Of a stretch of 64,000 nt of DNA, positions 1 through 64,000 are shown one piece after another (the first letter of the stretch is position 1; every line of letters begins with the position of its first letter). Below the pieces are notes generated by a model. The model did no database searches, was not told where the DNA came from, and saw only the letters and a program-made list of their open reading frames with translations. Made by a program: the position numbers and the translations under genes. The stretch is from Candidatus Kapaibacterium thiocyanatum. Its GTDB lineage: Bacteria; Bacteroidota; Ignavibacteria; Kapaibacteriales; Kapaibacteriaceae. Location: positions 62,001-126,000 of the forward strand of contig MKVH01000008.1 of the NCBI GenBank assembly GCA_001899175.1. The letters are read 5' to 3'.

Positions 1-48
1 ATGGCTTGCCGCCGATACGCCGTTTCCGAACGATGTCGATGATGCCGA

Positions 49-687
49 TCAAAGGTTCGGCTGCGGAGTCATGCGGAGATAGGGCTTTACTTCGGTGAAG
101 CCCTTGGGGAACTGCTCCATGGCCTGCTCGTTCGTTACGGCGGGAACGATGACGCAGTCGTCGCCGTTCTTCCAGTTCGCCGGCGTGGCCACCTTGTAGT
201 AGGCCGTGAGCTGGAGCGAGTCGATCACACGCAGCAGCTCGTCGAAGTTGCGCCCCGTCGATGCAGGATAGGTGATCATGAGCTTCACCTTCTTGTCCGG
301 ACCGATGATGAAGACCGAGCGTACCGTTGCCTTCTCGCTCGCATTGGGATGGATCATATCGTACAGCTCGGAGACATGGCGATCCTCATCCGCGATGATG
401 GGGAAGTTCACCGTCGTGTGCTGTGTCTCGTTGATATCCTTGATCCACGATGCGTGGGAGTCGAGGGGGTCGACGCTGAGGGCGACAACCTTGACGTTAC
501 GCTTGTCGAACTCACTCCTGTACCTGGCTACCGTACCGAGTTCGGTCGTGCATACCGGAGTGAAGTCCGCGGGATGGGAGAAGAGTACGCCCCATGTATC
601 GCCGAGCCATTCATGGAAACGTATCGGTCCTTCGGAGGATTCCGCATTGAAGTCCGGGGCGGTGTCGCCCAGTCTGATCGTTGCCAT
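49..687 (-). CDS. 1-Cys peroxiredoxin (Prx6 type)
   Basis: This 212-aa thioredoxin-fold peroxidase reduces hydrogen peroxide and organic peroxides in the cytoplasm. The peroxidatic cysteine is C46 in the PVCTTE motif, which is characteristic of the 1-Cys/Prx6 group. No resolving cysteine in a family context is visible, and the long C-terminal region with a KPYLR-like end fits Prx6 length. The open frame extends 30 codons upstream, but the extension has no homology-like content, and the ATG at 687 starts the conserved MATIRLGDTAPDF segment. The gene is divergent from the subtilase gene at 821, so the roughly 130 bp between them must hold both promoters. Family identity is firm; the electron donor is unknown. 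Confidence 0.95.
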   Translation of the reverse strand: MATIRLGDTAPDFNAESSEGPIRFHEWLGDTWGVLFSHPADFTPVCTTELGTVARYRSEFDKRNVKVVALSVDPLDSHASWIKDINETQHTTVNFPIIADEDRHVSELYDMIHPNASEKATVRSVFIIGPDKKVKLMITYPASTGRNFDELLRVIDSLQLTAYYKVATPANWKNGDDCVIVPAVTNEQAMEQFPKGFTEVKPYLRMTPQPNL

Positions 688-820
688 AGCGGTGATGAAC
701 AGTGAAGTGGGAAAAATGTTGCCCCAGGAAGGGAAGGACCAAAATACATCGACGATCCAGGTTGTCGCGCGACCCATTCACGAAGGTTCCGACCATCCGG
801 GGTTTTCATATTCTTGCGTC

Positions 821-3085
821 ATGAATCGTACATCCGCACTCGCATTCGCGTCGTTCCTGATGTTGTCGGTAACCACACTGACAGGACAGCAGCGGCGAAG
901 CATCGAAAAAATCGATGCCCAACTGAAGTTATGGATCGGAAATCCGCACCTGGTTCTCGAACGGCAGACGCCCTTGCCCGCGAATGCCGTGGCTGCGGCG
1001 CCCGTCATCTCCGTGATCTTCAAGACGAAAGAGACGGATGTCCGCAGCCTCGTCGAACGCCATGGGGGTACCTTGCGGTCCGTCATGGGAAGCATCTGCA
1101 CCGCCGATCTGCCGTTGGACGCCATTACTGGCTTCGCTGCAGAGCCGGACGTCGTGCGCGTGGAGTCACCGCAACCGATGCAACTCCACAACGATACCGG
1201 ACGGCGGCTCATCGGTGCGGACAAGGTGTCCAGTGGCGCGTTGCCCGGTAGTATGTCGTTCACGGGAAAGGGTATCATCGTGGGTGTCGTGGACACAGGT
1301 CTCGACTTTCTCCATCCGGACTTCCGCAAGAAGGACGACACGACGAAGACACGTGTGTTGTCGATCTGGGATCAGACGGCGTCCGGCGGCATTCCACCAT
1401 CGGAACCCGGATACGGGTCGGAATGGACCATGCAGCAGATCCAGACGGAGCTCGAATCTTCGCCCGGAATCGTCACGCAGCGCGACAGTGCGGGACATGG
1501 TACGCATGTGATGGGAACGGCAGGCGGACTGCGCGGAGTGGCCTACGATGCAGACCTGATGATGGTGAAGACGCGTCTCGTGGGTAATGGCGATTATACG
1601 TTCTCCAATTCCGTCAAGACCCTCGATGCCGTCAACTACATCTACCGGAAAGCACGCGCTCTCGGTCGTCCGGCAGTGGTGAATCTCAGTCTCGGCTTCG
1701 TCTTCGGTGCGCCGCACGATGGCACCAGTCTTTTCGAGCAGGGTCTGGACCAGATGACCGGTAGTGGCCGCGGCTTCATCGTCTGTGCCTCCGCCGGTAA
1801 TGAAGGCGGGAGCTTCAGTCATCATGGCGGTTATCCTATATCCGATGACTCGGTGTGGACCTACATCAACACGCTGAATGGGGCAACGTGGTATGGAGTG
1901 AACGAGGCGAAGTACGACGACAGTCTCTCGATCGCGGTATCTCTCGACAGCATCAAGGCGAGTTTCCGCGGTTCGGGAGCGATCGGGCAGAAGAACATGT
2001 TCATGACGCCCTGGCTCAGACTCAAGGATCTCAAGGACTCCGTGAACGGTGTCCACTTCACGGTGCGCTACACGAACGGAGATACGGCAGGAACCATCCG
2101 GCTCGTTGCCGCTGCCTACGATGAAGGACGGACGGAATGGTACATCCAGGCTCGCGATGCCTTCGTGGTGAAGACGGATTCCGGTTCGCATAGAGCGAAC
2201 CTCTACAGGGTGCACGTCAAGGGTTCGGGAAGCTTTCACGCCTGGACACAGGCACTGAACGGCTTCGCGGCCAACATCGCCGGTTATGGTGGACGTACGG
2301 ATGCACACTACCGGGGCAGCGACAACAAGCTGGGTATCGGTATACCCGCAACCGCACGGAACGTCCTGGCGGTGGGCGCCTATGTCAACAAGGTCAACTA
2401 CACGGATATCCGTGGCAGGACGCAGGCAGGTCTGAATGGTGGGCGGGCTGCTCAGGGCGCCATGGCGCCGTTCAGCAGCGTCGGGCCGACCCTCGATGGC
2501 CGACTCAAGCCCGAGATCACGGCTCCAGGTCTGAATGTGGCCTCCTCCCTCTCCCGCTATGCGGATCATGACAGCACTCAGATGACGGATCCTCTGACGG
2601 CCGTCTTCAGCGGTACGAGTATGGCCTGTCCCTTCGTGACGGGGGCACTGGCCCTGTATCTCGAGCAGCATCCGGAAGCGACGTTCGATCAGGTGAAGGA
2701 GGCTGTCCTTACCCATGCCCGGCACGACCTCTATACCGGAAGCGTGGGTACCCTTCCCAACCAGACGTGGGGGTACGGGAAGCTCGACATCTTCGCTGCC
2801 ATGGGCGGTATCGAGACGGACGTCGCCGAAGAGAGAACGTCGATCGATATGACGGGGGTCTATCCGAATCCTGCAACGACCGAAGTGACCATCGCGATCC
2901 CTGCTGACAGACCATGGACGTCGATCCATATCGTGGATGTCACGGGGCGTACCATGGAAGAGCGGGTACCCGGTCCATCGGTGGAGTCATGCAGGTTCGA
3001 CGTACGAACATGGGGCAGTGGAGCCTATTTCTATCGACTCGTGGGCAACGGTAGCGTAAGAACGGGATACTTCATCGTCCGATAG
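821..3085 (+). CDS. T9SS-exported subtilisin-like (S8) serine protease
   Basis: This is a 754-aa secreted protease. Residues 1-22 form a signal peptide. The subtilase domain has the full catalytic triad: D158 in VVDTGLDFLHPDF, H226 in GHGTHVMGT and S600 in FSGTSMACP. A long insertion between His and Ser (roughly residues 330-530) resembles the inserted beta domain of large bacterial subtilases. The last 80 residues, starting at VYPNPATTEV, are a type A T9SS sorting domain, so the protein should be exported across the outer membrane and probably anchored or released there. The start at 821 places the signal peptide at the N-terminus; an in-frame extension upstream overlaps the peroxiredoxin gene on the other strand and is rejected. 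Substrate unknown. Confidence 0.95.
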   Translation: MNRTSALAFASFLMLSVTTLTGQQRRSIEKIDAQLKLWIGNPHLVLERQTPLPANAVAAAPVISVIFKTKETDVRSLVERHGGTLRSVMGSICTADLPLDAITGFAAEPDVVRVESPQPMQLHNDTGRRLIGADKVSSGALPGSMSFTGKGIIVGVVDTGLDFLHPDFRKKDDTTKTRVLSIWDQTASGGIPPSEPGYGSEWTMQQIQTELESSPGIVTQRDSAGHGTHVMGTAGGLRGVAYDADLMMVKTRLVGNGDYTFSNSVKTLDAVNYIYRKARALGRPAVVNLSLGFVFGAPHDGTSLFEQGLDQMTGSGRGFIVCASAGNEGGSFSHHGGYPISDDSVWTYINTLNGATWYGVNEAKYDDSLSIAVSLDSIKASFRGSGAIGQKNMFMTPWLRLKDLKDSVNGVHFTVRYTNGDTAGTIRLVAAAYDEGRTEWYIQARDAFVVKTDSGSHRANLYRVHVKGSGSFHAWTQALNGFAANIAGYGGRTDAHYRGSDNKLGIGIPATARNVLAVGAYVNKVNYTDIRGRTQAGLNGGRAAQGAMAPFSSVGPTLDGRLKPEITAPGLNVASSLSRYADHDSTQMTDPLTAVFSGTSMACPFVTGALALYLEQHPEATFDQVKEAVLTHARHDLYTGSVGTLPNQTWGYGKLDIFAAMGGIETDVAEERTSIDMTGVYPNPATTEVTIAIPADRPWTSIHIVDVTGRTMEERVPGPSVESCRFDVRTWGSGAYFYRLVGNGSVRTGYFIVR

Positions 3086-3110
3086 ACATTCATCAGAACA
3101 TGGAATCATC

Positions 3111-3692
3111 ATGAACGACGATCGCATCCGCTGCGGATGGTGTACGGGATTCGACGACTATGTTGTCTATCACGACAACGAATGGGGCGTTCCGGTACAC
3201 GATGACAATGTCCATTTCGAATTCCTGATCCTGGAGGGAGCACAGGCCGGTTTGAGCTGGTCTACCATCCTCAGGAAACGGGAAGGCTATCGCAAGGCTT
3301 TCGCCGGATTCGATCCGGTGAAAGTGGCGCGGTTCACCGATGACAGGCTTGAGAAGATCCTCCTCGACCCCGGTATCGTGCGCAATCGTCTCAAGGTCTA
3401 TGGAGCGCGGAACAATGCGAAGCGATTCCTCGACGTGCAGAAGGAATTCGGGACCTTCGACGCCTACATCTGGGGCTTCGTCGGAAATGTACCCATCGTC
3501 AACTCCTGGGCCTCGCTCCGCGAAGTACCCGCTACCACGAAGGAATCCGATGCCCTGAGCAAGGATCTCAGGAAACGTGGCTTCACATTCGTCGGGAGTA
3601 CCGTCATCTATGCCCACATGCAAGCTTGTGGTCTGGTGAATGACCATGTCAAGGATTGCTGGAGATATGCCGCCACCAGCAGAATGAAATAG
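3111..3692 (+). CDS. tag: DNA-3-methyladenine glycosylase I
   Basis: This 193-aa HhH-superfamily glycosylase excises 3-methyladenine from alkylated DNA. The sequence follows E. coli Tag closely: RCGWC at residues 7-11, YHDNEWG at 20-26, LEGAQAGLSW around the active glutamate E42, and the C-terminal QACGLVNDH...C. Cysteine 8, H21, H179 and C183 correspond to the family's zinc ligands. Length is normal for the family. It lies 25 bp after the subtilase stop on the same strand but has no functional link to it; co-transcription is possible but not shown. Confidence 0.97.
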   Translation: MNDDRIRCGWCTGFDDYVVYHDNEWGVPVHDDNVHFEFLILEGAQAGLSWSTILRKREGYRKAFAGFDPVKVARFTDDRLEKILLDPGIVRNRLKVYGARNNAKRFLDVQKEFGTFDAYIWGFVGNVPIVNSWASLREVPATTKESDALSKDLRKRGFTFVGSTVIYAHMQACGLVNDHVKDCWRYAATSRMK

Positions 3693-3796
3693 GTCCGGTA
3701 TATCTTGGGGGTGTCGAACCGGTCCGGGAACATTCGGAGTGGAATACCATCTAATCCGCTCCGGTTGTTTGATCACACTTTCCGAAAGGATCGGAC

Positions 3797-4225
3797 ATGA
3801 AAGCAATATGTACGGGAGTTCTCCTCGCTCTCGTCCTCTGTACAGCCATGGTCGCAAAGACCGACGAAAAGAACGTTCCAGCCAAGGTCGTCTCGGCACT
3901 GACGTCGAAGTATCCCAAGGCCCACCATGTGAAATGGGACAAGGAGAAGGGCAACAAATACGAAGCCACGTTCAGGGATGCCGACAGGAAACACAGTATC
4001 CTCTTCGAAGCCGATGGTACTATCGTAGAGACGGAAGTCTCCATCCCCGTCGAGGAACTGCCCGAGACCGTCCGCCAGTATGTCGCGAAGAACTACAGGA
4101 GCCAGAACATCACCGAAGCGGCGAAGATCACGGATATCGCCGGTGTCGTCACATACGAGGCTGAAGTCGGTGGCAAGGATCTGCTGTTCGATGTGAGCGG
4201 CAATCCGTTGCCCGGAAGTCGCTAG
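3797..4225 (+). CDS. Secreted PepSY-like (putative beta-lactamase-inhibitor-like) protein
   Basis: A 142-aa exported protein with a signal peptide (about residues 1-20, cleavage near AMVA-K). Two tandem PepSY-like units follow: residues 27-85 with KYPKAHHVKWDKEKG and residues 88-140 with VAKNYRSQNITEAAKI. Each has the alternating pattern of the Bacteroidota periplasmic PepSY-like family once called DUF2874. Such proteins are periplasmic and of unknown function; some are induced by stress or by two-component systems. It is monocistronic by appearance, with a terminator-like hairpin downstream shared with the convergent gene. Confidence 0.8.
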   Translation: MKAICTGVLLALVLCTAMVAKTDEKNVPAKVVSALTSKYPKAHHVKWDKEKGNKYEATFRDADRKHSILFEADGTIVETEVSIPVEELPETVRQYVAKNYRSQNITEAAKITDIAGVVTYEAEVGGKDLLFDVSGNPLPGSR

Positions 4226-4250
4226 ACGACGTTTCCTGACCACTACCTGG

Positions 4251-4290
4251 AACCGTGACCATCATCACCCTGTGCATGATGGTCATGGTT
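4251..4290. terminator. Convergent terminator-like hairpin
   Basis: A 15-bp inverted repeat (4251-4265 with 4276-4290, one G-T position) with a 10-nt loop lies between two convergent genes. The plus-strand side is followed by a short T/C-rich run (cgttcctttcc). It could end transcription from both sides. Confidence 0.6.
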
Positions 4291-4434
4291 CGTTCCTTTC
4301 CGGTCATGGGATCAGGAGCGCCGTCCACGGATATCGTACCGCGCTGGGACACGTCATTCATCGCGGGTGTACGAGACTCCGCATCCGATGGGATGCCATC
4401 GATTGGAATGCATCGATGAGAAGTGCAGAAGACG

Positions 4435-6168
4435 TCAATGACGTATGACGAGCGTCGTTCCCATCGTGCGTTGCGATGTCGTGACGAGGAGATGATAGGT
4501 ACCCGAGGCGATGTCGGCGGTCCGGAACGTCATGGTCGAGGACGTGGACATCGTTGGATCGAGGGCGATGACGGCAATCGTCTTGCCGGTAAGATCTACC
4601 AGCCATATCCTGTCGATCTGCTCGCCGATGGAAGTCCGGACCTTGATCGTTACATCGTCCACGGTCGGATTCGGATAGACGTGAAGGGATCGTTCGATCT
4701 CCCGTCGGAGCATGATCGTATCGGCCAGTGGCAGATTCGCTCGTCGTAACCTGGATCTCTGCATGTACACCGGGCTCGAACAGAATGAAGCCAGGTCGTC
4801 GGGCGTCGGTCTGACGACGCCTGCACAGATAGAGGATGGGGCGAGTGAATCGGTATGGATGAGAATGCTGGCGAAGAACTTCTCCGGACTGACCTCACCG
4901 ATACGATCCGTATACCGTGAGTGCAACGTCGGTCGTATGGCAAGACGTGCCGACGTGATGGTGCAGGTATCGCGGGGCACGAACGAGAATCGGTATGGTA
5001 TGGCGTTGGCGCATTCGGCATCGATATCGTCGGTGACATAGAGGGAATCGTTCACACGACGGAGTCCCGTCATACCTGCGACCTCACCACGAATCGTGAG
5101 GATGTAGGCCATGACGTTCCGGATGGGAACATCGGTACGGAATACGTGATCGTTCACCGTCTGCTGAAGGGATTCCTGCAGGAGAAGCCGACCGCTGACC
5201 GTATGCTCGCCGGTATTGATGGCAACGCTATCGTACTGGACGAGTCGTATCCGTGGGGTACGCAGGAGATTCCACAGGCCGAGCGGTGCATCGTAGAACG
5301 GTATCCGCGAAGCCAGATAATCGCTACGCAGGTCGGGGCGGGAACCCGGTGTATACGTTCCGACGTCCGCAAAGCGGTACGGACCGTAGGTGATCCTGAG
5401 CAGGGAATCGTTGCGTACGACGGACTCTACGGAACGCCATATGTTGGTGAAGAACACCGTCGTTGCCTGGTTGCACGCACATGGATCATAGGCTGTAGGG
5501 AAGTCCTCGTAGATCCACGCCCGTTCGTTGACCTCGAGAGGTGCTGCGATCGAACGGTGTTTGGTGTACCGGATATCGACGAGCATGTTCGAATCGAGCG
5601 CTTCCTCGTTCAGGGCATCGACGATCACGAACGATGGAGTCGGACCATCCGAAACGTGGATACTCATCTCACAGGAAAGAAGATCGAAGCGCTTGTCGTG
5701 CAGTTCCACGAAGTAGAACATCGGCCGGATAATGCCCGAATACCTGTTGTAGAACAGAGCCGTAACGCATGGTGTCCGAAACCGGCGATCATTACCGGGC
5801 TTGACGCCATCATGTAAACGTATCAACTCCCATCCGAGATCGGGATTCAGAACGTCGGGATCGACGATTCCGGGCAACTGCCTGTTGACGACGTCGTGTG
5901 AGGGCGCCGGGATCGAATCGATGTCGACGACGTCGATCCGGTCGCCGTGATTGATTCGTTGATATGCGTTCACGGGCCATACGGCACGACGCCAGTCGAA
6001 CAGGTTCAGGGAATCACCGGGGCGGGCAACGGGTTCATCGGGGTGCGTCGTGACGGGACGTACCCATGGCTGGCATTCGTCGCCGAACGTCTGCGACCTC
6101 GCGTAGGAGGATGCGATGAAAAGAAAGCCCGATATGAGACACGTCGACATACGTGCGGCAATTGCCAT
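4435..6168 (-). CDS. T9SS-exported protein of unknown function
   Basis: A 577-aa secreted protein with a hydrophobic signal peptide (MSTCLISGFLFIASSYA region) and a C-terminal T9SS sorting domain starting near HVYPNPTVDDVTIK and ending GTTLVIRH. I recognise no enzymatic domain in the central 450 residues, which are rich in Asp, Arg, Tyr and short beta-like segments. The start at 6168 is chosen because it puts the signal peptide at the N-terminus; the ATG at 6150 is a close alternative, and a further in-frame ATG at 6240 would add an unlikely charged extension. The divergent neighbour is the OsmC gene at 6415, so this strand's promoter should lie in 6169-6414. Confidence 0.8.
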   Translation of the reverse strand: MAIAARMSTCLISGFLFIASSYARSQTFGDECQPWVRPVTTHPDEPVARPGDSLNLFDWRRAVWPVNAYQRINHGDRIDVVDIDSIPAPSHDVVNRQLPGIVDPDVLNPDLGWELIRLHDGVKPGNDRRFRTPCVTALFYNRYSGIIRPMFYFVELHDKRFDLLSCEMSIHVSDGPTPSFVIVDALNEEALDSNMLVDIRYTKHRSIAAPLEVNERAWIYEDFPTAYDPCACNQATTVFFTNIWRSVESVVRNDSLLRITYGPYRFADVGTYTPGSRPDLRSDYLASRIPFYDAPLGLWNLLRTPRIRLVQYDSVAINTGEHTVSGRLLLQESLQQTVNDHVFRTDVPIRNVMAYILTIRGEVAGMTGLRRVNDSLYVTDDIDAECANAIPYRFSFVPRDTCTITSARLAIRPTLHSRYTDRIGEVSPEKFFASILIHTDSLAPSSICAGVVRPTPDDLASFCSSPVYMQRSRLRRANLPLADTIMLRREIERSLHVYPNPTVDDVTIKVRTSIGEQIDRIWLVDLTGKTIAVIALDPTMSTSSTMTFRTADIASGTYHLLVTTSQRTMGTTLVIRH

Positions 6169-6414
6169 GACAATCCGATCGATAGCGGTAATGACGTCGG
6201 AACGAATCCGGCCAAGATAGGGATATGCGTATGACGACACGTGTACGACGTCGATCCGGCGGAGGGCATCATCGCACGCCCCGGGGACATCATCGATGGG
6301 AACCGTTCGAGTCTTCGTATCATCGGAGCATCACGGGAGAAAGCAGAAGGAATTGAGTAGGTTCGCCGAACCGTTGGACATCACGTCATCATCATCACTT
6401 TCCGGGACGATATC

Positions 6415-6837
6415 ATGAAACGCACAGCCACAGCCCACTGGAACGGAACGATCAAGGAGGGGAAGGGCGACATTACCACACAGAGTGGAGTTCTGAAGGC
6501 GACGCCCTATGCCTTCAATACGCGGTTCGACAACGGAGTCGGCACCAATCCGGAAGAACTGATCGGGGCCGCCCATGCAGGCTGCTTCACCATGGCTCTG
6601 AGCGCAGCGCTCACGCAGGCCGGTATCACACCAGGCAATCTCGAAACGACCGCCGAGGTGGAACTCGATGTGCCGTCGCTGACGATTACGAACATCGTAC
6701 TGAATCTGAAGGCGGATCAGATCGCTGGCGTGGCCAGCGACAAATTCATGGCCATCGCGGCAGGTGCGAAAGAAAACTGCCCAGTGTCGAAGGTCCTTGC
6801 CGGGGCGACGATCATGCTCAACGTCGAGTATCGATAG
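6415..6837 (+). CDS. osmC: OsmC/Ohr-family peroxidase (OsmC type)
   Basis: This 140-aa protein belongs to the OsmC family of thiol peroxidases, which reduce organic hydroperoxides with two conserved cysteines. Both are present: C57 in AHAGCFTMAL and C122 in ENCPVSK. The N-terminal KRTATAHWNG segment and the NPEELIGAAHAGCF block are typical of OsmC rather than Ohr. The length matches the family. A possible ribosome binding site is weak. Together with the peroxiredoxin at the left edge it gives the window two independent peroxide-detoxifying enzymes, but they are not in one operon. Confidence 0.95.
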   Translation: MKRTATAHWNGTIKEGKGDITTQSGVLKATPYAFNTRFDNGVGTNPEELIGAAHAGCFTMALSAALTQAGITPGNLETTAEVELDVPSLTITNIVLNLKADQIAGVASDKFMAIAAGAKENCPVSKVLAGATIMLNVEYR

Positions 6838-6905
6838 GATGCGTTTCCTGTGGTTAGCGGCATGTCCGTCTGTGCTGAATCCGATCATAGGATCCAGCGT
6901 CAGGA

Positions 6906-7682
6906 ATGTATGAACGACATGAGCGGATCCAGCATGATCTGCGGCGAGTGGAAGATGAGGAAGACGTCAGGGTCCTGTTGGCTGTCGAGTCCGGAAGCCG
7001 GGCTTGCGGATTCGCATCGCCCGATAGCGATAATGATGTCCGATTCGTCTATTGCCATCGTCAGGAGCGATATCTCACGATCGAGTCATTCCGCGATGTC
7101 ATAGAGCGTCCGATCACCGACGAGATCGATCTGGCCGGGTGGGATATCAGGAAGGCGCTCGTTCTCTTCCGTAAATCGAACTCTCCGCTCCTGGAATGGC
7201 TGAACTGTCCGATCATCTACCCTATCCATACGTCATTCGCCCGGTCCCTGCGTATGATGGCGGATGAGCAGTTCTCGCAGCGAAGTAGTTTCCTGCATTG
7301 TCTCCATATGGCCGAGGGTAACCTGAAGGACTCTCTGCAAGGAGATGCGGTTCGCCATAAGAAGTACCTCTACGTCCTACGACCGATCCTCGCGATGCGA
7401 TGGCTGGAGGAAGGGCGAGGTCGGGTACCGATCGAATTCGACAGATTGCTCGACGCGGGTCTCCCGGACGGATCCGTACGTGAAGCGATCGATGCCTTGC
7501 TCGTCGTGAAACAACGCTCACCGGAATCCATGGTCGGTGCCATCATCCCGGCGATACATGACTATATCGAGGGTCATCTTCCGCGGCTCCGTGCGATCGC
7601 CGATCACAAGCCGGATACGGATATCGGAATCGAGCCGTTGAACGAGCTGTTCCGCAGGACGATCGTCGACGCGTGGGCATGA
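6906..7682 (+). CDS. RlaP-like DNA polymerase beta-family nucleotidyltransferase
   Basis: A 258-aa predicted cytoplasmic nucleotidyltransferase. The diagnostic pattern is near the N-terminus: GSRACGFASPDSDNDVRF, with GS at residues 30-31 and metal-binding D42 and D44 of the polymerase-beta fold. This arrangement, followed by the SPLLEWL block and a helical C-terminal half, matches the family of predicted nucleotidyltransferases often named RlaP and linked to RNA repair. The residue after GSRA is Cys where Trp is usual. The substrate is unknown. The ATG at 6906 overlaps an AGG-type ribosome binding site remnant, and no closer in-frame start fits the domain. A perfect hairpin follows the gene. 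Confidence 0.85.
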   Translation: MYERHERIQHDLRRVEDEEDVRVLLAVESGSRACGFASPDSDNDVRFVYCHRQERYLTIESFRDVIERPITDEIDLAGWDIRKALVLFRKSNSPLLEWLNCPIIYPIHTSFARSLRMMADEQFSQRSSFLHCLHMAEGNLKDSLQGDAVRHKKYLYVLRPILAMRWLEEGRGRVPIEFDRLLDAGLPDGSVREAIDALLVVKQRSPESMVGAIIPAIHDYIEGHLPRLRAIADHKPDTDIGIEPLNELFRRTIVDAWA

Positions 7683-7722
7683 TGCCGATCCACGACGCTC
7701 ATGAGCGATACGAATGAAGTAA

Positions 7723-7751
7723 CGAGCCGGATATCGACGATATCCGGCTCG
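7723..7751. terminator. Perfect 13-bp convergent terminator hairpin
   Basis: CGAGCCGGATATC and its exact reverse complement flank a 3-nt loop between the nucleotidyltransferase gene (plus) and the AHSA1 gene (minus). There is no T-tract on either side. Its position and stability suggest a bidirectional terminator. Confidence 0.65.
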
Positions 7752-7766
7752 CTGCATGATGAGGTC

Positions 7767-8258
7767 CTACTTGCCTTGCTCGAGGATATCGTCCAGCCGC
7801 TGATGGGAGTCCTCCATACCCGTTTCCATACCGGACTGCACCATGCCGTCACGATCGGCCACGGACTGGAAGAGCAACTGCGTCGTGATCCTAGTCCTGT
7901 CATTCGGGAGAGCCTCGAAACGTGCGGTCTGCAGAACGACGTGGCCTTTCTCGGGCAGGCCCTCGAATTCGAAGGTCTGGATGATGCGCTCCGGCTTCTC
8001 GACTTCGTGAATGACGCCGTGGAATCCGTATTCGTTGCCGGCCGGATCCGTCTGCACGTAGCGATACGATCCACCGCTATGAGGTTCGAACTTCTCTAGG
8101 CGCATGGTGAGGAAACGCGGACCGAGCCATTGTACCAGCAACGCCGGATCGGTATAGGCGCGGAAGACCAGCTCGCGCGGTGCATCGAATTCTCTGGTGA
8201 CCAGGATTTCCTGTTTGCCGGGTTCGACGACGAGTGTCGTCTCGTTCTTGCTTGCCAT
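7767..8258 (-). CDS. SRPBCC/AHSA1-domain protein
   Basis: A 163-aa member of the START/SRPBCC superfamily, AHSA1-like branch: [28 protein letters not shown] at the N-terminus, then [21 protein letters not shown] and a C-terminal helix with QRLDDIL. These small lipid- or ligand-binding proteins commonly sit beside ArsR-family regulators, as here: the ArsR gene begins about 100 bp upstream on the same strand. The ligand is unknown. The start at 8258 is preferred to an in-frame ATG at 8312 because homology begins at the downstream Met. Confidence 0.9.
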
Positions 8259-8362
8259 GATGATGTAGTTGGATGTGGATGATGATTGATCGATCCGCAT
8301 GGGCGGCCGCACCGTGCGGTTCGACGTCGATGATGGTGTCCGTGACGTATGGGATATCCGAC

Positions 8363-8965
8363 CTACTTCTTTCCTGCACGTCCAGCCTTGGTTTTCTTCT
8401 CTTTTCTTCCGGGCTTCGATGCATTGTCCTTGTGCTTCTTGCCCTTGTTCCGTCGGGGACCAGTGGCGGAAGCCACCAGCATCGGATCTTTTGCGTCAGT
8501 CTTCCCGTGTTTCTTGCGCTTCGCGTGCTTGCCGTCCTTCGTATTCTTTCCGGTCGTGTCATCGGGTACGGACATCGGGGTCTTCTTCGTGCCTGGAGGC
8601 GGAGGGACGATGGCTACGTTCTTCGCCATGCCGGTATCGTCCGGGGCTGTCTCTTCCTTCTGGAGGCGTAGCAGGACGTCGTCCAGTGCGTCGTACTGTT
8701 CGGCCCAGTGCCTGCGATAGCGTTCGATCCAGTCCGATACCTCGCCGAGCGGTTTCAGCGTCGCTTCGCAGAAGCGCTCGCGGCCTTCCTGCCTGATATG
8801 TACCAGACCGCATTCGGCGAGTATCTTGATATGCTGCGAGACGGCCGGTCGACTCATTCGGAAGTTGTCGGCGATGGAATTGAGGTTCATCGGCCTGTAG
8901 GCGATCAGGTTGATGATGTCGCGCCGTGTCGGATCGGCAATGGCCTGATAGACGTCTCTTCTCAT
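8363..8965 (-). CDS. ArsR-family transcriptional regulator with lysine-rich tail
   Basis: A 200-aa regulator. Residues 1-95 form the winged helix-turn-helix of the ArsR family ([17 protein letters not shown], then [28 protein letters not shown]). No metal-binding cysteine motif is visible, which fits the AHSA1-linked branch of the family rather than metal sensors. The last 75 residues are an unusual low-complexity tail very rich in Lys, Gly and Pro, with many KK, KKH and GRKEKK runs; it may bind DNA or polyanions nonspecifically. The start at 8965 is chosen because an upstream in-frame ATG at 8995 would put the start inside the operator repeats. It should control itself and the AHSA1 gene. 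Confidence 0.88.
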
Positions 8966-8983
8966 CGTAGTCACGTCAAATAA

Positions 8984-9026
8984 GTAAGCAATCACTTACG
9001 AATATATGTGTAAGTAATCACTTACG
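8984..9026. promoter_or_regulatory. Tandem operators upstream of the ArsR gene
   Basis: Two 17-bp boxes, GTAAGCAATCACTTACG (8984-9000) and GTAAGTAATCACTTACG (9010-9026), differ at one base. Each is a dyad GTAAG-N6-CTTAC, and they are 26 bp apart start to start. They lie 19 bp upstream of the ArsR start codon, the usual position of an autoregulatory ArsR operator. The call is inference from spacing and symmetry. Confidence 0.75.
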
Positions 9027-9148
9027 CAATAGGCAAAGGAAAAGGTCGAACCCTGTCCGTGCGATGACCAGGAAGGTCAGGCACGATCTACATGCGGGAA
9101 TAGGCTTGCTGCGTGCGAAAGGTGTTGCACTACCTGCGGGAACCGGAC

Positions 9149-9739
9149 CTAGATCCGAAGAAGCATCGCAGCCTTCTTTTTGCCGGCATGGACAGCATGA
9201 TCGTACGGGCTGCGGTCATCGGAGTCCCTGGCGTACGGATCCGCACCGGATTCGATCAGGAACGTGATCATCTGCGGGATACCCGTACGTGCCGCCCGCA
9301 TGAGGGGTGTTCTGCCTTCATCGTCGCGCAATTCGATGTCGACGCCACGCTCGACGAGAGCGGACAGGGTACGGTAGGCGCGATACTGCACGGCATAGTG
9401 GAGGGCCTTCCAGTCATCCGGTGCATGAAACGCATCACCGCGATGCAGGAGGAGATGGAGCACGTCGAGGTGATCGTTCACGACGGCGAAGTGGAATGCG
9501 CGCCATCCTGTGCCTGGCTGACAGAACGAGATATCGGCCCCGGCTTCGAGCAGGAGTCGTGGGCCGTCGGGTCCTTTGTCCGCCCATACGGCGAGCATCA
9601 GAAGTGACATACCCTTCGTGTTGACCGAGTCGGGATCGCCACCGGACGCGAGATAGCGATGTAGAGGCTCGAGATCGCCAGACATGATCGACGTCCGCAA
9701 GGCCGCCATATCGTCTGCCGGAGCATCCATGATGGTCAA
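9149..9739 (-). CDS. Ankyrin-repeat protein
   Basis: A 196-aa protein made almost entirely of ankyrin repeats. Several repeats are clear, for example the segments with RTPLMRAARTGIPQMITFLIESGADPYARD, WKALHYAVQYRAYRTLSALVERGVDIELRD and the more degenerate MSLLMLAVWADKGPDGPRLLLEAGADI. There is no signal peptide, so it is probably a cytoplasmic protein-protein interaction module of unknown partner. The ATG at 9739 or the one three codons later could be the start. A strong hairpin lies upstream, separating it from the T9SS protein gene on the same strand. Confidence 0.9.
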   Translation of the reverse strand: MTIMDAPADDMAALRTSIMSGDLEPLHRYLASGGDPDSVNTKGMSLLMLAVWADKGPDGPRLLLEAGADISFCQPGTGWRAFHFAVVNDHLDVLHLLLHRGDAFHAPDDWKALHYAVQYRAYRTLSALVERGVDIELRDDEGRTPLMRAARTGIPQMITFLIESGADPYARDSDDRSPYDHAVHAGKKKAAMLLRI

Positions 9740-9805
9740 CCTCGAAGCAGGTGGATCAGATATGCATGGAGATCGTCGGATGGATCAGGATCCTGCTTCC
9801 TGCGA

Positions 9806-9842
9806 ATCTGGCCAGACCGACATGACGTCGGCCTGGCCAGAT
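9806..9842 (-). terminator. Interrupted 15-bp terminator hairpin
   Basis: ATCTGGCCAG and CTGGCCAGAT flank an inner CCGAC/GTCGG stem with a 5-nt loop; one base on each side is unpaired. It lies directly after the T9SS protein gene (stop at 9863) and before the ankyrin gene, so it probably terminates the former. No T-tract is present. Confidence 0.65.
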
Positions 9843-9862
9843 AGTCCGATCGTTGGTCCTCG

Positions 9863-11113
9863 TCAATGGACGACGATCATCCTCGTGCTGAGAACGATCT
9901 TTCCTTCCTGATGGCACAGGACGGTATAGATACCGGATGGAAGACCCGAGACATCGATAGTGATGGCGTCACGCGAAGCATGCGCCGACGCGCGGACACG
10001 TCCGAGACCGATGTCGTGGATATCGACGTCGATACGCTCGCCGTCGATGTTCTCCGGCAGTGATATCGTACATGACGTATGGGATGGAGTCGGATACACG
10101 GGAACATGATTCGATACATTCTCCGCGACCGATGACGTACCGCCCGCTGGATTCGTGATCGTGAAGGTTCCGCGAAGCGGGTGGCCGACGCCGACGTAGT
10201 GCATGAAGACCTTCGTCGGAGACACGGTCATCATATTCCGCGCGGCTCCATGACCTGCGGGATACGTCGTCGTGCCCAGTTGCCGCCACTCCGTCGCATC
10301 GGGAGTGAGATAGTAGGTACCGACGCTACCACCGAACGGCACGGCGACGGCAAAGGCCGTTCCTTCGGACGAGGTGAGATCCTGGACAGTGGCGGGCAAT
10401 GTCGCGGCCACGGGAAGACCGGAGATCGTTGCCCACCCGTTGTCCGTGAGCCGCCAGGTACCCATCGTACCGCTGGCGACTACCGTGCTGCCCGAGAAGC
10501 CGAGATGATTGGGCTTCCCACCGAATCCCGGAAGATCCGACAACGCCGTCCACGTGATGCCGCCATCCGTCGACCGTGCTGCACCGCCGACACCTGCAAC
10601 GACCCAATGGTCACCGTCCGCTGCGAAGTCGACCATGTTCGAAACGGATGCCGGCACCGTTCGCTCCGCCCATGTCAGACCGGCATCGGTACTGACGAAG
10701 ACGCTGGACCGATTGCTGACCGCGATCAGTTCGCCCCCGTTCACGGCGAGTTGCGTGATCGTCCCGGAGGGCAGGGTGATGTCGCCTACGCGCGTGAAGG
10801 CGTCGCCTCCCGAAGCCGACCTGAAGATACCGACGGTCGCACCGGGAGCGGGTCCGACGGCATAGATGCTTCCGTCCGACTCGATCACGGCATAGACGTT
10901 GCCCGGCATGCCGTGCGGGACGTCGGACCATGTCGCCCCTTCATCCATCGAGCGCCGTACCGTATCCCCGTCGTACATGAACAGTCCTTTGTGTGTCCAT
11001 GCGAGTTTGGTGGTCACACCCAGTGATGTCGAAGAAGCCAGCACCCAGTCCTGGCTGTGGGCAGTATGTACGATGAGCACGAAGCAGAAGACGAGTACCG
11101 TACGAAGCAACAT
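9863..11113 (-). CDS. T9SS-exported beta-propeller (BNR/sortilin-like) protein
   Basis: A 416-aa secreted protein with signal peptide MLLRTVLVFCFVLIVHTAHS. The body has repeated Asp-box-like elements (SMDEGATWSDV, STDAGLTWAER, STDGGITWTAL), the S/T-X-D-X-G-X-T-W pattern of BNR/sortilin-type propellers. The C-terminal domain starting at VPVYPTPSHTSCTISL is T9SS-sorting-like, with YPTP in place of YPNP. Function unknown; such propellers in Bacteroidota often bind glycans or peptides at the cell surface. The start is the first ATG and encodes a clean signal peptide. Confidence 0.88.
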   Translation of the reverse strand: MLLRTVLVFCFVLIVHTAHSQDWVLASSTSLGVTTKLAWTHKGLFMYDGDTVRRSMDEGATWSDVPHGMPGNVYAVIESDGSIYAVGPAPGATVGIFRSASGGDAFTRVGDITLPSGTITQLAVNGGELIAVSNRSSVFVSTDAGLTWAERTVPASVSNMVDFAADGDHWVVAGVGGAARSTDGGITWTALSDLPGFGGKPNHLGFSGSTVVASGTMGTWRLTDNGWATISGLPVAATLPATVQDLTSSEGTAFAVAVPFGGSVGTYYLTPDATEWRQLGTTTYPAGHGAARNMMTVSPTKVFMHYVGVGHPLRGTFTITNPAGGTSSVAENVSNHVPVYPTPSHTSCTISLPENIDGERIDVDIHDIGLGRVRASAHASRDAITIDVSGLPSGIYTVLCHQEGKIVLSTRMIVVH

Positions 11114-11317
11114 GCGAATTCTCCTGTTGGAAGTGATGAGGGAACCTCAACATCGTCGATACGCTCCATCCGTATCCTACTACCATTCTACTACGGAGGG
11201 TCGCCGCAAACAGCCACAATCTATGTCGTAATCCCACCCCGGCAAGGTGGAACGATGTCGGTAGGTTCGAATCATGACGACTGCACCATCATTCATCATT
11301 CCTGCAAGGGAACCATC

Positions 11318-11797
11318 ATGGAAAAGATCGTAACGCACCTGTGGTTCGACGACACGGCCGAAGAAGCGATGGCCTTCTATACATCCATCTTCAAGAATTC
11401 CAGAATCGTCAGTGTCTTCAAGGGCAAGGCGCCGATGCCGGACGGCTCGATCGGAGAGCTCGTCTACGGAATATTCGAACTGGAAGGAAGGACGTTCTTC
11501 GCACTGAATGGCGGCCCGATGTTCAAGTTCACACCCGCCATCTCGCTCTACGTCAATTGCGATACACAGGAAGAGATCGACGAGTTGTGGAACAAGCTCC
11601 TCGCGGGCGGTGGAAAACCGATGGACTGTGGATGGCTGGAGGACAAGTTCGGTCTGGCATGGCAGATCGTGCCCTCCGTCCTGGAACGGCTCACAGACCT
11701 GTCGGATCCGGACAGGTCGATGCGCGTCATGCAGTCCCTGATGGGGATGACGAAGATCGATCTTGTCGCGCTCGAGCGAGCCTACGACGGAAAGTGA
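11318..11797 (+). CDS. VOC-superfamily protein, PhnB-like
   Basis: A 159-aa protein of the glyoxalase/VOC fold, PhnB/3-demethylubiquinone methyltransferase-like type. It begins KIVTHLWFDDTAEEAMAFYTSIF and contains GRTFFALNGGPMFKFTPAISLYVNC, then CGWLEDKFGLAWQIVP and a C-terminal SLMGMTKIDLVAL helix, all typical of this group. Members are often annotated as methyltransferases but most have no proven activity. The start at 11318 follows a weak AAGGGAACC element. The gene is convergent with the GlxA-type regulator, with a hairpin between them. Confidence 0.9.
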   Translation: MEKIVTHLWFDDTAEEAMAFYTSIFKNSRIVSVFKGKAPMPDGSIGELVYGIFELEGRTFFALNGGPMFKFTPAISLYVNCDTQEEIDELWNKLLAGGGKPMDCGWLEDKFGLAWQIVPSVLERLTDLSDPDRSMRVMQSLMGMTKIDLVALERAYDGK

Positions 11798-11821
11798 CGG
11801 TCGATGCGCAAGTGGTTCAGT

Positions 11822-11852
11822 CAGGCCGGATATCCATGCGGCGTCCGGCCTG
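11822..11852. terminator. Convergent terminator-like hairpin
   Basis: CAGGCCGGA (11822-11830) and TCCGGCCTG (11844-11852) form a perfect 9-bp stem with a 13-nt loop, 24 bp after the VOC gene and 21 bp from the end of the convergent regulator gene. Confidence 0.6.
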
Positions 11853-11873
11853 CGTCGTTCGTATGCGTGACGG

Positions 11874-12848
11874 TTATGGGTGCTGACGACTGTACTTGTT
11901 ACGGTAGTCGACCGGCGTGAGTCCGGTGATCCGTTTGAAGATCTGGCGGAAGGTCTTCGTATCGGAGTAGCCGACGTCGTACATCACTTCCGCGACCTGC
12001 TTGCTGCCCTGTTCGAGCTGCTTCTTCGCCACCTCGATCTTGACACGCTGGATGTACTCGTTCACCGTGTTACGCGTGGCATTCTTGAATCTTCGCTCGA
12101 AGGAGCGTCGTCCGATAGCGACGAGGTTCGCCAGTTGATCCACCGTCAGACGTTCCTGATAGTTCTCCTCGATGAAGTCCTGGGCCTTCCGGACATGTTC
12201 GTCGCCGTGCCGCGTCTGCCCGCGGAACATGATGAAATGCGATTGCGACGTACGGTCGATGTCGATGGCGAAGACCTTGGCAGCGGTGATGGCCGTCTTG
12301 CGATCCGTGTAGCGTTCGACGAGATAGAGCAGGAGATTCCAGTACGAGTTGGCCCCGCCGCTCGTATACAGTCCATGATCCTCGGTGATGATGCGGTCGT
12401 CCACGAGCGTGACGTCCGGGAACATGATCCGGAAGTCGTTGGCTGTCTGCCAATGCGACGAGCATTGCCTGTTGTCCAGCAATCCGGTCGATGCCAGAAG
12501 GAAGGCACCGATGCAGAGGCTGGCCACTTCGGCCCCGTTGCGGTACTGATTCACGATCCATGGATACAGGCTGCGGTTCGCCTCGATCGCCTCGTGCAGG
12601 TCGCCCGTGATGGCAGGGACGAAGACGAGGTCCGTCTTCTTCACGTCGTCGATCAGCGTATCGACGTTGACGGTGAATCGGCTGTCGTGCAATTCTACCT
12701 GTCTGGTGGTACCGACGAGATGGATGTCGAACAGCGGCGGATGTCCGCTGTCCTGCAGGAAGCCGTTCACCATCGTGAGCATGTACCGCGGATCCTCCAC
12801 GGCGGCGAGAACGGCATGCTGCGGAACGAGAATGCTGACGTGTTTCAT
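11874..12848 (-). CDS. GlxA-type AraC-family transcriptional regulator with DJ-1/PfpI domain
   Basis: A 324-aa regulator. Residues 1-190 are a DJ-1/PfpI amidotransferase-like domain (VSILVPQHAVLAAVEDPR, then ASLCIGAFLLASTGLLDNRQCSSHW with the nucleophile-elbow cysteine position). Residues about 220-320 are the double helix-turn-helix AraC domain (RLTVDQLANLVAIGRRSFERRFK, and VMYDVGYSDTKTFRQIFKRITGLTPVDYR). This GlxA arrangement is common in regulators of small-molecule catabolism. It is divergent from the DHFR/RibD-like gene at 12984, which may be its target. A 6-bp inverted repeat, GCGACA-N19-TGTCGC, overlaps its 5' end but is weak. Confidence 0.93.
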   Translation of the reverse strand: MKHVSILVPQHAVLAAVEDPRYMLTMVNGFLQDSGHPPLFDIHLVGTTRQVELHDSRFTVNVDTLIDDVKKTDLVFVPAITGDLHEAIEANRSLYPWIVNQYRNGAEVASLCIGAFLLASTGLLDNRQCSSHWQTANDFRIMFPDVTLVDDRIITEDHGLYTSGGANSYWNLLLYLVERYTDRKTAITAAKVFAIDIDRTSQSHFIMFRGQTRHGDEHVRKAQDFIEENYQERLTVDQLANLVAIGRRSFERRFKNATRNTVNEYIQRVKIEVAKKQLEQGSKQVAEVMYDVGYSDTKTFRQIFKRITGLTPVDYRNKYSRQHP

Positions 12849-12983
12849 GCGACAAACCTAACGATAATGACATTGTCGCGATCGACCCTCAGGATCGTCG
12901 CAAAGCAGGACTCCTCACGATGGCCGGCACGGATAGATTCGCAGCATCGCTTCCTGCGACGAATCATCTATGACGAGGACAGA

Positions 12984-13562
12984 ATGAAACGGCTCATACT
13001 TAGCGTGAACGTGACACTGGACGGATACATGGCCGGACCCGACGGCGAACTGGACTGGCATTTCGATTACTGGAATCCGGAGATGTCGGCCTATGCCGAT
13101 GCGCAGTTGCAGACCGTGGACACCATCATCGTCGGCCGCACGACCTACGAAGGTATGGCCCAGTACTGGCCCGGCGCCGCATTGGACCCATCCATCGGCA
13201 GCAAGGACAGGTTGTTCGCCGAACGTATGAACGCATTGCCGAAGATCGTCTTCTCGTCCACGCTCCATACGCTGTCCTGGAACAATGCCCGCCTGGCCAC
13301 GTACGATGTCGCCGGTGAACTGGCCCGGCTCCGGAACGGTCCGGGACTGGACATCATCATGTGGGGCGGCGTACGCCTCGTGCGGTATTGCATCGAGCAC
13401 GACCTGATCGACGAATACAGGATATGGACGGCACCGTGCATGCTGGGTGGCGGGCAGCGGCTCTTCCCGAAGGGCATCGCCTTCCGTCCGTTGCAGCATC
13501 TCGAATCCAGGGTCTTCGGCAACGGCGTCGTACTGACGTGCTTCGCATCGGTGACGAACTGA
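12984..13562 (+). CDS. Dihydrofolate reductase-like/RibD C-terminal-domain protein
   Basis: A 192-aa protein of the DHFR fold, in the group named dihydrofolate reductase family or RibD C-terminal domain. It starts KRLILSVNVTLDGYMAGPDGELDWHF, contains VDTIIVGRTTYEGMAQYWPG and ends with the GLDIIMWGGVRLVRYCIEHDLIDEYRIWTAPCMLGGGQRLF block. Biochemical function for this subgroup is mostly undetermined; these proteins are NADPH-binding by fold. It is divergent from the GlxA-type regulator and is followed by about 200 bp of non-coding DNA before the MFS gene. Confidence 0.9.
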   Translation: MKRLILSVNVTLDGYMAGPDGELDWHFDYWNPEMSAYADAQLQTVDTIIVGRTTYEGMAQYWPGAALDPSIGSKDRLFAERMNALPKIVFSSTLHTLSWNNARLATYDVAGELARLRNGPGLDIIMWGGVRLVRYCIEHDLIDEYRIWTAPCMLGGGQRLFPKGIAFRPLQHLESRVFGNGVVLTCFASVTN

Positions 13563-13772
13563 GCGCCGATACCTCGTGCGTGCCGTGCGAATCGGATCCG
13601 GACGGTTCGTCGACAAGGTGGCATATTCGTGCGTCCGATGTTCCGACGACGGAACATGTCCGATGGAGATGCGGGGGTGTGTCATACGTATGGCCTGCAA
13701 GCAGGACGCTCCGGTACTGTCGCCGACGATGACGGGAATATCTTTTCATGACGATGATACGATACGGTGTCT

Positions 13773-15293
13773 ATGAGCGCTACGATGAAGGCTACTCGTA
13801 AGGAATGGATCGGCCTGGCAGTGATCGCCCTGCCGTGCCTGCTGTATTCCATGGATCTCACCATCCTCAATCTGGCCCTGCCTGCCATCAGCGCCGATCT
13901 CCATCCCTCGGCATCGCAGATCCTGTGGATCGTCGATATCTACGGCTTCATGGTCTCGGGGTGGCTGATCACGATGGGAACGCTCGGCGACATCATCGGC
14001 CGACGCAAGCTCTTGTTGATAGGCGCCGCACTGTTCGGCCTCGCTTCCATCGCCGCGGCCTTCTCCGATTCGGCTGCCATGCTCATCACCATGCGAGCCC
14101 TGCTTGGCGTCGCGGGTGCTACGGTGGCTCCATCCACGCTGTCGCTCATACGGAACATGTTCCATGACGACAAGGAACGGACCTTCGCCATCTCGATCTG
14201 GATCACGAGCTATTCCGTCGGTGGGGTACTGGGGCCACTGGCCGGCGGTCTGCTTCTCGAACACTACCACTGGAGCGCCGCCTTCCTCGCCGGCGTTCCG
14301 ATCATGCTCCTTCTGCTGGTGACGGGTCCATACCTCCTGCCGGAGTACAGGAATCCCGATGCGCAGCGTCTGGACATTCCAAGTACGCTTCTGTCCATCA
14401 CCTCCATCCTTAGTCTGGTCTATGCCCTGAAGTCCACGGCAGAACACGGTATGTCGATCCTGGCCGCTGCCGTTCTCGGAGCGGGAGTGATCCTGGGCCT
14501 GGTCTTCCTGCGTCGACAACGGCACATTCCCGTGCCGATGCTCGATCTGAAGCTGTTCCGGTCACGCTCCTTCACGCTCTATCTCGCGGCATACATGCTC
14601 TGCTTCTTCTGCATGTTCGCCGTCTTCGTCTTCCTGTACCAGTATGTCCAGCTCGTCTGCGGACTCACTCCACTCGAGTCGGGAGTCTATACTCTACCTG
14701 CCTTCATCCTGTCCATCGTGGGTTCCCTCGGTGTGTCGCATATGCTGCGATGGTTCTCGGTGCGGACGCTCATGGTGGGTGGACTGCTCATGGCGACCAC
14801 GGGAGTCGTTCTGCTTCTGTTCGCCGGAGCGGACGGCGATATCGCTCTCGTCGTCACGGCACAGTCGTTCCTGGTCTTCGGCATCACACCGTTCGCCGCG
14901 CTCGCCACCGACAGCATCGTGGGATCGGCACCTGCCGAGCGCTCGGGTGCCGCGGCCGCTCTCTCCGAAACGTGTGCCGAACTGGGCGGAGCCATCGGCA
15001 TCGCCGTGCTCGGTAGCCTCGGTATGATCGTCTACCGCACACAGGTCATGGCGCATCATGGGCTGCCCGCTGCGACAGCGCATTCGCTGAACGAGGCGAT
15101 GGCGGTGGCGAAGACCGTCGAAGAACCATTGGCCTCGTCCATACGGACGATATCGTCCGCCGCCTTCACGGAAGCGCTGCAGACGATCGCCGCCGTCGCG
15201 ACAGCCTTACTCGGTCTGTGCGCCATCGTCATCTACTTCACCAGCAAGCGCACGACGTCGATGTCGATGGACGTGGTGGAACAGCATGAGTGA
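13773..15293 (+). CDS. MFS exporter of the DHA2 (14-TMS) family
   Basis: A 506-aa inner-membrane drug:proton antiporter-like protein. The N-terminal half shows SMDLTILNLALPAISADLHPS, and the DHA2 antiporter motif appears as LGPLAGGLLLEHYHWSAAF. Motif A is seen as GTLGDIIGRRK. The hydrophobic profile fits 14 transmembrane helices as in QacA/SmvA-like exporters. The start at 13773 is chosen over a GTG six bases upstream and an ATG four codons downstream; the three are hard to tell apart. No local regulator gene is present, so the substrate is unknown. Confidence 0.92.
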   Translation: MSATMKATRKEWIGLAVIALPCLLYSMDLTILNLALPAISADLHPSASQILWIVDIYGFMVSGWLITMGTLGDIIGRRKLLLIGAALFGLASIAAAFSDSAAMLITMRALLGVAGATVAPSTLSLIRNMFHDDKERTFAISIWITSYSVGGVLGPLAGGLLLEHYHWSAAFLAGVPIMLLLLVTGPYLLPEYRNPDAQRLDIPSTLLSITSILSLVYALKSTAEHGMSILAAAVLGAGVILGLVFLRRQRHIPVPMLDLKLFRSRSFTLYLAAYMLCFFCMFAVFVFLYQYVQLVCGLTPLESGVYTLPAFILSIVGSLGVSHMLRWFSVRTLMVGGLLMATTGVVLLLFAGADGDIALVVTAQSFLVFGITPFAALATDSIVGSAPAERSGAAAALSETCAELGGAIGIAVLGSLGMIVYRTQVMAHHGLPAATAHSLNEAMAVAKTVEEPLASSIRTISSAAFTEALQTIAAVATALLGLCAIVIYFTSKRTTSMSMDVVEQHE

Positions 15294-15371
15294 TGCCCCG
15301 CACGACGATCGGTGGAAACCGGCGCATCGACAGAATCCACACCCGTTGTCAATGATCGGACAGGAAGAACG

Positions 15372-15749
15372 ATGGTCCACATCACCGGAAGCAAGGACTG
15401 CGGGAACTCGCCGAAAAATCTGTTCGCACAGGACGTCGCCATCGCATTGGAAACAGGCGAGATTCCGACGGGAATGCTGAGCGACGACGTCGTCTGGCAT
15501 GGTCGTGCCACCGGGCTCATCGAGGGGATCGCCGCCGTTCGCCAGACCATGGCGAAACGGCCGGCCGTCCAGTCCCTCGTGATCGATCATGCGATCTCGC
15601 ACGGCAAGGCAGCCATGGCCAATGGCATCGCGACGTTGACCGATGGTACGATCCGGCGCTTCAGTCACGTCTTCGATTTCACGAGCGCCAAGGGCAACTG
15701 CGTGGCGACGATCACCAGCTATTTCGTGAATCGACGAAGGGAAGAATAG
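15372..15749 (+). CDS. SnoaL-like (NTF2-fold) protein
   Basis: A 125-aa protein with features of the NTF2-like/SnoaL group: the aliphatic helix before TGEIPTGMLSDDVVWHG, the RATGLIEGIAAVRQTMAK segment, and the beta-sheet RRFSHVFDFTSAKGNCVATITSYFV at the C-terminus. Members range from isomerases to small ligand-binding proteins; no catalytic set is certain here. The ATG at 15372 is preferred because an ACAGGAAGAAC ribosome binding site precedes it. It follows the MFS gene by about 80 bp on the same strand and could be co-transcribed. Confidence 0.8.
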   Translation: MVHITGSKDCGNSPKNLFAQDVAIALETGEIPTGMLSDDVVWHGRATGLIEGIAAVRQTMAKRPAVQSLVIDHAISHGKAAMANGIATLTDGTIRRFSHVFDFTSAKGNCVATITSYFVNRRREE

Positions 15750-15859
15750 CGTCGTTCCTGTGATATCGTACGTCGTGCAGCCGATCCGGTATTGTGGTAT
15801 GCTGCGATTCTGTACTATGTTCGCGCAGTACAGGATCCGTAGAACAATACATACATCCG

Positions 15860-16294
15860 ATGAGATATATCACCGCACTGTCGCTTCTCTCCTTGCTGAA
15901 TATCGCCTGCAGCAATTCAGCGTCGGCACCGGACACCACGAAGACCATGCCGGACGGCGACGCGCGGTTCAAGATCCGCATCGTCGAACTCATTCCCTAC
16001 GTCAACGATGACGGTGACAGCGCCGTCGAACGGTGGACGATCAGGAACTTCGACGACAAGTCCGTGGATATGCGGGGCTGGACGGTCGTCGATTCCGAAG
16101 CGGTACGCAGCTACACGTGGGCGATGGACGGACTCGGGACGCTCGCTCCAGGCGAAGCGAAGCAGTACGTCAGCAGCGTGAATGCTCAACTGAACAACAA
16201 CGGGGACGACGTGCAACTCCGCTCACCCGGTGATACCGTCGTACAGAGGATAGTGTTCGGAAAACTCACCGTCGGCCAGGTGATCCGTCCGTGA
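15860..16294 (+). CDS. Lipoprotein with lamin-tail-like domain
   Basis: A 144-aa predicted lipoprotein. The N-terminus (MRYITALSLLSLLNIAC) ends in a lipobox with lipidation at C17. The rest resembles a lamin-tail domain: the IVELIPYVNDDGDSAVERWTIRNFDDKSVDMRGWTVVDSE segment matches the conserved E-x-V-x-I-x-N core, followed by LAPGEAKQYV and NNNGDDVQLRSPGDTVVQRI. Such domains are common on exported proteins in this bacterial group. Its stop codon lies inside a hairpin shared with the convergent DUF423 gene. Confidence 0.85.
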   Translation: MRYITALSLLSLLNIACSNSASAPDTTKTMPDGDARFKIRIVELIPYVNDDGDSAVERWTIRNFDDKSVDMRGWTVVDSEAVRSYTWAMDGLGTLAPGEAKQYVSSVNAQLNNNGDDVQLRSPGDTVVQRIVFGKLTVGQVIRP

Positions 16295-16306
16295 CGATCA
16301 CGGACG
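16286..16306. terminator. Hairpin overlapping two stop codons
   Basis: A perfect 9-bp inverted repeat (CGTCCGTGA, loop CGA, TCACGGACG) contains both the stop codon of the lamin-tail lipoprotein gene (plus) and that of the DUF423 gene (minus). The two convergent genes are only 3 bp apart. Confidence 0.6.
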
Positions 16307-16672
16307 TTCCCACCGCGCAAGCGCCACGAGCAGCCATCCGAGAAGGAGGAACAGGCCTCCGAGGGGAGTGACGGCACCGAGCCACGATTGCTGCGTGAGA
16401 GCCATCGTGTAGAGCGACCCGCTGAACAGCACGATGCCGGTCAGAATGCATCGCCATGCCCAGACCACCCGCGTACCACCGCGCGATCCTGCCATCGCGA
16501 GGACGGTGAGGACGACGGCATGCAGCAGATGATAGAGGACGGCTGTCTCCCAGTGTCCGAGCTCGCCGCGTGCCGCGACGTAGTCGTGAAGACCGCCGTG
16601 GGCGCCCGAGGCGCCGCAGACGACGGCGATGAAGCCGAGAAGGGCGGAGATACGGATGTGAAGACTGCTCAT
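16298..16672 (-). CDS. DUF423 small membrane protein
   Basis: A 124-aa inner-membrane protein of the DUF423 (YgdD-like) family with about four transmembrane helices. The signature GASGAHGGL near the N-terminus and the HLLHAVVLTVLA and LFSGSLYTMALT segments match the family, as does the length. Function is not established. The start at 16672 puts the first membrane helix at the N-terminus; an open frame continues upstream but has no membrane-protein character. Confidence 0.93.
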   Translation of the reverse strand: MSSLHIRISALLGFIAVVCGASGAHGGLHDYVAARGELGHWETAVLYHLLHAVVLTVLAMAGSRGGTRVVWAWRCILTGIVLFSGSLYTMALTQQSWLGAVTPLGGLFLLLGWLLVALARWERP

Positions 16673-16807
16673 GAGGGCCGTCCATGCTGTGGAACCAATA
16701 CAAACATAACACCTGCGTTTTTCGGTATTATCGTATCCGTCGCATATCGAATGCGGCCCGGCGCGATCGTGCATCCGGTATCGTGAGAACCAACGAACGG
16801 AGGAACC

Positions 16808-17158
16808 GTGATCAAGGGAATGCATGGTATGTTCTATTCGTCGAAGGCCGCGGAACTACGCGCCTTCCTGCGTGATGTGCTGCAACTGCCCGCCGTCGAT
16901 ATCGGAGACGGGTGGCTCATTCTGACGCCACCGGAAGCCGATCTGGGAGTGCATCCGACGGACCGACCGGAACCGCCCTCGGGTACGGCGGACATCTCCT
17001 TCTACTGCGACGATATCGAAGCCACCGTCGCCGACCTGAAGACCAGGGGAGCCGAATTCACCGGTCCCGTCGAAGATCATGGCTACGGCTTCGTGATCTA
17101 CATGCGGGTGCCGGGCGATTTCAACATCCAGTTGTATCAACCCAAATACGGCAAATGA
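16808..17158 (+). CDS. VOC-family (glyoxalase-like) protein
   Basis: A 116-aa VOC-fold protein: HGMFYSSKAAELRAFLRDVLQLPAVDIGDGWLIL at the N-terminus, DISFYCDDIEATVADLKTRGAEF in the middle and the metal-site-like ending GYGFVIYMRVPGDFNIQLYQP. The single domain suggests a homodimer. The GTG start is supported by a strong GGAGG sequence five bases upstream; an ATG four codons later is the alternative. Its stop overlaps the start of the acetyltransferase gene (ATGA), so the two are probably translationally coupled. Confidence 0.9.
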   Translation: MIKGMHGMFYSSKAAELRAFLRDVLQLPAVDIGDGWLILTPPEADLGVHPTDRPEPPSGTADISFYCDDIEATVADLKTRGAEFTGPVEDHGYGFVIYMRVPGDFNIQLYQPKYGK

Positions 17159-17679
17159 CGATGGAGACTCCCTCCACCGACATCTCGATACGCGATGTCG
17201 AGGATCGTGACATCGCAGCCATCACCGATATCTATGCCGAGAACGTCCTGAACGATACGGCGTCGTGGGAATACGATCCTCCTGGAATGGAAGAGATGCG
17301 CCGACGCATGGATGCCATCGTCGATGGAGGCTATCCGTATCTGGTCGCGACGTCGAACGGAACGGTCGTCGGCTACAGCTATGCCAGCGCCTATCGCACG
17401 CGCATCGGCTATCGGTACGTCGTGGAGAATTCCGTCTACATCCATCATGAGGCCCGTGGCCGCGGTGTGGGGCGCCTGCTCATGGAACGACTCATGCACG
17501 AATGCACGGTCCGCGGCTACAGACAGATGGTGGCCGTCATCGGCGACAGTGCGAATGTGGCGTCGATCCGCATGCACGAGACTCTCGGATTCCGTCACGT
17601 CGGTCTGCTTCCTGCCATCGGCATCAAGTTCGACCGCTGGCTGGACAGCGTGATGATGCAGCGGGAACTCGGCCCGTGA
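17155..17679 (+). CDS. GNAT N-acetyltransferase, phosphinothricin acetyltransferase-like
   Basis: A 174-aa GNAT enzyme resembling phosphinothricin/methionine-derivative N-acetyltransferases. Evidence is the SIRDVEDRDIAAITDIYAENVLNDTASWEYDP start, the VVENSVYIHHEARGRGVGRLLMERL acetyl-CoA-binding R-G-x-G-x-G/A block (here RGRGVGRLL), and the CTVRGYRQMVAVIGDSANVASIRMHETLGF segment. It should acetylate an amino group of a small molecule or amino-acid derivative with acetyl-CoA. The start overlaps the upstream VOC stop as ATGA. Confidence 0.92.
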   Translation: MTMETPSTDISIRDVEDRDIAAITDIYAENVLNDTASWEYDPPGMEEMRRRMDAIVDGGYPYLVATSNGTVVGYSYASAYRTRIGYRYVVENSVYIHHEARGRGVGRLLMERLMHECTVRGYRQMVAVIGDSANVASIRMHETLGFRHVGLLPAIGIKFDRWLDSVMMQRELGP

Positions 17680-17778
17680 GGTTTGGTATGAAGTGCCGAA
17701 TCGTGATTTTTATCGTCCGCACATGACGACGGACGGCGTCCATGGATCGGAGTCGACACATTCGGACCGCATGCATCA

Positions 17779-18471
17779 ATGAAGAGAATACTCCTTGTCG
17801 AAGACGAACTTCACGTCGTAGGCTTCATCACGAAAGGTCTGGCCGAGGAAGGATACGAGATCTCGGTAGCCCTGGATGGGGCCACGGGTCTCGGCATGGC
17901 CATGGCCGATCCGTACGATCTGGTCATCCTCGACATCATGCTGCCCGATATGAACGGTCTCGACGTCTGCAAGCAGATCCGGACATCCGGCAGTACCGTG
18001 CCCATCCTCTTCCTCACCGCACTGAGTACGGCCGAGAACGTCGCACATGGGCTGAACGTCGGCGCTGACGACTACCTCGTGAAGCCTTTCAAGTTCATCG
18101 AATTGCATGCGCGCGTGAAGGCACTGCTCAGGCGCATGGATACCATGGTCGATGCACGCAACGTCACGACGGATGTCTACACGCTCGCCGACCTGGTGGT
18201 GGACGACCGGGCGAAGACGGTGAAGAGAGGCGACGTCCAGATCGGTCTCACGGCGACGGAATACCGACTGTTGCTGGCGTTGATACGCAGCAAAGGCATC
18301 GTGCTCTCGCGAATGGATCTGCTGGAAAGCGCCTGGGACATCAACCATAGCGTAGGAACGAACGTCGTGGACGTCTACATCAACTATCTGCGGAAGAAGC
18401 TCGAGAAGGGCAATTCCGTACGATTGATACATACGGTCATCGGCATGGGCTACGTACTGCGGGAGGCATGA
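17779..18471 (+). CDS. OmpR/PhoB-family response regulator
   Basis: A 230-aa two-component response regulator. The receiver domain (1-115) has the acidic pair at E8/D9, phospho-acceptor D52 in LVILDIMLPDMNGLDV, T80 and K102 in LVKPF. The C-terminal winged helix (135-228) has the OmpR-type recognition helix region MDLLESAWDINHSVGTNVVDVYINYLRKKLE. Its stop overlaps the start of the cognate kinase gene by 4 nt. A likely target is visible: three phased heptamers upstream of the UspA-like gene just beyond the kinase. Confidence 0.97.
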   Translation: MKRILLVEDELHVVGFITKGLAEEGYEISVALDGATGLGMAMADPYDLVILDIMLPDMNGLDVCKQIRTSGSTVPILFLTALSTAENVAHGLNVGADDYLVKPFKFIELHARVKALLRRMDTMVDARNVTTDVYTLADLVVDDRAKTVKRGDVQIGLTATEYRLLLALIRSKGIVLSRMDLLESAWDINHSVGTNVVDVYINYLRKKLEKGNSVRLIHTVIGMGYVLREA

Positions 18472-19844
18472 TGGCCAGGATAACGACCAACACCAAGATC
18501 GCTCTTCTGCTCTTCGGCTCGAGCCTGACGACGCTCCTCATCTTCGCCGGGGCCATCTACTACTTCCTCGACAAATATTCGTACGCCGACTTCTACAAAC
18601 GACTGGAAACGCGAGCGACGATCGCAGCTCGGTACAATCTCGAGCTGGACACACAGAGCGCCGAAGCCGTGCGGATCCTGCGTACGCAGTACCTGGAGAG
18701 GCTCTCGCACGAACGGGAGTATATCCTCCGTGCCGTGTCGGAAACGGAACTGGAGGGAATCGCCATGCGCGAAGGGATTCCCGTATCCTTCCTCCGTACC
18801 ATATGGCGCGACGCCAGGGCCACGCACAAGGAAGGCGACACGTTCTATGCGGGAGTCAGGCACGACAGGGGAGCGGAGCGATACATCGTCATCATCTCCG
18901 CCGACAACTACTTCTCGTCCCATCACCTTTCCTTCCTGCGTACGATCCTGTTCGGCAGTATCGTCTTCGTGGCCCTGATCACGGCGGGGCTCTCCCTCTA
19001 CTTCTCCCGGCGGATCTTCTCGCCGATCAAGGACATCACCGACAAGGTGAGGAAGATCAGCACGGACAACATCCATCTCCGTCTCGAACATGCGGAGGGC
19101 AACGACGAAATCAGCGAGCTGTCGTCCACCTTCAACGATCTCCTCGACCGGATCGAAACGGCGTTCGAAACGCAGAAGAACTTCATCAGCAATGCTTCGC
19201 ACGAACTCGGGACTCCGTTGACGGCCATCATCGGCGAAGCCGACGTGGCACTGCTGAAGCCGCGGACGGCCGATGAATACAGGGACGTCCTGAAAAGTAT
19301 TCTGGAACAGGCCGACCGCCTCGACCAGATCACGAAGTCCCTTCTCTTCCTCGCGCAGGCGGGGTACCGCGGCAAGGTTGCATCGTTCGAACGGCTTCGT
19401 ATCGACGAACTCGTATGGCAGGCGAAGGAGACGATCGACCGGATCGATCCCCAGAACGACATCCACATCGATTCCAGTCTCTTCCCCGAAGACCCCATGA
19501 AACTCAAGGTCCAGGGCAACGCACAACTTCTCCATCTCGCCGTGGCCAACATCCTGGGCAATGCCTGCAAGTACTCCCACAACAAGCCTGTCCTCGTCAG
19601 CATCGCCGCAAGCGACGGGCACGTCGTCATCGTCGTGAAGGACGAAGGCGTAGGCATTCCGGATGCCGAACAGCAGTTCATCTACGATCCGTTCTTCAGG
19701 GCGTCGAACACGACCTACTTCGACGGCTACGGCATCGGTCTGCCACTGGCCCGGAATATCGTCCGCCTGCACGACGGCCAGCTCGACGTCCTGTCGGTCG
19801 TCAACGTCGGTACGACCGTGCGCATCAGATTGCCACTCGGATAG
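18468..19844 (+). CDS. Sensor histidine kinase
   Basis: A 458-aa membrane kinase partnering the overlapping response regulator. Residues 8-36 and 158-183 are transmembrane helices, enclosing a periplasmic sensor region of about 120 residues. HAMP follows (SRRIFSPIKDITDKVRKIS), then the dimerisation/phosphoacceptor domain with H245 in NASHELGTPLTAI, and the ATPase domain with N-box ILGNACKYS, G1 DEGVGIPD, F-box YDPFFRAS and G2 GYGIGLPLA. The phosphoacceptor box has HELG rather than the more common HELR. The signal is unknown. Start ATG at 18468 or the next codon. Confidence 0.96.
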   Translation: MMARITTNTKIALLLFGSSLTTLLIFAGAIYYFLDKYSYADFYKRLETRATIAARYNLELDTQSAEAVRILRTQYLERLSHEREYILRAVSETELEGIAMREGIPVSFLRTIWRDARATHKEGDTFYAGVRHDRGAERYIVIISADNYFSSHHLSFLRTILFGSIVFVALITAGLSLYFSRRIFSPIKDITDKVRKISTDNIHLRLEHAEGNDEISELSSTFNDLLDRIETAFETQKNFISNASHELGTPLTAIIGEADVALLKPRTADEYRDVLKSILEQADRLDQITKSLLFLAQAGYRGKVASFERLRIDELVWQAKETIDRIDPQNDIHIDSSLFPEDPMKLKVQGNAQLLHLAVANILGNACKYSHNKPVLVSIAASDGHVVIVVKDEGVGIPDAEQQFIYDPFFRASNTTYFDGYGIGLPLARNIVRLHDGQLDVLSVVNVGTTVRIRLPLG

Positions 19845-19879
19845 GCCACCTTCCCGGCATTCCTCACCGTGGTTTCATA

Positions 19880-19908
19880 TTCTAATCCGGCTCTAAGACC
19901 ATTCTAAC
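19880..19908 (+). promoter_or_regulatory. Three 11-bp-phased heptamers, probable OmpR-family binding site
   Basis: The heptamers TTCTAAT (19880), CTCTAAG (19891) and TTCTAAC (19902) repeat at exactly 11-bp intervals, each followed by four unrelated bases. OmpR/PhoB-family dimers bind direct heptamers in this phase. The site lies 60 bp upstream of the UspA-like gene and just after the two-component system, so the adjacent response regulator is the natural candidate. Confidence 0.65.
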
Positions 19909-19967
19909 CGCATACCAATACGGCGGTCGGACCTTTGCGGCATCATACTTCAGCACGAAGGACATGC

Positions 19968-20468
19968 ATGCCGAGATCGATACTCATCCCCATCGATTTT
20001 CGTATCGAATCGCTCAATACGTTGAAGTTCGCATTGAGTCATCATGCAGACCAGGACGTCGTCGTCGTTCTCGTCTATGCCGTCGCGCTGACGATGTCCA
20101 TCACCGATCTCCTCTTCTATTCGCGGGAGCGCATGAGAACTGCGTACTCGACGCCAGCCTTCGAAGAAGCCCTGGCCATCCTGAAGAACAAGCATGCGTC
20201 GATCGTGAAGCGGATCGTCGTGGAGCCCTTCCATGGTGTGACGCAGAGTGCATTCGCCTCGTTCATCGAAGCGCGTTGCGTCGAGGAAGCCTATGTGCCG
20301 CGCCGCTACAGGCTTGCCGTCATGGAACGGGGCTTCGACATCCTGCCGTACATACGCAAGAGCGCTCTATCCGTCCATGAAGTGGATTGGGACATCCGCT
20401 CCGACGCCTGTGGCCGCGACGATCTCGATTCGCTGTTCAGCAACACGCCGGGACTCGATCCGGTATGA
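19968..20468 (+). CDS. UspA-like protein, degenerate
   Basis: A 166-aa protein starting PRSILIPIDFRIESLNTLKFALSHHADQDVVVVLVYAVAL, the beta1-alpha1-beta2 pattern of universal stress proteins. The usual ATP-binding signature G-2x-G-9x-G-S/T near the C-terminus is not recognisable, and the second half (CVEEAYVPRRYRLAVMERGFDIL) is divergent. It may be a non-nucleotide-binding UspA relative. It follows the histidine kinase by about 120 bp and has three phased heptamers upstream, so it is the likely output gene of the neighbouring two-component system. Start chosen for the beta-strand beginning at residue 4. Confidence 0.65.
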   Translation: MPRSILIPIDFRIESLNTLKFALSHHADQDVVVVLVYAVALTMSITDLLFYSRERMRTAYSTPAFEEALAILKNKHASIVKRIVVEPFHGVTQSAFASFIEARCVEEAYVPRRYRLAVMERGFDILPYIRKSALSVHEVDWDIRSDACGRDDLDSLFSNTPGLDPV

Positions 20469-20607
20469 ATCCGACGACGTTACCGATGATGTCACCGGTC
20501 AGGTCGAAGCTCTTCCTCATGGGCGAAGCATCGACGACATCGTAGACAAGGGCACCACCCTCAGGACAGGGCACCATCGGCTTGGGAGGCTGGTGATGTC
20601 CGGAATG

Positions 20608-20636
20608 ACGCGATACCTTCAGCGGGGGTATCGCGT
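20608..20636. terminator. Convergent terminator hairpin
   Basis: ACGCGATACC (20608-20617) and GGTATCGCGT (20627-20636) form a perfect 10-bp stem with a 9-nt loop, followed on the plus strand by TATTCGTTATT. It lies just before the end of the convergent gene at 20643. Confidence 0.7.
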
Positions 20637-20642
20637 TATTCG

Positions 20643-22085
20643 TTATTCCCTCGCCACCTTCGTCAGCCAGTTCCGCAGGTTGAAGACGTTCGTGGGCATG
20701 GCACCGATATCCGCGAGGAGTTCCTTGCGCCGTGTGGCCATCTGCTTGTTGAACGGCTTCGTCCTGATGGTGATGAGGCGCGGCACGAGCTTGATGAAGT
20801 CCTTCAGCGCATCCATGTAATAGGGTGTGAGCGTCTTCTCCTTCTGCAGATAATGGCGGAAGGTGTCACATGCCGCAAGCGCCTGCTCGTACATCCCCGC
20901 TCTGTAGAGGCATGAAATGGTATAGGCACGGACCTGGACGTTGCAGATGGGAGAGGCGATGGAGCTCTGGGCGAACCAGCGCAGGGCTTCGTCGTCATGC
21001 CCGGCGCACATGGCGAGGAAGCCCTCGCCGAAGGCGACGACATCCGACCGTACGTCATCCTGAAGGGCCGGAGCGAAGCGCCTCATGTAGTCCCGGGCCC
21101 AGGCGTCCTCACCGCTCATGCCGGCCAGACGTACGACGTAGATGAAGTCCGGAAAGAGAAGATTGCCTTCCTGCATGTAGCCCAGAGCGATGTTCTCCTG
21201 CATGAGGAGCCACGCTTCCCGGAAATACCGCTCGTCGCCTTCCAGATTGATCTGTGCCGAGCAATAACCGGTGAGATGAAGGTGGGTCATGTAGGCATCC
21301 ATGTAGTCCAGACGCTCCCGGTGCTCCTGGAACAGTGACACGAGCTTCTGGAAGGCTTCGTGGGATCGATGCTCCTCGAGTTCGTAGACGGCCAGCAGGA
21401 CCTGTACCACGGGCGCGCTGGCGAGGCCGTCGTTGTCACGGAGGAATCGTACGATATCCGGTGCCATATGGAGCCGGAAGGGAGCGTCGTTGCTGTGACG
21501 CTCGTGCTGCATGAGGGTATACAGGCGGAGGAGACGGATCGACATGATCTGGAGAACGGCGTCGAGCTGGTCCTGCAGGATGATCCTGTTCGTCGTCGGC
21601 CGCACGAGCGTTTCGTAGATCGACTCCTCCTCCGCAAGACGCCATAGCAACTCGTACGAGAAGTCGTCCAGGACGGGTCGTGCGCCGATCTCCTTGCGCG
21701 TCTTCGCGACGAAGGCCTTGAATTGCGCATGCAGACGCCGCGATCGGAGGATGGAGGCCTTCGACCAGGTCATCACCATGCGCATCTGCATGGCCACCTC
21801 GTCGTCGGTGTGGAGCAGGGCGATGTAGTTCATCGCGAGGGCATGCAGGTCGGACAACCGGTGACGGAATGCGTGGTAGTCGTAGGCTTCTCCCGGAAAT
21901 GCCTTCGTATGGATCTCTTCGTCGCCAGGCCCGCCATCGAACGGATGGAAGTCGCCGAGCACCCTGCAGAGATCGGTCAACGCCTGGTTCTTGTTGTAGA
22001 ACGGTGAGGCCACGTAGTCGACGAACCGTCCCATCTCCTTCGTCGTGAACGTCCTGAGCAACTGAATGAGTTTCGGATCACGCAT
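20643..22085 (-). CDS. Helical (TPR-like) protein of unknown function
   Basis: A 480-aa soluble protein, all-helical in appearance, with no signal peptide or transmembrane segment. It begins RDPKLIQLLRTFTTKEMGRFVDYVASPFYNKN, a start I associate with a Bacteroidota family of unknown function whose members open with a short helix and an SPFYN/SSFFN motif. The rest contains repeating helix pairs (for example LRWFAQSSIASPICNVQVRAYTISCLYRAGMYEQALAACDTF) like tetratricopeptide repeats. A partner-binding role is likely but unproven. The start at 22085 is preferred; in-frame ATGs at 22130 and 22151 would add up to 22 residues. It is divergent from the large T9SS gene. Confidence 0.75.
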   Translation of the reverse strand: MRDPKLIQLLRTFTTKEMGRFVDYVASPFYNKNQALTDLCRVLGDFHPFDGGPGDEEIHTKAFPGEAYDYHAFRHRLSDLHALAMNYIALLHTDDEVAMQMRMVMTWSKASILRSRRLHAQFKAFVAKTRKEIGARPVLDDFSYELLWRLAEEESIYETLVRPTTNRIILQDQLDAVLQIMSIRLLRLYTLMQHERHSNDAPFRLHMAPDIVRFLRDNDGLASAPVVQVLLAVYELEEHRSHEAFQKLVSLFQEHRERLDYMDAYMTHLHLTGYCSAQINLEGDERYFREAWLLMQENIALGYMQEGNLLFPDFIYVVRLAGMSGEDAWARDYMRRFAPALQDDVRSDVVAFGEGFLAMCAGHDDEALRWFAQSSIASPICNVQVRAYTISCLYRAGMYEQALAACDTFRHYLQKEKTLTPYYMDALKDFIKLVPRLITIRTKPFNKQMATRRKELLADIGAMPTNVFNLRNWLTKVARE

Positions 22086-22179
22086 CGGCGAAAAACCCGG
22101 AATAGTTTCCAAAGCGTAGGGAGAATCCATACCCAAATTAGGGCTTCGCAACTACAGCGTCGATTATTCCGGAGTGACA

Positions 22180-25100
22180 GTGAAGAACCTGATGACTGCC
22201 CTGCTGGTCGTATTGACCGTATTCACCGCCCGGGCAGCGGAAATGGACACGGTGAGGTTCACGACGCGGTCGAACAACGGACCCGAGAAAGACTACGTGA
22301 TCACGGACGGTACGCGATGGAGCGTCGATGCAGGAGGAACACTTCGCGTGACGGCCATCACCGATTCCTCCGCACAGGGATTGCTCTACATGGAGCTCGT
22401 CATGCCGGGCTTCGGTACCAGATCGTCGGGAGACTTCGGCCTGACGTCGACCACCACGTGGAAGTACGGTCATAACACGGGTCAGATCGTGATATGCCAG
22501 AGCGGCCGCATCACGATATCGGAGATCGATACCGCGACGAACAGAATGAACGCAACCTTCCAGTGGTCGGGCAAGGCGACGCTGCCGAGCGGCGTCATCC
22601 TCAACTCGACGATATCGAAGGGGTCGGTCAGCATCCGTCGTACGCCGCAACTCGCACATGACATCCTTCCGAAGAACGGTGTGAAGTGGCGTCCGGAAGA
22701 ACGGGTGAAGCTCACCGTCCTCACGCGCAAGGACAAGTCGCAACAACTGGTCGGCAACGCCGACGTGAAGATCGTCCTTCCGCCGGGAATCTTCGAAGAC
22801 ATTCCGACGACGAAGACGTCCGACGGTAACGGCAGGGCCGAATGGCTGCTGAAGGTCAAGGACGATGCCGAGGGCGGCGATTACAGGATTCTCGTCTCGT
22901 CGAAGAAGCAGGGCTTCGACGACAGCCGTCTGGATACGTTCAAGTTCAAGGTGGATTCCACACTGCGATTCTACTACGGCAAATGCGCCGGGGTCCCGTT
23001 CATCGAATTCGATGCCGGTATAGGGGAGAAGTGGAAGGATGGTGGGGGAACCACGATCACGTCGACCGGAACGATCAGGATCAATCAGTTGCTGACCATC
23101 GACGGCAGGGTGGACATCGATACGATCGGTGGCGGAGTGAAGTTCTCCGGCGACGGAAAGATCTCGATCCCCGCCGTCTATATCGATGGACGGTTCCAGG
23201 ACTTCGTCTTCTACGACGGCGCCTTCAGCTTCCCGTCGCTCGGATGCGACGCCATGATCGACTTTCTCGCCGTGCCCATCGCACAGCAGATGGCGGGCTC
23301 GAAGCTGAAGGAACTCAAGCTCCGTCTGCTCGGCGATTTCTCGCAGTCAGCAGGTGCGGCGATGTCGGTGACGATCGAGGGTGGCCGCAACATGGCCGAA
23401 GGCTGTAACGATGCGCTGCCCTTCGGTACCGTATGGCTGCCCAACAAGAAGCAGTCGTTCACCGGTGAAGTGCGGATCCTGGACAGTCTCGGACAATGGT
23501 ATCTCGGCTTCACGGCGAAGGCGTCGAACGTCATGATGGGACCGAGCATCTGCGTCAAGGAGATGTCGGCTTCCTACGACGGTGCGAAGTCCGAATTCAC
23601 GCTTGCAGGCAAGGCGAAGACGCCGCTGTTCGAGGAGATCGGCGCGTCGGTGACGTTCAGGAGCGGAGAGCTGAACAAGTTCTCGGGAAACTTCCGGTTC
23701 GACGGATGTACACCCATTCCCGAAACGCCTGCATGCTTCAAGGGCGGCAGCGTTTCCGTGGAGAATCTTTCCATCGGCAATCCGTTCAGGATGCAGATCG
23801 CCTCGACGTTCCAGATCTATGGCGAGCCCGATCTTCTGGAACTGGAGATACAGGGTGGACTGGAATCGCCACCCAATACGATCCGCGCGACGGGAATTCT
23901 CCGGATGCTCAACGTACCCTCGGTGTCCGCCACCAAGCCCTGGCAGATCGAAGGCAGCGGGTCGCGCATGTTCTCGCTGGACAACTACACCCTTGCCGAC
24001 AGCGGCACGCTGAAGGCGCTGCATCTCGGCGGTGACTACTTCATCGATGCGAAATACACGACGAAGATCGGTCTCAAGCCCGACGTCTTCATCTCGTGCA
24101 GCGGCAGTGCCACGACGAAGTTCCCTGCGATGGATCCCGCGAAGGCGAAGCAGATGGGAATGCTCGGACGGTTCATCAACGGCTATGCGCCGGTACCCAT
24201 CGGTACGGCGGACTTCAGCATGATGATCACCATGGAAGGCGAGCGATACCTTTCGGCGAATCTCGATTTCCGCAACGCAGGCGGAACGCTCGTGCCGGAG
24301 ATACGGGACGCGATCCGTGCCATCGGCAAGGGATCCATCTACGTCGATTTCCGCAAGCTTCCGTCGCCATCGGCCATCGTCGTCGATGCGGGAATCGCCA
24401 ACGTCCTGAACGGACTCTTCGGCGAGTTGCGAGGCATTCCCCCGGGCAAACCGTCGGAGAGCGTTCAGGCAGGCGTCGGAACGTTCGTCATCGCAGAAGG
24501 CGAAACGGAGCTGATCGTCATGTCGTCGACCACGACGCCTCCGGCCGACGTCAAGCTGCATACGCCGTCGGGCACCGAACTCACGGTATCCGATCCGTCC
24601 AGGGGAATCCACAGGGTCATGTCACCGGATGGTGAAGTCGTCCTTTGGGTCATCAGGAATCCCGCACCGGGAACATGGAGTGCCATCCAGCCGCAGGGCA
24701 GGACGGGGGACAGTATCATGGCGGGTGTGACGCGGACGTATCCCGATCTCGTGCTGACTGCGACGCAGTCCGGAACGTCCATCGACGTATCGTGGAATGC
24801 CGCCGACTATCCCGCGGATGCGCGCATCGCCATCAGCGCCGATCAGGACGAAGCCGGAGCCGGGGCGGGAGGAACGGGCCGGATACTCTATACGGGAGCG
24901 GCCAGCGTATCGCCCGTCCGCATTCCGCTTTCGGACAGCAATGCCCCGTGCTCCTTCAGGATCGGTGCCAATCTGCTGGGTCGTGGAGTGAGCAGGCAGG
25001 CGACCGCCGAAGGTACCTTCACGAATACGAAGGACTACCTCACGCCTCCGTCCAACGCACGTGCGACGACCGATCGTCGGGGCGTCACCACGATATCATG

Positions 25101-25578
25101 GAGTCCGATCGACAACGGCTTCGTCAGTGGCGTCGTCGTCTATCGTGTTGACGCTGGTCGTCATGACGTCGTGACTTCCGCCTATGGCTACGAGACGTCC
25201 TTCACGTTCACGATGGAGGATCCGGAAGGCGCCGTACTCAAGATCGCAGCCGTCGATGCGAAGGGACGTACGGGCTGCATGGGCGACGCCATCGATGTCG
25301 TCACGGACGTCCGGGAAGTCGAGCATCGCGGCGAAGGCATGTCGATATGGCTGGCCCCCAATCCTGCATCGGACCGGATGACGGTGCGTACGACCAATGA
25401 AGCTGCCATCGTCGATTACAGGCTCGTCGACATCATGGGGAACGTCGTTCTCGTACAGCGAGGTTCCGGTACCGGTGGTACGACGCTCGACCTGCATGGT
25501 CTTGCGACGGGAACCTATGTGCTCATCGCCCAGGTGGGAGAGAAGTATGTAGCAAGCACGGTGAGGGTCGTGCGCTAG
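22180..25578 (+). CDS. Large T9SS-exported protein with fibronectin-like region
   Basis: An 1132-aa secreted protein. The signal peptide is KNLMTALLVVLTVFTARA. The GTG at 22180 is preferred because GGAG lies 5 nt upstream; a GTG at 22174 overlaps that element. No enzyme domain is recognised. Residues around 150-260 look like a bacterial Ig-like fold (QLVGNADVKIVLPPGIFEDIPTTKTSDGNGRAEWLLKV), and residues about 950-1040 look like fibronectin type III (SNARATTDRRGVTTISWSPIDNG). The end, from WLAPNPASDRMTV, is a T9SS sorting domain with APNP in place of YPNP. Probably a surface structural or adhesive protein. Confidence 0.85.
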   Translation: MKNLMTALLVVLTVFTARAAEMDTVRFTTRSNNGPEKDYVITDGTRWSVDAGGTLRVTAITDSSAQGLLYMELVMPGFGTRSSGDFGLTSTTTWKYGHNTGQIVICQSGRITISEIDTATNRMNATFQWSGKATLPSGVILNSTISKGSVSIRRTPQLAHDILPKNGVKWRPEERVKLTVLTRKDKSQQLVGNADVKIVLPPGIFEDIPTTKTSDGNGRAEWLLKVKDDAEGGDYRILVSSKKQGFDDSRLDTFKFKVDSTLRFYYGKCAGVPFIEFDAGIGEKWKDGGGTTITSTGTIRINQLLTIDGRVDIDTIGGGVKFSGDGKISIPAVYIDGRFQDFVFYDGAFSFPSLGCDAMIDFLAVPIAQQMAGSKLKELKLRLLGDFSQSAGAAMSVTIEGGRNMAEGCNDALPFGTVWLPNKKQSFTGEVRILDSLGQWYLGFTAKASNVMMGPSICVKEMSASYDGAKSEFTLAGKAKTPLFEEIGASVTFRSGELNKFSGNFRFDGCTPIPETPACFKGGSVSVENLSIGNPFRMQIASTFQIYGEPDLLELEIQGGLESPPNTIRATGILRMLNVPSVSATKPWQIEGSGSRMFSLDNYTLADSGTLKALHLGGDYFIDAKYTTKIGLKPDVFISCSGSATTKFPAMDPAKAKQMGMLGRFINGYAPVPIGTADFSMMITMEGERYLSANLDFRNAGGTLVPEIRDAIRAIGKGSIYVDFRKLPSPSAIVVDAGIANVLNGLFGELRGIPPGKPSESVQAGVGTFVIAEGETELIVMSSTTTPPADVKLHTPSGTELTVSDPSRGIHRVMSPDGEVVLWVIRNPAPGTWSAIQPQGRTGDSIMAGVTRTYPDLVLTATQSGTSIDVSWNAADYPADARIAISADQDEAGAGAGGTGRILYTGAASVSPVRIPLSDSNAPCSFRIGANLLGRGVSRQATAEGTFTNTKDYLTPPSNARATTDRRGVTTISWSPIDNGFVSGVVVYRVDAGRHDVVTSAYGYETSFTFTMEDPEGAVLKIAAVDAKGRTGCMGDAIDVVTDVREVEHRGEGMSIWLAPNPASDRMTVRTTNEAAIVDYRLVDIMGNVVLVQRGSGTGGTTLDLHGLATGTYVLIAQVGEKYVASTVRVVR

Positions 25579-25615
25579 CTAGGAAGAAACCATCACCTCG
25601 TAGTAGTGCTGTTGC

Positions 25616-25653
25616 CGATCCCGGTCATGGGGCTGTGCCTGTGGTCGGGATCG
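25616..25653 (+). terminator. Terminator-like hairpin
   Basis: CGATCCCG (25616-25623) and CGGGATCG (25646-25653) form a perfect 8-bp stem with a 22-nt loop, about 40 bp after the large T9SS gene. There is no clear T-tract, and the convergent gene starts to be encoded 20 bp later. Confidence 0.5.
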
Positions 25654-25671
25654 TCGTATAAGTAGTACGGA

Positions 25672-26577
25672 TCAAAAGGTTCGCTTGTCTCCGTTGTCTA
25701 GTGTTAGGCATGAGCGGCAGACTCTTCCGTATTGATACCATCGGTGTTGAATAAAGAGATGGTGACATGCTTGGCATTCACGGACAATCGGCATCGGATG
25801 AAAACGAAAATCGTTCTTTATACCCCATGTAGTAGGAAGTACACTAACCAGTAGTCGTTCCACATCAGCGCGGAGATCATAAGTGATAGCCTGCTGTTGA
25901 ACACGATGGAGTATTGACGCATTAACATGGATCGAAGAATGGGCGGCTTCACTATGCCCGGGCACACTGCCAATAGCTATCGCATAGTGTGGTATCTCAA
26001 TTGTTCCATCAGTGTCTGCTGCTCCTAGAAGTTCTTGCTTGGCACAGTGGATTGGGATGTCAGATGATGCAAGCACTGCTCGAGTATCTTGAATCGTTTG
26101 ACCTGTACTGTCCGTGAATACGAGAGGCTCTCCGATGAATAGATGTGCCACTGCACATCTGTAAAATCCGAGTCGCTGATACTTCTTCAACTGGCCAATC
26201 AAAGAGGATTGTTTCTTTGGGTTCAGCTTACTTGAGGAGATCCTGTTTCCTTTTCCAGCAAGTGTTGTTTTGACTTCTAGAAGTAGCATCCTACTATAGT
26301 CATAGGTCAGTTCTGTCAATCCATTCTCGTAACCAGTATCACGCATTCTGCACGGTAGCAGAAGCAAGTCAATGTCGCCATTCACAGGACAGGAAGGATT
26401 GATACTTTCGAACCTGATGTCTGTTATGAGAACGTGGTTCTCAGGATGTATGTTATGCCGTCCTGCGATGTGAGAAGAGAGGCCTTGTTGCCCATATGGA
26501 GTAAGAAACAAGCGCTCGATAGTCTCACGCTCGCGTTCGGTGCCTTTCAAGAAATAGAGATGTTGATTCTTTTCCAT
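25672..26577 (-). CDS. Putative PD-(D/E)XK nuclease-like protein with C-terminal zinc ribbon
   Basis: A 301-aa protein I do not recognise by name. Residues 66-73 (NGDIDLLL) and 98-103 (LLLEVK) reproduce the D-x(about 30)-E-x-K spacing of PD-(D/E)XK nucleases (D70, E101, K103), within a plausible alpha-beta core. The C-terminus has four cysteines in two CxxC pairs (C268, C271, C287, C290) that look like a zinc ribbon. The gene is visibly more A/T-rich than its neighbours and stands alone on its strand. It could be a single-gene restriction or defence enzyme, or a nuclease of a decayed element. The nuclease call is pattern-based. Confidence 0.55.
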   Translation of the reverse strand: MEKNQHLYFLKGTERERETIERLFLTPYGQQGLSSHIAGRHNIHPENHVLITDIRFESINPSCPVNGDIDLLLLPCRMRDTGYENGLTELTYDYSRMLLLEVKTTLAGKGNRISSSKLNPKKQSSLIGQLKKYQRLGFYRCAVAHLFIGEPLVFTDSTGQTIQDTRAVLASSDIPIHCAKQELLGAADTDGTIEIPHYAIAIGSVPGHSEAAHSSIHVNASILHRVQQQAITYDLRADVERLLVSVLPTTWGIKNDFRFHPMPIVRECQACHHLFIQHRWYQYGRVCRSCLTLDNGDKRTF

Positions 26578-26678
26578 ATTGAATTGGTATATATGGCATA
26601 TCCTACGGGTCTGTAAGATAGCTTATAGTAGTACTTGATGACGAGCCATGACATTGCAGGTTCGCCAAGAGATAGTAC

Positions 26679-27671
26679 TCACAGTTGGACCACCACATTC
26701 CCCACCTTGAATCCCTTCTCCACGTATCGGTACGTCTCGACGATATCTTCGAGCGCCGTGTAGCGGTCGATGAGTGGACGGAACTTCGAGGTCGCGACGA
26801 GCTCGCGGAGATAGTTCACGTCGTCCTTGCTGATGGTCGGCAGGGGGAACAGCAGGCGCTTGCCGCCAGCCAATGGGGTGAAGAGGGCGAACAGCGGATT
26901 CTGAAGATACGGTCCGAGTTCGGTGGACATGTAGATGCCGTGTTCCTCGAGCAGGGGTTTGCACTTCGCCCAGGTACTCTTGCCTACGGCATCGAAGACG
27001 ACGTCGAAGCGATCGCCGAGCGTCGTGAAGTCCTCCCTGCTGTAGTCCAGTACCCTGTCGGCGCCGAGCGAACGCACCAGTTCGACATGATCCGGACCGC
27101 ATACGGCAGTGACGGTCAGCCCCATGACCTTCGACAACTGGATGGCCGCGGACCCGATCGCTCCCGTACCGCCATTGACGAGAATGGTTTGTCCCGCCTT
27201 CACCTTCGCCGCACGCAGGTTGCATAATGCATAGTGTGCGCCTTCGGTGATCGGAGCCGCTTCGGCATACGACAGTCCGTCGGGTATCGTCGCGAACGCA
27301 TCCGAATCCTTCACCAGCATGTATTCGGCATGGGCGCCGAAGTGGACGTCGTTGAAGCCGAAGATCCGGTCGCCGATCCTGGCCGACGTCACTGCACCGC
27401 CGGTGGCGACGACGTCGCCGGCGAACTCGTTTCCGAGCACGTTGAACTTCGGACGGAACAGTCCGCTGAAGAAGCGGGAGACGAAGTATTCGGCGCTGCG
27501 GAATCCGCTGTCCGTTCTGTTCACCGTCGTCGCCCGCACACGCACGAGAAGCTCGCCCTTCGCCGGAACGGGAACGGCGATGCGTTCGATGGAAACCGTT
27601 TCGGGTGGACCGTACACGCGATGGACGGCGGCCTTCATCGTCGCCGGCAATGGTATGGGTGGTGTCTGCAT
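26679..27671 (-). CDS. Zinc-independent MDR-family NAD(P)H-dependent oxidoreductase
   Basis: A 330-aa medium-chain dehydrogenase/reductase of the quinone-oxidoreductase-like branch. The N-terminal GroES-like domain has LVRVRATTVNRTDSGFR and the LGNEFAGDVVATG block; the Rossmann domain has ILVNGGTGAIGSAAIQLSK and LDYSREDF. Catalytic zinc ligands of alcohol dehydrogenases are absent, which fits quinone or enoyl reductases. Substrate unknown. An internal ATG at 27638 (KAAVHRVYGPP) would be the start if homologues begin there; the upstream ATG adds 11 residues. Confidence 0.93.
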   Translation of the reverse strand: MQTPPIPLPATMKAAVHRVYGPPETVSIERIAVPVPAKGELLVRVRATTVNRTDSGFRSAEYFVSRFFSGLFRPKFNVLGNEFAGDVVATGGAVTSARIGDRIFGFNDVHFGAHAEYMLVKDSDAFATIPDGLSYAEAAPITEGAHYALCNLRAAKVKAGQTILVNGGTGAIGSAAIQLSKVMGLTVTAVCGPDHVELVRSLGADRVLDYSREDFTTLGDRFDVVFDAVGKSTWAKCKPLLEEHGIYMSTELGPYLQNPLFALFTPLAGGKRLLFPLPTISKDDVNYLRELVATSKFRPLIDRYTALEDIVETYRYVEKGFKVGNVVVQL

Positions 27672-27810
27672 CGATTCGGTGAACTCGAATGTGGGTGGTC
27701 GGTATGATGGCGACCACGGTCTACGTGCGGACGGAAAGGATGTTGCGATCGAACGGAACGTCGATATTGAAGGATCGTATCCCGCAGCGCACGACGACCC
27801 GAAAGCGTCG

Positions 27811-28524
27811 TCAATAATCGAGTGCCAGGACGAACGCTCCGACGACGACGATGACGACGACGAGCGTCAGCACCATCGACATGCAGCATCGCAGCAGGGT
27901 AGGTACCGCACGCCAGGAGGGATAGAGTTGAAGGGTGGCCCAGCCGAGATAGGACATGTTGACGATGAAGCTGACGGTGCCCGCGGTTCCGGAAGACAGG
28001 ATCGACAGAAAGGGAAGAGCGACGATCTGTACGACCAGGCGCTGGCTGGCCATGAAGGCATGGATGACGATCCATTCCACATAGCGATCGCCACGGCTGC
28101 GGAAGAGCAGGTAGCTGCACAGGGCGAGGACGGGCAGCAGGATCACTTCCGCAAGGGCATAGTGATGCTCGACGAAGTCGACGATGATGGCCATCGTCGT
28201 CCCGGCGATTCCGTCGTGGGTCGTCATGGGCCTGTGGACGAGATGGCTCAGCCATGCATAGAGCGCGGCCAGCACGATCATCATGGACAGCGGCTGGAAG
28301 TGGCGTATGCGCTGTCCGTCGAGATAGGAGCGGATCGTCAGGCCCGGGCGCAGGAACAACTCACGCAGCGTATAGAAGATACCTTTGTGAATGTGCAGAA
28401 GGCCGTGCTGAAGATCGTGCCACACGACGTGGAGGTCCAGCCGCGCGGTCGACGTGGCCTGTCCGCAGTTCGAACAGTAGCGTCCGGCGATGGCGGCCCG
28501 GCAGTTCTTGCAGTGATTCGTCAT
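27811..28524 (-). CDS. DUF3667 membrane protein
   Basis: A 237-aa inner-membrane protein of the DUF3667 family, frequent in Bacteroidota. It starts with a zinc-ribbon-like CKNCRAAIAGRYCSNCGQ and continues with the family's LDLHVVWHDLQHGLLHIHKGIFYTLRELFLRPG block and about five transmembrane helices. The combination of a cytoplasmic cysteine pair motif with a membrane domain is the family signature; no function is established. It is divergent from the lipoprotein gene at 28715. Confidence 0.93.
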   Translation of the reverse strand: MTNHCKNCRAAIAGRYCSNCGQATSTARLDLHVVWHDLQHGLLHIHKGIFYTLRELFLRPGLTIRSYLDGQRIRHFQPLSMMIVLAALYAWLSHLVHRPMTTHDGIAGTTMAIIVDFVEHHYALAEVILLPVLALCSYLLFRSRGDRYVEWIVIHAFMASQRLVVQIVALPFLSILSSGTAGTVSFIVNMSYLGWATLQLYPSWRAVPTLLRCCMSMVLTLVVVIVVVGAFVLALDY

Positions 28525-28714
28525 ACCTGATCGACGAGGGTTGGCATTGGACGGGAATGATCGTCGTGAAGATAGGAGGTTGTGCGGATATCCGGAGACG
28601 GTATTCCGCCAGGTATCGCGGGTCTGTCGGTCGTCCCGGAGGAGGTGCGGGTGTAACTTTTCGAGACGTCGTCGTGCTAGAGCATCGAACCATCACTCTC
28701 AACCATAGGACGCC

Positions 28715-29167
28715 ATGAAGTTGTTCGCCATCATCGTCGTCGTATCCACGGTCCTTCTTTCCGCTTGCAGCAAGGACGGTGGTGCGGTAAACCCCGACCC
28801 GACTCCTGCATTGACCACGACACTGTCTGCGACCATCAACGGAACCGACTGGGTCGGGACGAACGTCGTCTCGATAGCTGCCGGTGGTATACGGCAGATC
28901 ACCGGCGGGTCGGCGAATCTGTCGTCGGGCTATCAGATATCCGTCCAGATGCGGAACATCGGAGAAGGAACGTACAACGTCTCCACGGCAAGCAACTGGT
29001 TCTCGGTCGTCAGATACGAGAACGGCGGAGAATCGACGGACCCCCAGTTCGCCACGAGCGGAACGGTGACGATCACGAAGAGTACCTCCGAGGTGATCAT
29101 CGGCAAGTTCGAAGGCACGGCCGGCTCCTATGTGGTGACGAAGGGAGCATTCACGATCAAGCTGTGA
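28715..29167 (+). CDS. Lipoprotein of Bacteroidota type (DUF6252-like)
   Basis: A 150-aa predicted lipoprotein with lipobox LLSAC (C18 lipidated). The mature part has the pattern LSATINGTDWVGTNV...YQISVQMRNIGEGTYNVS, which resembles small Bacteroidota lipoproteins annotated as DUF6252: beta-rich, probably periplasmic or outer-membrane-anchored, function unknown. It is monocistronic, ending just before a strong terminator. Confidence 0.7.
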   Translation: MKLFAIIVVVSTVLLSACSKDGGAVNPDPTPALTTTLSATINGTDWVGTNVVSIAAGGIRQITGGSANLSSGYQISVQMRNIGEGTYNVSTASNWFSVVRYENGGESTDPQFATSGTVTITKSTSEVIIGKFEGTAGSYVVTKGAFTIKL

Positions 29168-29214
29168 TCGGGTCATTCGACCGGTAGCGAGGTCGAACGA
29201 AAGAGATAGGAGAG

Positions 29215-29250
29215 TGAAGGCTCATCGACGTATGTCGATGAGCCTTCATC
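29215..29250 (+). terminator. Rho-independent terminator
   Basis: A perfect 15-bp stem (29215-29229 with 29234-29248) and a 4-nt loop, followed by TCCTTTTCC. It lies 48 bp after the lipoprotein gene. Confidence 0.85.
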
Positions 29251-29466
29251 CTTTTCCGGGCTACCTGTGCTTCCGTCTACGATCGGGAGGATCGTTTCCG
29301 TCCAGAGCGGATACTCGGCCAGGCTCATGACCGATCCCGATCGGCAGTCTTTCACGTTCCTTCGATCCGGTCGTTGGAGCCGCATCGTCCGCATGTTCAT
29401 TCTAATGACCTTCTCATGAGTTCGGGACACGACGGCCGGGTCGCTATTCGTCAACCGCGACATCCA

Positions 29467-29781
29467 ATGGCACGTCTTATCGCAATTCTCGTTCTCTCCT
29501 GTCTCTTTCTGGTGATCACCGGAGAAGCCTCTGCACACCCGACGACCGCCCGACACAGGCATGAACTGTCCTCAACGGACATGTGCGGAGTGCAGACCCT
29601 GGCCGTAGCCGACGTCGCCGATGAATTGGAGGATCGCGATCCCCTGATTCCTCTCTTCGACGCTGTGGCAGGGGATGCCCGGACGACGGTCCAGACGGAC
29701 GATGCCTACCGCGCCGGAATCCTTCCGGCGGATATGGACCAGCCACCTATCTACATCGCCATACGGCGCCTGCTGATCTAG
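29467..29781 (+). CDS. Small secreted protein, unknown
   Basis: A 104-aa hypothetical protein. The start at 29467 gives a signal peptide (MARLIAILVLSCLFLVITGEASA), followed by a His/Arg-rich mature N-terminus and an acidic middle. No family is recognised. Evidence for reality is the signal peptide and the position 120 bp upstream of the efflux operon on the same strand. It could be a spurious frame, as GC-rich DNA often leaves open frames. Confidence 0.4.
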   Translation: MARLIAILVLSCLFLVITGEASAHPTTARHRHELSSTDMCGVQTLAVADVADELEDRDPLIPLFDAVAGDARTTVQTDDAYRAGILPADMDQPPIYIAIRRLLI

Positions 29782-29904
29782 GCACTCGCATTTCCGTCCG
29801 GTACGCATGAGATACCGGACCTTGCACCTGCACTACGTGCCGATCCGAATCCGTGGCCGAAGCCACGCCGTCCCTCTGTCCATTCACGAATCACCATCAT
29901 CGTC

Positions 29905-31023
29905 ATGAGCAACCGTTTCATGCGGACGTCGACGTCCGTGACCGTCCTGCTGTTCCTGCTGGGCGGATTCTCCATTCTCGGCATCACCGGATGTGGCGCC
30001 AAGCACGCGGAGGCCGGAGAGGAACGCGTCACCTTCGTGGTCACGAGTCCTATGAAGAAGGACACCTTCACCACCCGCGAATACGTGTGCCAGATACACG
30101 CCATCCAGCACATCGAGCTGCGGGCCCTGGAGCGTGGCTATCTCGAACATATCTTCGTGGATGAAGGGCAGGTGGTGAAGAAGGGGCAGCCGATGTTCCA
30201 GATCATGCCCGTGATCTATCAGGCCGAATACCAGCATACGCAGGCCGAGGCACGGGTCGCCGAGATCGAATATCTCAACACGAAGTCGCTGGCCGACAAG
30301 AACGTCGTGTCCAAGAACGAGCTCGCCATGGCCAAGGCAAAGTTCGATCAGGCCCAGGCAAGCGTGGCACTGGCCAAGGCACACCTGGAATTCACGCGTA
30401 TCAACGCACCGTTCAGTGGAATCATGGACCGTCTGCAGGTACGGCACGGCAGTCTGCTGGGAGAAGGCGACATGCTGGCGGCCCTGTCCGACAACAGTTC
30501 CATGTGGGTCTACTTCAACGTACCCGAGGCTCAGTACCTCAATTACAAGGCGGCCGACAAGAACAGCGGGCAGGAGCACGTACGATTGAAGATGGCCAAT
30601 GGCCAGGTCTTCGAACAGCCAGGCATCGTGACTACCATCGAGGCCGATTTCAACAACGAAACGGGCAACATCGCCTTCCGTGCCACCTTCCCGAATCCCG
30701 ACGGCCTGTTGCGTCATGGAGAAACGGGCAACATCCTCATGACGGAGCCGCTGAAGGGCGCTCTCATCATTCCGCAGAAGGCCACGTTCGAGGTGCTGGA
30801 CAAGAAGTTCGTCTACGTCGTGGGTAATGACCACGTCGTCCACTCCCGTCCGATATCGATCCGTGCCGAACTGCCCCACGTCTACGTCGTGGGTGGGGGA
30901 CTCGTCGAGGGTGACAGGGTCCTGCTGGAGGGTCTCCGCAAGGTGAAGGAGAACGAGAAGATCGCCTACAAGTACCTGGCACCGCAGGATGCACTCCGTA
31001 CTCTCGAGCTCTACGCCGAATAA
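29905..31023 (+). CDS. RND efflux periplasmic adaptor (membrane fusion protein)
   Basis: A 372-aa lipid-anchored adaptor: lipobox ending at C30 (GITGC). The order is standard for AcrA/MexA-type proteins: first lipoyl half, alpha-helical hairpin (KFDQAQASVALAKAHLEFTRINAPFSGIMDRLQV), second lipoyl and beta-barrel, then membrane-proximal domain. It bridges the RND pump at 31050 and the outer-membrane channel at 34223; the gap to the pump gene is 26 bp. No regulator gene is next to the operon, so its control is unclear. Confidence 0.95.
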   Translation: MSNRFMRTSTSVTVLLFLLGGFSILGITGCGAKHAEAGEERVTFVVTSPMKKDTFTTREYVCQIHAIQHIELRALERGYLEHIFVDEGQVVKKGQPMFQIMPVIYQAEYQHTQAEARVAEIEYLNTKSLADKNVVSKNELAMAKAKFDQAQASVALAKAHLEFTRINAPFSGIMDRLQVRHGSLLGEGDMLAALSDNSSMWVYFNVPEAQYLNYKAADKNSGQEHVRLKMANGQVFEQPGIVTTIEADFNNETGNIAFRATFPNPDGLLRHGETGNILMTEPLKGALIIPQKATFEVLDKKFVYVVGNDHVVHSRPISIRAELPHVYVVGGGLVEGDRVLLEGLRKVKENEKIAYKYLAPQDALRTLELYAE

Positions 31024-31049
31024 CTCCCAACCACACGGATCCTGCAGAT

Positions 31050-34000
31050 ATGTTCAGCAACATCCTTCATAGGCCGGTCTTCGCGATCGTGATCTCCATC
31101 GTGATCGTGTTCGTCGGGACGCTCGCCATCAAACAGCTTCCGACGGCGCAGTTCCCGGAGATCGCACCGACTACCGTCAACATCGCCATCGCCTATCCCG
31201 GCGCGAGTGCCGACGTCCTCGTCAAGTCCACGCTCATTCCTCTCGAACAGTCCATCAACGGCGTGCAGGGCATGCGGTACATCGCCTCCGATGCGACCAG
31301 TGCCGGCGAAGCCACCGTACGCGTGATCTTCGATCCGGGCGTGGACCCCAACCAGGCCATGATGTGGGTGAAGACCCGCGTGGACCAGGTGATGTCGCTG
31401 CTGCCGCCCCTCGTGCAGCGCGAAGGCGTGGTGATCACCCCGGTGCAGCCCAGCATGCTCATGTACGTGAACCTCTACAGTACGGACGAGCATGCCGACG
31501 AGAAATACCTCTACAACTACGCCAACGTGAACCTGATTCCGGAGATCAAGCGGATCAAGGGAATCGCCTCGGCCACGATCCTCGGCAGCCGGCAGTACGC
31601 CATGCGGATCTGGCTGAAGCCGGACCGGATGCGTGCCTACAACATCTCCGCCGAAGAAGTCATGCAGGCGATGCAGGAACAGAGCATCATCGCCCGGCCC
31701 GGACGTCTCGGTCTGGCATCGGGCAAGGATGCGCAATCGCTCGAATACGTCCTGAAGTACCAGGATCGCTACGACAAGCCCGAACAATACGAGAACATCA
31801 TCCTGCGGTCGAATTCCAACGGCGAGAACATACGCCTGAAGGACGTCGCCACGGTCGAGCTCGGATCGGAGTTCTTCGACATCTATTCCAACCTCGACGG
31901 TCATCCGTCCGCCGCCATCATGCTGAAGCAGACATACGGCAGCAACGCGACGGAAGTGATCGAGTCCATCAAGGGCAAGCTCGAAGAGCTCAAGGAACGC
32001 TTCCCCGCAGGCATGGACTACAAGGTCAGCTACGACGTGTCCAAGTTCCTCGATGCTTCCATGGAGCAGGTACTCCATACCCTGCGGGACGCCTTCATCC
32101 TGGTGGCCTTCGTCGTCTTCATCTTCCTCGGCGACTGGCGCTCGACGCTGATCCCGACGCTCGCCGTGCCGGTCTCACTGGTCGGGGCCTTCTTCGTGCT
32201 GCAGATATTCGGACTCTCCATCAACCTCATCACGCTCTTCGCCCTCGTACTGGCCATCGGTATCGTGGTGGACGATGCCATCGTGGTGGTGGAGGCCGTG
32301 CATGCGAAGATGGCCGAGGAGAACCTATCGCCGTATCAGGCGGTGAAGGCCGTGATGCGGGAAATAAGTGGCGCTATCATCGCCATCACCCTCGTCATGG
32401 TCTCCGTATTCCTTCCTATCGCCTTCATGTCGGGCCCGGTCGGCGCCTTCTACCGGCAGTTCTCCATCACGATGGCCAGCGCTATCATCCTCTCCGCCGT
32501 CGTGGCACTGACGCTGACGCCTGTCCTCAGTGCGTTGATCCTCAAGAACACGCACGGTCAGGAGAAGAAGCCATCCATCGTCACGCGATTCATCAGGGCC
32601 TTCGACCGTGGCTTCGACAAGGTCGCCGGACGCTACGAGTGGCTGCTGCGGAAGACCGTGAAGCGGAAGGTCCTGACGTTCGGAGTCCTCGCACTGTTCG
32701 GCGCGGGTATCGTCCTCATCAACGTCGTGATACCCGCCGGGTTCATTCCGGGTGAGGACCAGGGTACCATCTATGCCATCATCCAGACGCCGCCGGGTGC
32801 AACGCTCGAGCGGACGAATCAGGTGGCGCGCGAACTGCAACGCATCTGCAAGACGATCCCCGACGTGGAATCGGTGTCGGGTCTGGCAGGCTATGAAATC
32901 ATGACGGAAGGCCGTGGCTCCAATGCCGGTACGTGTCTCATCGACCTCAAGGACTGGTCGGACCGCGACCATTCCGTCCATGAAGTCATGGAAGAACTGG
33001 AGCGCAAGACGCGCGACCTCGGCGCCGTGATCGAATTCTTCGAACCGCCGGCCGTGCCGGGCTTCGGCTCGTCGGGCGGCTTCTCTGTACGTCTCCTCGA
33101 CAAGACGAACGGTACCGACTATCACGAGTTCGAGAAGATCAACGCCCAGTTCATGCATGCGCTCGCCAAGCGTCAGGAGCTGACGGGATTGTTCACGTTC
33201 TTCGCCGCCAACTATCCGCAGTTCGAGCTGCTGATCGACAACAGCGCGGCCATGCAGAAGGGCGTGTCCATCGGCAAGGCCATGGAGAACCTGAACATCA
33301 TGATCGGCAGTACCTACGAACAGGGCTTCATCAAGTTCGGACGCTTCTTCAAGGTCTACGTCCAGTCGTCGCCGGAATATCGCCGGTATCCGTCCGACCT
33401 CGAGAATCTCTTCGTGAAGAACGATCACGGAGAGATGGTTCCGTACTCGTCCTTCATGACAGTGAAAAAGACCCAGGGGCCGAACGAAATCACGCGCTAC
33501 AACCTGTACAACTCCGCGGCCATCCGTGGTCTGCCGGCACCGGGTCATACGACGGGCGATGCCATCGCCGCCATCAAGGAAGTGGCGAAGCAGACGCTCC
33601 CACGTGGCTACGACGTCGCATGGGAAGGACTGTCCTACGACGAAGCGGATCGGGGGAACGAAGCCCTCTATGTCTTCCTCGTCGTGCTCATCTTCGTCTA
33701 CCTCGTACTGGCCGCACAGTACGAGAGCTTCGTCCTGCCGCTGGCCGTCATCCTCTCCCTGCCTGTCGGCGTCTTCGGCGCCTTCCTGCTTCTCGACCTC
33801 ATGGGGTTGGCCAACGACATCTACGCGCAGGTGGGGCTCATCATGCTCGTGGGTCTATTAGGGAAGAATGCCGTGCTCATCGTGGAATACGCCGTGCAGC
33901 GACAGCAGCAGGGAGCGTCCGTCCTCGATGCGGCCATCGAAGGGGCCAAGGTGCGGCTGCGGCCTATCCTCATGACGTCCTTCGCCTTCATTGCCGGTCT

Positions 34001-34223
34001 CATACCTCTGGTGACGGCCTCGGGGCCGGGCGCCATCGGCAACAGAACGATCGGTGCGAGTTCGCTCGGTGGGATGTTCGTGGGTACCGTCATCGGCGTC
34101 ATCGTCATTCCCGGACTCTACTACGTGTTCGCCTCCATGATCAAGGGTCGTCAGCTCATCAGGGACGAACACGACGAACCCCTTTCCGAAGAATATGTCC
34201 ACAAGCGTGAGGAAGCACGATAA
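31050..34223 (+). CDS. RND-family multidrug efflux permease (HAE1 type)
   Basis: A 1057-aa inner-membrane transporter of the AcrB/MexB class that expels hydrophobic and amphipathic compounds using the proton gradient. Evidence includes the proton-relay aspartates D408 and D409 in GIVVDDAIVVVEAV, the N-terminal helix MFSNILHRPVFAIVISIVIV, two large periplasmic loops and the second-half repeat with VLAAQYESFVLPLAVILSLP. Length is normal. The stop codon overlaps the next ATG by one base (taATG), so the outer-membrane component is translationally linked. Confidence 0.97.
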   Translation: MFSNILHRPVFAIVISIVIVFVGTLAIKQLPTAQFPEIAPTTVNIAIAYPGASADVLVKSTLIPLEQSINGVQGMRYIASDATSAGEATVRVIFDPGVDPNQAMMWVKTRVDQVMSLLPPLVQREGVVITPVQPSMLMYVNLYSTDEHADEKYLYNYANVNLIPEIKRIKGIASATILGSRQYAMRIWLKPDRMRAYNISAEEVMQAMQEQSIIARPGRLGLASGKDAQSLEYVLKYQDRYDKPEQYENIILRSNSNGENIRLKDVATVELGSEFFDIYSNLDGHPSAAIMLKQTYGSNATEVIESIKGKLEELKERFPAGMDYKVSYDVSKFLDASMEQVLHTLRDAFILVAFVVFIFLGDWRSTLIPTLAVPVSLVGAFFVLQIFGLSINLITLFALVLAIGIVVDDAIVVVEAVHAKMAEENLSPYQAVKAVMREISGAIIAITLVMVSVFLPIAFMSGPVGAFYRQFSITMASAIILSAVVALTLTPVLSALILKNTHGQEKKPSIVTRFIRAFDRGFDKVAGRYEWLLRKTVKRKVLTFGVLALFGAGIVLINVVIPAGFIPGEDQGTIYAIIQTPPGATLERTNQVARELQRICKTIPDVESVSGLAGYEIMTEGRGSNAGTCLIDLKDWSDRDHSVHEVMEELERKTRDLGAVIEFFEPPAVPGFGSSGGFSVRLLDKTNGTDYHEFEKINAQFMHALAKRQELTGLFTFFAANYPQFELLIDNSAAMQKGVSIGKAMENLNIMIGSTYEQGFIKFGRFFKVYVQSSPEYRRYPSDLENLFVKNDHGEMVPYSSFMTVKKTQGPNEITRYNLYNSAAIRGLPAPGHTTGDAIAAIKEVAKQTLPRGYDVAWEGLSYDEADRGNEALYVFLVVLIFVYLVLAAQYESFVLPLAVILSLPVGVFGAFLLLDLMGLANDIYAQVGLIMLVGLLGKNAVLIVEYAVQRQQQGASVLDAAIEGAKVRLRPILMTSFAFIAGLIPLVTASGPGAIGNRTIGASSLGGMFVGTVIGVIVIPGLYYVFASMIKGRQLIRDEHDEPLSEEYVHKREEAR

Positions 34224-35638
34224 TGAGAGGGTTTCTCGCAGTCCTGTCCATCTCCATCATCGTGACGTCCTGTGTGCCGACGATCGTCCGCAAGGAAGTG
34301 AACACCACCATGCCCGAGCGCTTCGACGCCACGCGGGATACGGTGTCCACGGGTATGATGGAATGGCGGACATTCTATGCCGACAGCAATCTCATCGCCA
34401 TCATCGACACGGCGATGAAGAACAACCAGGAACTCAATGCCGTGATGCAGGATATCCTCATCGCGCAGAACGAAGCGAATGCGAAGGCCGGTGAATACCT
34501 GCCCTTCGTCAACGTCGGCGCCGGTGCCGGTCTGGAGAAGGCCGGCAGATATACGCGCAACGGCGTCGTCGAGGAACAGCTCGAAGCCACACCCGGACAG
34601 CGCTTCCCGGAACCTCTTCCCGACTTCACCATCGGTGCGAGGATCTCGTGGGAAGTGGACATCTGGAGGAAGCTGCGTAACGCCAGCGATGCCGCGACGT
34701 TGCGATACCTCTCCACCGTGGAGGGAACGCGCTTCCTCGTCGTCAACATCGTCGCTGAACTTGCTGGCAGCTACTACGAACTCATGGCGCTGGACAACCT
34801 GCTGGAGGCTCTCGACGCCACCATCGACATCCAGCGCAAGGCCCTCGCCATCGTCCAGCAGCAGAAGGAGGCGGCCAAGGCCACGGAGCTCGCCGTGCGA
34901 CGGTTCGATGCCGAAGTGTCGAAGAACGAGAGTCGTCGCTACGACATCCTGCAGCGCATCGTCGAAGTCGAGAACAGGATCAATCTTCTTCTCGGTCGAT
35001 ACCCGCAGCACGTCCAGCGTCCGTCCGAGCGCTTCCTGACCATGATGCCGGATTCCATCAAGGCCGGTATTCCGTCGTTGCTGCTTCAGAATCGTCCGGA
35101 CGTCAAGCAGGCCGAACTCGAACTCAAGGCCTCCGATCTCGACATCGACGTGGCACGGGCACGGTTCTATCCGTCGTTCAGCATCTTCGCCGGACTCGGA
35201 TTCCAGACCTTCGATCCCAAGTACATCGTCACCACGCCTGCGTCCCTCATCTACAACCTCGCCGGCGAACTCGTGATGCCGGTCATCAATCGTGCCGCCA
35301 TCAAGGCCGCATATGCCAGTGCCGGTGCGCATCAGGTGCAGGCCGCCTACAACTACGAGCGTACCGTACTCAACGCCTATATCGAAGTAGCGAATCAACT
35401 GTCGAAGCTCGAAAACCTGCGTCAGAGCTACGAACGGAGGAACAGGCAGGTCGAAGCTCTCACGGCATCGGTCGATATCGCCAACAGCCTCTTTCTCTCC
35501 GCGCGTGCCGACTACATGGAAGTGCTGCTGACGCAACGCGATGCCCTCGAAGCGAGAATGGAACTCATCGAGACCAAGGTGCAGCAGATGCGCGCCTATG
35601 TCGACGTCTACCGGGCCCTGGGTGGCGGATGGCGGTGA
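34223..35638 (+). CDS. TolC/NodT-family outer-membrane channel lipoprotein
   Basis: A 471-aa outer-membrane efflux component of the NodT type: lipobox ending at C17 (SIIVTSC), N-terminal RISWEVDIWRKLRNASDAATLRYL motif, and two long helical repeats (LLLQNRPDVKQAELELKASDLDIDVARARFYPS), which form the periplasmic tunnel. The third gene of the RND operon. A near-perfect rho-independent terminator lies 63 bp after the stop, closing the operon. Confidence 0.95.
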   Translation: MRGFLAVLSISIIVTSCVPTIVRKEVNTTMPERFDATRDTVSTGMMEWRTFYADSNLIAIIDTAMKNNQELNAVMQDILIAQNEANAKAGEYLPFVNVGAGAGLEKAGRYTRNGVVEEQLEATPGQRFPEPLPDFTIGARISWEVDIWRKLRNASDAATLRYLSTVEGTRFLVVNIVAELAGSYYELMALDNLLEALDATIDIQRKALAIVQQQKEAAKATELAVRRFDAEVSKNESRRYDILQRIVEVENRINLLLGRYPQHVQRPSERFLTMMPDSIKAGIPSLLLQNRPDVKQAELELKASDLDIDVARARFYPSFSIFAGLGFQTFDPKYIVTTPASLIYNLAGELVMPVINRAAIKAAYASAGAHQVQAAYNYERTVLNAYIEVANQLSKLENLRQSYERRNRQVEALTASVDIANSLFLSARADYMEVLLTQRDALEARMELIETKVQQMRAYVDVYRALGGGWR

Positions 35639-35700
35639 TGTGTGTAGCGCCGGATGATCGGTCTCCGGGCATTCCGGATGTCGATGGTCGATAGGTTCCG

Positions 35701-35729
35701 AAGCCCCGTCAACGTGACGGGGCTTTTTT
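35701..35729 (+). terminator. Rho-independent terminator after the RND operon
   Basis: AAGCCCCGTCA (35701-35711) and TGACGGGGCTT (35715-35725) form a perfect 11-bp stem with a 3-nt loop, followed by six T in total. Confidence 0.93.
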
Positions 35730-35812
35730 GTAAACTTCGAGAGTGGTCTTGCCATCCTTCGGAACGTGTCCGGCAGGAATGAACGTGGATATCCAGTGCG
35801 AATGAGACTCCC

Positions 35813-36397
35813 ATGAAATTCAATCCCAAGGTCGACTTCTATTTCCGGAAGGCCGGGAAATGGCAGGCCGAGCTCGAGAAGCTCAGGACCATCATCCTCG
35901 ACTGCGGACTGACGGAAGAGCTGAAGTGGGGCGTACCCTGCTATACGGCCGGAAAGGGCAACGTCGTCCTCATCCATGCATTCAAGGACTACTGCGCCAT
36001 GCTCTTCGTGAAGGGAGCGTTGCTGACGGATCCCGAAGGAATTCTGGTGCAGCAGACGGAGAACGTGCAGGGTGGACGACAGATACGGTTCTCCGCGCTT
36101 CGGGACATCGTCGCGATGGAACGCACGCTCAAGGCCTACGTCCACGAAGCTGTCGAGATCGAGAAGGCGGGTCTGAAGGTCGCGCTCAAGAATGTCGCGG
36201 ACTTCGACATGCCCGAAGAATTCGGGAAGAAGCTGGACGAGATGCCGGCCCTGAGAACGGCCTTCGAGGCGCTTACACCCGGACGTCAGCGAGCCTATCT
36301 CCTGCACTTCGGCTCGGCCAGGCAGGCGAAGACGCGGGAAGCACGGATCGAGAAGTACATACCGTACATCCTCGATGGCAAGGGGATGGACGACTGA
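35813..36397 (+). CDS. YdeI/OmpD-associated family protein
   Basis: A 194-aa protein of the YdeI family (also called OmpD-associated or DUF1801-like plus C-terminal helical region). The N-terminal FNPKVDFYFRKAGKWQAELEKLRTIILDCGLTEELKWGVPCYT block is diagnostic, and the C-terminal LTPGRQRAYLLHFGSARQAKTREARIEKYI is the usual helical ending. Cytoplasmic; function not established. It is preceded by the terminator of the RND operon. Confidence 0.93.
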   Translation: MKFNPKVDFYFRKAGKWQAELEKLRTIILDCGLTEELKWGVPCYTAGKGNVVLIHAFKDYCAMLFVKGALLTDPEGILVQQTENVQGGRQIRFSALRDIVAMERTLKAYVHEAVEIEKAGLKVALKNVADFDMPEEFGKKLDEMPALRTAFEALTPGRQRAYLLHFGSARQAKTREARIEKYIPYILDGKGMDD

Positions 36398-36712
36398 TGT
36401 GCTGAAATGATGACATCGCCGTCGTTCCCGCATCCTCATACCCCGGAATGTTCAGCCCACCTCGCGATGGCTTGTCGTATATGAGCTATCGTTCACACAA
36501 TGTCGATCTCATCCCAGGAGCGATGCCTCCATAGCTCATGAGTCACAAGGGCCATCGACACCAACCAATCGATGTCATCCATACGACGTCGAGTACACCG
36601 CCTCACCTGGGAAGAATCGAAGACAGGAACATCTGCAATCCGTCGGCGATAGGAAAGAACCGGACGATCGTTACATTCGATGACAACGGATCACAATCAT
36701 CGGTGACACATC
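36398..36712. other. Non-coding gap, no feature seen
   Basis: I see no convincing gene, hairpin or repeat in these 315 bases. A short open frame at 36538-36756 on the plus strand overlaps the next gene and has no family features. Confidence 0.5.
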
Positions 36713-37282
36713 ATGAGCAAGACGGGAAGCAGGAAGCTCTCGGCAGAGGAACGTGAAGAACTGCTCGACACATTGGAGACGCGCTTCGAGAAGAATGGCA
36801 AGCGCCATAAGGGCCTCCTGTGGTCCGACGTGCAGAAGAACCTCGAAGCTCATCCCGGAAAGCTGTGGTCGATAGGGGAGATGGAACGTACCGGTGGAGA
36901 GCCCGACGTCGTCGGCTACGACAGGAAGACCGGCGAATACATCTTCTGCGACTGTTCGGCGGAAAGTCCCAGGGGGCGCCGCAGTCTCTGCTTCGACGAC
37001 GACGCGCTGGCGTCGAGGAAGGAAAACAAGCCCGAGGGCAGTGCCGTCGGCATGGCGGAAGACATGGGCATCGATCTCCTGACCGAGGAGCAGTATCGCG
37101 ATCTGCAGAAGCTCGGCACGTTCGATACGAAGACGTCGAGCTGGATCGTAACGCCGTCGGCGATCAGGAAGCTCGGTGGCGCGTTGTTCTGCGACCGCAG
37201 ATACGATACCGTCTTCCTCTACCACAATGGCGCGGAGTCGTACTATGCGGCGAGGGGCTTCAGGGGAATGGTGAGGGTGTGA
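36713..37282 (+). CDS. DUF4256 protein
   Basis: A 189-aa protein of the DUF4256 family, recognised by GKRHKGLLWSDVQKNLEAHPGKLWSIGEMERTGGEPDVVG near the start and EYIFCDCSAESPRGRRSLCFDDDALASRKENKP in the middle. The function of the family is unknown; it is common in Bacteroidota and often found as a single gene. No signal peptide or membrane segment. Confidence 0.93.
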   Translation: MSKTGSRKLSAEEREELLDTLETRFEKNGKRHKGLLWSDVQKNLEAHPGKLWSIGEMERTGGEPDVVGYDRKTGEYIFCDCSAESPRGRRSLCFDDDALASRKENKPEGSAVGMAEDMGIDLLTEEQYRDLQKLGTFDTKTSSWIVTPSAIRKLGGALFCDRRYDTVFLYHNGAESYYAARGFRGMVRV

Positions 37283-37421
37283 TAGGGAGCCTGATCCAAG
37301 CGTGAATCCGGAGGAACTCACATTACCCTGTTGTCGATACTTCGGGAATACGTTGCGATTGTTATTGTATCCTTGCAGGGCATGGAATAACTAGTGGTGG
37401 TGTATGCCGAGGTCTATCCGG

Positions 37422-38141
37422 ATGAAGTATACGTTCGCTCTCTGTCTCTGCGCAGTGCTGTTCGGTGGTTGTAGCAGCGGCTTCATCGGTGCCCGGGGAG
37501 GCGCCGTCGTTACGCTGGCAGGCGGAAAGGAGACGGGACCGGTGGTGAACTCCACCAACAGGATCGGGAGTGTCTACGGAGTGACGGTGGGTGGACGCTT
37601 CAATGAGAAGGTCGGTTTGCAAGCGGATGCCACCATACGGTCGAGTACCATCGTACAGGAAGTCCGTACCGCATTCTATCAGAATGGCAGCTACCTATTC
37701 GACGGCACCGTCGAGACGTCGGCAGGTATCGTCGAAGTGCCCGTGATGCTGATCCTGAGCAAACCTGTGAACACGAACTTCAGACCTCTCATCGGAATCG
37801 GATCCCATCTCGGGTTCCGTACATCCTTGTCAGGGACGATCAAGGGGACAATCACGAAGATCGAGGGCGAGGGTGCGGGGCAGACGGCGCCGATGTCCGA
37901 AAAGGTGGTTGCGAGCAACCCCAGTGACGACCCGATCATCGGAGTTTCGGCTATCGTCGGTGGTGACTATCGCCTCTCCGAGGACTGGAGTGTTCGCGGC
38001 GAGCTGCGCTTCCAGCATGACATCCTCAATGACGGCCCGACAGGATTTCAGATCGGCAGATCCAGCTCGAACCCCGTGGTTACATCCGAGCTTCCACCGA
38101 CCCGTCTGTCCGTCGCGGTCTCCCTGGTGTTCGCTCTGTAA
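37422..38141 (+). CDS. Outer-membrane beta-barrel lipoprotein-like protein (intact copy)
   Basis: A 239-aa exported protein with a signal/lipobox region MKYTFALCLCAVLFGGC and a body of alternating strands typical of small outer-membrane barrels (PorT/OMP_b-brl type). The C-terminus ends in a hydrophobic beta strand with terminal aromatic/Leu residues (RLSVAVSLVFAL). It is the only intact copy of a family with a frameshifted copy at 43077-43799 and a fragment at about 51276-51420, so it is probably the functional gene. Start at 37422 chosen for the signal peptide; an ATG six codons upstream is the alternative. Confidence 0.75.
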   Translation: MKYTFALCLCAVLFGGCSSGFIGARGGAVVTLAGGKETGPVVNSTNRIGSVYGVTVGGRFNEKVGLQADATIRSSTIVQEVRTAFYQNGSYLFDGTVETSAGIVEVPVMLILSKPVNTNFRPLIGIGSHLGFRTSLSGTIKGTITKIEGEGAGQTAPMSEKVVASNPSDDPIIGVSAIVGGDYRLSEDWSVRGELRFQHDILNDGPTGFQIGRSSSNPVVTSELPPTRLSVAVSLVFAL

Positions 38142-38216
38142 TGCGTTCCGATACGTTCGACACGTGATCGGTGCGCTATCGAATACCGGGAAAAAGCGGA
38201 AGAATCGCGAACACGT

Positions 38217-38249
38217 ACAAGGCCCTCCCAACACGGTTGGGAAGGCCCG
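38217..38249. terminator. Terminator-like hairpin
   Basis: The core CCCAAC-acg-GTTGGG is flanked by GGCC/GGCC on either side. It lies 75 bp after the barrel gene. Its sequence is related to hairpins at 52169-52197 and 57921-57951. Confidence 0.6.
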
Positions 38250-38481
38250 CATACGAATCCTGATTGGCCGGCTAGCATGGGAACCAGAGAAAATGCGGAC
38301 TTCGGTTTCACCATGACTGCCTGCTCTCGGCGACGAAGGACGTCCTGCCGATCTGCCCTGCGATCTAGACGGTCACCACGTAGGATGGGGCTGCAAGCGG
38401 TCGATGTAAAGATTGGTCATAGTGACGATGCGATGGGAACCAATCGGGATAGGATCACCCTTCTGGGAGCCTCTTTCTTAT

Positions 38482-38607
38482 TTAAGGTTCTTGGCCGAAA
38501 CTTTAATAGATGGCAGAGCTATTAAAGGTTCTCTGCATAAGGGTCCGGGTTATTAAAGGAATTGGCCGAAATTTTAAATAAAAGAGAATCTTATGTATGT
38601 TTCGGCC
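38482..38607. promoter_or_regulatory. GGCCGAAA repeats upstream of the Fic gene
   Basis: Two related segments (38482-38507 and 38552-38578) share TTAA(A)GG, then TTGGCCGAAA and a TTTAA end, so each is an imperfect dyad. A third TTAAAGGTT half-site begins at 38522, and an inverted TTTCGGCC lies at 38600-38607, at the Fic start. The spacing suggests an operator bound by a regulator, possibly the Fic protein's own winged helix. Inference from pattern only; the surrounding gap 38142-38608 holds nothing else I can identify except the hairpin. Confidence 0.55.
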
Positions 38608-38608
38608 T

Positions 38609-39799
38609 ATGGATCGTATCACAGGAGCATATCGCACGACGACGACGGTGGGCGAGAAGATACGGACCTTCATTCCGAAGCCATTACCGCCGGACCCGCC
38701 GATCGCGATCATCGGTCAGCGTCAGCAACTACTCGAGAGGGCCACGATAGCCGTGGGCCGGTTGGACAGCATCAGCACATTGCTCCCCGATCCGCACCTG
38801 TTCCTCTATTCCTATGTGCGGCGTGAGGCCGTTCTATCGTCCCAGATCGAGGGCACGCAGTCATCCCTGTCCGATCTCCTCCTGTTCGAACTCGAAGAAG
38901 CTCCCGGGATGGTGGACGATGTCGTGGAGGTATCCAACTACGTAGCAGCACTGAACCATGGCATGGCGCGATTGAAGGAAGGGTTCCCACTTTCCAACCG
39001 GCTGATCTGCGAGATGCATGGCAAACTTATGGACGGGGGACGTGGTGGTGAGGACGGGGGACGTGGTGGTGAAAGGATGTCCGGTGAGTTCAGACGGAGT
39101 CAGAACTGGATCGGCGGTACCCGCCCGGGGAATGCCCACTATGTCCCACCTCCTCCTGAAGAGGTCGGCTCATGTATGGCGGCACTCGAGACGTTCCTGC
39201 ATGAAGAAATCAGCGGTCTACCCGTACTGCTTCGTGCAGGCCTGGCGCACGTGCAGTTCGAGAGTATCCATCCCTTCCTCGACGGGAATGGCCGGTTGGG
39301 ACGATTGCTCATCGCACTCATGTTGCATAACGGTACGCTGCTGTCGGAACCCCTCCTATATCTCTCGCTCTACCTGAAGCAGCACCGCGCGACATACTAC
39401 GAATTGCTCGATCGTGTCCGCACCAGGGGTGATTGGGAGTCGTGGATCGATTTCTTTCTGGAGGGTGTGGAACGTACTGCATCCGGCGCCGTGCAAACGG
39501 CAAGACAGTTGGTGGCATTGTTCGAAGCGGACCGTCTGCGTGTGCAGCAGACCGGTCGCAGAAGCTCCAACGCGTTGCGAGTACTCGGGGCATTACGTCA
39601 GCGTCCACTGCAGACACTCACGAATCTGTCGGCAACCCTTGGCCTCAGTTTCCCTACGGTATCCACGACGATACAGATACTCCAGGATCTCGGTATCGTC
39701 AGCGAGATCACAGGCCAGCAGCGCAGCCGCGTCTTCATCTACGATGCATACATGCGTATCCTGAACGAGGATGGCGAGCCATTGCGAAATCAGGTTTAG
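38609..39799 (+). CDS. Class II Fic-domain AMP-transferase with C-terminal winged helix
   Basis: A 396-aa Fic protein. The catalytic motif HPFLDGNGRLGR begins at H221. The N-terminal domain carries the self-inhibitory helix motif S-S-Q-I-E-G (S77, E81, G82), the class II arrangement seen in SoFic-like proteins. The C-terminus (about 320-396) is a winged helix (TLTNLSATLGLSFPTVSTTIQILQDLGIVSEITGQ). It should transfer AMP, or another nucleotide moiety, to a protein partner. A 21-bp tandem duplication (39032-39073) adds seven residues (DGGRGGE twice) before the conserved SGEFR motif. ATG at 38597 is an alternative start; 38609 fits the family's MDRITG start. Confidence 0.92.
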   Translation: MDRITGAYRTTTTVGEKIRTFIPKPLPPDPPIAIIGQRQQLLERATIAVGRLDSISTLLPDPHLFLYSYVRREAVLSSQIEGTQSSLSDLLLFELEEAPGMVDDVVEVSNYVAALNHGMARLKEGFPLSNRLICEMHGKLMDGGRGGEDGGRGGERMSGEFRRSQNWIGGTRPGNAHYVPPPPEEVGSCMAALETFLHEEISGLPVLLRAGLAHVQFESIHPFLDGNGRLGRLLIALMLHNGTLLSEPLLYLSLYLKQHRATYYELLDRVRTRGDWESWIDFFLEGVERTASGAVQTARQLVALFEADRLRVQQTGRRSSNALRVLGALRQRPLQTLTNLSATLGLSFPTVSTTIQILQDLGIVSEITGQQRSRVFIYDAYMRILNEDGEPLRNQV

Positions 39800-40051
39800 G
39801 GCAGCGTCGCGACCAAGAGATGTGTATTGTCCATCACGTACTCCACTCGGAGATCGGTTCAATGCAGAGAAGTCATCGGTACGGCGATATGTGTTCGGGA
39901 CGTACGGCCTGATGCAGTCGCTCCTGAACTTCAGGATGTTCAGGATGATGAATCTGAACGGAATTCTGATAGGATGAAGTAACGGTCCAGCTAACGGAAG
40001 AACAATGCGGGAAGAAGAATCGATGCAAGATCGGAAAGCGGCATGCCGGAT

Positions 40052-40711
40052 CTATCCCAGCGCCGCCATCACGCGATCCACCATCGCATTGCAATAGACG
40101 AGGTTGAATTCGAAGATGTCCTCGTACGAATAGGACTTCTCGATTTCCTTACGGAGCATCGCCTTGGCCCTGTTGAGCCGCACCTTCACGTTCACGTCCG
40201 AGATATCGAGAACATGTGCCGTATCGGCCACGTTCATGCCGTTGATCTCCCGCAGGGTGAAGACGACGCTGTAGTCGGCAGGAATTCGCTGCAAGGCATT
40301 CTCGATGACGGTATTCAGTTCCCTGTTCATGACGGCCCTGCCGGTATCTGTTCGATCCTCGTTCGAAAAAAGGGGAATGGTCTCGTCGGATATGTCCGAC
40401 GCCACGACGTTCTTCGTACTCCACTTCTGTCGTTTCCTGTGGCAGTTGTGGACCATGATCCGGATGATCCACGTCGTGAACGTCGATCTGCCTTCGAAGC
40501 GCGACAGGCTCAGGAATGCGTCGACGAACGTATCCTGCATGAGGTCCTGCGAGTCCTCATGGCTGTAGCCATAAGCCCTGCCCACCCTGTACAGATACGG
40601 GTTGTTCCTCCGGATCAGGATCTCGTACAGGGCCGTTTCACCGGCGAGGATGCGCCCGACGATCTCGGCATCGTCGAGCTGCCGCTTCGGTTGATCGTTC
40701 GATGGAATCAT
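40052..40711 (-). CDS. ECF-type RNA polymerase sigma factor
   Basis: A 219-aa sigma-70-family factor of extracytoplasmic function type. Region 2 includes YGYSHEDSQDLMQDTFVDAFLSLSRFEGRSTFTTWIIRIMVHNCHRKRQK, and region 4 includes PADYSVVFTLREINGMNVADTAHVLDISDVNVKVRLNRAKAMLRKEI. No anti-sigma factor gene is adjacent: the gene upstream in the operon is a DoxX-like membrane protein whose stop is only 9 bp from this start, and the gene beyond it on this strand is absent. The membrane protein could serve the sensing role. Confidence 0.95.
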   Translation of the reverse strand: MIPSNDQPKRQLDDAEIVGRILAGETALYEILIRRNNPYLYRVGRAYGYSHEDSQDLMQDTFVDAFLSLSRFEGRSTFTTWIIRIMVHNCHRKRQKWSTKNVVASDISDETIPLFSNEDRTDTGRAVMNRELNTVIENALQRIPADYSVVFTLREINGMNVADTAHVLDISDVNVKVRLNRAKAMLRKEIEKSYSYEDIFEFNLVYCNAMVDRVMAALG

Positions 40712-40720
40712 GAGTTCGTC

Positions 40721-41107
40721 CTATTCCTTGACGACTGTCGACAACCGTGCCATCGAGAACGCTGCGATCGCCATCACGAGGTCGCGTACCGCGACGTCAA
40801 GGTACTGAAGTCCGGGCAACAACGTAAGCGCGATGGCCGTCAGCCAGGCGGCGACGATGAATCCGCCTGCCCGGGCATTCCTGAAGACGATGATCCCGGC
40901 CACGATCTCGATGACTCCGACGATCATCATGAAGGTCGATGCGGAAAAGGGAAGCATTCCGGCGAGCGCAGGATTGAGGTACTTGTCCCACTGGGTGAGG
41001 ATGTTCGTGAACTTGTCCAGCCCGGCCACCATTGGAACGATGCCGAAGGTGATCTTGAGAAGCCCTACGGTCGACCGGAGTGTGGTCGTCGTCGATGCGT
41101 TGTCCAT
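40721..41107 (-). CDS. DoxX-like membrane protein
   Basis: A 128-aa inner-membrane protein with four helices, the DoxX/DoxD-like small-protein pattern: LLKITFGIVPMVAGLDKFTNILTQWDKYL, then PFSASTFMMIVGVIEIVAGIIVF and a GGFIVAAWLTAIALTLL helix. It is first in a two-gene operon with the ECF sigma factor. Known DoxX proteins have redox or stress-linked roles in some bacteria; a link to sigma activity here is inference from the pairing. The start is chosen because the downstream Met begins the first hydrophobic helix. Confidence 0.8.
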   Translation of the reverse strand: MDNASTTTTLRSTVGLLKITFGIVPMVAGLDKFTNILTQWDKYLNPALAGMLPFSASTFMMIVGVIEIVAGIIVFRNARAGGFIVAAWLTAIALTLLPGLQYLDVAVRDLVMAIAAFSMARLSTVVKE

Positions 41108-41336
41108 GTCCGTATTCCTGTAGTGATGATGTTCGTTTCCCATATAGTGATGGTCGGTCCTGTAAAGGTTACAGAATCGGAACACGGGACATCGGCCCCC
41201 GGAACATAGTGGGCATTTCTCTCGAATGGACGCCTGTCCGGAAGACATGAGGGTCGGTAGGTATCGTGGCCAGTCCATAGTAGTAGTTCGGGCCATAACG
41301 TTGCGTATTATCGGGCGTCACATTCAGGAGCTCGCC

Positions 41337-41765
41337 ATGCTTCCCGTCGTTCGCCCTATTCTGTTCGTCATCATCGGCCTCCTCGTCGGTGCCATCGCCA
41401 ACATGGCCGTCCTGCGGATCGGCATGGTCGTCGTACCCTTGCCGCCCGGTACCGACGTCAATACACCCGAAGGCATCCAGGCCGCGATGCCGCTGTTCAC
41501 GTTCGCGAACTTCCTGGTTCCGTTGCTCGCACATGCCATCGGCACGCTGGCAGGCGCGTGGGCGGCGAGCAGATGGTCCGGTACGACCTCTCGCTGGCCT
41601 GCGCTCATCGTCGGTGCGGCGTTCTTCATCGGCGGGCTGTCCATGGTGATCCAGATTCCGGCTACGCCGGTGTGGTTCATGATCGCCGATCTCGGTCTGT
41701 GCTACTTCCCCATGGCATTGCTGGGATACAGGACGGGAGTGCGGCCGCACGCGGCAGGCGTATAG
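41337..41765 (+). CDS. Small multi-pass membrane protein
   Basis: A 142-aa inner-membrane protein with about four transmembrane segments (LFVIIGLLVGAIANMAVLRIGMVVV; FANFLVPLLAHAIGTLAGAWAASRW; ALIVGAAFFIGGLSMVIQI; MIADLGLCYFPMALLGYRTG). No family name is recognised. The ATG at 41337 has a convincing AGGAG seven bases upstream. It is divergent from the sigma factor/DoxX operon. Confidence 0.75.
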   Translation: MLPVVRPILFVIIGLLVGAIANMAVLRIGMVVVPLPPGTDVNTPEGIQAAMPLFTFANFLVPLLAHAIGTLAGAWAASRWSGTTSRWPALIVGAAFFIGGLSMVIQIPATPVWFMIADLGLCYFPMALLGYRTGVRPHAAGV

Positions 41766-41913
41766 GGGAAACAGGTTCGGCATTCTCCGGATGCGATCGA
41801 TGTGCGGCCTGTCTGCACGGCCGTCATGAGAAATAGACAACCATCATGGAACGCTATCCCATAGCGCCCATATTCTTTGCATGCCGGAACCGTTCTTCAT
41901 TCCGTTGGACACC

Positions 41914-42597
41914 ATGAACTGTTTCCTGATCCTTATCGGGGCCTTCTGTATACCTGTCCTTGCAGCCTGCGACGGTGCCGTCGTGGCCGCCGATGGTGCC
42001 ATTCAACCGAAGGCCTCGTCGTACTACGAATTCACCACGTACCGTACGGACGCCGAGGGTATTCGCACCGGACCGTTCCTGGACACGGTGTTCGTCGTCA
42101 TCGAAGCGATGCAACGGTATGGGAAGAGAGGTGTGCTCGGGCTGTTCAAGGGTCGGCCCGAAGTGGATACGATCTTCCTCTGCTACGAAGCGAACGGGGA
42201 TCTCGCCATCACGACGGCGGAGCTGGATCATGAATGGCAGATCTATCCGTTCGCGAGCAAGTCCGCACGCTCGTGGACGCTATCGGACACGACCTATGAC
42301 GATGGTAGCAGCTATCAGGTGAAGAAGACGAGGGCACACGCAGGTTCGGAGAATCTGATCCTGAGCGGAGGTGAGGTGCTGTCATGCCAGATCGCCAAGG
42401 ACATACGGACGGATATGCGAAGATCATCCTCCGGAGATATCCAGCGTCAAACCGTCCTGGTCGAGCAATTCTGGTATCCGCGTTCGACAGGCTACTTCTC
42501 CAGGTTCGTGACGACGGAGACGGTTGCCGACGACGCGGGAAGGACCACGACGACATCGACGGAGAGAACTCTTACGAAGTACCATGTGAGCAAGTGA
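41914..42597 (+). CDS. Lipoprotein, unknown
   Basis: A 227-aa predicted lipoprotein with lipobox PVLAAC (MNCFLILIGAFCIPVLAAC, lipidated C19). The mature protein is beta-rich and ends in a charged stretch; no family is recognised. It is followed directly by a DUF1801 gene, 4 bp away, so the two are probably co-transcribed. Start chosen for the signal region; an upstream ATG at 41881 would add 11 residues. Confidence 0.7.
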   Translation: MNCFLILIGAFCIPVLAACDGAVVAADGAIQPKASSYYEFTTYRTDAEGIRTGPFLDTVFVVIEAMQRYGKRGVLGLFKGRPEVDTIFLCYEANGDLAITTAELDHEWQIYPFASKSARSWTLSDTTYDDGSSYQVKKTRAHAGSENLILSGGEVLSCQIAKDIRTDMRRSSSGDIQRQTVLVEQFWYPRSTGYFSRFVTTETVADDAGRTTTTSTERTLTKYHVSK

Positions 42598-42601
42598 GCG
42601 T

Positions 42602-43006
42602 ATGAATCCGACCGTCAAGGCATACAACGACGCACAGTCATCGGAGGATGCGGCGATCTGCAACGCGCTCGCGACGTTGATCGACGCCGGTCTGCCCGAT
42701 GCCGAAAACAGGATATGGCATGCCCATCCCGTATGGTTCCTCGACGGGAATCCCGTCGTGGGCTACAGCAAACTGAAGGGATGTGTCCGGCTCCTGTTCT
42801 GGAGCGGACAGTCGTTCGACGAACCCGGCCTCAGGAACGAAGGCACCTTCAAGGCCGCGGAGGCGCGATACACGGCGGTGGATCAGATCGATGCGGAGGA
42901 TGTGCGCAGGTGGCTCGCGAAGGCCGAAGCCATCCAGTGGGACTACAAGAACATCGTCAAGCGCAAGGGTGTGCTGGTGATGATCAAGGGCAGCGAGCGT
43001 CTGTGA
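42602..43006 (+). CDS. DUF1801 protein
   Basis: A 134-aa protein of the DUF1801 (YdhG-like) family, with the WHAHPVWFLDGNPVVGYSKLKGCVRLLFWSGQSFDEPGL core. It is shorter than the related YdeI-type protein at 35813. Function unknown, cytoplasmic. It starts 4 bp after the stop of the preceding lipoprotein gene. Confidence 0.88.
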   Translation: MNPTVKAYNDAQSSEDAAICNALATLIDAGLPDAENRIWHAHPVWFLDGNPVVGYSKLKGCVRLLFWSGQSFDEPGLRNEGTFKAAEARYTAVDQIDAEDVRRWLAKAEAIQWDYKNIVKRKGVLVMIKGSERL

Positions 43007-43076
43007 GGGTAGGGGAGGCTACATCGGCGCAACCGGGAAAACTGTATCATCGTTCGGTATCCAGGAAGAATCAGAT

Positions 43077-43799
43077 GTGAAGAGCCTGTTCGTTCTGTGC
43101 ATCTGTGCGGCATTGTCGGGTGGTTGTGCGAGTGGGTGTGTCGGTGCCGGGGAGGAGCAGTCGTCGTGCTGGCTGATGGACAGGAGACGGGACCTGTCGC
43201 GAACTCGACCAACAACATCGGAAGCGTCTACGGAGTGACAGTAGGTGAGCGTTTCAACGAGAAGGTGGGGCTGCAGGCCGACATGACTATACGAACGGCA
43301 TCCATATCGCAGGAGACACGTGCGACGTTCTACCAGAACGGCTGCTACAACGTCGACGGTACGGTAGGAACAGCGGCAACTGTCATAGAGATGCCGTTGT
43401 TGTTCACTCTGAGCAAGCCGACGGGCGAGAACTTCAGGCCGATCATCGGTATCGGAGCCCGTCCCGGATTCCGGATGTCCACGTCGAACACGATCAATGG
43501 TACGGTAACGAAGCTCGACGGCGAAGGAGCGGGACAATCGGCTCCGATATCCCGGAAAGGGGCTTCGAACCGCTTCAGTGATGAACCCATCATCGGCATC
43601 TCGGCCATCGCCGGCGGCGACTACAAGTTCACCGAGGACTGGAGCGTTCGTGGCGAGCTGCGCTTCCAGCACGACTTCCTCAACGACTGCATTGGTGCCT
43701 ATCAGATCGGCAGTTCCAGAACCTTGAGCCCCCGTGATTACGTCCGGACTCCCGCAGACCCGGGTGAGTATCGCGTTGTCCCTTCTGTTCGCGTTGTAG
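43077..43799 (+). pseudogene. Frameshifted outer-membrane barrel gene (second copy)
   Basis: Reading from a GTG at 43077 gives MKSLFVLCICAALSGGC, matching the start of the intact copy. Compared with that copy, one C is missing near 43153 (gccgg against gcccgg) and one extra C is present near 43735 (ccccc), so the reading frame must change twice to recover the full barrel, ending at a TAG at 43797 with the same VSIALSLLFAL terminal strand. The middle frame (43160-43730) is open and clearly homologous. Either the gene is a pseudogene or both homopolymers were miscalled in assembly. Confidence 0.75.
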
Positions 43800-43870
43800 A
43801 GAATCGGCGGAGATCGTCGCCGCCCTGCAGCAGCGAACGAGAACGATCGGCCCTCCGGTAGAGTAGACCG

Positions 43871-44353
43871 TTACGCCGACGATCTGGCGGAAAGATTCGC
43901 CCGAATGCGTGTGAGCACGATCCGGTTGTAGCGCTGCGTGACGATGCAGGGGACATTCGAGGCGATAGCGTAGACTACCATCACTCCGGCAGCCCACAGC
44001 GGATTCCACAGGAAGAACACGGGGCACCACAGCAAGGTGACGAGATGCGCCCATTCGGCCCTGCGCGTTTCCGTGATGAATGTGGTGTAGGAGGCCACGT
44101 CACGCGTACGTGGGAGTTCCTTCCGGACCGCGCCACCGAAGAAGCGCGCACCGTCGGGCAGGAGCATCTTCCATCGATGCACGGCCAGTATGCGTCTGTA
44201 CGCCTGGCCACCGTCCTCCCACGCCCGCTGCCGGTACAGCCATGTGTCGCGTTCGAACATGCTGGCAGGAAGACGGAACGCGAACCACGACGTCGCAAGG
44301 TGGATCACGGGCCAACCGCCGATATTGAGGATCCACACGAGGGTTTCAGGCAT
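43871..44353 (-). CDS. crtO: CrtO-like acyltransferase of C30 carotenoid synthesis
   Basis: A 160-aa membrane protein matching the CrtO family, the glycosyl-4,4'-diaponeurosporenoate acyltransferase of staphyloxanthin synthesis. Typical features are RQRAWEDGGQAYRRILAVHRWKMLLPDG and ETRRAEWAHLVTLLWCPVFFLWNP. It should add a fatty acyl chain to the glycosylated carotenoid. Its start overlaps the stop of crtQ by 8 nt (ATGCCTGA), and it closes the five-gene operon. Confidence 0.8.
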   Translation of the reverse strand: MPETLVWILNIGGWPVIHLATSWFAFRLPASMFERDTWLYRQRAWEDGGQAYRRILAVHRWKMLLPDGARFFGGAVRKELPRTRDVASYTTFITETRRAEWAHLVTLLWCPVFFLWNPLWAAGVMVVYAIASNVPCIVTQRYNRIVLTRIRANLSARSSA

Positions 44354-45419
44354 CGCCGATCCCCGGTTGGTCTACGGAGCGTCCCTTCCATGCGACGGCC
44401 GTCCCACGCCGCTGGAGGATCAGCGCGCGGAAGAACACGACGACGAACAGGCTCAGGGGGATTGGGTAGAGCAACACGGCCCATGGCCGGTATGTGCCCA
44501 CGAGCGGGCGCATCGTGACCAGCACGCTACAAGCGGCAATCCAGGCCGCCAGCCCGTACCACGGTCCGAGCACGAAGAGTGCCGGTGCCACGATCATGCC
44601 GGTAAGCCACAACGAGGTCAGCAATACGGTGTATGGCCTGGACGCTCCCGCCCCGCGTGTGAAGGCCTTGCTCCAACCCTGTATCACCTGGGCGAGGCCA
44701 CCGGTATACATGCGCATGGCGAGAATATCACGGCCGGCAATCGACGCCGTAGGGATGCCATGAGCGAAGAACAGGTCCGTCATGTGGAAATTCTCGAGGA
44801 TCTGTCCGCGCACGGCGGCGTGTCCGCCAACCCGTATGTAGGCGTCACGATCCACCACCATGCACTGTCCGAACAGCCGTGGGGTAGCGGTGCCGATGGT
44901 GAAGGCATCGGATCCCATCGCCATGAGCAGGTTGAAGAACAGGGATGCCTGTTCGTACCATGCCACCACACGGTGATACGGAAGAACGGACAGCACGGTG
45001 CCGGGTCGGTATCGTTCCAGCAATCCTGGCAGGGCACGGCCTTCGAACCACGTATCGGCATCGAGGAAACACAGGACGTCGGCGTCGGTGGACTGGGCGC
45101 CGTGGTGGCAGGCCCATGCCTTTCCGGTCCATCCCGCTTGCAGCGGCGGCGGCTGCACCACCGTGGCGCCGAAAGAATGCGCGATGTCCGGCGTAGCGTC
45201 CGTGGAGGCGTCGTCCACGACGACGATATCACGGACCAGGGCGCGATACGGCTGAATGGAGGAGAGCAGCCGAGGCAGATTGTGCGCTTCGTTCCGGGCC
45301 GGCACGACGATGGAGATCGTACGTTCGGTACGCGGATACACTGCCGTGCGCCGACGGTGCAGGACGATGCATCCCGTACAGCATAGGAGGATCGTCACGA
45401 TGGTCAGGACGATCGTCAC
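44346..45419 (-). CDS. crtQ: CrtQ-like carotenoid glycosyltransferase
   Basis: A 357-aa family-2 glycosyltransferase. Residues 31-125 hold the GT-A core: SIVVPARNEAHNLPRLLSSI, VVVDDASTDAT and the DxD-like DAD at 120-122 in CFLDADTWFEG. C-terminal membrane helices follow. Position between crtP and crtO, and the resemblance to CrtQ, point to transfer of a sugar to the carotenoid carboxylate. The GTG start overlaps the crtP stop (GTGA). Confidence 0.85.
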   Translation of the reverse strand: MTIVLTIVTILLCCTGCIVLHRRRTAVYPRTERTISIVVPARNEAHNLPRLLSSIQPYRALVRDIVVVDDASTDATPDIAHSFGATVVQPPPLQAGWTGKAWACHHGAQSTDADVLCFLDADTWFEGRALPGLLERYRPGTVLSVLPYHRVVAWYEQASLFFNLLMAMGSDAFTIGTATPRLFGQCMVVDRDAYIRVGGHAAVRGQILENFHMTDLFFAHGIPTASIAGRDILAMRMYTGGLAQVIQGWSKAFTRGAGASRPYTVLLTSLWLTGMIVAPALFVLGPWYGLAAWIAACSVLVTMRPLVGTYRPWAVLLYPIPLSLFVVVFFRALILQRRGTAVAWKGRSVDQPGIGDA

Positions 45420-46912
45420 GCCACGAGGTCCTCGGTGATCATCCGTGCCACGTGCCGGCCCGACAGCACTACCATGGGCATCCCGCCGCCGGGGTTGACG
45501 CTGCCTCCGGCGAAGTACAGGTTGCGGTAGGACGTACTGCGTTTGGGTGCCTTGAAGGCGAAGTTCTTGCGGCGATCGCTCACCACGCCGTAGATGGAAC
45601 CCTGGTTCGACCGATACATGCGCTGGATGTCGAATGGTGTCCAGAAGTCCTCCACGACGATATGCTTGCGCAGATCCGTGAGTCCCATACGTTCGAGTTT
45701 GTCGATCACAACGTCCTTGAGACGTACACAGTCGGCATGTGTGTATGGTTGTCGCGTACCGAGGTGAGGAATATGCGGCAGGATCTTGATGTTGTCGTGT
45801 CCGGCCGGTGCCTGCGACGGATCGGTGCGAGTAGGTGCCACAAGGTAGATCGTGGGATCGTCGGGCAGGAGTCCATCGTGGAACACACGATGGAAGTGGT
45901 CTTTCTGGTTGCGGGCATAGAAGAAGTTGTGGTGTGCCAGTTGGGGATAGACGCGATCGACGCCAAGGTGGAGAACGATACCGGAACATGCCGGCTCGAA
46001 CTTCTTCAGACGTCGCATGGTGCGGCCTGAATCGGGCTCGTCCAGTAGGTCCTTGTACGCGGGTATGACTTCCATATTGGATACCACGGCATCGGCCGAT
46101 ACGGTGCGCGTCGTACCGTTACCCACTCGAACGTCCACGCCGGTCACGTTTCGGCCATTGCGGTTGATGCGGGTCACGTCGGCATCGAGTATGAGTTCGA
46201 TGCCCAGTTCGGCCATTCTTCGTTCGAACGCTTCGGCAAGGCGATACAGGCCTCCCTCCACGTACCACAGTCCGTAGTCGGTTTGGATGGTAGGCATCAG
46301 GTTCATGAAGCCGGGAGCATCGTATGCAGATGAACCCACGTACTTGATGAAGTACTCGAGGGTATCGCGGAGATGGGGCTCGGTGACTCTCCTGGCGATG
46401 CCGGCCGCCATGGTGTGGCGGAAGTCCATACCGGTGGACGACAGGCCGTAGAACCGCACGAAGTCCATGAAGGTATCGAGTCCTTCATTGAAGTAGCCGC
46501 GTTCCACCTCATGGTACTGTTGTCGGGCGTATTCCAGGAACCGGACGTACTGCGCATGCGTACCGGGTGCCAGGTGTTCCAGATCGTCCCGCATGCGTTC
46601 GTGGTTCTCCCACAGATCGAGGACGGTACCATCCTCGAAGAAATTCCTCCATTGCGGATCCACGCGGTGCAGGGTGACATAGTCGTCCAGTGTTCTGCCG
46701 CCATCCTCGAACAGCGGACGGAACACGTGGGGCAGTGTGAGGATGGAAGGGCCGAGATCGAACGAAAATCCGTGGTCGCGCAGGACGTTGAGCTTACCGC
46801 CCACCTGGGCGTTCTTTTCGAACACCGTTACGCCGAACCCGCGCATGGCCAGTGCGATCGCTGCCGACATTCCACCGAGGCCGGCGCCGATGACGATGAC
46901 GGTCTTCTTCAT
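45416..46912 (-). CDS. crtP: CrtP-like carotenoid oxidase
   Basis: A 498-aa FAD-dependent amine-oxidase-family enzyme closely following staphylococcal CrtP, the 4,4'-diaponeurosporene oxidase. The N-terminal dinucleotide site is VIVIGAGLGGMSAAIAL. Distinctive shared blocks include EYFIKYVGSSAYDAP, LPDDPTIYLV, MGLTDLRKHIVVED and the C-terminal FAGGSVNPGGGMPMVVLSG. It should oxidise terminal methyl groups of the C30 polyene toward aldehydes, which the adjacent aldehyde dehydrogenase can take to carboxylates. The start overlaps the ALDH stop as ATGA. Confidence 0.93.
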   Translation of the reverse strand: MKKTVIVIGAGLGGMSAAIALAMRGFGVTVFEKNAQVGGKLNVLRDHGFSFDLGPSILTLPHVFRPLFEDGGRTLDDYVTLHRVDPQWRNFFEDGTVLDLWENHERMRDDLEHLAPGTHAQYVRFLEYARQQYHEVERGYFNEGLDTFMDFVRFYGLSSTGMDFRHTMAAGIARRVTEPHLRDTLEYFIKYVGSSAYDAPGFMNLMPTIQTDYGLWYVEGGLYRLAEAFERRMAELGIELILDADVTRINRNGRNVTGVDVRVGNGTTRTVSADAVVSNMEVIPAYKDLLDEPDSGRTMRRLKKFEPACSGIVLHLGVDRVYPQLAHHNFFYARNQKDHFHRVFHDGLLPDDPTIYLVAPTRTDPSQAPAGHDNIKILPHIPHLGTRQPYTHADCVRLKDVVIDKLERMGLTDLRKHIVVEDFWTPFDIQRMYRSNQGSIYGVVSDRRKNFAFKAPKRSTSYRNLYFAGGSVNPGGGMPMVVLSGRHVARMITEDLVA

Positions 46913-48753
46913 GGTTGTACCAGCGTAATGATGATGGTCGTGTCCTTCGTACCCAACCGGAACCGTGTATCATCGAAATCCGGCGGGCCGAACCGGGGGC
47001 GCGGGTTGTTGGATGCACCGACGGCCTCCTTGGGAATGCCGAACAGCCCCTTGTCGAGTTCCCGGTTGTTGTTGGCGTCGTGATAGACGGACACGGCGTA
47101 GTCGCCCTGTGTCAGTCCTTGCACCGTGAACCTGAGCTCACCTGAAGCAGGTGGTGCAAGCGTGCCGGAGCGCAGTGCCTTGGTGACATCGCGCGGGAAT
47201 CCATCGTCGGACGTGAACACGCAGTATCGCACTACGCCCTCGGCATTCGGAAAATTCTGTACACGAACGGTAAGGGTGTGCCCGCCGCCATCCTGCCATG
47301 CCGTGATGGACATGGTGGCAAGCAAGGCCAGAGCGCCGAGGAACAGACGTTTGAACGACGTGAGTCCACCGTGACGGAACATGATGACCTTTCGTAGTTG
47401 TTCGAATTTCGATCTCGTATGTGGAAACCAGGCTATGTCGTTCGACAGGAAGCCGTAATACCGCATCACGGTCTGCCGGCGGCTGAACGTACGGAAGCCT
47501 TCCAGCCCCTTGTACCTTCCGTATCCGCTGCGGCCCGTGCCACCGAAGGGTGCGGCCGGATTGGCGACGTGGCGGATGACGTCGTTGATGGAGCACGAAC
47601 CCGTGCGCAAGGCCGCAGCGATGCGCATGGCCCTGTCGCGCGAGCGGCTCCAAACACTGGCGGAAAGTCCGTATCCGCCGTCATTGGCACGGGCGATGGC
47701 TTCTTCATCGGATGCCACCACGACCACGGGCAGAACCGGTGCGAACGTTTCTTCGTGGAGGATCCGTGCATCCGGATGGATGTTGGTAAGAATCAGGGGA
47801 CGGATTGAGCGTCCGCGGATGTCCACGGATGGCGTGGCCACGGCACCCGACCGGAGTGCGTCCTCGATATGGTCGCGGGCTATGGACACTTCACGGTCAC
47901 GTGTCATGGGAGCTACGTCGTCGATATCCGTAACTCCCACGGAACGTTCGGACAGCAGGGTGGCCATCCTGTGCACAAGAGCGTCGGCCACGGGCGCATG
48001 GACGAACAGGCGCTTGACCGATACGCACACCTGGCCTGCGTTCAGACACAGTGCATAGACGGCGGCGCGAGCGGCGCGTTCGATGTCGGCATCCTCGCAG
48101 ACGATCATGGCATCGTTGCCGCCGAGTTCCAGGACACATGGGATGAGATGGAGAGCGGCGCGGGCCGCGATGGATCGTCCGGCGGCCGTGCCCCCGGTGG
48201 CGAAGATGAAGTCCGGAACTGCATCGATGATGGCCGTCGCCGCCGCCGCATCGCCGTGAACGATCTGCAGGACGTCCGGTGGCAGGCCTGCATCCACAAG
48301 GATGGAACGCACCAGGTCGGCCGTCCGCGGCGTCTGCTCGGAGGGTTTGAGGATGACGCCGTTACCCGCCACGATGGCCGTGATCGCAGGAACGAAGGCG
48401 AGCTGTACGGGATAGTTCCAGGGCGATACCACCAGCACGGCACCATGGGCACGGTAGTGCTCGGCCGTGGTGGTGAACCAATGCAAGGGTCCCTCCGATG
48501 CGATGCGGAGCGGACGCAGCGCGTGCACTGCATTGCGCTCGCAATAGCGGATGAACTCGAGGGTCACCAGCAGGTCGCCGGACAAGGCATCCAGGGCGGG
48601 TTTCGACGTTTCCTCGCGGATGGTGGCCACGATGGCATCCATGGCGTCCACCATGGCAAGGCGCGCCCTGCGCAGGATGGCCAGGCGTTGGCGTATGGGG
48701 ACGGCCGACCACGCCGCGGAGGCCGCACGAGCGCGTTGGACGACGTCATCCAT
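46909..48753 (-). CDS. Aldehyde dehydrogenase fused to a membrane segment and a DUF2141 domain
   Basis: A 614-aa two-part protein. Residues 1-450 are an aldehyde dehydrogenase: VVSPWNYPVQLAFVPAITAIVAGN, catalytic-region glutamate E209 in LELGGN, and nucleophile C243 in NAGQVC. It fits the role of carotenoid aldehyde dehydrogenase (AldH) in C30 pathways. Residues 469-486 are a membrane helix, and 491-614 are a DUF2141 domain (HTLTVRVQNFPNAEGVVRYCVF, YHDANNNRELDKGLFGIPKEAVG). No stop separates the halves, but M458 at 47382 follows a GAAAGG element and could start a separate exported DUF2141 protein. The start at 48753 overlaps the crtN stop by 8 nt. Confidence 0.9.
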   Translation of the reverse strand: MDDVVQRARAASAAWSAVPIRQRLAILRRARLAMVDAMDAIVATIREETSKPALDALSGDLLVTLEFIRYCERNAVHALRPLRIASEGPLHWFTTTAEHYRAHGAVLVVSPWNYPVQLAFVPAITAIVAGNGVILKPSEQTPRTADLVRSILVDAGLPPDVLQIVHGDAAAATAIIDAVPDFIFATGGTAAGRSIAARAALHLIPCVLELGGNDAMIVCEDADIERAARAAVYALCLNAGQVCVSVKRLFVHAPVADALVHRMATLLSERSVGVTDIDDVAPMTRDREVSIARDHIEDALRSGAVATPSVDIRGRSIRPLILTNIHPDARILHEETFAPVLPVVVVASDEEAIARANDGGYGLSASVWSRSRDRAMRIAAALRTGSCSINDVIRHVANPAAPFGGTGRSGYGRYKGLEGFRTFSRRQTVMRYYGFLSNDIAWFPHTRSKFEQLRKVIMFRHGGLTSFKRLFLGALALLATMSITAWQDGGGHTLTVRVQNFPNAEGVVRYCVFTSDDGFPRDVTKALRSGTLAPPASGELRFTVQGLTQGDYAVSVYHDANNNRELDKGLFGIPKEAVGASNNPRPRFGPPDFDDTRFRLGTKDTTIIITLVQP

Positions 48754-50281
48754 CCTGGTGGATCTCGTCATAGGAACGGGGTCGGGCATACGGTACGCCA
48801 TACTTGTCGCAGATCAGGTTGGACGAGATGCGTGCGGATTCGAAGATCGTGGGCAGACCGCTGCCGGGATGCGTACCACCGCCAACCAGGTAACAGTTGT
48901 CGGCCTCCTCGAACTTGTTGTGCGGACGGAAGTACAGAAGCTGTCCCATGCTATGCCCCATGTTGAAGGTGGCACCCAGGTGAACGTTCTGCTTGCGGTC
49001 CCAGTCCCACGGCGTGATCATCGTTTCCGTCACGATATGCGAGCGGAGATCGGGAAAGCCACCGCGCCGTTCCAGAATGTCGAGAACGCGCTCACGGAAA
49101 CGGCCCTTCGCTTCGTCCCAGTTCACGTCGGCCCGGTTGTTGCTCACCGGTGCGAGCACGTAGAGGGAGGAGTGACCCTCCGGAGCCAGGCTGGGATCGT
49201 TGATGGAGGCATTGCGTACGTAGACGGAGATATCGTCTTCCGTATGGATGTGACGGCCGATGTCCGTAAGGTTCCTGCGGTAATCCTCGGCGAAGATGAT
49301 CGTATGATGTTCGGCGGGATACAGGCGGTCCACACCCAGGTAGAGCATGAAGGTGGAGCATGAGAACGACCGCTGCTCCATCTGCTTCGGGGCGTACTTG
49401 CGCAGGTATCCTGGCGGGAACAGTCGTTGCATCGCATAGCCGAAGTCGGCGTTCAGGATCACCTCGTCCGCCATCACGCGTTCACCGGATTCCAGTTCGA
49501 TACCGCGGACTGCACGCCCGTCGAGCACGACCTGCCGCACCGGCGAGGAAAGATGGAAGGTGGCTCCGGCCTCGGTCGCCACCTGTGCCAGCGCCGATGG
49601 AATACGGTTGAGTCCGCCGTGCACGTGGAATACACCGTAGGCATGTTCCACGTAGGGAATCATGCCGAACAGGCCGGGGCACTCCCATGGGGCCATGCCC
49701 AGGTACTTGGACTGGAACGTGAAGGCCAGGCGGAGGTCCTCGGACTGGAAGTAGTCGGACAGCACGTCGTACAGCGAACGTCCGAGCGCGATCTGCGGAA
49801 AGGCCTTGAGAAGGGCGACGCTCACGTAGGAAGTCAGGGAAGCGTAGTCCCGCTGGAGGCATGGGTACAGGACCCGGAACCGTTCCTGTTCGCGGTCCAG
49901 GAACCGTTGCAGACCTTCGCCCTCTCCAGGGAAACAGGCCTCGATGGCCTCACGCATCCGCACCTTGTCGTCGTATACCATCATGCGGCGATCGGCGAAC
50001 ACCAGATCGTACATCGGCTCCAGACGCTGGAACGTCAGGTAATCCGATGCCGACCTGCCGGTTTCCTCGAACAGTTCGTCGAGCAGGAACTTCATCATCA
50101 GGAAGGTCGGCCCCAGGTCGAACCGATAGTCGCCCATGCGGACCTCGCCGGTTCGGCCTCCGATGGCATCATTCCGTTCGTACACGTGGACATCGAATCC
50201 GCGATGAGCCAGGAGCATGGCGGCGGCGGTCCCGCCGGGGCCGGCGCCGACGATGACGATCTTCTTCGAGGGCTTTCTCAT
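48746..50281 (-). CDS. crtN: CrtN-like carotenoid desaturase
   Basis: A 511-aa FAD-dependent desaturase of the CrtN/phytoene-desaturase family and the first gene of the operon. The dinucleotide-binding start is IVIVGAGPGGTAAAMLLAHRGFDVHVYERNDAIGGR, followed by FDLGPTFLMM, SFSCSTFMLYLGVDRLYP, SLAPEGHSSLYVLAPV, SHIVTETMITPWDW and the C-terminal YLVGGGTHPGSGLPTI, all close to CrtN. It should introduce the conjugated double bonds into a C30 precursor (dehydrosqualene or squalene). No crtM lies beside it. The promoter should lie in 50282-50480. Confidence 0.9.
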   Translation of the reverse strand: MRKPSKKIVIVGAGPGGTAAAMLLAHRGFDVHVYERNDAIGGRTGEVRMGDYRFDLGPTFLMMKFLLDELFEETGRSASDYLTFQRLEPMYDLVFADRRMMVYDDKVRMREAIEACFPGEGEGLQRFLDREQERFRVLYPCLQRDYASLTSYVSVALLKAFPQIALGRSLYDVLSDYFQSEDLRLAFTFQSKYLGMAPWECPGLFGMIPYVEHAYGVFHVHGGLNRIPSALAQVATEAGATFHLSSPVRQVVLDGRAVRGIELESGERVMADEVILNADFGYAMQRLFPPGYLRKYAPKQMEQRSFSCSTFMLYLGVDRLYPAEHHTIIFAEDYRRNLTDIGRHIHTEDDISVYVRNASINDPSLAPEGHSSLYVLAPVSNNRADVNWDEAKGRFRERVLDILERRGGFPDLRSHIVTETMITPWDWDRKQNVHLGATFNMGHSMGQLLYFRPHNKFEEADNCYLVGGGTHPGSGLPTIFESARISSNLICDKYGVPYARPRSYDEIHQDG

Positions 50282-50480
50282 ACGATCTTGGAAGGTTCAG
50301 GAAGGCGGTAGATACTCCACCGCCTGTGGTAATGAGATATAATCTACCTGCTGCGCCGGTTTCCCCATGCGATGACGATGGCGTCCGATCCGATATTATG
50401 TATCAGCGAAAGTACGGCACTATTTCGGCAGGTGCATACATTCGTACCACGTGAATCGATGATTTTTCCCGGAATGATAG

Positions 50481-51140
50481 ATGAACAGAGGACTTGCGTT
50501 GGTGTTGCCGATCCTCTTCGCCGTGGCTACCGCAGCGACGAATGCGCAGACGAACGGTAATGATCAGCGGGTGAGCGGTGAAGGGGGCGAAGGGCAATCC
50601 ACCCGTACTGACTGGTATTACATTCCTGCGACGGTGCAAGGGAACGACACCGTGGCCTTCGAGCTTGCGGGTGGCGCGTTCAAGAGCTACGGATGCAAAC
50701 CTGTGGATCCTGCCTACTGGATGACGGGCAACGGCTGCTCCGTAACCATTATGTTCACACGACCCGAAGCCAACCCGTCGTTCAGGGTCTGGGGGATGAA
50801 TACCGACGACACGGCATCCGTGAGCGTCAACGGCGCATCCTATCCGTTGACGATGGCATCGGCGTCGTATAAGGCCAAGGTCGTCTGTGGCACATCGCCC
50901 GGACCAGATGGAGTATTGTTCGCGAACGGACTCCTCGTCGGCGCCAACACACCATCCGAGGCCAACTATTCGTATCAGGATATCCGGTTGAACGCAGCGG
51001 GCGTCTCATCGATCACGATCACCGGGTTGAAAGGGGCCGGCTGGGGCTTTACGGGCATATCCGTCTATCGTGCTGCCAACGCCCCGATCGACGTGCAACG
51101 ACGAGACGATCCTGGTACGACCAGGCCGAGGGGGAGGTAG
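50481..51140 (+). CDS. Secreted protein of unknown function
   Basis: A 219-aa exported protein: signal peptide MNRGLALVLPILFAVATAATNA, then beta-rich sequence with two conserved-looking cysteines (SYGCKPVDP, GNGCSVT) and an Arg/Asp-rich tail. No family is recognised. It is divergent from the carotenoid operon, and the promoters of both must share 50282-50480. It is followed by a decayed barrel-gene fragment. Confidence 0.7.
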   Translation: MNRGLALVLPILFAVATAATNAQTNGNDQRVSGEGGEGQSTRTDWYYIPATVQGNDTVAFELAGGAFKSYGCKPVDPAYWMTGNGCSVTIMFTRPEANPSFRVWGMNTDDTASVSVNGASYPLTMASASYKAKVVCGTSPGPDGVLFANGLLVGANTPSEANYSYQDIRLNAAGVSSITITGLKGAGWGFTGISVYRAANAPIDVQRRDDPGTTRPRGR

Positions 51141-51275
51141 GGGATGAATCGGACAAGTCAAATACTGATTCGTGAAAGGGTACTGACGCACGATCGTGTC
51201 CGAGGTCATACCAGCGTTGCATCGATTCGTTCATGTTGATGAATACCAGTGGATATCCCGATCCGAGCTGTGGGC

Positions 51276-51420
51276 ATACGATCGGATTCCATATCACTGG
51301 AGGTACGAACGATACACTATCAGGCTGCTACGTTCTGCCCGATGGTATGGTAGGTACATCGGCAACCGTCATCGATATGCCACCGCTGTTCACCCTGGGT
51401 AAACCATGAGCGAACATTCC
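51276..51420 (+). pseudogene. Fragment of a third outer-membrane barrel gene copy
   Basis: About 145 bases match the middle of the barrel family: around 51323-51406 the frame reads GCYVLPDGMVGTSATVIDMPPLFTLGKP, parallel to GCYNVDGTVGTAATVIEMPLLFTLSKP in the second copy, then meets a TGA. Similarity extends about 45 bases upstream at the DNA level and a short way downstream in another frame. No start or end of the gene can be found. Confidence 0.6.
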
Positions 51421-51460
51421 AGCTCCGGTGCGAGTACGTTCGTCGTCGATGCCTTCCATC

Positions 51461-51937
51461 CTATCCGGAAATACGTATCCAGTCCTTGCCATACTGCACC
51501 TCCACTTCCCGGATCGACGCATGAACGTACAAGCCGACGTGTATGCCGACAGGCCGCATCGGCACGTGGGTAATGAGGACTCCGCTGTCGAGCTCGAAGA
51601 ATGTCCGGTCCGGTTCGTCTTCACCCACATCCTCACTCGTATACCCTACGATACTCGTGATCCTTCGACCCTTGATGTCGGAGGCCGCCGAAACCTGCCC
51701 TCTGCGCTGCCACCACATCTTCTTCATCGGCGGGAAGTAGCTTCGGGCAGAGGGATCCAGCTCTCTGATCCAGACCGTGTCCCCGCTGATGGATAAAGGG
51801 AAGCCGATCACCAGGCCCTCATCAAGGACCATATAGCAGTCAGCCGTCATGAGGGCGATATATTCGGATTTATCGTACGTCTCCTCCGTGAAGAGAATAT
51901 CCTGTATTTCCCTGCCGATCAGATCACGGAGCTGCAT
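51461..51937 (-). CDS. Hypothetical cytoplasmic protein
   Basis: A 158-aa protein with no signal peptide, membrane segment or recognised domain. Noticeable parts are the RDLIGREIQDILFTEETYDKSEYIALMTADCYMVLDEGLVIGFPL start and the RTFFELDSGVLITHVPMRPVGIHVGLYVHA end, both predicted beta-rich. The ATG at 51937 is chosen for the AGGTGAG sequence just upstream; an open frame continues to 52168 but runs into the hairpin region. It lies between the barrel fragment and the island's left edge. Confidence 0.6.
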   Translation of the reverse strand: MQLRDLIGREIQDILFTEETYDKSEYIALMTADCYMVLDEGLVIGFPLSISGDTVWIRELDPSARSYFPPMKKMWWQRRGQVSAASDIKGRRITSIVGYTSEDVGEDEPDRTFFELDSGVLITHVPMRPVGIHVGLYVHASIREVEVQYGKDWIRISG

Positions 51938-52168
51938 ACTCTCACCTGATAACATTGCATGACAAGAGGATGGTTGTGTTGCATGCGGTGATGCAAGTAC
52001 ACGTACCAAGCGCGAAGTTATCAATAGAGCATGCACGAGGAGTACTGTGTCAATCTCCCCGTGGGACGCCGACCACAGTAAGGCGCTATCCTTGCAAGAG
52101 ACCGAAGGCGATCCGAAGAGGGCCGTGCACGAAATCCGCGTGAACGGTAATCGCGGATAAAAACACAA

Positions 52169-52197
52169 AAGCCTTCCCAGCTAAGCTGAGGAGGCTT
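52169..52197 (-). terminator. Terminator-like hairpin with tRNA-3'-like flank
   Basis: The stem AAGCCTTCCCAGC/GCTGAGGAGGCTT (two mismatches, 3-nt loop) reads on the minus strand as a terminator followed by a T-rich run. It is followed at 52199-52208 by GTACACCGTA, as in the tRNA-Glu 3' region at 57954. An 8-bp repeat, CGGTGTAC, recurs inverted at 52260. The rest of the gap 51938-52375 shows no gene. Confidence 0.6.
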
Positions 52198-52375
52198 CGT
52201 ACACCGTATGAGTGTCACATCTTCGCTCCGGGCTAGCATGAATACTGGGTTCTCGATCTCGGTGTACCAAGAGGGCGCCCAAAGCAGGGATTCCGGGTTG
52301 ATCCGGAATAGGAATATGTGTTGAATGCGATCGGATGGTCGTGGCAGCATCGTGATACTCATTATGGAGAATGTC

Positions 52376-52804
52376 ATGCCTGATCTTGCCTTCATTAGCC
52401 TTGGCGTTTCAATCCTATCCCTACTCATCGCAGCGACAACGGCTTGGTTCGCACTCTTACGGAAGGGTGCCGTGAGAATGACCCAGCCGACGGTGGTCAT
52501 ATTTGCCCCTGATCCAATAAACAGGACGTTGCAGAGTGCGCCTCCGAAGATTTTCCTAAGAACCCTGCTATTTTCAACCTCCAAACGAGGCCGACATGTA
52601 GAAAGTTTACATGTATGTCTTTCACTGAAAGGTGTCTGTCAGAAGTTTACGTCATGGGGGTATGAAACCGACATGCTGGTACAAGGCAGTGGGTTATTTG
52701 TTGGAGAAACGGGAGTAGCCGCGTATCATCATTTTCAGGTTCATGAGTCTTGCTGCGAATTTCGACTTGGATATGGCCGATATGATCTTGAGGTATATGC
52801 CTGA
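52376..52804 (+). pseudogene. Membrane-anchored hypothetical gene truncated by the IS element
   Basis: The N-terminal 142 codons of a hypothetical protein: a single membrane anchor (ISLGVSILSLLIAATTAWFAL) followed by the MTQPTVVIFAPDPINRTLQSAPPKIFLRTLLFSTSKRGRHVESLHV block and GSGLFVGETGVAAYHHF, a pattern I know from widespread bacterial hypothetical proteins that continue further. The reading frame ends LEVYA followed by TGA at 52802-52804, which are the first three bases of the IS3 inverted repeat. The rest of the gene is not found on the other side of the IS. The start is at 52376, six bases after GGAG. Confidence 0.75.
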
Positions 52805-52839
52805 TCTTCCCCCGTTAGGCTTGTCAGGGTATGAGAACT

Positions 52840-53712
52840 CTAGATTTGCGAAAATAGTTGTTGTTCGAATTGGACAGGTGTCATGTTGTTGATCGAAGAA
52901 TGGATGCGTTGTCTGTTGTAGAACAGGTGCGTCCAGCGATAGACAGTCGATCGTGCGTCTCTGAGGTCGTCGAAGAGCAGTGGACGTCCGAGCTCGGTCT
53001 TCATCCGTGCCCAGAATGATTCCATCGTTGCGTTGTCGTAGCAATTTCCTTTGTTGCTCATGCTCTGGATGAAGTTCCGCTTGGCAAGTTCAGTCCGGAA
53101 CAGATCTGCATTGTACTGACTACCACGGTCGGAATGGAAGATGATCGGCTCCGGCGGTAGACGTCGGCGTACACGGCAGGCATCGTCGAAGGCTTTGAGC
53201 AGTGTCCGGGTCTGCATCGAATGCGAGACGACCATGCCCAGGATACGTCGGGAGCACAGATCCATGATAGCCACGGCATAGGCCTTGCCATTGCGGCACG
53301 GCAGTTCCGTGAAGTCACTCACCCAGACCTTGTCAGGGCGATGGACATCGAATGATCGCTGCAGGAGGTTGGCCGCCGGAACCAAGGTTTTCGATGAATC
53401 CGTCGTAGGGCGGAATCGACGCTTCACGTTGGCACGGATACCAGCTACCTGCATGATTCGTTCTACGGTCTTGCGGCTGATAACCTCGCCCTCACGGCGC
53501 AGGGCATGCGTCAGGCGCGGACTGCCGTAGCTACCGTTGCTCGCTTCGTGCATTTGACGGATGTGCAACCTCAGGCGCTCGTGCCGAAGATGCCGCTCCG
53601 ATGGCCTACGGGACTTCCACGCGTGATAGGCCTGGCGGCTGATACCCAGAGCACTGCACATGAGCTTCAGAGGCCACTTCGCCCGACGTTCATCGACAAA
53701 ACGGCACTTCAT
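52840..53712 (-). CDS. IS3-family transposase OrfB (integrase catalytic domain)
   Basis: A 290-aa DDE transposase. The catalytic residues are D133 in WVSDFTE, D195 in FHSDRGSQYNADLF and E231 in NATMESFWARMK, with 35 residues between the second Asp and Glu as in IS3. The N-terminal part has the HTH_21-like RLHIRQMHEASNGSYGSPRLTHAL region. In IS3 elements the fused OrfAB transposase is normally made by -1 frameshifting; here the OrfB ATG overlaps the OrfA stop as ATGA. The gene appears intact. Confidence 0.95.
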   Translation of the reverse strand: MKCRFVDERRAKWPLKLMCSALGISRQAYHAWKSRRPSERHLRHERLRLHIRQMHEASNGSYGSPRLTHALRREGEVISRKTVERIMQVAGIRANVKRRFRPTTDSSKTLVPAANLLQRSFDVHRPDKVWVSDFTELPCRNGKAYAVAIMDLCSRRILGMVVSHSMQTRTLLKAFDDACRVRRRLPPEPIIFHSDRGSQYNADLFRTELAKRNFIQSMSNKGNCYDNATMESFWARMKTELGRPLLFDDLRDARSTVYRWTHLFYNRQRIHSSINNMTPVQFEQQLFSQI

Positions 53713-53999
53713 TTCGGGCGTTGCGAGAAGGAAGCCAGACCGACGGCCTCCTTTAGGATGTCACGCTCCATTTCCGCGCGTTTCAGCGCACGCTCCAGCT
53801 CGCGTATCCGTTGCTTATCCGTCTTCTCTGTCTCATCCACCGTCCTTTGGCCTGCATCCAGTATCCAGCGCCGAAGCGTTTCTTCGGCTATGCCAAGGTC
53901 TCGTGCCACACGCGTGTAGGGTTGCTTCTCTTCGACGACTAAACGTACCGCTTCTCGCTTGAATGCCTCGTCGTACCGTTCTCCTTTGGGACTTCCCAT
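53709..53999 (-). CDS. IS3-family transposase OrfA
   Basis: A 96-aa DNA-binding component of the IS3-family transposase, HTH_Tnp_1 type: GERYDEAFKREAVRLVVEEKQPYTRVARDLGIAEETLRRWI followed by a leucine-zipper-like RIRELERALKRAEMERDILKEA region. Its stop overlaps the OrfB start. Complete and apparently functional. Confidence 0.93.
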   Translation of the reverse strand: MGSPKGERYDEAFKREAVRLVVEEKQPYTRVARDLGIAEETLRRWILDAGQRTVDETEKTDKQRIRELERALKRAEMERDILKEAVGLASFSQRPK

Positions 54000-54085
54000 C
54001 GTTGATCTCCTTCCTTTGTTGGAAGTTCGAGACCTCTACACTGTCAACCAAACCGGGGGAACATCACATAGCATCAATCCGAACA

Positions 54086-54982
54086 TCAGAGTTGACGTGT
54101 TGAAAACCGTTCTTCGTTGACCTTGTTGATATTCCTAATGTGTTGTCGTAGACCTCTGAGCCGGGGCTCGTTTGCTTGTTTCCCCTTGGCTTCTTGCAAG
54201 TTCTTCAGTGCTTTAGCTGTTGGGCGGAGCCGACATCTGGCAACCACAACACCTGTAATCTCAGTTCTTCCTTTAGAGAAGTGGGTCTTCTCCTTCTTGT
54301 GCCTGAAACCAGTGGTGTGGAGTATGGCCAGCACTCTTTTGGAAACATCGGTATGACGGAAATCCCATTGTGCAGAGATCGTGAGATCATCAACGTAACG
54401 GGAATACACTAGACCGCGTTCTTGGCATATGGCCATCAACTGTACGTCGAGTTCTCGCAAGGAGACGTTTGCGATGAAAGAACTGATTGGGGAACCGGTA
54501 GGCACTCTATTCTCGATGGTGACTAGTCTGGTCAGAACCTCAGCAATTTCAGGTGTAGTGAGGGTCTTGAGTGCCGAGTACACCATGCTCATGGTAACAG
54601 ACGGGAAGAACTTCTCAATATCCACAAGGAAGAAGAATTCGCTGCGTAGATGCTGGCGAGCATTCGAGATGTAGCTTCTTCCCTTCACACTTCCGTGAAC
54701 ACATGTGGGAAATTCAATACGTGACTTCAGGAACTCGTAAAGCTTCTCCTGCAATTGTTTGAGTCTGTGGCGTGGTTTCTCGATTCCACGAGACTCATTA
54801 TGGTTGTTTGGCTTCGGTACAGAATCAAAAGCGTAGAACTTGCCGTCAACATTCCGATTGGCATTGTCACAGTACCGAACAAAGTCTTCCCACGATTGAG
54901 TGAAACCAATCTGTCGAAGAAGGTATTGCTTATTCCCGATTAGTCTCGGTCTTAAGCGGGAAGATTTCTCTGAGGAAGGCAT
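54086..54982 (-). CDS. Retron-type reverse transcriptase
   Basis: A 298-aa RNA-directed DNA polymerase. The catalytic aspartates are D121 in FFLVDIEKFFPSV and D198/D199 in the YVDD box (196-199). Two retron hallmarks are present: NAXXH as N107-A-R-Q-H111, and a VTG-type motif as ITG at 242-244. Length matches retron RTs. In retrons the enzyme makes msDNA from an adjacent non-coding RNA. The start overlaps the end of the upstream XRE gene by 53 nt, and the 3' end lies 20 bp from the IS. Codon usage and base composition are A/T-richer than the core genome. Confidence 0.88.
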   Translation of the reverse strand: MPSSEKSSRLRPRLIGNKQYLLRQIGFTQSWEDFVRYCDNANRNVDGKFYAFDSVPKPNNHNESRGIEKPRHRLKQLQEKLYEFLKSRIEFPTCVHGSVKGRSYISNARQHLRSEFFFLVDIEKFFPSVTMSMVYSALKTLTTPEIAEVLTRLVTIENRVPTGSPISSFIANVSLRELDVQLMAICQERGLVYSRYVDDLTISAQWDFRHTDVSKRVLAILHTTGFRHKKEKTHFSKGRTEITGVVVARCRLRPTAKALKNLQEAKGKQANEPRLRGLRQHIRNINKVNEERFSTRQL

Positions 54983-55241
54983 TGATCTGCGGTTGGGTTT
55001 GTCGGAAGTACTCTCGTTTCTCTGGGGCTACTTCATCTTCGGTCATTGAGAGGAAAACGAATACACTCAATGGCATTCCAAATACAACACTTGCCCTTTC
55101 AAGAACACTTTGGTGAAGCGTCCGATCTCCCTTCTCCACAAGAGAAAGGTGGGATTGGGTGATCTCCAGTCGTCGTGCAAGCTCGGTCTGCGACAGACCG
55201 TGGAGCTCACGGAGTTTTTTCATTGTGCTGCCAACGTCCAT
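54930..55241 (-). CDS. XRE-family helix-turn-helix protein
   Basis: A 103-aa DNA-binding protein with an N-terminal XRE/Cro-type helix-turn-helix (MKKLRELHGLSQTELARRLEITQSHLSLVEKGDRTL) and a C-terminal helical extension. It overlaps the start of the reverse transcriptase gene by 53 nt, so the two are translated together. In phage-defence operons such proteins usually repress or gate the effector; that role here is inference. Confidence 0.85.
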   Translation of the reverse strand: MDVGSTMKKLRELHGLSQTELARRLEITQSHLSLVEKGDRTLHQSVLERASVVFGMPLSVFVFLSMTEDEVAPEKREYFRQTQPQINAFLREIFPLKTETNRE

Positions 55242-55348
55242 ACGGAGATGCGCAAAGATTCAATGGGAGAAGTAGTAGAGAGGCTGATCATTCAACACGC
55301 TGGGATTGGTCTTGGAATACCTGAGGCCACTGGAATTTTCCAGTACCG

Positions 55349-55573
55349 TTACTCGCGATCAAGAAGGAATTCCAACTGGAAGTCGCGAATCAATATCCAA
55401 AGCCACTTGGCTTCTGTCTTCATTCCATCACTGAAACCCGCATCGGGATCGAACATCCCTTCAAGCTCCTCGATGATTTCTTGAAGACGCCATCGTGCGT
55501 CGTGATCAAAAAGAGCGGACCTGTTCCGCATGAGCGACTTGGCCTCATTGCTGAGGCGGGAGAGATGTTTCAT
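55349..55573 (-). CDS. 74-aa helical protein in the RT operon
   Basis: A 74-aa acidic, helical protein (RLSNEAKSLMRNRSALFDHDARWRLQEIIEELEGMFDPDAGF). It has a strong AGGAG ribosome binding site 8 nt before its ATG and sits immediately downstream of the structured intergenic region. No family is recognised. The order structured DNA, this protein, XRE protein, RT looks like a retron operon with an accessory protein. Confidence 0.65.
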   Translation of the reverse strand: MKHLSRLSNEAKSLMRNRSALFDHDARWRLQEIIEELEGMFDPDAGFSDGMKTEAKWLWILIRDFQLEFLLDRE

Positions 55574-55596
55574 AACATCTCCTTTCTGAATATGGA

Positions 55597-55800
55597 AGAA
55601 ACTGCCACGCCCGCACTTGCGGGCGGGGGGTGTTCATTCCCGGTCGGGGTGACAGTTTCGACATAGTCCGCTCTAGGACCTCTCACACTTCCGGAGCTAT
55701 CTACAGGGGGTGTACGAGCATCGTCGTAGCGTTGCGGTGCCAAGCGGCATCGTACACGGTACGACGAAGACATGCGGCATCACATACTGCATGCGCCATG
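55597..55800 (-). ncRNA. Candidate structured non-coding RNA (retron msr-msd candidate)
   Basis: Four stem systems lie in 200 bases: an 11-bp stem 55597-55607/55648-55658 (one mismatch) enclosing a 7-bp hairpin with loop ACTT at 55607-55624; two interleaved perfect 8-bp pairs (55710-55717 with 55750-55757; 55721-55728 with 55760-55767), a pseudoknot topology; and a 10-bp near-match 55771-55780/55791-55800. It is upstream of and co-directional with the RT operon. Strand and ends are inferred. The remaining gap 55574-56034 shows no gene. Confidence 0.5.
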
Positions 55801-56034
55801 AATCCACACACGAGGAGTGGAGCCGAAGATGGTATCTCCAGCGGTGGTCATTGTCATCCGATCCGAATCAGGCAAGTCATTCAAAGAACGTGATACGAAA
55901 GTACTGAGCCCTATGACTCTGAGCAATAGAATGTTTTCCACACGAGCAACTGATGTAGGGGAGAGTATGTGTTATGGTCTACCGAATCCCTTGATGTTAG
56001 TAACGTTGTAGATAACTACCAAGGAGTAGATAAG

Positions 56035-56850
56035 GTGAGTAGTAATCCGAATGATGTGCTGGTAAACGGAATCCGTGTCCCTGAAGGTTGTATCCCTGCG
56101 TGGACGTTGGATGAAAGTGAAAAGAACAGGTTGGTTGATGACCGCCGTCCTCTCAACTACAACCCGAGTACGTACTTCCAGCCCATAGAACACATGGGCG
56201 AGGACATTATTGTGGGCTATCTGGGACACGTGGAGAGCCGTGGTAGAGCAGGCACGGCGAAGTTTCATCATGAGGTCTATCGGCAGTCCTACACCTACTT
56301 TATCGACTACGCCGAGGGCAAGCCTGTCTACGTGACATTCGACCAAGTGACCGTTCATCGTCTCTTACAGATTCAGCCACGGGCTGGTGAACCGCTCCTG
56401 TGGTACTGGAAACGCATTGACTCACCCAAGAAGATTAACAGCCGCCATATCTTCATGGTCATGCCCTTCGAAGAGGGTCCTCTACAAGAGTTCTACACCG
56501 TCAACGTTAGAGATTTTCTAACGCAGGAAATGGGCCTCATTGTCCAACGTGCTGATTCTGTGCATGATAACGACGTAATCAGCGACACTGTGCTCCAGCT
56601 AATCGAGGAGTCAGCAATCATAATCGCAGATTCGTCCACGGCAAACAAGAACGTGTTCTATGAAATCGGATATGCTGATGCCAAAGGCAAAGAGCTGATC
56701 CTAATGCAAAACCGCAGTGCAGGCTCAATCTTCTTCGACAAAGCCCATCGACGTGGAATTCTGTACGATATGGACAAACCCGAGCAGTTCCGTGAGGAGT
56801 TACTGGCAACGGTGAAGCATATTCAGAACCGAGTTGGACAGAACAACTAG
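56035..56850 (+). CDS. Nucleoside-deoxyribosyltransferase/TIR-like effector candidate
   Basis: A 271-aa protein divergent from the RT operon. Residues 137-265 resemble the nucleoside 2-deoxyribosyltransferase/TIR-like fold: HIFMVMPFEEGPLQEFY, then IIEESAIIIADSSTANKNVFYEIGYADAKGKELILM, with E210 in the NVFYEIGYA motif as the likely catalytic glutamate. The N-terminal 130 residues are not recognised. Such domains act as NAD- or nucleotide-degrading effectors in several defence systems, including some retrons. The GTG start at 56035 has AGGAG 8 nt upstream; an ATG at 55969 is the alternative. Confidence 0.7.
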   Translation: MSSNPNDVLVNGIRVPEGCIPAWTLDESEKNRLVDDRRPLNYNPSTYFQPIEHMGEDIIVGYLGHVESRGRAGTAKFHHEVYRQSYTYFIDYAEGKPVYVTFDQVTVHRLLQIQPRAGEPLLWYWKRIDSPKKINSRHIFMVMPFEEGPLQEFYTVNVRDFLTQEMGLIVQRADSVHDNDVISDTVLQLIEESAIIIADSSTANKNVFYEIGYADAKGKELILMQNRSAGSIFFDKAHRRGILYDMDKPEQFREELLATVKHIQNRVGQNN

Positions 56851-56915
56851 ACGTTATGGTATCAGGGATTGAGCTTGTCCGTGATAAGTATTGGCTTATC
56901 AACGGAAGGATGAGG

Positions 56916-57194
56916 CTACTTCCCGTGCCGTCCCAAGGTGCTCAAGAACCGCTGGAGCAGTTCCACTGGTGTGAGCTGGAGTTTGGGTGCCAGTAGCAGG
57001 AACGAGTTCAGGCTGATCTCGGACTCGCCCCTTTCGAGTTTCGAGACATACGCCTGCTCCAACCCCTCGTCCGACACGGCCTCCTGTGAGAGACCCAATT
57101 CAAGTCTCCGTTCACGGATCAGTAGCCCAAGTGCTTGTGCAGTACTGGCCTTTTGTCCCTTGTGTATCACTAATTCCTTGAGCGGTCTAGCCAT
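56916..57194 (-). CDS. XRE-family regulator
   Basis: A 92-aa protein with a canonical XRE helix-turn-helix: LGLLIRERRLELGLSQEAVSDEGLEQAYVSKLERGESEISLNSFLLLA. It is convergent with the effector candidate and lies between it and the integrase fragment. Its partner and target are unknown; the C-terminal LTPVELLQRFL is the usual short tail. Confidence 0.9.
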   Translation of the reverse strand: MARPLKELVIHKGQKASTAQALGLLIRERRLELGLSQEAVSDEGLEQAYVSKLERGESEISLNSFLLLAPKLQLTPVELLQRFLSTLGRHGK

Positions 57195-57365
57195 ACGACC
57201 AAGCTATCCGAGCAAGGGGGCAGCAATTACTCCTATAGAAGTAAATGGATTCTTTCACGTCTGCTGGAGGCAGACTAGTACCAATAATCAATGGTCTCGG
57301 CAATGGCAAGCACATCCATCCATCGTGTGGTCATGATCACCACGGTCTGTATACTGAGTTTCCTG

Positions 57366-57773
57366 TCATACGAGAAGAGCTTCGGGCAAGACTTCCAAGT
57401 ACATCGTGGCTGATGCAGTACCGCCATCCTCGATTTTGGATTTCCTCAGGAAATCTTCGTGGTACGAGCGATGACGCATGTGCTCTTCATAGACCCTCCG
57501 AATCCGGGTGAACACGGCGTCGATGTTCTTTCGTATTTCGTTCACGTTGGGGGCCTTCTCCGATAACTTCCCATCCTTGAGGATGAATTTCCTCGGCACG
57601 GAAATACCCGTGGACTTCCGGGTTCTTCCCTTAGGGTTTGCCGGACCGATCCACCGTTCGCAGATCACCGTACAGATGAAGGTGCCTTTGGTTGCCTTGG
57701 CCGAGGCCACCTTGTAGAGGAAGGATACGTGCAGAGCATCGCGTCCTATGCCGATCGTTTGAGAGTAAGACAT
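57366..57773 (-). CDS. Truncated tyrosine recombinase (integrase) N-terminal part
   Basis: A 135-aa protein resembling the N-terminal arm-binding and first helical parts of Bacteroidota tyrosine integrases: KGTFICTVICERWIGPANPKGRTRKSTGISVPRKFIL, then KAPNVNEIRKNIDAVFTRIRRVYEEH. The catalytic core (R-H-R-Y) is absent; the frame ends after LEVLPEALLV. It lies 180 bp from the 3' end of tRNA-Glu, where an integrase would be expected, and is a probable remnant. The start at 57773 has AGGAG upstream. Confidence 0.65.
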   Translation of the reverse strand: MSYSQTIGIGRDALHVSFLYKVASAKATKGTFICTVICERWIGPANPKGRTRKSTGISVPRKFILKDGKLSEKAPNVNEIRKNIDAVFTRIRRVYEEHMRHRSYHEDFLRKSKIEDGGTASATMYLEVLPEALLV

Positions 57774-57839
57774 TACGTCTCCTGTTGGGTTGGAAAGTGG
57801 TGGCACCAGTGGTGGTCCTCCAGTTCCCTGTAAGACTGT

Positions 57840-57915
57840 CTATCGCCCAAAAACCCAAGGAGACTTTCCCTTCAATCCCGCTGCCTGTGCGATGTCCACA
57901 GGCTATCGCCCAAAA
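57840..57915. repeat. 13-bp direct repeats between integrase remnant and tRNA-Glu
   Basis: CTATCGCCCAAAA occurs at 57840-57852 and again at 57903-57915, 63 bp apart. Their position next to an integrase fragment and a tRNA 3' end suits integrase arm-binding sites. Confidence 0.55.
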
Positions 57916-57920
57916 TGACA

Positions 57921-57951
57921 AAAGGCTTCCCAACATGGTTGAGAAGCCTTT
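57921..57951 (-). terminator. tRNA-Glu terminator
   Basis: On the minus strand, AAAGGCTTCTCAAC and GTTGGGAAGCCTTT form a stem with one mismatch, followed by TTGTCATTTT. It directly follows the tRNA 3' end. Confidence 0.85.
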
Positions 57952-57952
57952 G

Positions 57953-58024
57953 TACACCGTACGGGAATTGAACCCGTGTTACCGCCTTGAAAGGGCGGTG
58001 TCCTAACCCCTAGACGAACGGTGC
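57953..58024 (-). tRNA. tRNA-Glu (anticodon TTC)
   Basis: A 72-nt tRNA on the minus strand. The acceptor stem GCACCGT pairs with ACGGTGT (G1-U72 wobble, as I recall for this group's tRNA-Glu). The anticodon stem CCGCC/GGCGG encloses CTTTCAA (anticodon TTC), and the T stem ACGGG/CCCGT encloses TTCAATT. The 3' CCA is not encoded. It is a common integration target and forms the right edge of the island. Confidence 0.95.
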
Positions 58025-58076
58025 AAAAACGGATCACAAATATAGGGGTCTGGGCCGTTATTGCCAAATTTGCAGG

Positions 58077-58709
58077 ATGACAACCGTAGGAATCACCGGC
58101 GGAATAGGAACGGGCAAGTCCACCGTGGCGCAGATCCTGCGTCAACGGGGATGGCCGGTCTATGCGTCCGACGACACGGCCACAACCATCATGGAGAACG
58201 ACGCCGACGTTCACCGCGAACTGGTGGAGCTGTTCGGGCCCTCAGCCATGCACGACGGAACGCCCGATCGCACGGCGATCGCCGCTCTGGTGTTCGGAGA
58301 CGATCCGGAGGCCCGCCGACGTCTGGCGGCCCTGAACGCCATCGTCCACCCCCGCGTGCGGGAGGAACACCGGACCCGGATGGCCGAACATCGCGCCATG
58401 GGAACGCCCGTCATGGCCATCGAGTCGGCACTGCTGTTCGACGCCGGACTCGACCGGGAGGTCGACGTCGTGGTCGTGGTGGATGCCGACGACGACGTGC
58501 GGATCCGGCGGGTGATGGAGCGTAACAAGCTGACCCGCGAACAGGTCCTTGCACGGATCGCAGCCCAGATGCCGATGGCCGAACAACGTTCCAGGGCGAA
58601 CTTCGTCATACGCAACGATGCCGGCCTGGAAGCCCTGACCGAGTCCACGAACGCCGTGGCGGCGAGGATCGAAGCAGGAGCTTCGGCAGGCGACGGACAA
58701 GTTTCATAG
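58077..58709 (+). CDS. coaE: Dephospho-CoA kinase
   Basis: A 210-aa P-loop kinase that phosphorylates dephospho-CoA in the last step of coenzyme A synthesis. The Walker A motif is GGIGTGKST (residues 8-16), followed by the CoaE-type YASDDTA and LNAIVHPRVREEHRTRM segments and the lid region RNKLTREQVLARIAAQMP. Length fits the family. It lies next to tRNA-Glu and starts a cluster of housekeeping genes on the plus strand. Confidence 0.97.
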   Translation: MTTVGITGGIGTGKSTVAQILRQRGWPVYASDDTATTIMENDADVHRELVELFGPSAMHDGTPDRTAIAALVFGDDPEARRRLAALNAIVHPRVREEHRTRMAEHRAMGTPVMAIESALLFDAGLDREVDVVVVVDADDDVRIRRVMERNKLTREQVLARIAAQMPMAEQRSRANFVIRNDAGLEALTESTNAVAARIEAGASAGDGQVS

Positions 58710-58752
58710 TTTTGCACTCACGTCTCATCCTTCATTCAAAGGTCATTCTGTT

Positions 58753-59076
58753 ATGCCTTCCCCGCTCCATCTCACGGATGAAAGTTTCCAACCGGAAATC
58801 GAGTCAGGCGCCGTCGTCCTCGTGGACTTCTGGGCAGCCTGGTGCGGCCCGTGCCGTGCCATCGCACCCATCATCGACGAGCTCGCCGGTGAGTACGATG
58901 GTCGTGCCCGCATCGCCAAGGTCGACGTGGACAACAATCCGCGCGTCGCGCTGCAGTACGGTATCCGTTCGATCCCCGCCCTGCTGATCTTCAAGGGTGG
59001 CAAGGTCGTGGACACGATCGTTGGCGCGGTGCCGAAGAGCTATATCACGGACCGCCTCAACGCCCAGGTGAACTGA
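58753..59076 (+). CDS. trxA: Thioredoxin
   Basis: A 107-aa thioredoxin with the redox-active site WCGPC (C31, C34) in VLVDFWAAWCGPCRAIAPI and the cis-proline block IRSIPALLIFKGG. It is a complete cytoplasmic thioredoxin. The next gene starts 3 bp after its stop, so it is co-transcribed with the pterin dehydratase. Confidence 0.97.
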   Translation: MPSPLHLTDESFQPEIESGAVVLVDFWAAWCGPCRAIAPIIDELAGEYDGRARIAKVDVDNNPRVALQYGIRSIPALLIFKGGKVVDTIVGAVPKSYITDRLNAQVN

Positions 59077-59079
59077 GCC

Positions 59080-60670
<1,591 letters not shown>

Positions 60671-60692
60671 CGATCAACAGCATACGGACAAC

Positions 60693-62102
60693 ATGAGCAA
60701 CAACATCGTCTTCGGCACTGACGGATGGCGTGGCGTCATCGCCCGCGACTATACGTTCGACAATCTCACGCTGGTGGCCCATGCCACCGCACGATACGTC
60801 AAGACGCTCAAGGCGAAGAGTCCTGCCGTCGTCATCGGATACGACACGCGATTCCTCTCGAAGGAATTCGCTTCGCATACGGCCTGCATCCTGGCTTCCT
60901 ATGGCATCACCGTGCACCTGACGGAGACGTTCTCGAGTACGCCGCAGGTGTCGTTCCATACGAAGCAGAAGGGCGCACAGCTCGGCGTGGTGATCACGGC
61001 AAGTCACAATCCGCCCATCTACAACGGCTTCAAGGTGAAGGCGAGCTTCGGGGGCCCGGCCGTTCCGGAGCAGATCGCCCTGATCGAATCGCAACTGGCG
61101 GCCCTGAAGGGCAAGGCTCCGAAGGCTTCGTCGACGTCGTACGACGACTACATCGACCAGCGCCTGATACGTCCGTTCGATGCGAAGGAATCCTACATCC
61201 GCTATCTGCGCAAGAAGATCGACCTCGATCTCATCGTGAAGAGCGGTATCAAGGTCCTCTACGATCCCATGCACGGCGCCGGTATCGACTTCATGCATCG
61301 CATCCTTCCGGGTGTGGCCGAAATCCACGGCGAGTACAATCCGTCCTTCGGCGAAGTGGATCATCCCGAGCCCATCGCCGAATGCCTGCGTCCGCTGATG
61401 GACGCCGTAAAGAAGAAGAAATTCGACGTGGGTCTCGCTACCGATGGCGACGCCGATCGTCTGGGTGCCGTGGATCATACGGGTGCCTTCGTCGACCCGC
61501 ACAGGATCTTCATGCTGCTCATGAAGTATCTGTACGAGGACAAGAAGCGTCGTGGCGCCGTGGTCAAGACGGTATCGCTGACGTCGATGGTCAGCGCCTA
61601 CTGCGAGAAGCACGGCATCAAGGTCTACGAAACGCCCATCGGGTTCAAGTACGTGGCCAAGCTGATGGCGGAGGAGAAGATCCTCATCGGCGGTGAGGAA
61701 AGCGGTGGTCTCGGAACGTCGCTCCACATTCCCGAGCGCGACGGCATCTTCAACGGTCTGTTGCTGCTGGAGATGATCGCGAAGCGTGGCAAGACGCTGC
61801 ACGAGCTGTGCGAGGAACTCGACGAGGAATTCGGTCCGCACCGCTACCGTCGTCGCGACGTCCACGTCACGGAATCGCAGAAGAAGGCCATCCTCGGAGC
61901 ATGCGCCAAGCAGCCCCTGAAGATCGGTCGCTACAACGTGCTGAAGGTGGATACGCGCGACGGCTACAAGTTCTATGTGGAAGGTGGAGCGTGGCTGCTG
62001 ATCCGCGCGTCGGGCACGGAGCCGCTCATCCGCTTCTACAGCGAAGCCGCGTCGATCGCGACGGTGAACGAACTGATCGAGGAAGCCCTGAAGCTCAAGT
62101 GA
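60693..62102 (+). CDS. Phosphoglucomutase/phosphomannomutase family enzyme
   Basis: A 469-aa alpha-D-phosphohexomutase that interconverts hexose 1- and 6-phosphates. The phosphoserine is S104 in the TASHNP motif; the metal-binding loop is DGDADR, the sugar-binding loop GGEESGG, and the phosphate-binding loop RASGTEPLIR. The start at 60693 is chosen over upstream in-frame codons because homology begins at SNNIVFGTDGWRG. Its position after enolase gives a carbohydrate-metabolism operon. Whether glucose or mannose is preferred cannot be told. Confidence 0.95.
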   Translation: MSNNIVFGTDGWRGVIARDYTFDNLTLVAHATARYVKTLKAKSPAVVIGYDTRFLSKEFASHTACILASYGITVHLTETFSSTPQVSFHTKQKGAQLGVVITASHNPPIYNGFKVKASFGGPAVPEQIALIESQLAALKGKAPKASSTSYDDYIDQRLIRPFDAKESYIRYLRKKIDLDLIVKSGIKVLYDPMHGAGIDFMHRILPGVAEIHGEYNPSFGEVDHPEPIAECLRPLMDAVKKKKFDVGLATDGDADRLGAVDHTGAFVDPHRIFMLLMKYLYEDKKRRGAVVKTVSLTSMVSAYCEKHGIKVYETPIGFKYVAKLMAEEKILIGGEESGGLGTSLHIPERDGIFNGLLLLEMIAKRGKTLHELCEELDEEFGPHRYRRRDVHVTESQKKAILGACAKQPLKIGRYNVLKVDTRDGYKFYVEGGAWLLIRASGTEPLIRFYSEAASIATVNELIEEALKLK

Positions 62103-62361
62103 CGAGCGGACATATCGACGAATCACGGAAGGCGTCGTCCCGGAAGGGGTGGCGCCTTCGTCGTAGAAAAGCAGGGCGATGTGTGTGCTTCCGGTATGCA
62201 GGAGGATGAGCGGTTGAGACTGGTACATGAATGAAGAGCGTGATTTTATAAAGATCTGTAGTACTTTGGAGCCGAAATACGATAGGGAATAGTATTATGC
62301 CGGATGATGTGCAGATGGAATGATGACAGTAGTATACTATGCCTGTGTTGCAGGAGTGCAA

Positions 62362-62837
62362 ATGCTGACCGATGACGAGATAGAACGCATGCTCTATATC
62401 GGGAAAAAGATAGACGGAGACTTCCTTTGCATATCCTCCGTATGAATGCCGTGCCGAACATGGCGCACAGGAGATCGTCCCGAACCGTCGAAGGGGATGA
62501 TGGAAATACCTATTGTGTCAAGCTTCGGCAGAATGCGGAGAATGTTTTCGATTTCTCGGTGATTCTGGTCGTCAGTATCGCAGGAAAAGATGTCATACTG
62601 CGTCGCTATAACGGTAGATCACATGAGCATCGGAATCAGATAGAGCAGGACAAGTTCTATGACTATCATATACATACCGCTACAAGGCGATATTTCGAAC
62701 GCGGATGCAATCCAGACGGTTTCGCGGAACCTACTGACCGGTACACGACAATCGCCGAAGCAGTAGATTGCCTGCTGTCGGATTGCGGGTTCTATTATGA
62801 AGGGCCTGCAATGCCATTGTTTCCGGAGAAGGAGTGA
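62362..62837 (+). pseudogene. Frameshifted small gene (DUF6978-like) upstream of the DUF1828-like gene
   Basis: A gene beginning at ATG 62362 (AGGAG six bases upstream) reads MLTDDEIERMLYIGKKIDGDF and then hits a stop at 62443 unless the frame shifts near the T-run at 62426-62428. After a one-base deletion there, the frame continues HILRMNAVPNMAHRRSSRTVEGDDGNTYCVKLRQN to 62837. The combined product resembles DUF6978-type proteins that pair with DUF1828 genes, from memory. Either a recent frameshift or a sequencing error. Confidence 0.65.
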
Positions 62838-63608
62838 ATGAACGAGGATGCCAGCATAGAATCCGAATTGAGAGCTTCCATCAGCAGGGAAGTCGTCCTC
62901 CATCGAGAAGGTTCGAGATGGCTGGTGTTCACGCCATTCAGGTTCGATGATGGAGACAGCTTCGTGATAGCCTTGCATAAGGACCAGAACCGCTGGTACT
63001 TCAGCGACGAAGGGCATACCTTGATGCATCTGTCGTACAGAATCGATGAAGCCATGCTCCAGAAAGGGAATAGGGCCGAGATCATCAGTGGTACGCTGTC
63101 GCCGTTCGACGTGAAGAACAAGCGTGGCGTACTTGTCAAGGACGTAGAGGATGACGATTTTGGCAATGCCCTATATTCCTTCATCCAGGCAATCGTCAAG
63201 GTGTCCGATGTATCTATGCTGTCACGTGACCGTGTCAGAAGTACATTTCTGGAGGACGTGGACAATTTCCTGCGGGAAGTAGTCGGTACCGGGCTGGTAA
63301 AAGACTGGATAGACAAGAAGTATGATAGTGAAGCGAGATATCGGGTACCGTATGCGATCGAAACTGTGCGTAACCCTCTCTGGGTCTTCCCGATACAAAG
63401 TGATAGTACGGTTCAGGACGCTACCATCGTGATGCTGAAACATGAGTCCTGGGGAACGGCGTTCGAAGGAGTTGGAATATTCGAGCAGCAATCGACGATA
63501 TCACGTGACCGCCTCGCCCGCTTCTCAGACGTATGTGGTAAACAGTTTTCATCTCTGGAAGGTAATCGCGATCGCATCAAGGACTACCTGCAACGCGAGA
63601 TGTCGTAG
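62838..63608 (+). CDS. DUF1828-like protein
   Basis: A 256-aa protein with the opening SELRASISREVVLHREGSRWLVFTPFRFDDGDSFVIALHKDQNRWYFSDEGHTLMHLSY that I associate with DUF1828-containing proteins. The C-terminal half (from about residue 120) is not assigned. The start immediately follows the stop of the frameshifted gene, with GGAG upstream, so they form a two-gene operon. Such pairs are seen near mobile or defence regions; function unknown. Confidence 0.7.
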   Translation: MNEDASIESELRASISREVVLHREGSRWLVFTPFRFDDGDSFVIALHKDQNRWYFSDEGHTLMHLSYRIDEAMLQKGNRAEIISGTLSPFDVKNKRGVLVKDVEDDDFGNALYSFIQAIVKVSDVSMLSRDRVRSTFLEDVDNFLREVVGTGLVKDWIDKKYDSEARYRVPYAIETVRNPLWVFPIQSDSTVQDATIVMLKHESWGTAFEGVGIFEQQSTISRDRLARFSDVCGKQFSSLEGNRDRIKDYLQREMS

Positions 63609-63623
63609 TCTAAGGCTCCCTGG

Positions 63624-64000
63624 TTACAACACATCCACGGCATCCTTCAAGCCCGGCGCCGCTTCGTCCTTCCCACTCAGAATGGGAGTCGCTGCCTTCC
63701 ACGGAATGGCGAGAACGGGGTCCAGAGCGTTGATGCAACGTTCGTTGACGGGATTGTACACATGCGTGCAGCGATAGAGTACGTCCGCCGCATCCGAGAC
63801 GATGCAGAAGCCATTGGCGAAGCCCGGTGGAATCCACACGATGTGCTGGTTCTCTTCGTTGACGTCGAGCGTCACATGTTTGCCGAACGTCGGCGATGAC
63901 GAGCGGACATCGAGCTCGACGAGCTGGATGGCTCCACGTACGACGCGCAGGAGCTTGCCCATGGGCTGACCGACGGTGTAGTGCAGGCCCCTGATGACGT
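63624..64000 (-). CDS. rmlC: dTDP-4-dehydrorhamnose 3,5-epimerase (5' end beyond the window)
   Basis: The visible 125 codons match RmlC, which epimerises dTDP-4-keto-6-deoxyglucose for rhamnose synthesis: VIRGLHYTVGQPMGKLLRVVRGAIQLVELDVRSSSPTFGK, then WIPPGFANGFCIVSDAADVLYRCTHVYNPVNERC and ALDPVLAIPW. The RGLH motif carries the conserved catalytic-region His. The N-terminal portion lies beyond position 64000. The stop is at 63624. Confidence 0.93.
   Translation of the reverse strand, partial: VIRGLHYTVGQPMGKLLRVVRGAIQLVELDVRSSSPTFGKHVTLDVNEENQHIVWIPPGFANGFCIVSDAADVLYRCTHVYNPVNERCINALDPVLAIPWKAATPILSGKDEAAPGLKDAVDVL

Follow-up and report, generated by a model that had tools for sequence, protein, structure and literature searches.

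Genes and repeats at the locus

The window, a stretch of 64,000 nucleotides from contig MKVH01000008.1 of Candidatus Kapaibacterium thiocyanatum, carries a two-component system followed by short direct repeats and a gene encoding a UspA-like (Usp-like) protein. The features considered here are the following.

17779..18471, forward strand: OmpR/PhoB-type response regulator, 230 aa (Pfam PF00072, 1.4e-28; PF00486, 1.7e-22)
18468..19844, forward strand: sensor histidine kinase, 458 aa, with HAMP, HisKA and HATPase domains (Pfam PF00672, PF00512 and PF02518)
19880..19886, forward strand: putative half-site 1, TTCTAAT (from the sequence and the register of relatives)
19891..19897, forward strand: putative half-site 2, CTCTAAG (same basis)
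19902..19908, forward strand: putative half-site 3, TTCTAAC (same basis)
19913..19919, forward strand: putative half-site 4, degenerate, TACCAAT (position of the promoter-proximal half-site in relatives, 14 bp before TTTG)
19930..19937, forward strand: proposed -7 box, GACCTTTG (spacing to the array as for the box of relatives)
19968..20468, forward strand: UspA-like protein, 166 aa, proposed target (PF00582, 20 bits, below the cut-off of 24)

The receiver domain (PF00072) and the C-terminal winged helix (PF00486) of the response regulator both scored above cut-off, which places it in the OmpR/PhoB family, and its gene overlaps the kinase gene by 4 bp. The heptamers TTCTAAT, CTCTAAG and TTCTAAC follow each other at exact 11-bp steps at 19880–19908, as an earlier note on this DNA had described. 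The first starts 35 bp past the kinase stop codon (which ends at 19844), and from the end of the third there are 59 bp to the ATG of the Usp-like gene (19968), in agreement with the placement in that note, directly behind the kinase gene and 60 bp before the UspA-like gene. These are direct repeats at the phase of about 11 bp that is characteristic of tandem OmpR/PhoB-type operators. The degenerate fourth heptamer is identical to TTCTAAT at five of seven positions, and the four together scored 23/28, which 5000 shuffles of the intergenic stretch never attained.

The core triplet TCTAA-N6-TCTAA-N6-TCTAA was present once in the window (0 in 100 shuffles) and once in the 3.27 Mb genome, with none in the reversed control. 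At step 11, TCTAA was the sole 5-letter word of the window to be repeated three times (steps of 6 to 30 bp were scanned), and nine other words, some of them overlapping, were tripled at other constant steps, so that an equally spaced triplet is not rare in itself. The coherent regulon for which the earlier note suggested a genome-wide motif search did not emerge: with up to three mismatches allowed, the three-heptamer pattern matched the genome once, at the window array, with no second site and no match in the control. Pairs of heptamers with at most one mismatch were not enriched genome-wide (18, including the two of the triplet, versus 24 in the reversed control). Given the unique site, the lack of pair enrichment and the triplets of other words, the organism's own genome alone shows only an unusual site; the view that the motif is not there by chance holds nevertheless, the array being conserved in other genomes.

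The proposed target resembles Usp proteins (PF00582) in its N-terminal sequence and overall fold. PF00582 was matched at an E value of 0.01 by 11 of 43 members of this Usp-like family. The AlphaFold model of the window protein (pLDDT 89.5) returned mostly Usp entries as best Foldseek matches (best E 2.9e-6); the 26 matches with an E value of 0.001 or lower had query TM-scores of only 0.37–0.53, which is consistent with a predicted Usp-type fold at moderate TM-scores. Unlike ATP-binding Usp proteins, which carry a glycine motif, none of the 72 Usp-like proteins, including that of the window, which is itself below the Pfam cut-off, contained the ATP motif G-x2-G-x(8-10)-G-S/T. Usp proteins that do not bind ATP exist, so loss of the motif speaks against membership of the ATP-binding subclass only. 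The gene that follows the Usp-like gene in the window is convergent.

Distribution of the module in Bacteroidota

A scan of bacterial genomes revealed kinases in other Bacteroidota with up to 60 % identity to the window kinase. Closer relatives, from the same genus, family or order, gave kinase matches that at best had about 29 % identity, in the N-terminal half, and the 20 kinases from such relatives that were included in a phylogenetic tree were 26–38 % identical overall. In 59 such relatives, a search at E 0.001 detected no homologue of the Usp-like gene. The kinase tree (59 rows) grouped the window kinase in a set of nine with eight kinases of the module (support 98/99). Transfer from that kinase group or patchy loss would both explain the tree and the absence from close relatives. 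In a synteny test for recent transfer, an 18-kb stretch of a genome of the same genus (G001), compared with the window genes at about 9–34 kb, matched only a 502-aa gene, so that an empty site could not be read there, and the base composition was unremarkable.

A first set of 80 related loci from the kinase scan was compared. A homologue of the regulator lay upstream of the kinase in 79 of them (one was truncated by the end of the locus), and a pattern search found a Usp-like gene behind the kinase gene in 71. The remaining nine loci were L065, L102 and L106, in which the pattern missed a Usp-like gene that is present behind the kinase, together with two Runella loci, Echinicola arenosa, L085, L086 and L051 (also Runella). 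The module is found in many genera, including cultured ones such as Emticicia, Algoriphagus and Sphingobacterium. A typical Bacteroidota module was also seen in L090, a contig labelled Azovibrio restrictus from a metagenome-assembled genome of Pseudomonadota, and this is probably a mis-binned contig.

In the stretch before the Usp gene, heptamers resembling TTCTAAT at 11-bp steps were common among these relatives. In 43 dereplicated loci, a count from which the window was left out, there were 60 pairs of words resembling TCTAAT (at least five of six positions) at step 11, compared with a mean of 0.88 and a maximum of 6 in 500 shuffles and with one pair each at steps 8, 9, 10 and 12. Further excesses of pairs occurred at steps 22 and 33, and also at steps 20 and 31, the latter two being read as a possible second array in another phase. 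Extra upstream heptamers in another phase were indeed seen behind the kinase stop codon in L043, L049 and L061, among others. In L046, L063 and Sphingobacterium loci (e.g. L103 and L111) the TAA stop codon of the kinase forms part of a heptamer-like word (TTTTAAT, for example), an apparent overlap of operator and coding sequence.

The genes behind the Usp-like gene were searched in 71 loci with eight query proteins. Genes for a lipocalin-like protein (with a lipocalin Pfam match below cut-off) and a DUF1275 protein were found in 44 loci, SulP in seven (with carbonic anhydrase too in one) and an ABC plus HlyD pair in five; three loci gave single other matches and in 12 nothing was recognised.

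The recognition helix of the regulator was well conserved, reading GTNVVDVY in 38 of 72 loci and GSNVVDVY in 22. Regulators with the helix NTKVVDVY (L076, L077, L093 and relatives) were paired with heptamers that lean towards TTCTTAC rather than TTCTAAT; this apparent covariation of helix type and heptamer variant is suggestive, follows the clades and was excluded as evidence.

Promoter register, held-out loci and displaced Usp genes

The -7 consensus of Bacteroidota is given as TAnnTTTG in PMC7366714. In most relatives 14 bp separate the end of the last heptamer from TTTG, which leaves 10 bp before TAnnTTTG. At this offset of 14, TTTG, CTTG or TTTA was present in 53 of the 72 loci of the first set that were scored; one further locus had its box at offset 25, and 18 had no box at any of the three offsets tried. 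In the window the -7-like box GACCTTTG matches the consensus poorly and does not keep the TA, with TTTG at 19934–19937; it is through the register of relatives that this box and the degenerate fourth heptamer were recognised.

The register and the array were then scored in a held-out set of loci, found through the Usp protein alone. A profile of the Usp-like protein, run on 395 genomes of the phylum, matched 20 genomes at E 1e-10, namely the organism's own and 19 others. None of these 19 upstream regions turned up among the first-set loci, although L131 corresponds to the Runella place that was read again as L157. Eighteen of the 19 regions had a three-heptamer score of at least 17/21, a score found in none of 986 control windows drawn from the same loci, and the one miss (L143) scored 16/21, as do five of the control windows. 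The held-out loci are interrelated (five from one genus, one more from its family, five from a second family and four from a third, hence 15 of 19 from three families), so that their effective number is smaller. Two of them, L136 and L137, combined an array score of 18 with no such kinase within 1.5 kb upstream.

When the four heptamers were required to stand in register, at offset 14 before TTTG, TTTA or CTTG, 14 of the 19 held-out loci scored at least 20/28 and five missed; no other offset between 9 and 20 yielded more than two of 19, and none of the 986 controls reached this score at offset 14. The short fixed distance to the core promoter box that would be expected of an activator replacing an upstream promoter element was therefore seen at offset 14 in 14 of 19 held-out loci and 53 of 72 loci of the first set, and not in the rest. 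The tandem OmpR/PhoB-type layout proposed in the earlier note thus stands as far as phased direct repeats are concerned, but its count of three gives way to four half-sites when the array is read in this register. Its predicted regulator–target pair is well supported: in many other Bacteroidota an array of this kind is found between the gene for the related kinase and that for a Usp-like homologue, mostly at a fixed distance from the promoter box.

The array keeps company with the Usp gene where that gene has been displaced or flipped. In two Runella genomes (L166 and L167) 5.1 and 6.5 kb separate the kinase gene from the Usp-like gene behind it; both arrays sit before the Usp gene and each scored 18/21. 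In Echinicola arenosa the Usp-like gene is on a separate contig and no such kinase is encoded within 5 kb upstream of it; the contig that carries the kinase gene ends about 0.7 kb past that gene. The array before the Usp-like gene scored 15/21 on three TTCTAAT heptamers and 21/28 in register. In L085 and L086 (3020–3296) the Usp-like gene is directly upstream of the regulator gene and divergent from it, and between the divergent genes there is a TTCTTAC-type array pointing to the Usp-like gene. For these flipped genes (L162 and L163) the clade variant TTCTTAC, which was picked after the sites had been seen, gave 25/28 versus at most 18 in 104 control windows. Scored on the TTCTAAT core, L156, L162 and L163 gave 15, 16 and 16 of 21, values that 23 (for 15) and five (for 16) of 986 control windows also gave.

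Candidate operator, alternative readings and known systems

We give a probability of about 0.84 to the reading that the array provides four half-sites for two dimers of an OmpR/PhoB-type regulator, which would activate the Usp promoter. The 7-bp half-sites, separated by 4-bp spacers, would be bound head to tail by two phosphorylated dimers of the regulator encoded just upstream, whose partner kinase would sense an envelope signal. With 10 bp between its end and the -7 box, the array may take the place of the upstream promoter element, and the bound regulator would recruit RNA polymerase to the Usp-like gene. In the organism's own genome this gene is the only target found; in most relatives the same promoter would presumably also drive the genes for the lipocalin-like and DUF1275 proteins, the SulP anion transporter or the ABC–HlyD pair. 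Autoregulation was considered and rejected: arrays scoring at least 17/21 were found upstream of the regulator gene in just four of 78 loci, and the window scored 9 and 10 there.

Other occurrences of the box were sought in 12 Bacteroidota genomes, where the clear sites are at the module or at close paralogues. The strict three-heptamer pattern gave seven matches in six genomes and none in controls; six were at the module (two of these being one site) and the seventh lay about 1.7 kb upstream of the L060 regulator gene. This clean three-heptamer array, at about 1561 in L060, stands between a gene that, judged by eye, looks DsbA-like and a small one for which Pfam gave no match. Loosening the search to four heptamers and as many as three mismatches gave 22 matches in 10 of the same genomes versus five in controls. 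Eight of these were at the module, two were one L060 site, one was in L153 and one in L155, and the ten others (seven of them in one genome; one, in L154, was examined and is intragenic) were taken as background. The L153 array (2021–2059) lies behind a paralogous regulator–kinase pair and is followed by a SulP gene and a second Usp-type gene, and that of L155 (2505–2543, minus strand, Emticicia) stops 12 bp short of the ATG of a different regulator gene with a similar helix type. From its sequence contexts the box seems to belong to a small group of similar-helix regulators with few clear targets.

The L153 and L155 arrays are also what would be expected if the main binder were a different OmpR-type regulator that shares the helix type, or more than one such regulator, with the adjacent regulator as one of the set. 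We consider this unlikely, as the array, the Usp-like gene and this particular regulator–kinase pair adjoin in most of the loci examined and no second site was found in the organism's own genome. Sites near a promoter can also block polymerase, and repression of the Usp promoter by the bound regulator is on that ground conceivable; it is rated less probable still, since the array stops short of the -7 box by one prevailing distance, a usual location for an activator that replaces the upstream element.

Two further explanations would deny the repeats any role as an operator. Their position straight behind the kinase gene, with the stop codon inside a heptamer in some relatives, might suggest the end of the kinase transcript, an RNA element or a terminator. 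The array nevertheless stays with the Usp gene where that gene is flipped or where 5.1 or 6.5 kb separate it from the kinase gene, which led us to reject this very improbable explanation; its prevailing distance to the promoter box and the Rfam search, which at the gathering threshold returned one tRNA, nothing else and hence no match at the array, point the same way. That a chance triplet was picked by eye might be argued from the equally spaced triplets of other 5-letter words elsewhere in the window, and is hardly credible given that place, step and register are conserved in other genomes; the held-out and shuffle tests rule it out.

An activating operator of four half-sites, the reading preferred here, would be of a well-known kind. 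In the Pho box of Escherichia coli PhoB, direct repeats of 11 bp stand some 10 bp ahead of the -10 box and replace the -35 element, and the present array resembles it in having 11-bp repeats that would stand in for an upstream element at a similar distance from the promoter. It differs in scope, PhoB having a large regulon and the present genome one site found. The recognition helix NVVDVYINYLRKK is of a type that we take to be CusR-like; unlike the CusR box, which is a palindrome, the repeats here are direct (metal genes were considered among the neighbouring genes only). To our knowledge, only a small number of operators are known in Bacteroidota for classical two-component regulators. Closest in geometry is the PhoP operator of Mycobacterium tuberculosis, described in PMC4832192 as 7-bp direct repeats with a 4-bp spacer that are bound by a cooperative regulator dimer. 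The array shares this repeat length and spacer and differs in having another sequence and four half-sites, for which binding is predicted, in register with a Bacteroidota-type -7 box. Neither the operator nor the module was found described in the literature searched, which covered few papers of subscription journals, and within that scope this widely conserved example of a familiar operator type appears to be undescribed.

For this group of bacteria, the sequence alone yields a regulator, a half-site, a promoter register and a target across many genera, which makes the proposal testable at once and opens a way into DUF1275 and the branch of Usp proteins that lacks the ATP motif. A tentative extension, which we hold to be possible rather than likely, is that a nearly single-operator two-component system across Bacteroidota controls this ATP-motif-less Usp protein, which in turn might tune the membrane partner whose gene follows (DUF1275, SulP alone or together with carbonic anhydrase, or ABC–HlyD). 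If true, this would be a modular switch for envelope or anion stress in which the front is constant and the output exchangeable.

Follow-up and report, generated by a model that had tools for sequence, protein, structure and literature searches.

Classical retrons share an RNA layout in which an a1/a2 helix is accompanied by msr stem-loops located 3' of a1 and by a long hairpin flush with a2, and their msd is non-coding. As a group, retrons are further characterized by RT-DNA linked to RNA through a 2'-5' bond and by anti-phage defence. Type VI retrons, in the description of Shewanella phage MuM16-1 that cites Mestre 2020, are RT genes accompanied by two others, one for a DNA-binding protein and one for a small auxiliary protein (PMC8541194). 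They are bacterial anti-phage elements, known but little studied and so far characterized by their proteins, and no msr-msd description for them was found in the literature searched. Likewise, an RNA overlapping a coding sequence in a type VI retron was not described in the open literature searched, outside of which the main type VI surveys lay, and an earlier description is possible. Among other RT-associated systems, DRT2 is described as using a pseudoknotted template RNA and as building a new, repetitive gene on a template that is itself non-coding (PMC12039810). Termination by retron RTs and retron phage defence have been reported to depend on host RNase H1 (PMC8989520).

The locus described here lies in a window of 64,000 nucleotides (the whole stretch of DNA that was analysed) from an Ignavibacteria (Bacteroidota) genome and, judged from profile matches, is a type VI retron encoded on the minus strand and comprising a non-coding RNA, a small protein (SP), HTH_VI and RT_VI. 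It possesses the same operon of RT, HTH and small protein, from the same families, as the class of Mestre et al. 2020 as used by PADLOC (RT_VI, HTH_VI, SP_VI; PMC8541194), with an SP that is very diverged. Its RNA has a layout in common with classical retron msr-msd RNAs such as Retron-Eco2 (PMC12405507), but encloses a translated, conserved gene and corresponds to no Rfam family, the only Rfam matches being tRNAs. The present analysis thus adds an RNA that overlaps SP, and for such folding across the gene we found no prior description. DRT2 is comparable in having an RT-linked structured RNA and in tying reverse transcription to protein coding; here, in contrast, the template would be an existing sense gene and the RT is a retron RT (DRT2 as described in PMC12039810). 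The features of the locus are as follows:

55710-55767, minus strand: 5' hairpin and possible H-type pseudoknot, formed by perfect repeats just 5' of a1
55678-55692, minus strand: a1 arm (GGAAGTGTGAGAGGT), pairing with a2 and positioned as the a1 of relatives
55661-55674, minus strand: 5' arm of helix Hb (AGAGCGGACTATGT), just 3' of a1
55598-55659, minus strand: msr stem-loop, with outer stem 55649-55659/55598-55608 and inner hairpin 55619-55624/55609-55614
55561-55582, minus strand: predicted 9 bp hairpin (GGAGATGTT/AACATCTC) over the SP Shine-Dalgarno sequence and start codon
55349-55573, minus strand: SP, small protein of 74 aa, predicted all-helical, assigned by profile and position
55512-55524, minus strand: 3' arm of helix Hb, in SP codons R-S-A-L, pairing with the 5' arm
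55285-55508, minus strand: candidate msd, a branched hairpin built from SP codons and the 3' flank, with its base adjoining a2
55268-55284, minus strand: a2 arm (GCCTCTCTACTACTTCT), between the SP stop and the HTH start, pairing with a1
54930-55241, minus strand: HTH_VI, Xre-type DNA-binding protein of 103 aa (PADLOC HTH_VI 9.1e-23; Pfam HTH_3 4.1e-12)
54086-54982, minus strand: RT_VI, retron reverse transcriptase of 298 aa with a YVDD active site (PADLOC RT_VI 3.8e-63)

Assignment to type VI follows from the PADLOC matches of the RT (next best family 6.3e-45) and of the HTH protein. The RT is apparently complete, covering profile positions 33-277 of 279, and carries the retron RT motifs NARQH (NAxxH), ITG (VTG region) and YVDD (YxDD), with NAxxH and ITG conserved in alignment A1; the HTH_VI gene is located upstream, and the two reading frames overlap. 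SP was the best of 858 window open reading frames against an SP profile, with a weak E-value of 0.037, and occupies the same place as the SP of relatives, before the HTH gene. Its divergence is too great for a match to PADLOC SP_VI, a profile that 7 of the 10 members of SP alignment A3 do match, with relatives down to 8.6e-31. An AlphaFold2 model of SP (pLDDT 87) comprises four helices, for which Foldseek returned no convincing relative (best E 0.93). An amphipathic helix, C-terminal in most, was found in all 15 of the 15 SP proteins examined (moment 0.48-0.71), a predicted feature that suits a membrane- or protein-binding effector.

Other elements were also identified in the neighbourhood. 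An IS3-type transposase pair (52840-53999, minus strand) lies immediately downstream of the retron RT, and a search for the ends of the IS3 element as an inverted repeat did not find them. The divergent gene at 55969-56850 (plus strand) shows weak similarity to TIR effectors (PADLOC 1.5e-7) and to nucleoside deoxyribosyltransferases (Pfam 0.005), and from these matches may be a second defence gene. Further along, a short open reading frame at 57366-58024 (minus strand) with weak similarity to Arm-DNA-binding (integrase N-terminal) domains is found beside a tRNA-Glu gene, which together suggest the remains of an integrative element that brought the defence genes.

Related HTH and RT loci were collected by profile and alignment searches from Bacteroidota, Proteobacteria, Nitrospirae, Planctomycetes, phages and plasmids, and the 84 loci with an SP gene were used for RNA comparison. 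A single-protein scan of genome contigs yielded no relatives, loci being recovered by the alignment-based scan, and viral scans with the KS5 and MuM16-1 RTs as queries likewise yielded none. One group of type VI retrons was present in 99 of 5426 complete E. coli genomes, with relatives also in enteric phages and across Bacteroidota. Among the loci collected, L137 (~1.8 kb) belongs to E. coli P2-like prophages. The 84 related loci share one RNA architecture, consisting of an optional 5' hairpin, a1, an msr stem-loop, the SP gene and a2. Seven proteobacterial and phage type VI retrons with this layout and an SP of 48-83 aa (L095, L110, L100, L103, L139, L162 and L167) would suit a covariance model. 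In two type VI retrons on Aeromonas plasmids (L173 and L174, upstream of 1197) no SP is annotated before HTH and space for it is present, probably a missed annotation.

Within the window, two inverted-repeat pairs run out of the interval covered by the preliminary description (55597-55800), namely 55666-55674 with 55512-55520 and a1 with a2, and it is these two that proved important. The SP gene lies between the two arms of the a1/a2 helix, which pair with probability 0.72-1.0 in a fold of 55240-55720. Corresponding arms of different sequence occur in relatives, for example TTAAGTGAGTG/CACTCACTTAA (L009), AGAAGACTCTT/GAGAGTCTTCT (L007) and GGGTCGG/CCGACCC (L058), as well as GTAGATAGG/CCTATCTAC in a locus of the window's own family (L002). 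RNAduplex on whole flanks and local alignment against 12 shuffles (27 of 71) were both rejected as too permissive for reading this helix, and a mismatched-pair test was used in their place. Over 71 loci, a1 and a2 flanks from the same locus paired better than mismatched ones by 4.64 kcal/mol after correction for composition, a difference reached by 0 of 10000 permutations (kinship ignored), and of the 71 a2 flanks, the window's own is the best partner for its a1 flank. On a MAFFT alignment (A7), made without reference to pairing, 82.3% of a1/a2 cells pair, versus at most 50.5% when the arms are slid by 1-3 columns. Two-sided changes number 15 cells and do not exceed those of slid versions (up to 18), because several a1 arms are misplaced by MAFFT.

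Helix Hb joins the segment following a1 to codons of SP, with AGAGCGGAC (55674-55666) and GUCCGCUCU (55520-55512) forming nine perfect pairs at probability 0.85-1.0. Its 3' arm corresponds in Bacteroidota to codons for an N-R-(C/S)-S-L-like motif. On A7, 99.1% of 350 Hb cells are paired, compared to 39-67% for slid versions (none above 67.1%), and 34 two-sided compensatory cells were counted against 9.0 in shuffles, a count reached by 0 of 500 (kinship ignored). At one column pair, 18 loci have UA and 17 have CG, a swap that goes along with a Q or R codon in SP, and independent variants of the helix were identified in gammaproteobacterial phages (GCUGUUC/GAACAGC, GCUGGUU/AACCAGC, CUGCCAAAA/UUUUGGCAG and CUUUUGAAAA/UUUUCAAAAG). 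Mismatched pairs were again outperformed by own pairs over the 84 loci, with 0 of 10000 permutations as good (kinship ignored). Single-sequence folds recovered Hb and a1/a2 together in 60 of 84 loci versus 33 of 336 controls; such folds did not yield the two long-range helices together in 24 of the 84, many of which have distant RTs.

SP itself appears to carry both a protein and a structure. Its substitution pattern (pN/pS 0.34 over 19 pairs) indicates that SP is a protein-coding gene, and it has diverged less than HTH at synonymous sites (pS 0.43 versus 0.57), a reduction expected from the double constraint of protein and RNA. Measured against synonymous recodings in 80 loci, the 3' two thirds of SP fold with excess stability (mean z -1.66, versus -0.32 for a same-length HTH control; paired Wilcoxon p 2.9e-8). 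In the enterobacterial set, SP after Hb forms a single long hairpin whose final pair is adjacent to a2 and which contains compensatory changes such as GC/CG/UA; the fold of this RNA is conserved, and compensatory change was seen at 13-19 of its pairs, some of which lie in SP. The hairpin of the window similarly extends from 55508 to 55285, with a2 beginning at 55284. Just upstream of SP is the branched msr stem-loop, whose inner hairpin spans 55609-55624 and which is the strongest fold within the reported interval (z -4.46, 0 of 200 shuffles as good); relatives have a stem-loop in the same layout, widely variable in size and sequence. The 481 nt of the window RNA fold with z -6.04 (0 of 100 shuffles). 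Structure and covariation thus delineate retron RNA features beside the RT gene, comprising an a1/a2 inverted repeat, an msr and, by its placement, a candidate msd. Taken together, these comparisons make it very probable that a single RNA fold includes the SP gene.

The preliminary description had proposed a functional RNA on other grounds, namely four interleaved 8-mers in the H-type pseudoknot order. All four are present where it placed them, GTGTACGA (A, 55710-55717) pairing perfectly with TCGTACAC (A', 55750-55757) and TCGTCGTA (B, 55721-55728) with TACGACGA (B', 55760-55767), interleaved over 58 bases. Its further view that such density is unlikely by chance stands locally, since none of 3000 dinucleotide shuffles of the 395-base intergenic region produced an 8+8 bp H-type arrangement within 75 bases (7+7 bp: 55 of 3000). 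It is weaker across the window, where four independent 8+8 sites (7723, 21710, 34787 and 55710) were found against 0.7 expected, the others being perfect interleaved repeats at 7723-7793, 21710-21784 and 34787-34861. The pattern is therefore uncommon, not unique, and by itself is weak evidence for a site picked out of 64 kb. Folding gives a similarly divided result. The reported interval as a whole passed the comparison with shuffled controls that had been set beforehand (z -3.31, 0 of 200), and the branched stem noted beside the repeats is real and stronger than they are, the repeat region alone giving z -1.93 on the minus strand with 9 of 200 shuffles as good. Its minimum free energy structure retains stem B (A/A' being stem A) at -23.1 kcal/mol, versus -18.2 for stem A alone. 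As an RNA of the opposite (plus) strand the region reaches z -4.44, better than the minus strand, such that energy leaves the minus-strand nature of the repeats unsettled.

These results bear on the best surviving alternative, in which the retron RNA is real but the interleaving of the repeats next to it arose by chance in spacer DNA. Both crossing stems are perfect in the window, but searching 391 genomes of the class at the DNA level for a homologue of the intergenic stretch returned only chance matches of 23-38 bases, with no conserved or alignable sequence. This absence, the weak minus-strand fold and the three other sites in the window speak for a chance origin, while the local shuffles and the position of the repeats argue against it. 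The repeats lie ~18 nt 5' of a1, and at least nine relatives (L136, L137, L139, L162, L167, L168, L095, L100 and L086) possess a 7-12 bp hairpin within ~25 nt 5' of a1. Given this shared position, we read stem B as the window's version of that hairpin, with A/A' as a possible added pseudoknot, and consider a chance arrangement doubtful, if still to be taken seriously.

Alternatively, HTH_VI or the neighbouring HTH regulator might bind the repeats as overlapping operators on the DNA (half-sites TCGTAC/GTACGA), in the space separating the retron from the divergent gene at 55969. Consistent with this, a stretch of 58 bases flanked by divergent genes contains four related half-sites, the HTH_VI family binds DNA, a search closer to the retron revealed no sigma-70 promoter-like site, and folding of this region is also good on the opposite strand. 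Against it, a hairpin at this place 5' of a1 is common in the retron loci of relatives, and TCGTACAC with one mismatch occurs 86 times over the whole window, which indicates that it is not a site-specific motif; we therefore regard operator sites as unlikely. A search of the leader for a terminator-like site found none. Least likely of the three is that the long-range structure, though real, serves translational control of the operon mRNA by hiding the SP start and coupling SP to HTH, with the very stable stem-loop at 55598-55659 as the true msd: such a stem-loop also lies upstream of SP in relatives, and the SP start codon and Shine-Dalgarno sequence fall within a predicted hairpin, but a1 and a2 enclose SP and not the stem-loop alone, the hairpin flush with a2, the retron msd place, is SP sequence, and the stem-loop varies widely where Hb and a1/a2 are kept.

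The explanation we favour, with a probability of about 0.62, is that the reported interval forms the 5' part of a type VI retron RNA in which the SP message doubles as the msd. The preliminary proposal of a functional RNA is accordingly upheld for a minus-strand RNA, for which both the shuffle-controlled folding and the covariation among relatives give strong support, and is less well served in its particulars, as the conserved core lies 3' of the H-type pseudoknot, which takes the place of a simple hairpin in many relatives. The compensatory changes that had been looked for in relatives were found for the core, which reaches ~330 bases past the reported interval and through the next gene. The core, which is well supported, extends from a1, preceded by the hairpin, to a2 just before the HTH gene, with a1 and a2 paired around SP, the segment after a1 paired with SP codons, and the remaining SP hairpin flush with a2; the pseudoknot, if formed, would cap the 5' end. 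As a1/a2 and a hairpin flush with a2 constitute the retron priming layout, the RT should copy SP from its 3' end, and by this analogy SP is probably the RT template of the type VI retron. Priming near a1, the RT would copy the SP coding strand backwards from a2 into msDNA antisense to SP, and one RNA would be both mRNA for SP and retron template.

How this arrangement might operate is more tentative. Should host RNase H remove the RNA template here, as it does in other retrons, the SP message would be lost as msDNA is synthesized, and SP would go untranslated for as long as msDNA is made. A phage disturbing msDNA synthesis would then free the message, with SP, bearing its C-terminal amphipathic helix, as the putative effector and HTH as a regulator. 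It is thus conceivable, by analogy and at somewhat less than even odds, that msDNA synthesis consumes or locks the SP message, and that reverse transcription in cis acts as antitoxin to a small amphipathic effector. Type I toxin-antitoxin modules resemble this scheme in having a small helical (hydrophobic or amphipathic) protein whose message is locked in structure, but here there is no antisense RNA gene, control would be exerted by reverse transcription in cis, and the toxicity of SP is putative. Counting against the favoured explanation, translation and structure would compete for the same RNA in the SP region, and the switch between them is putative.

If a retron RNA does indeed include a translated gene and pair with it, this would be a new arrangement, and would provide a reason for the SP gene always being in front of the HTH gene. 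It would also suggest that reverse transcription itself could control a toxin message, and why searches for a non-coding msr-msd would miss type VI retrons.
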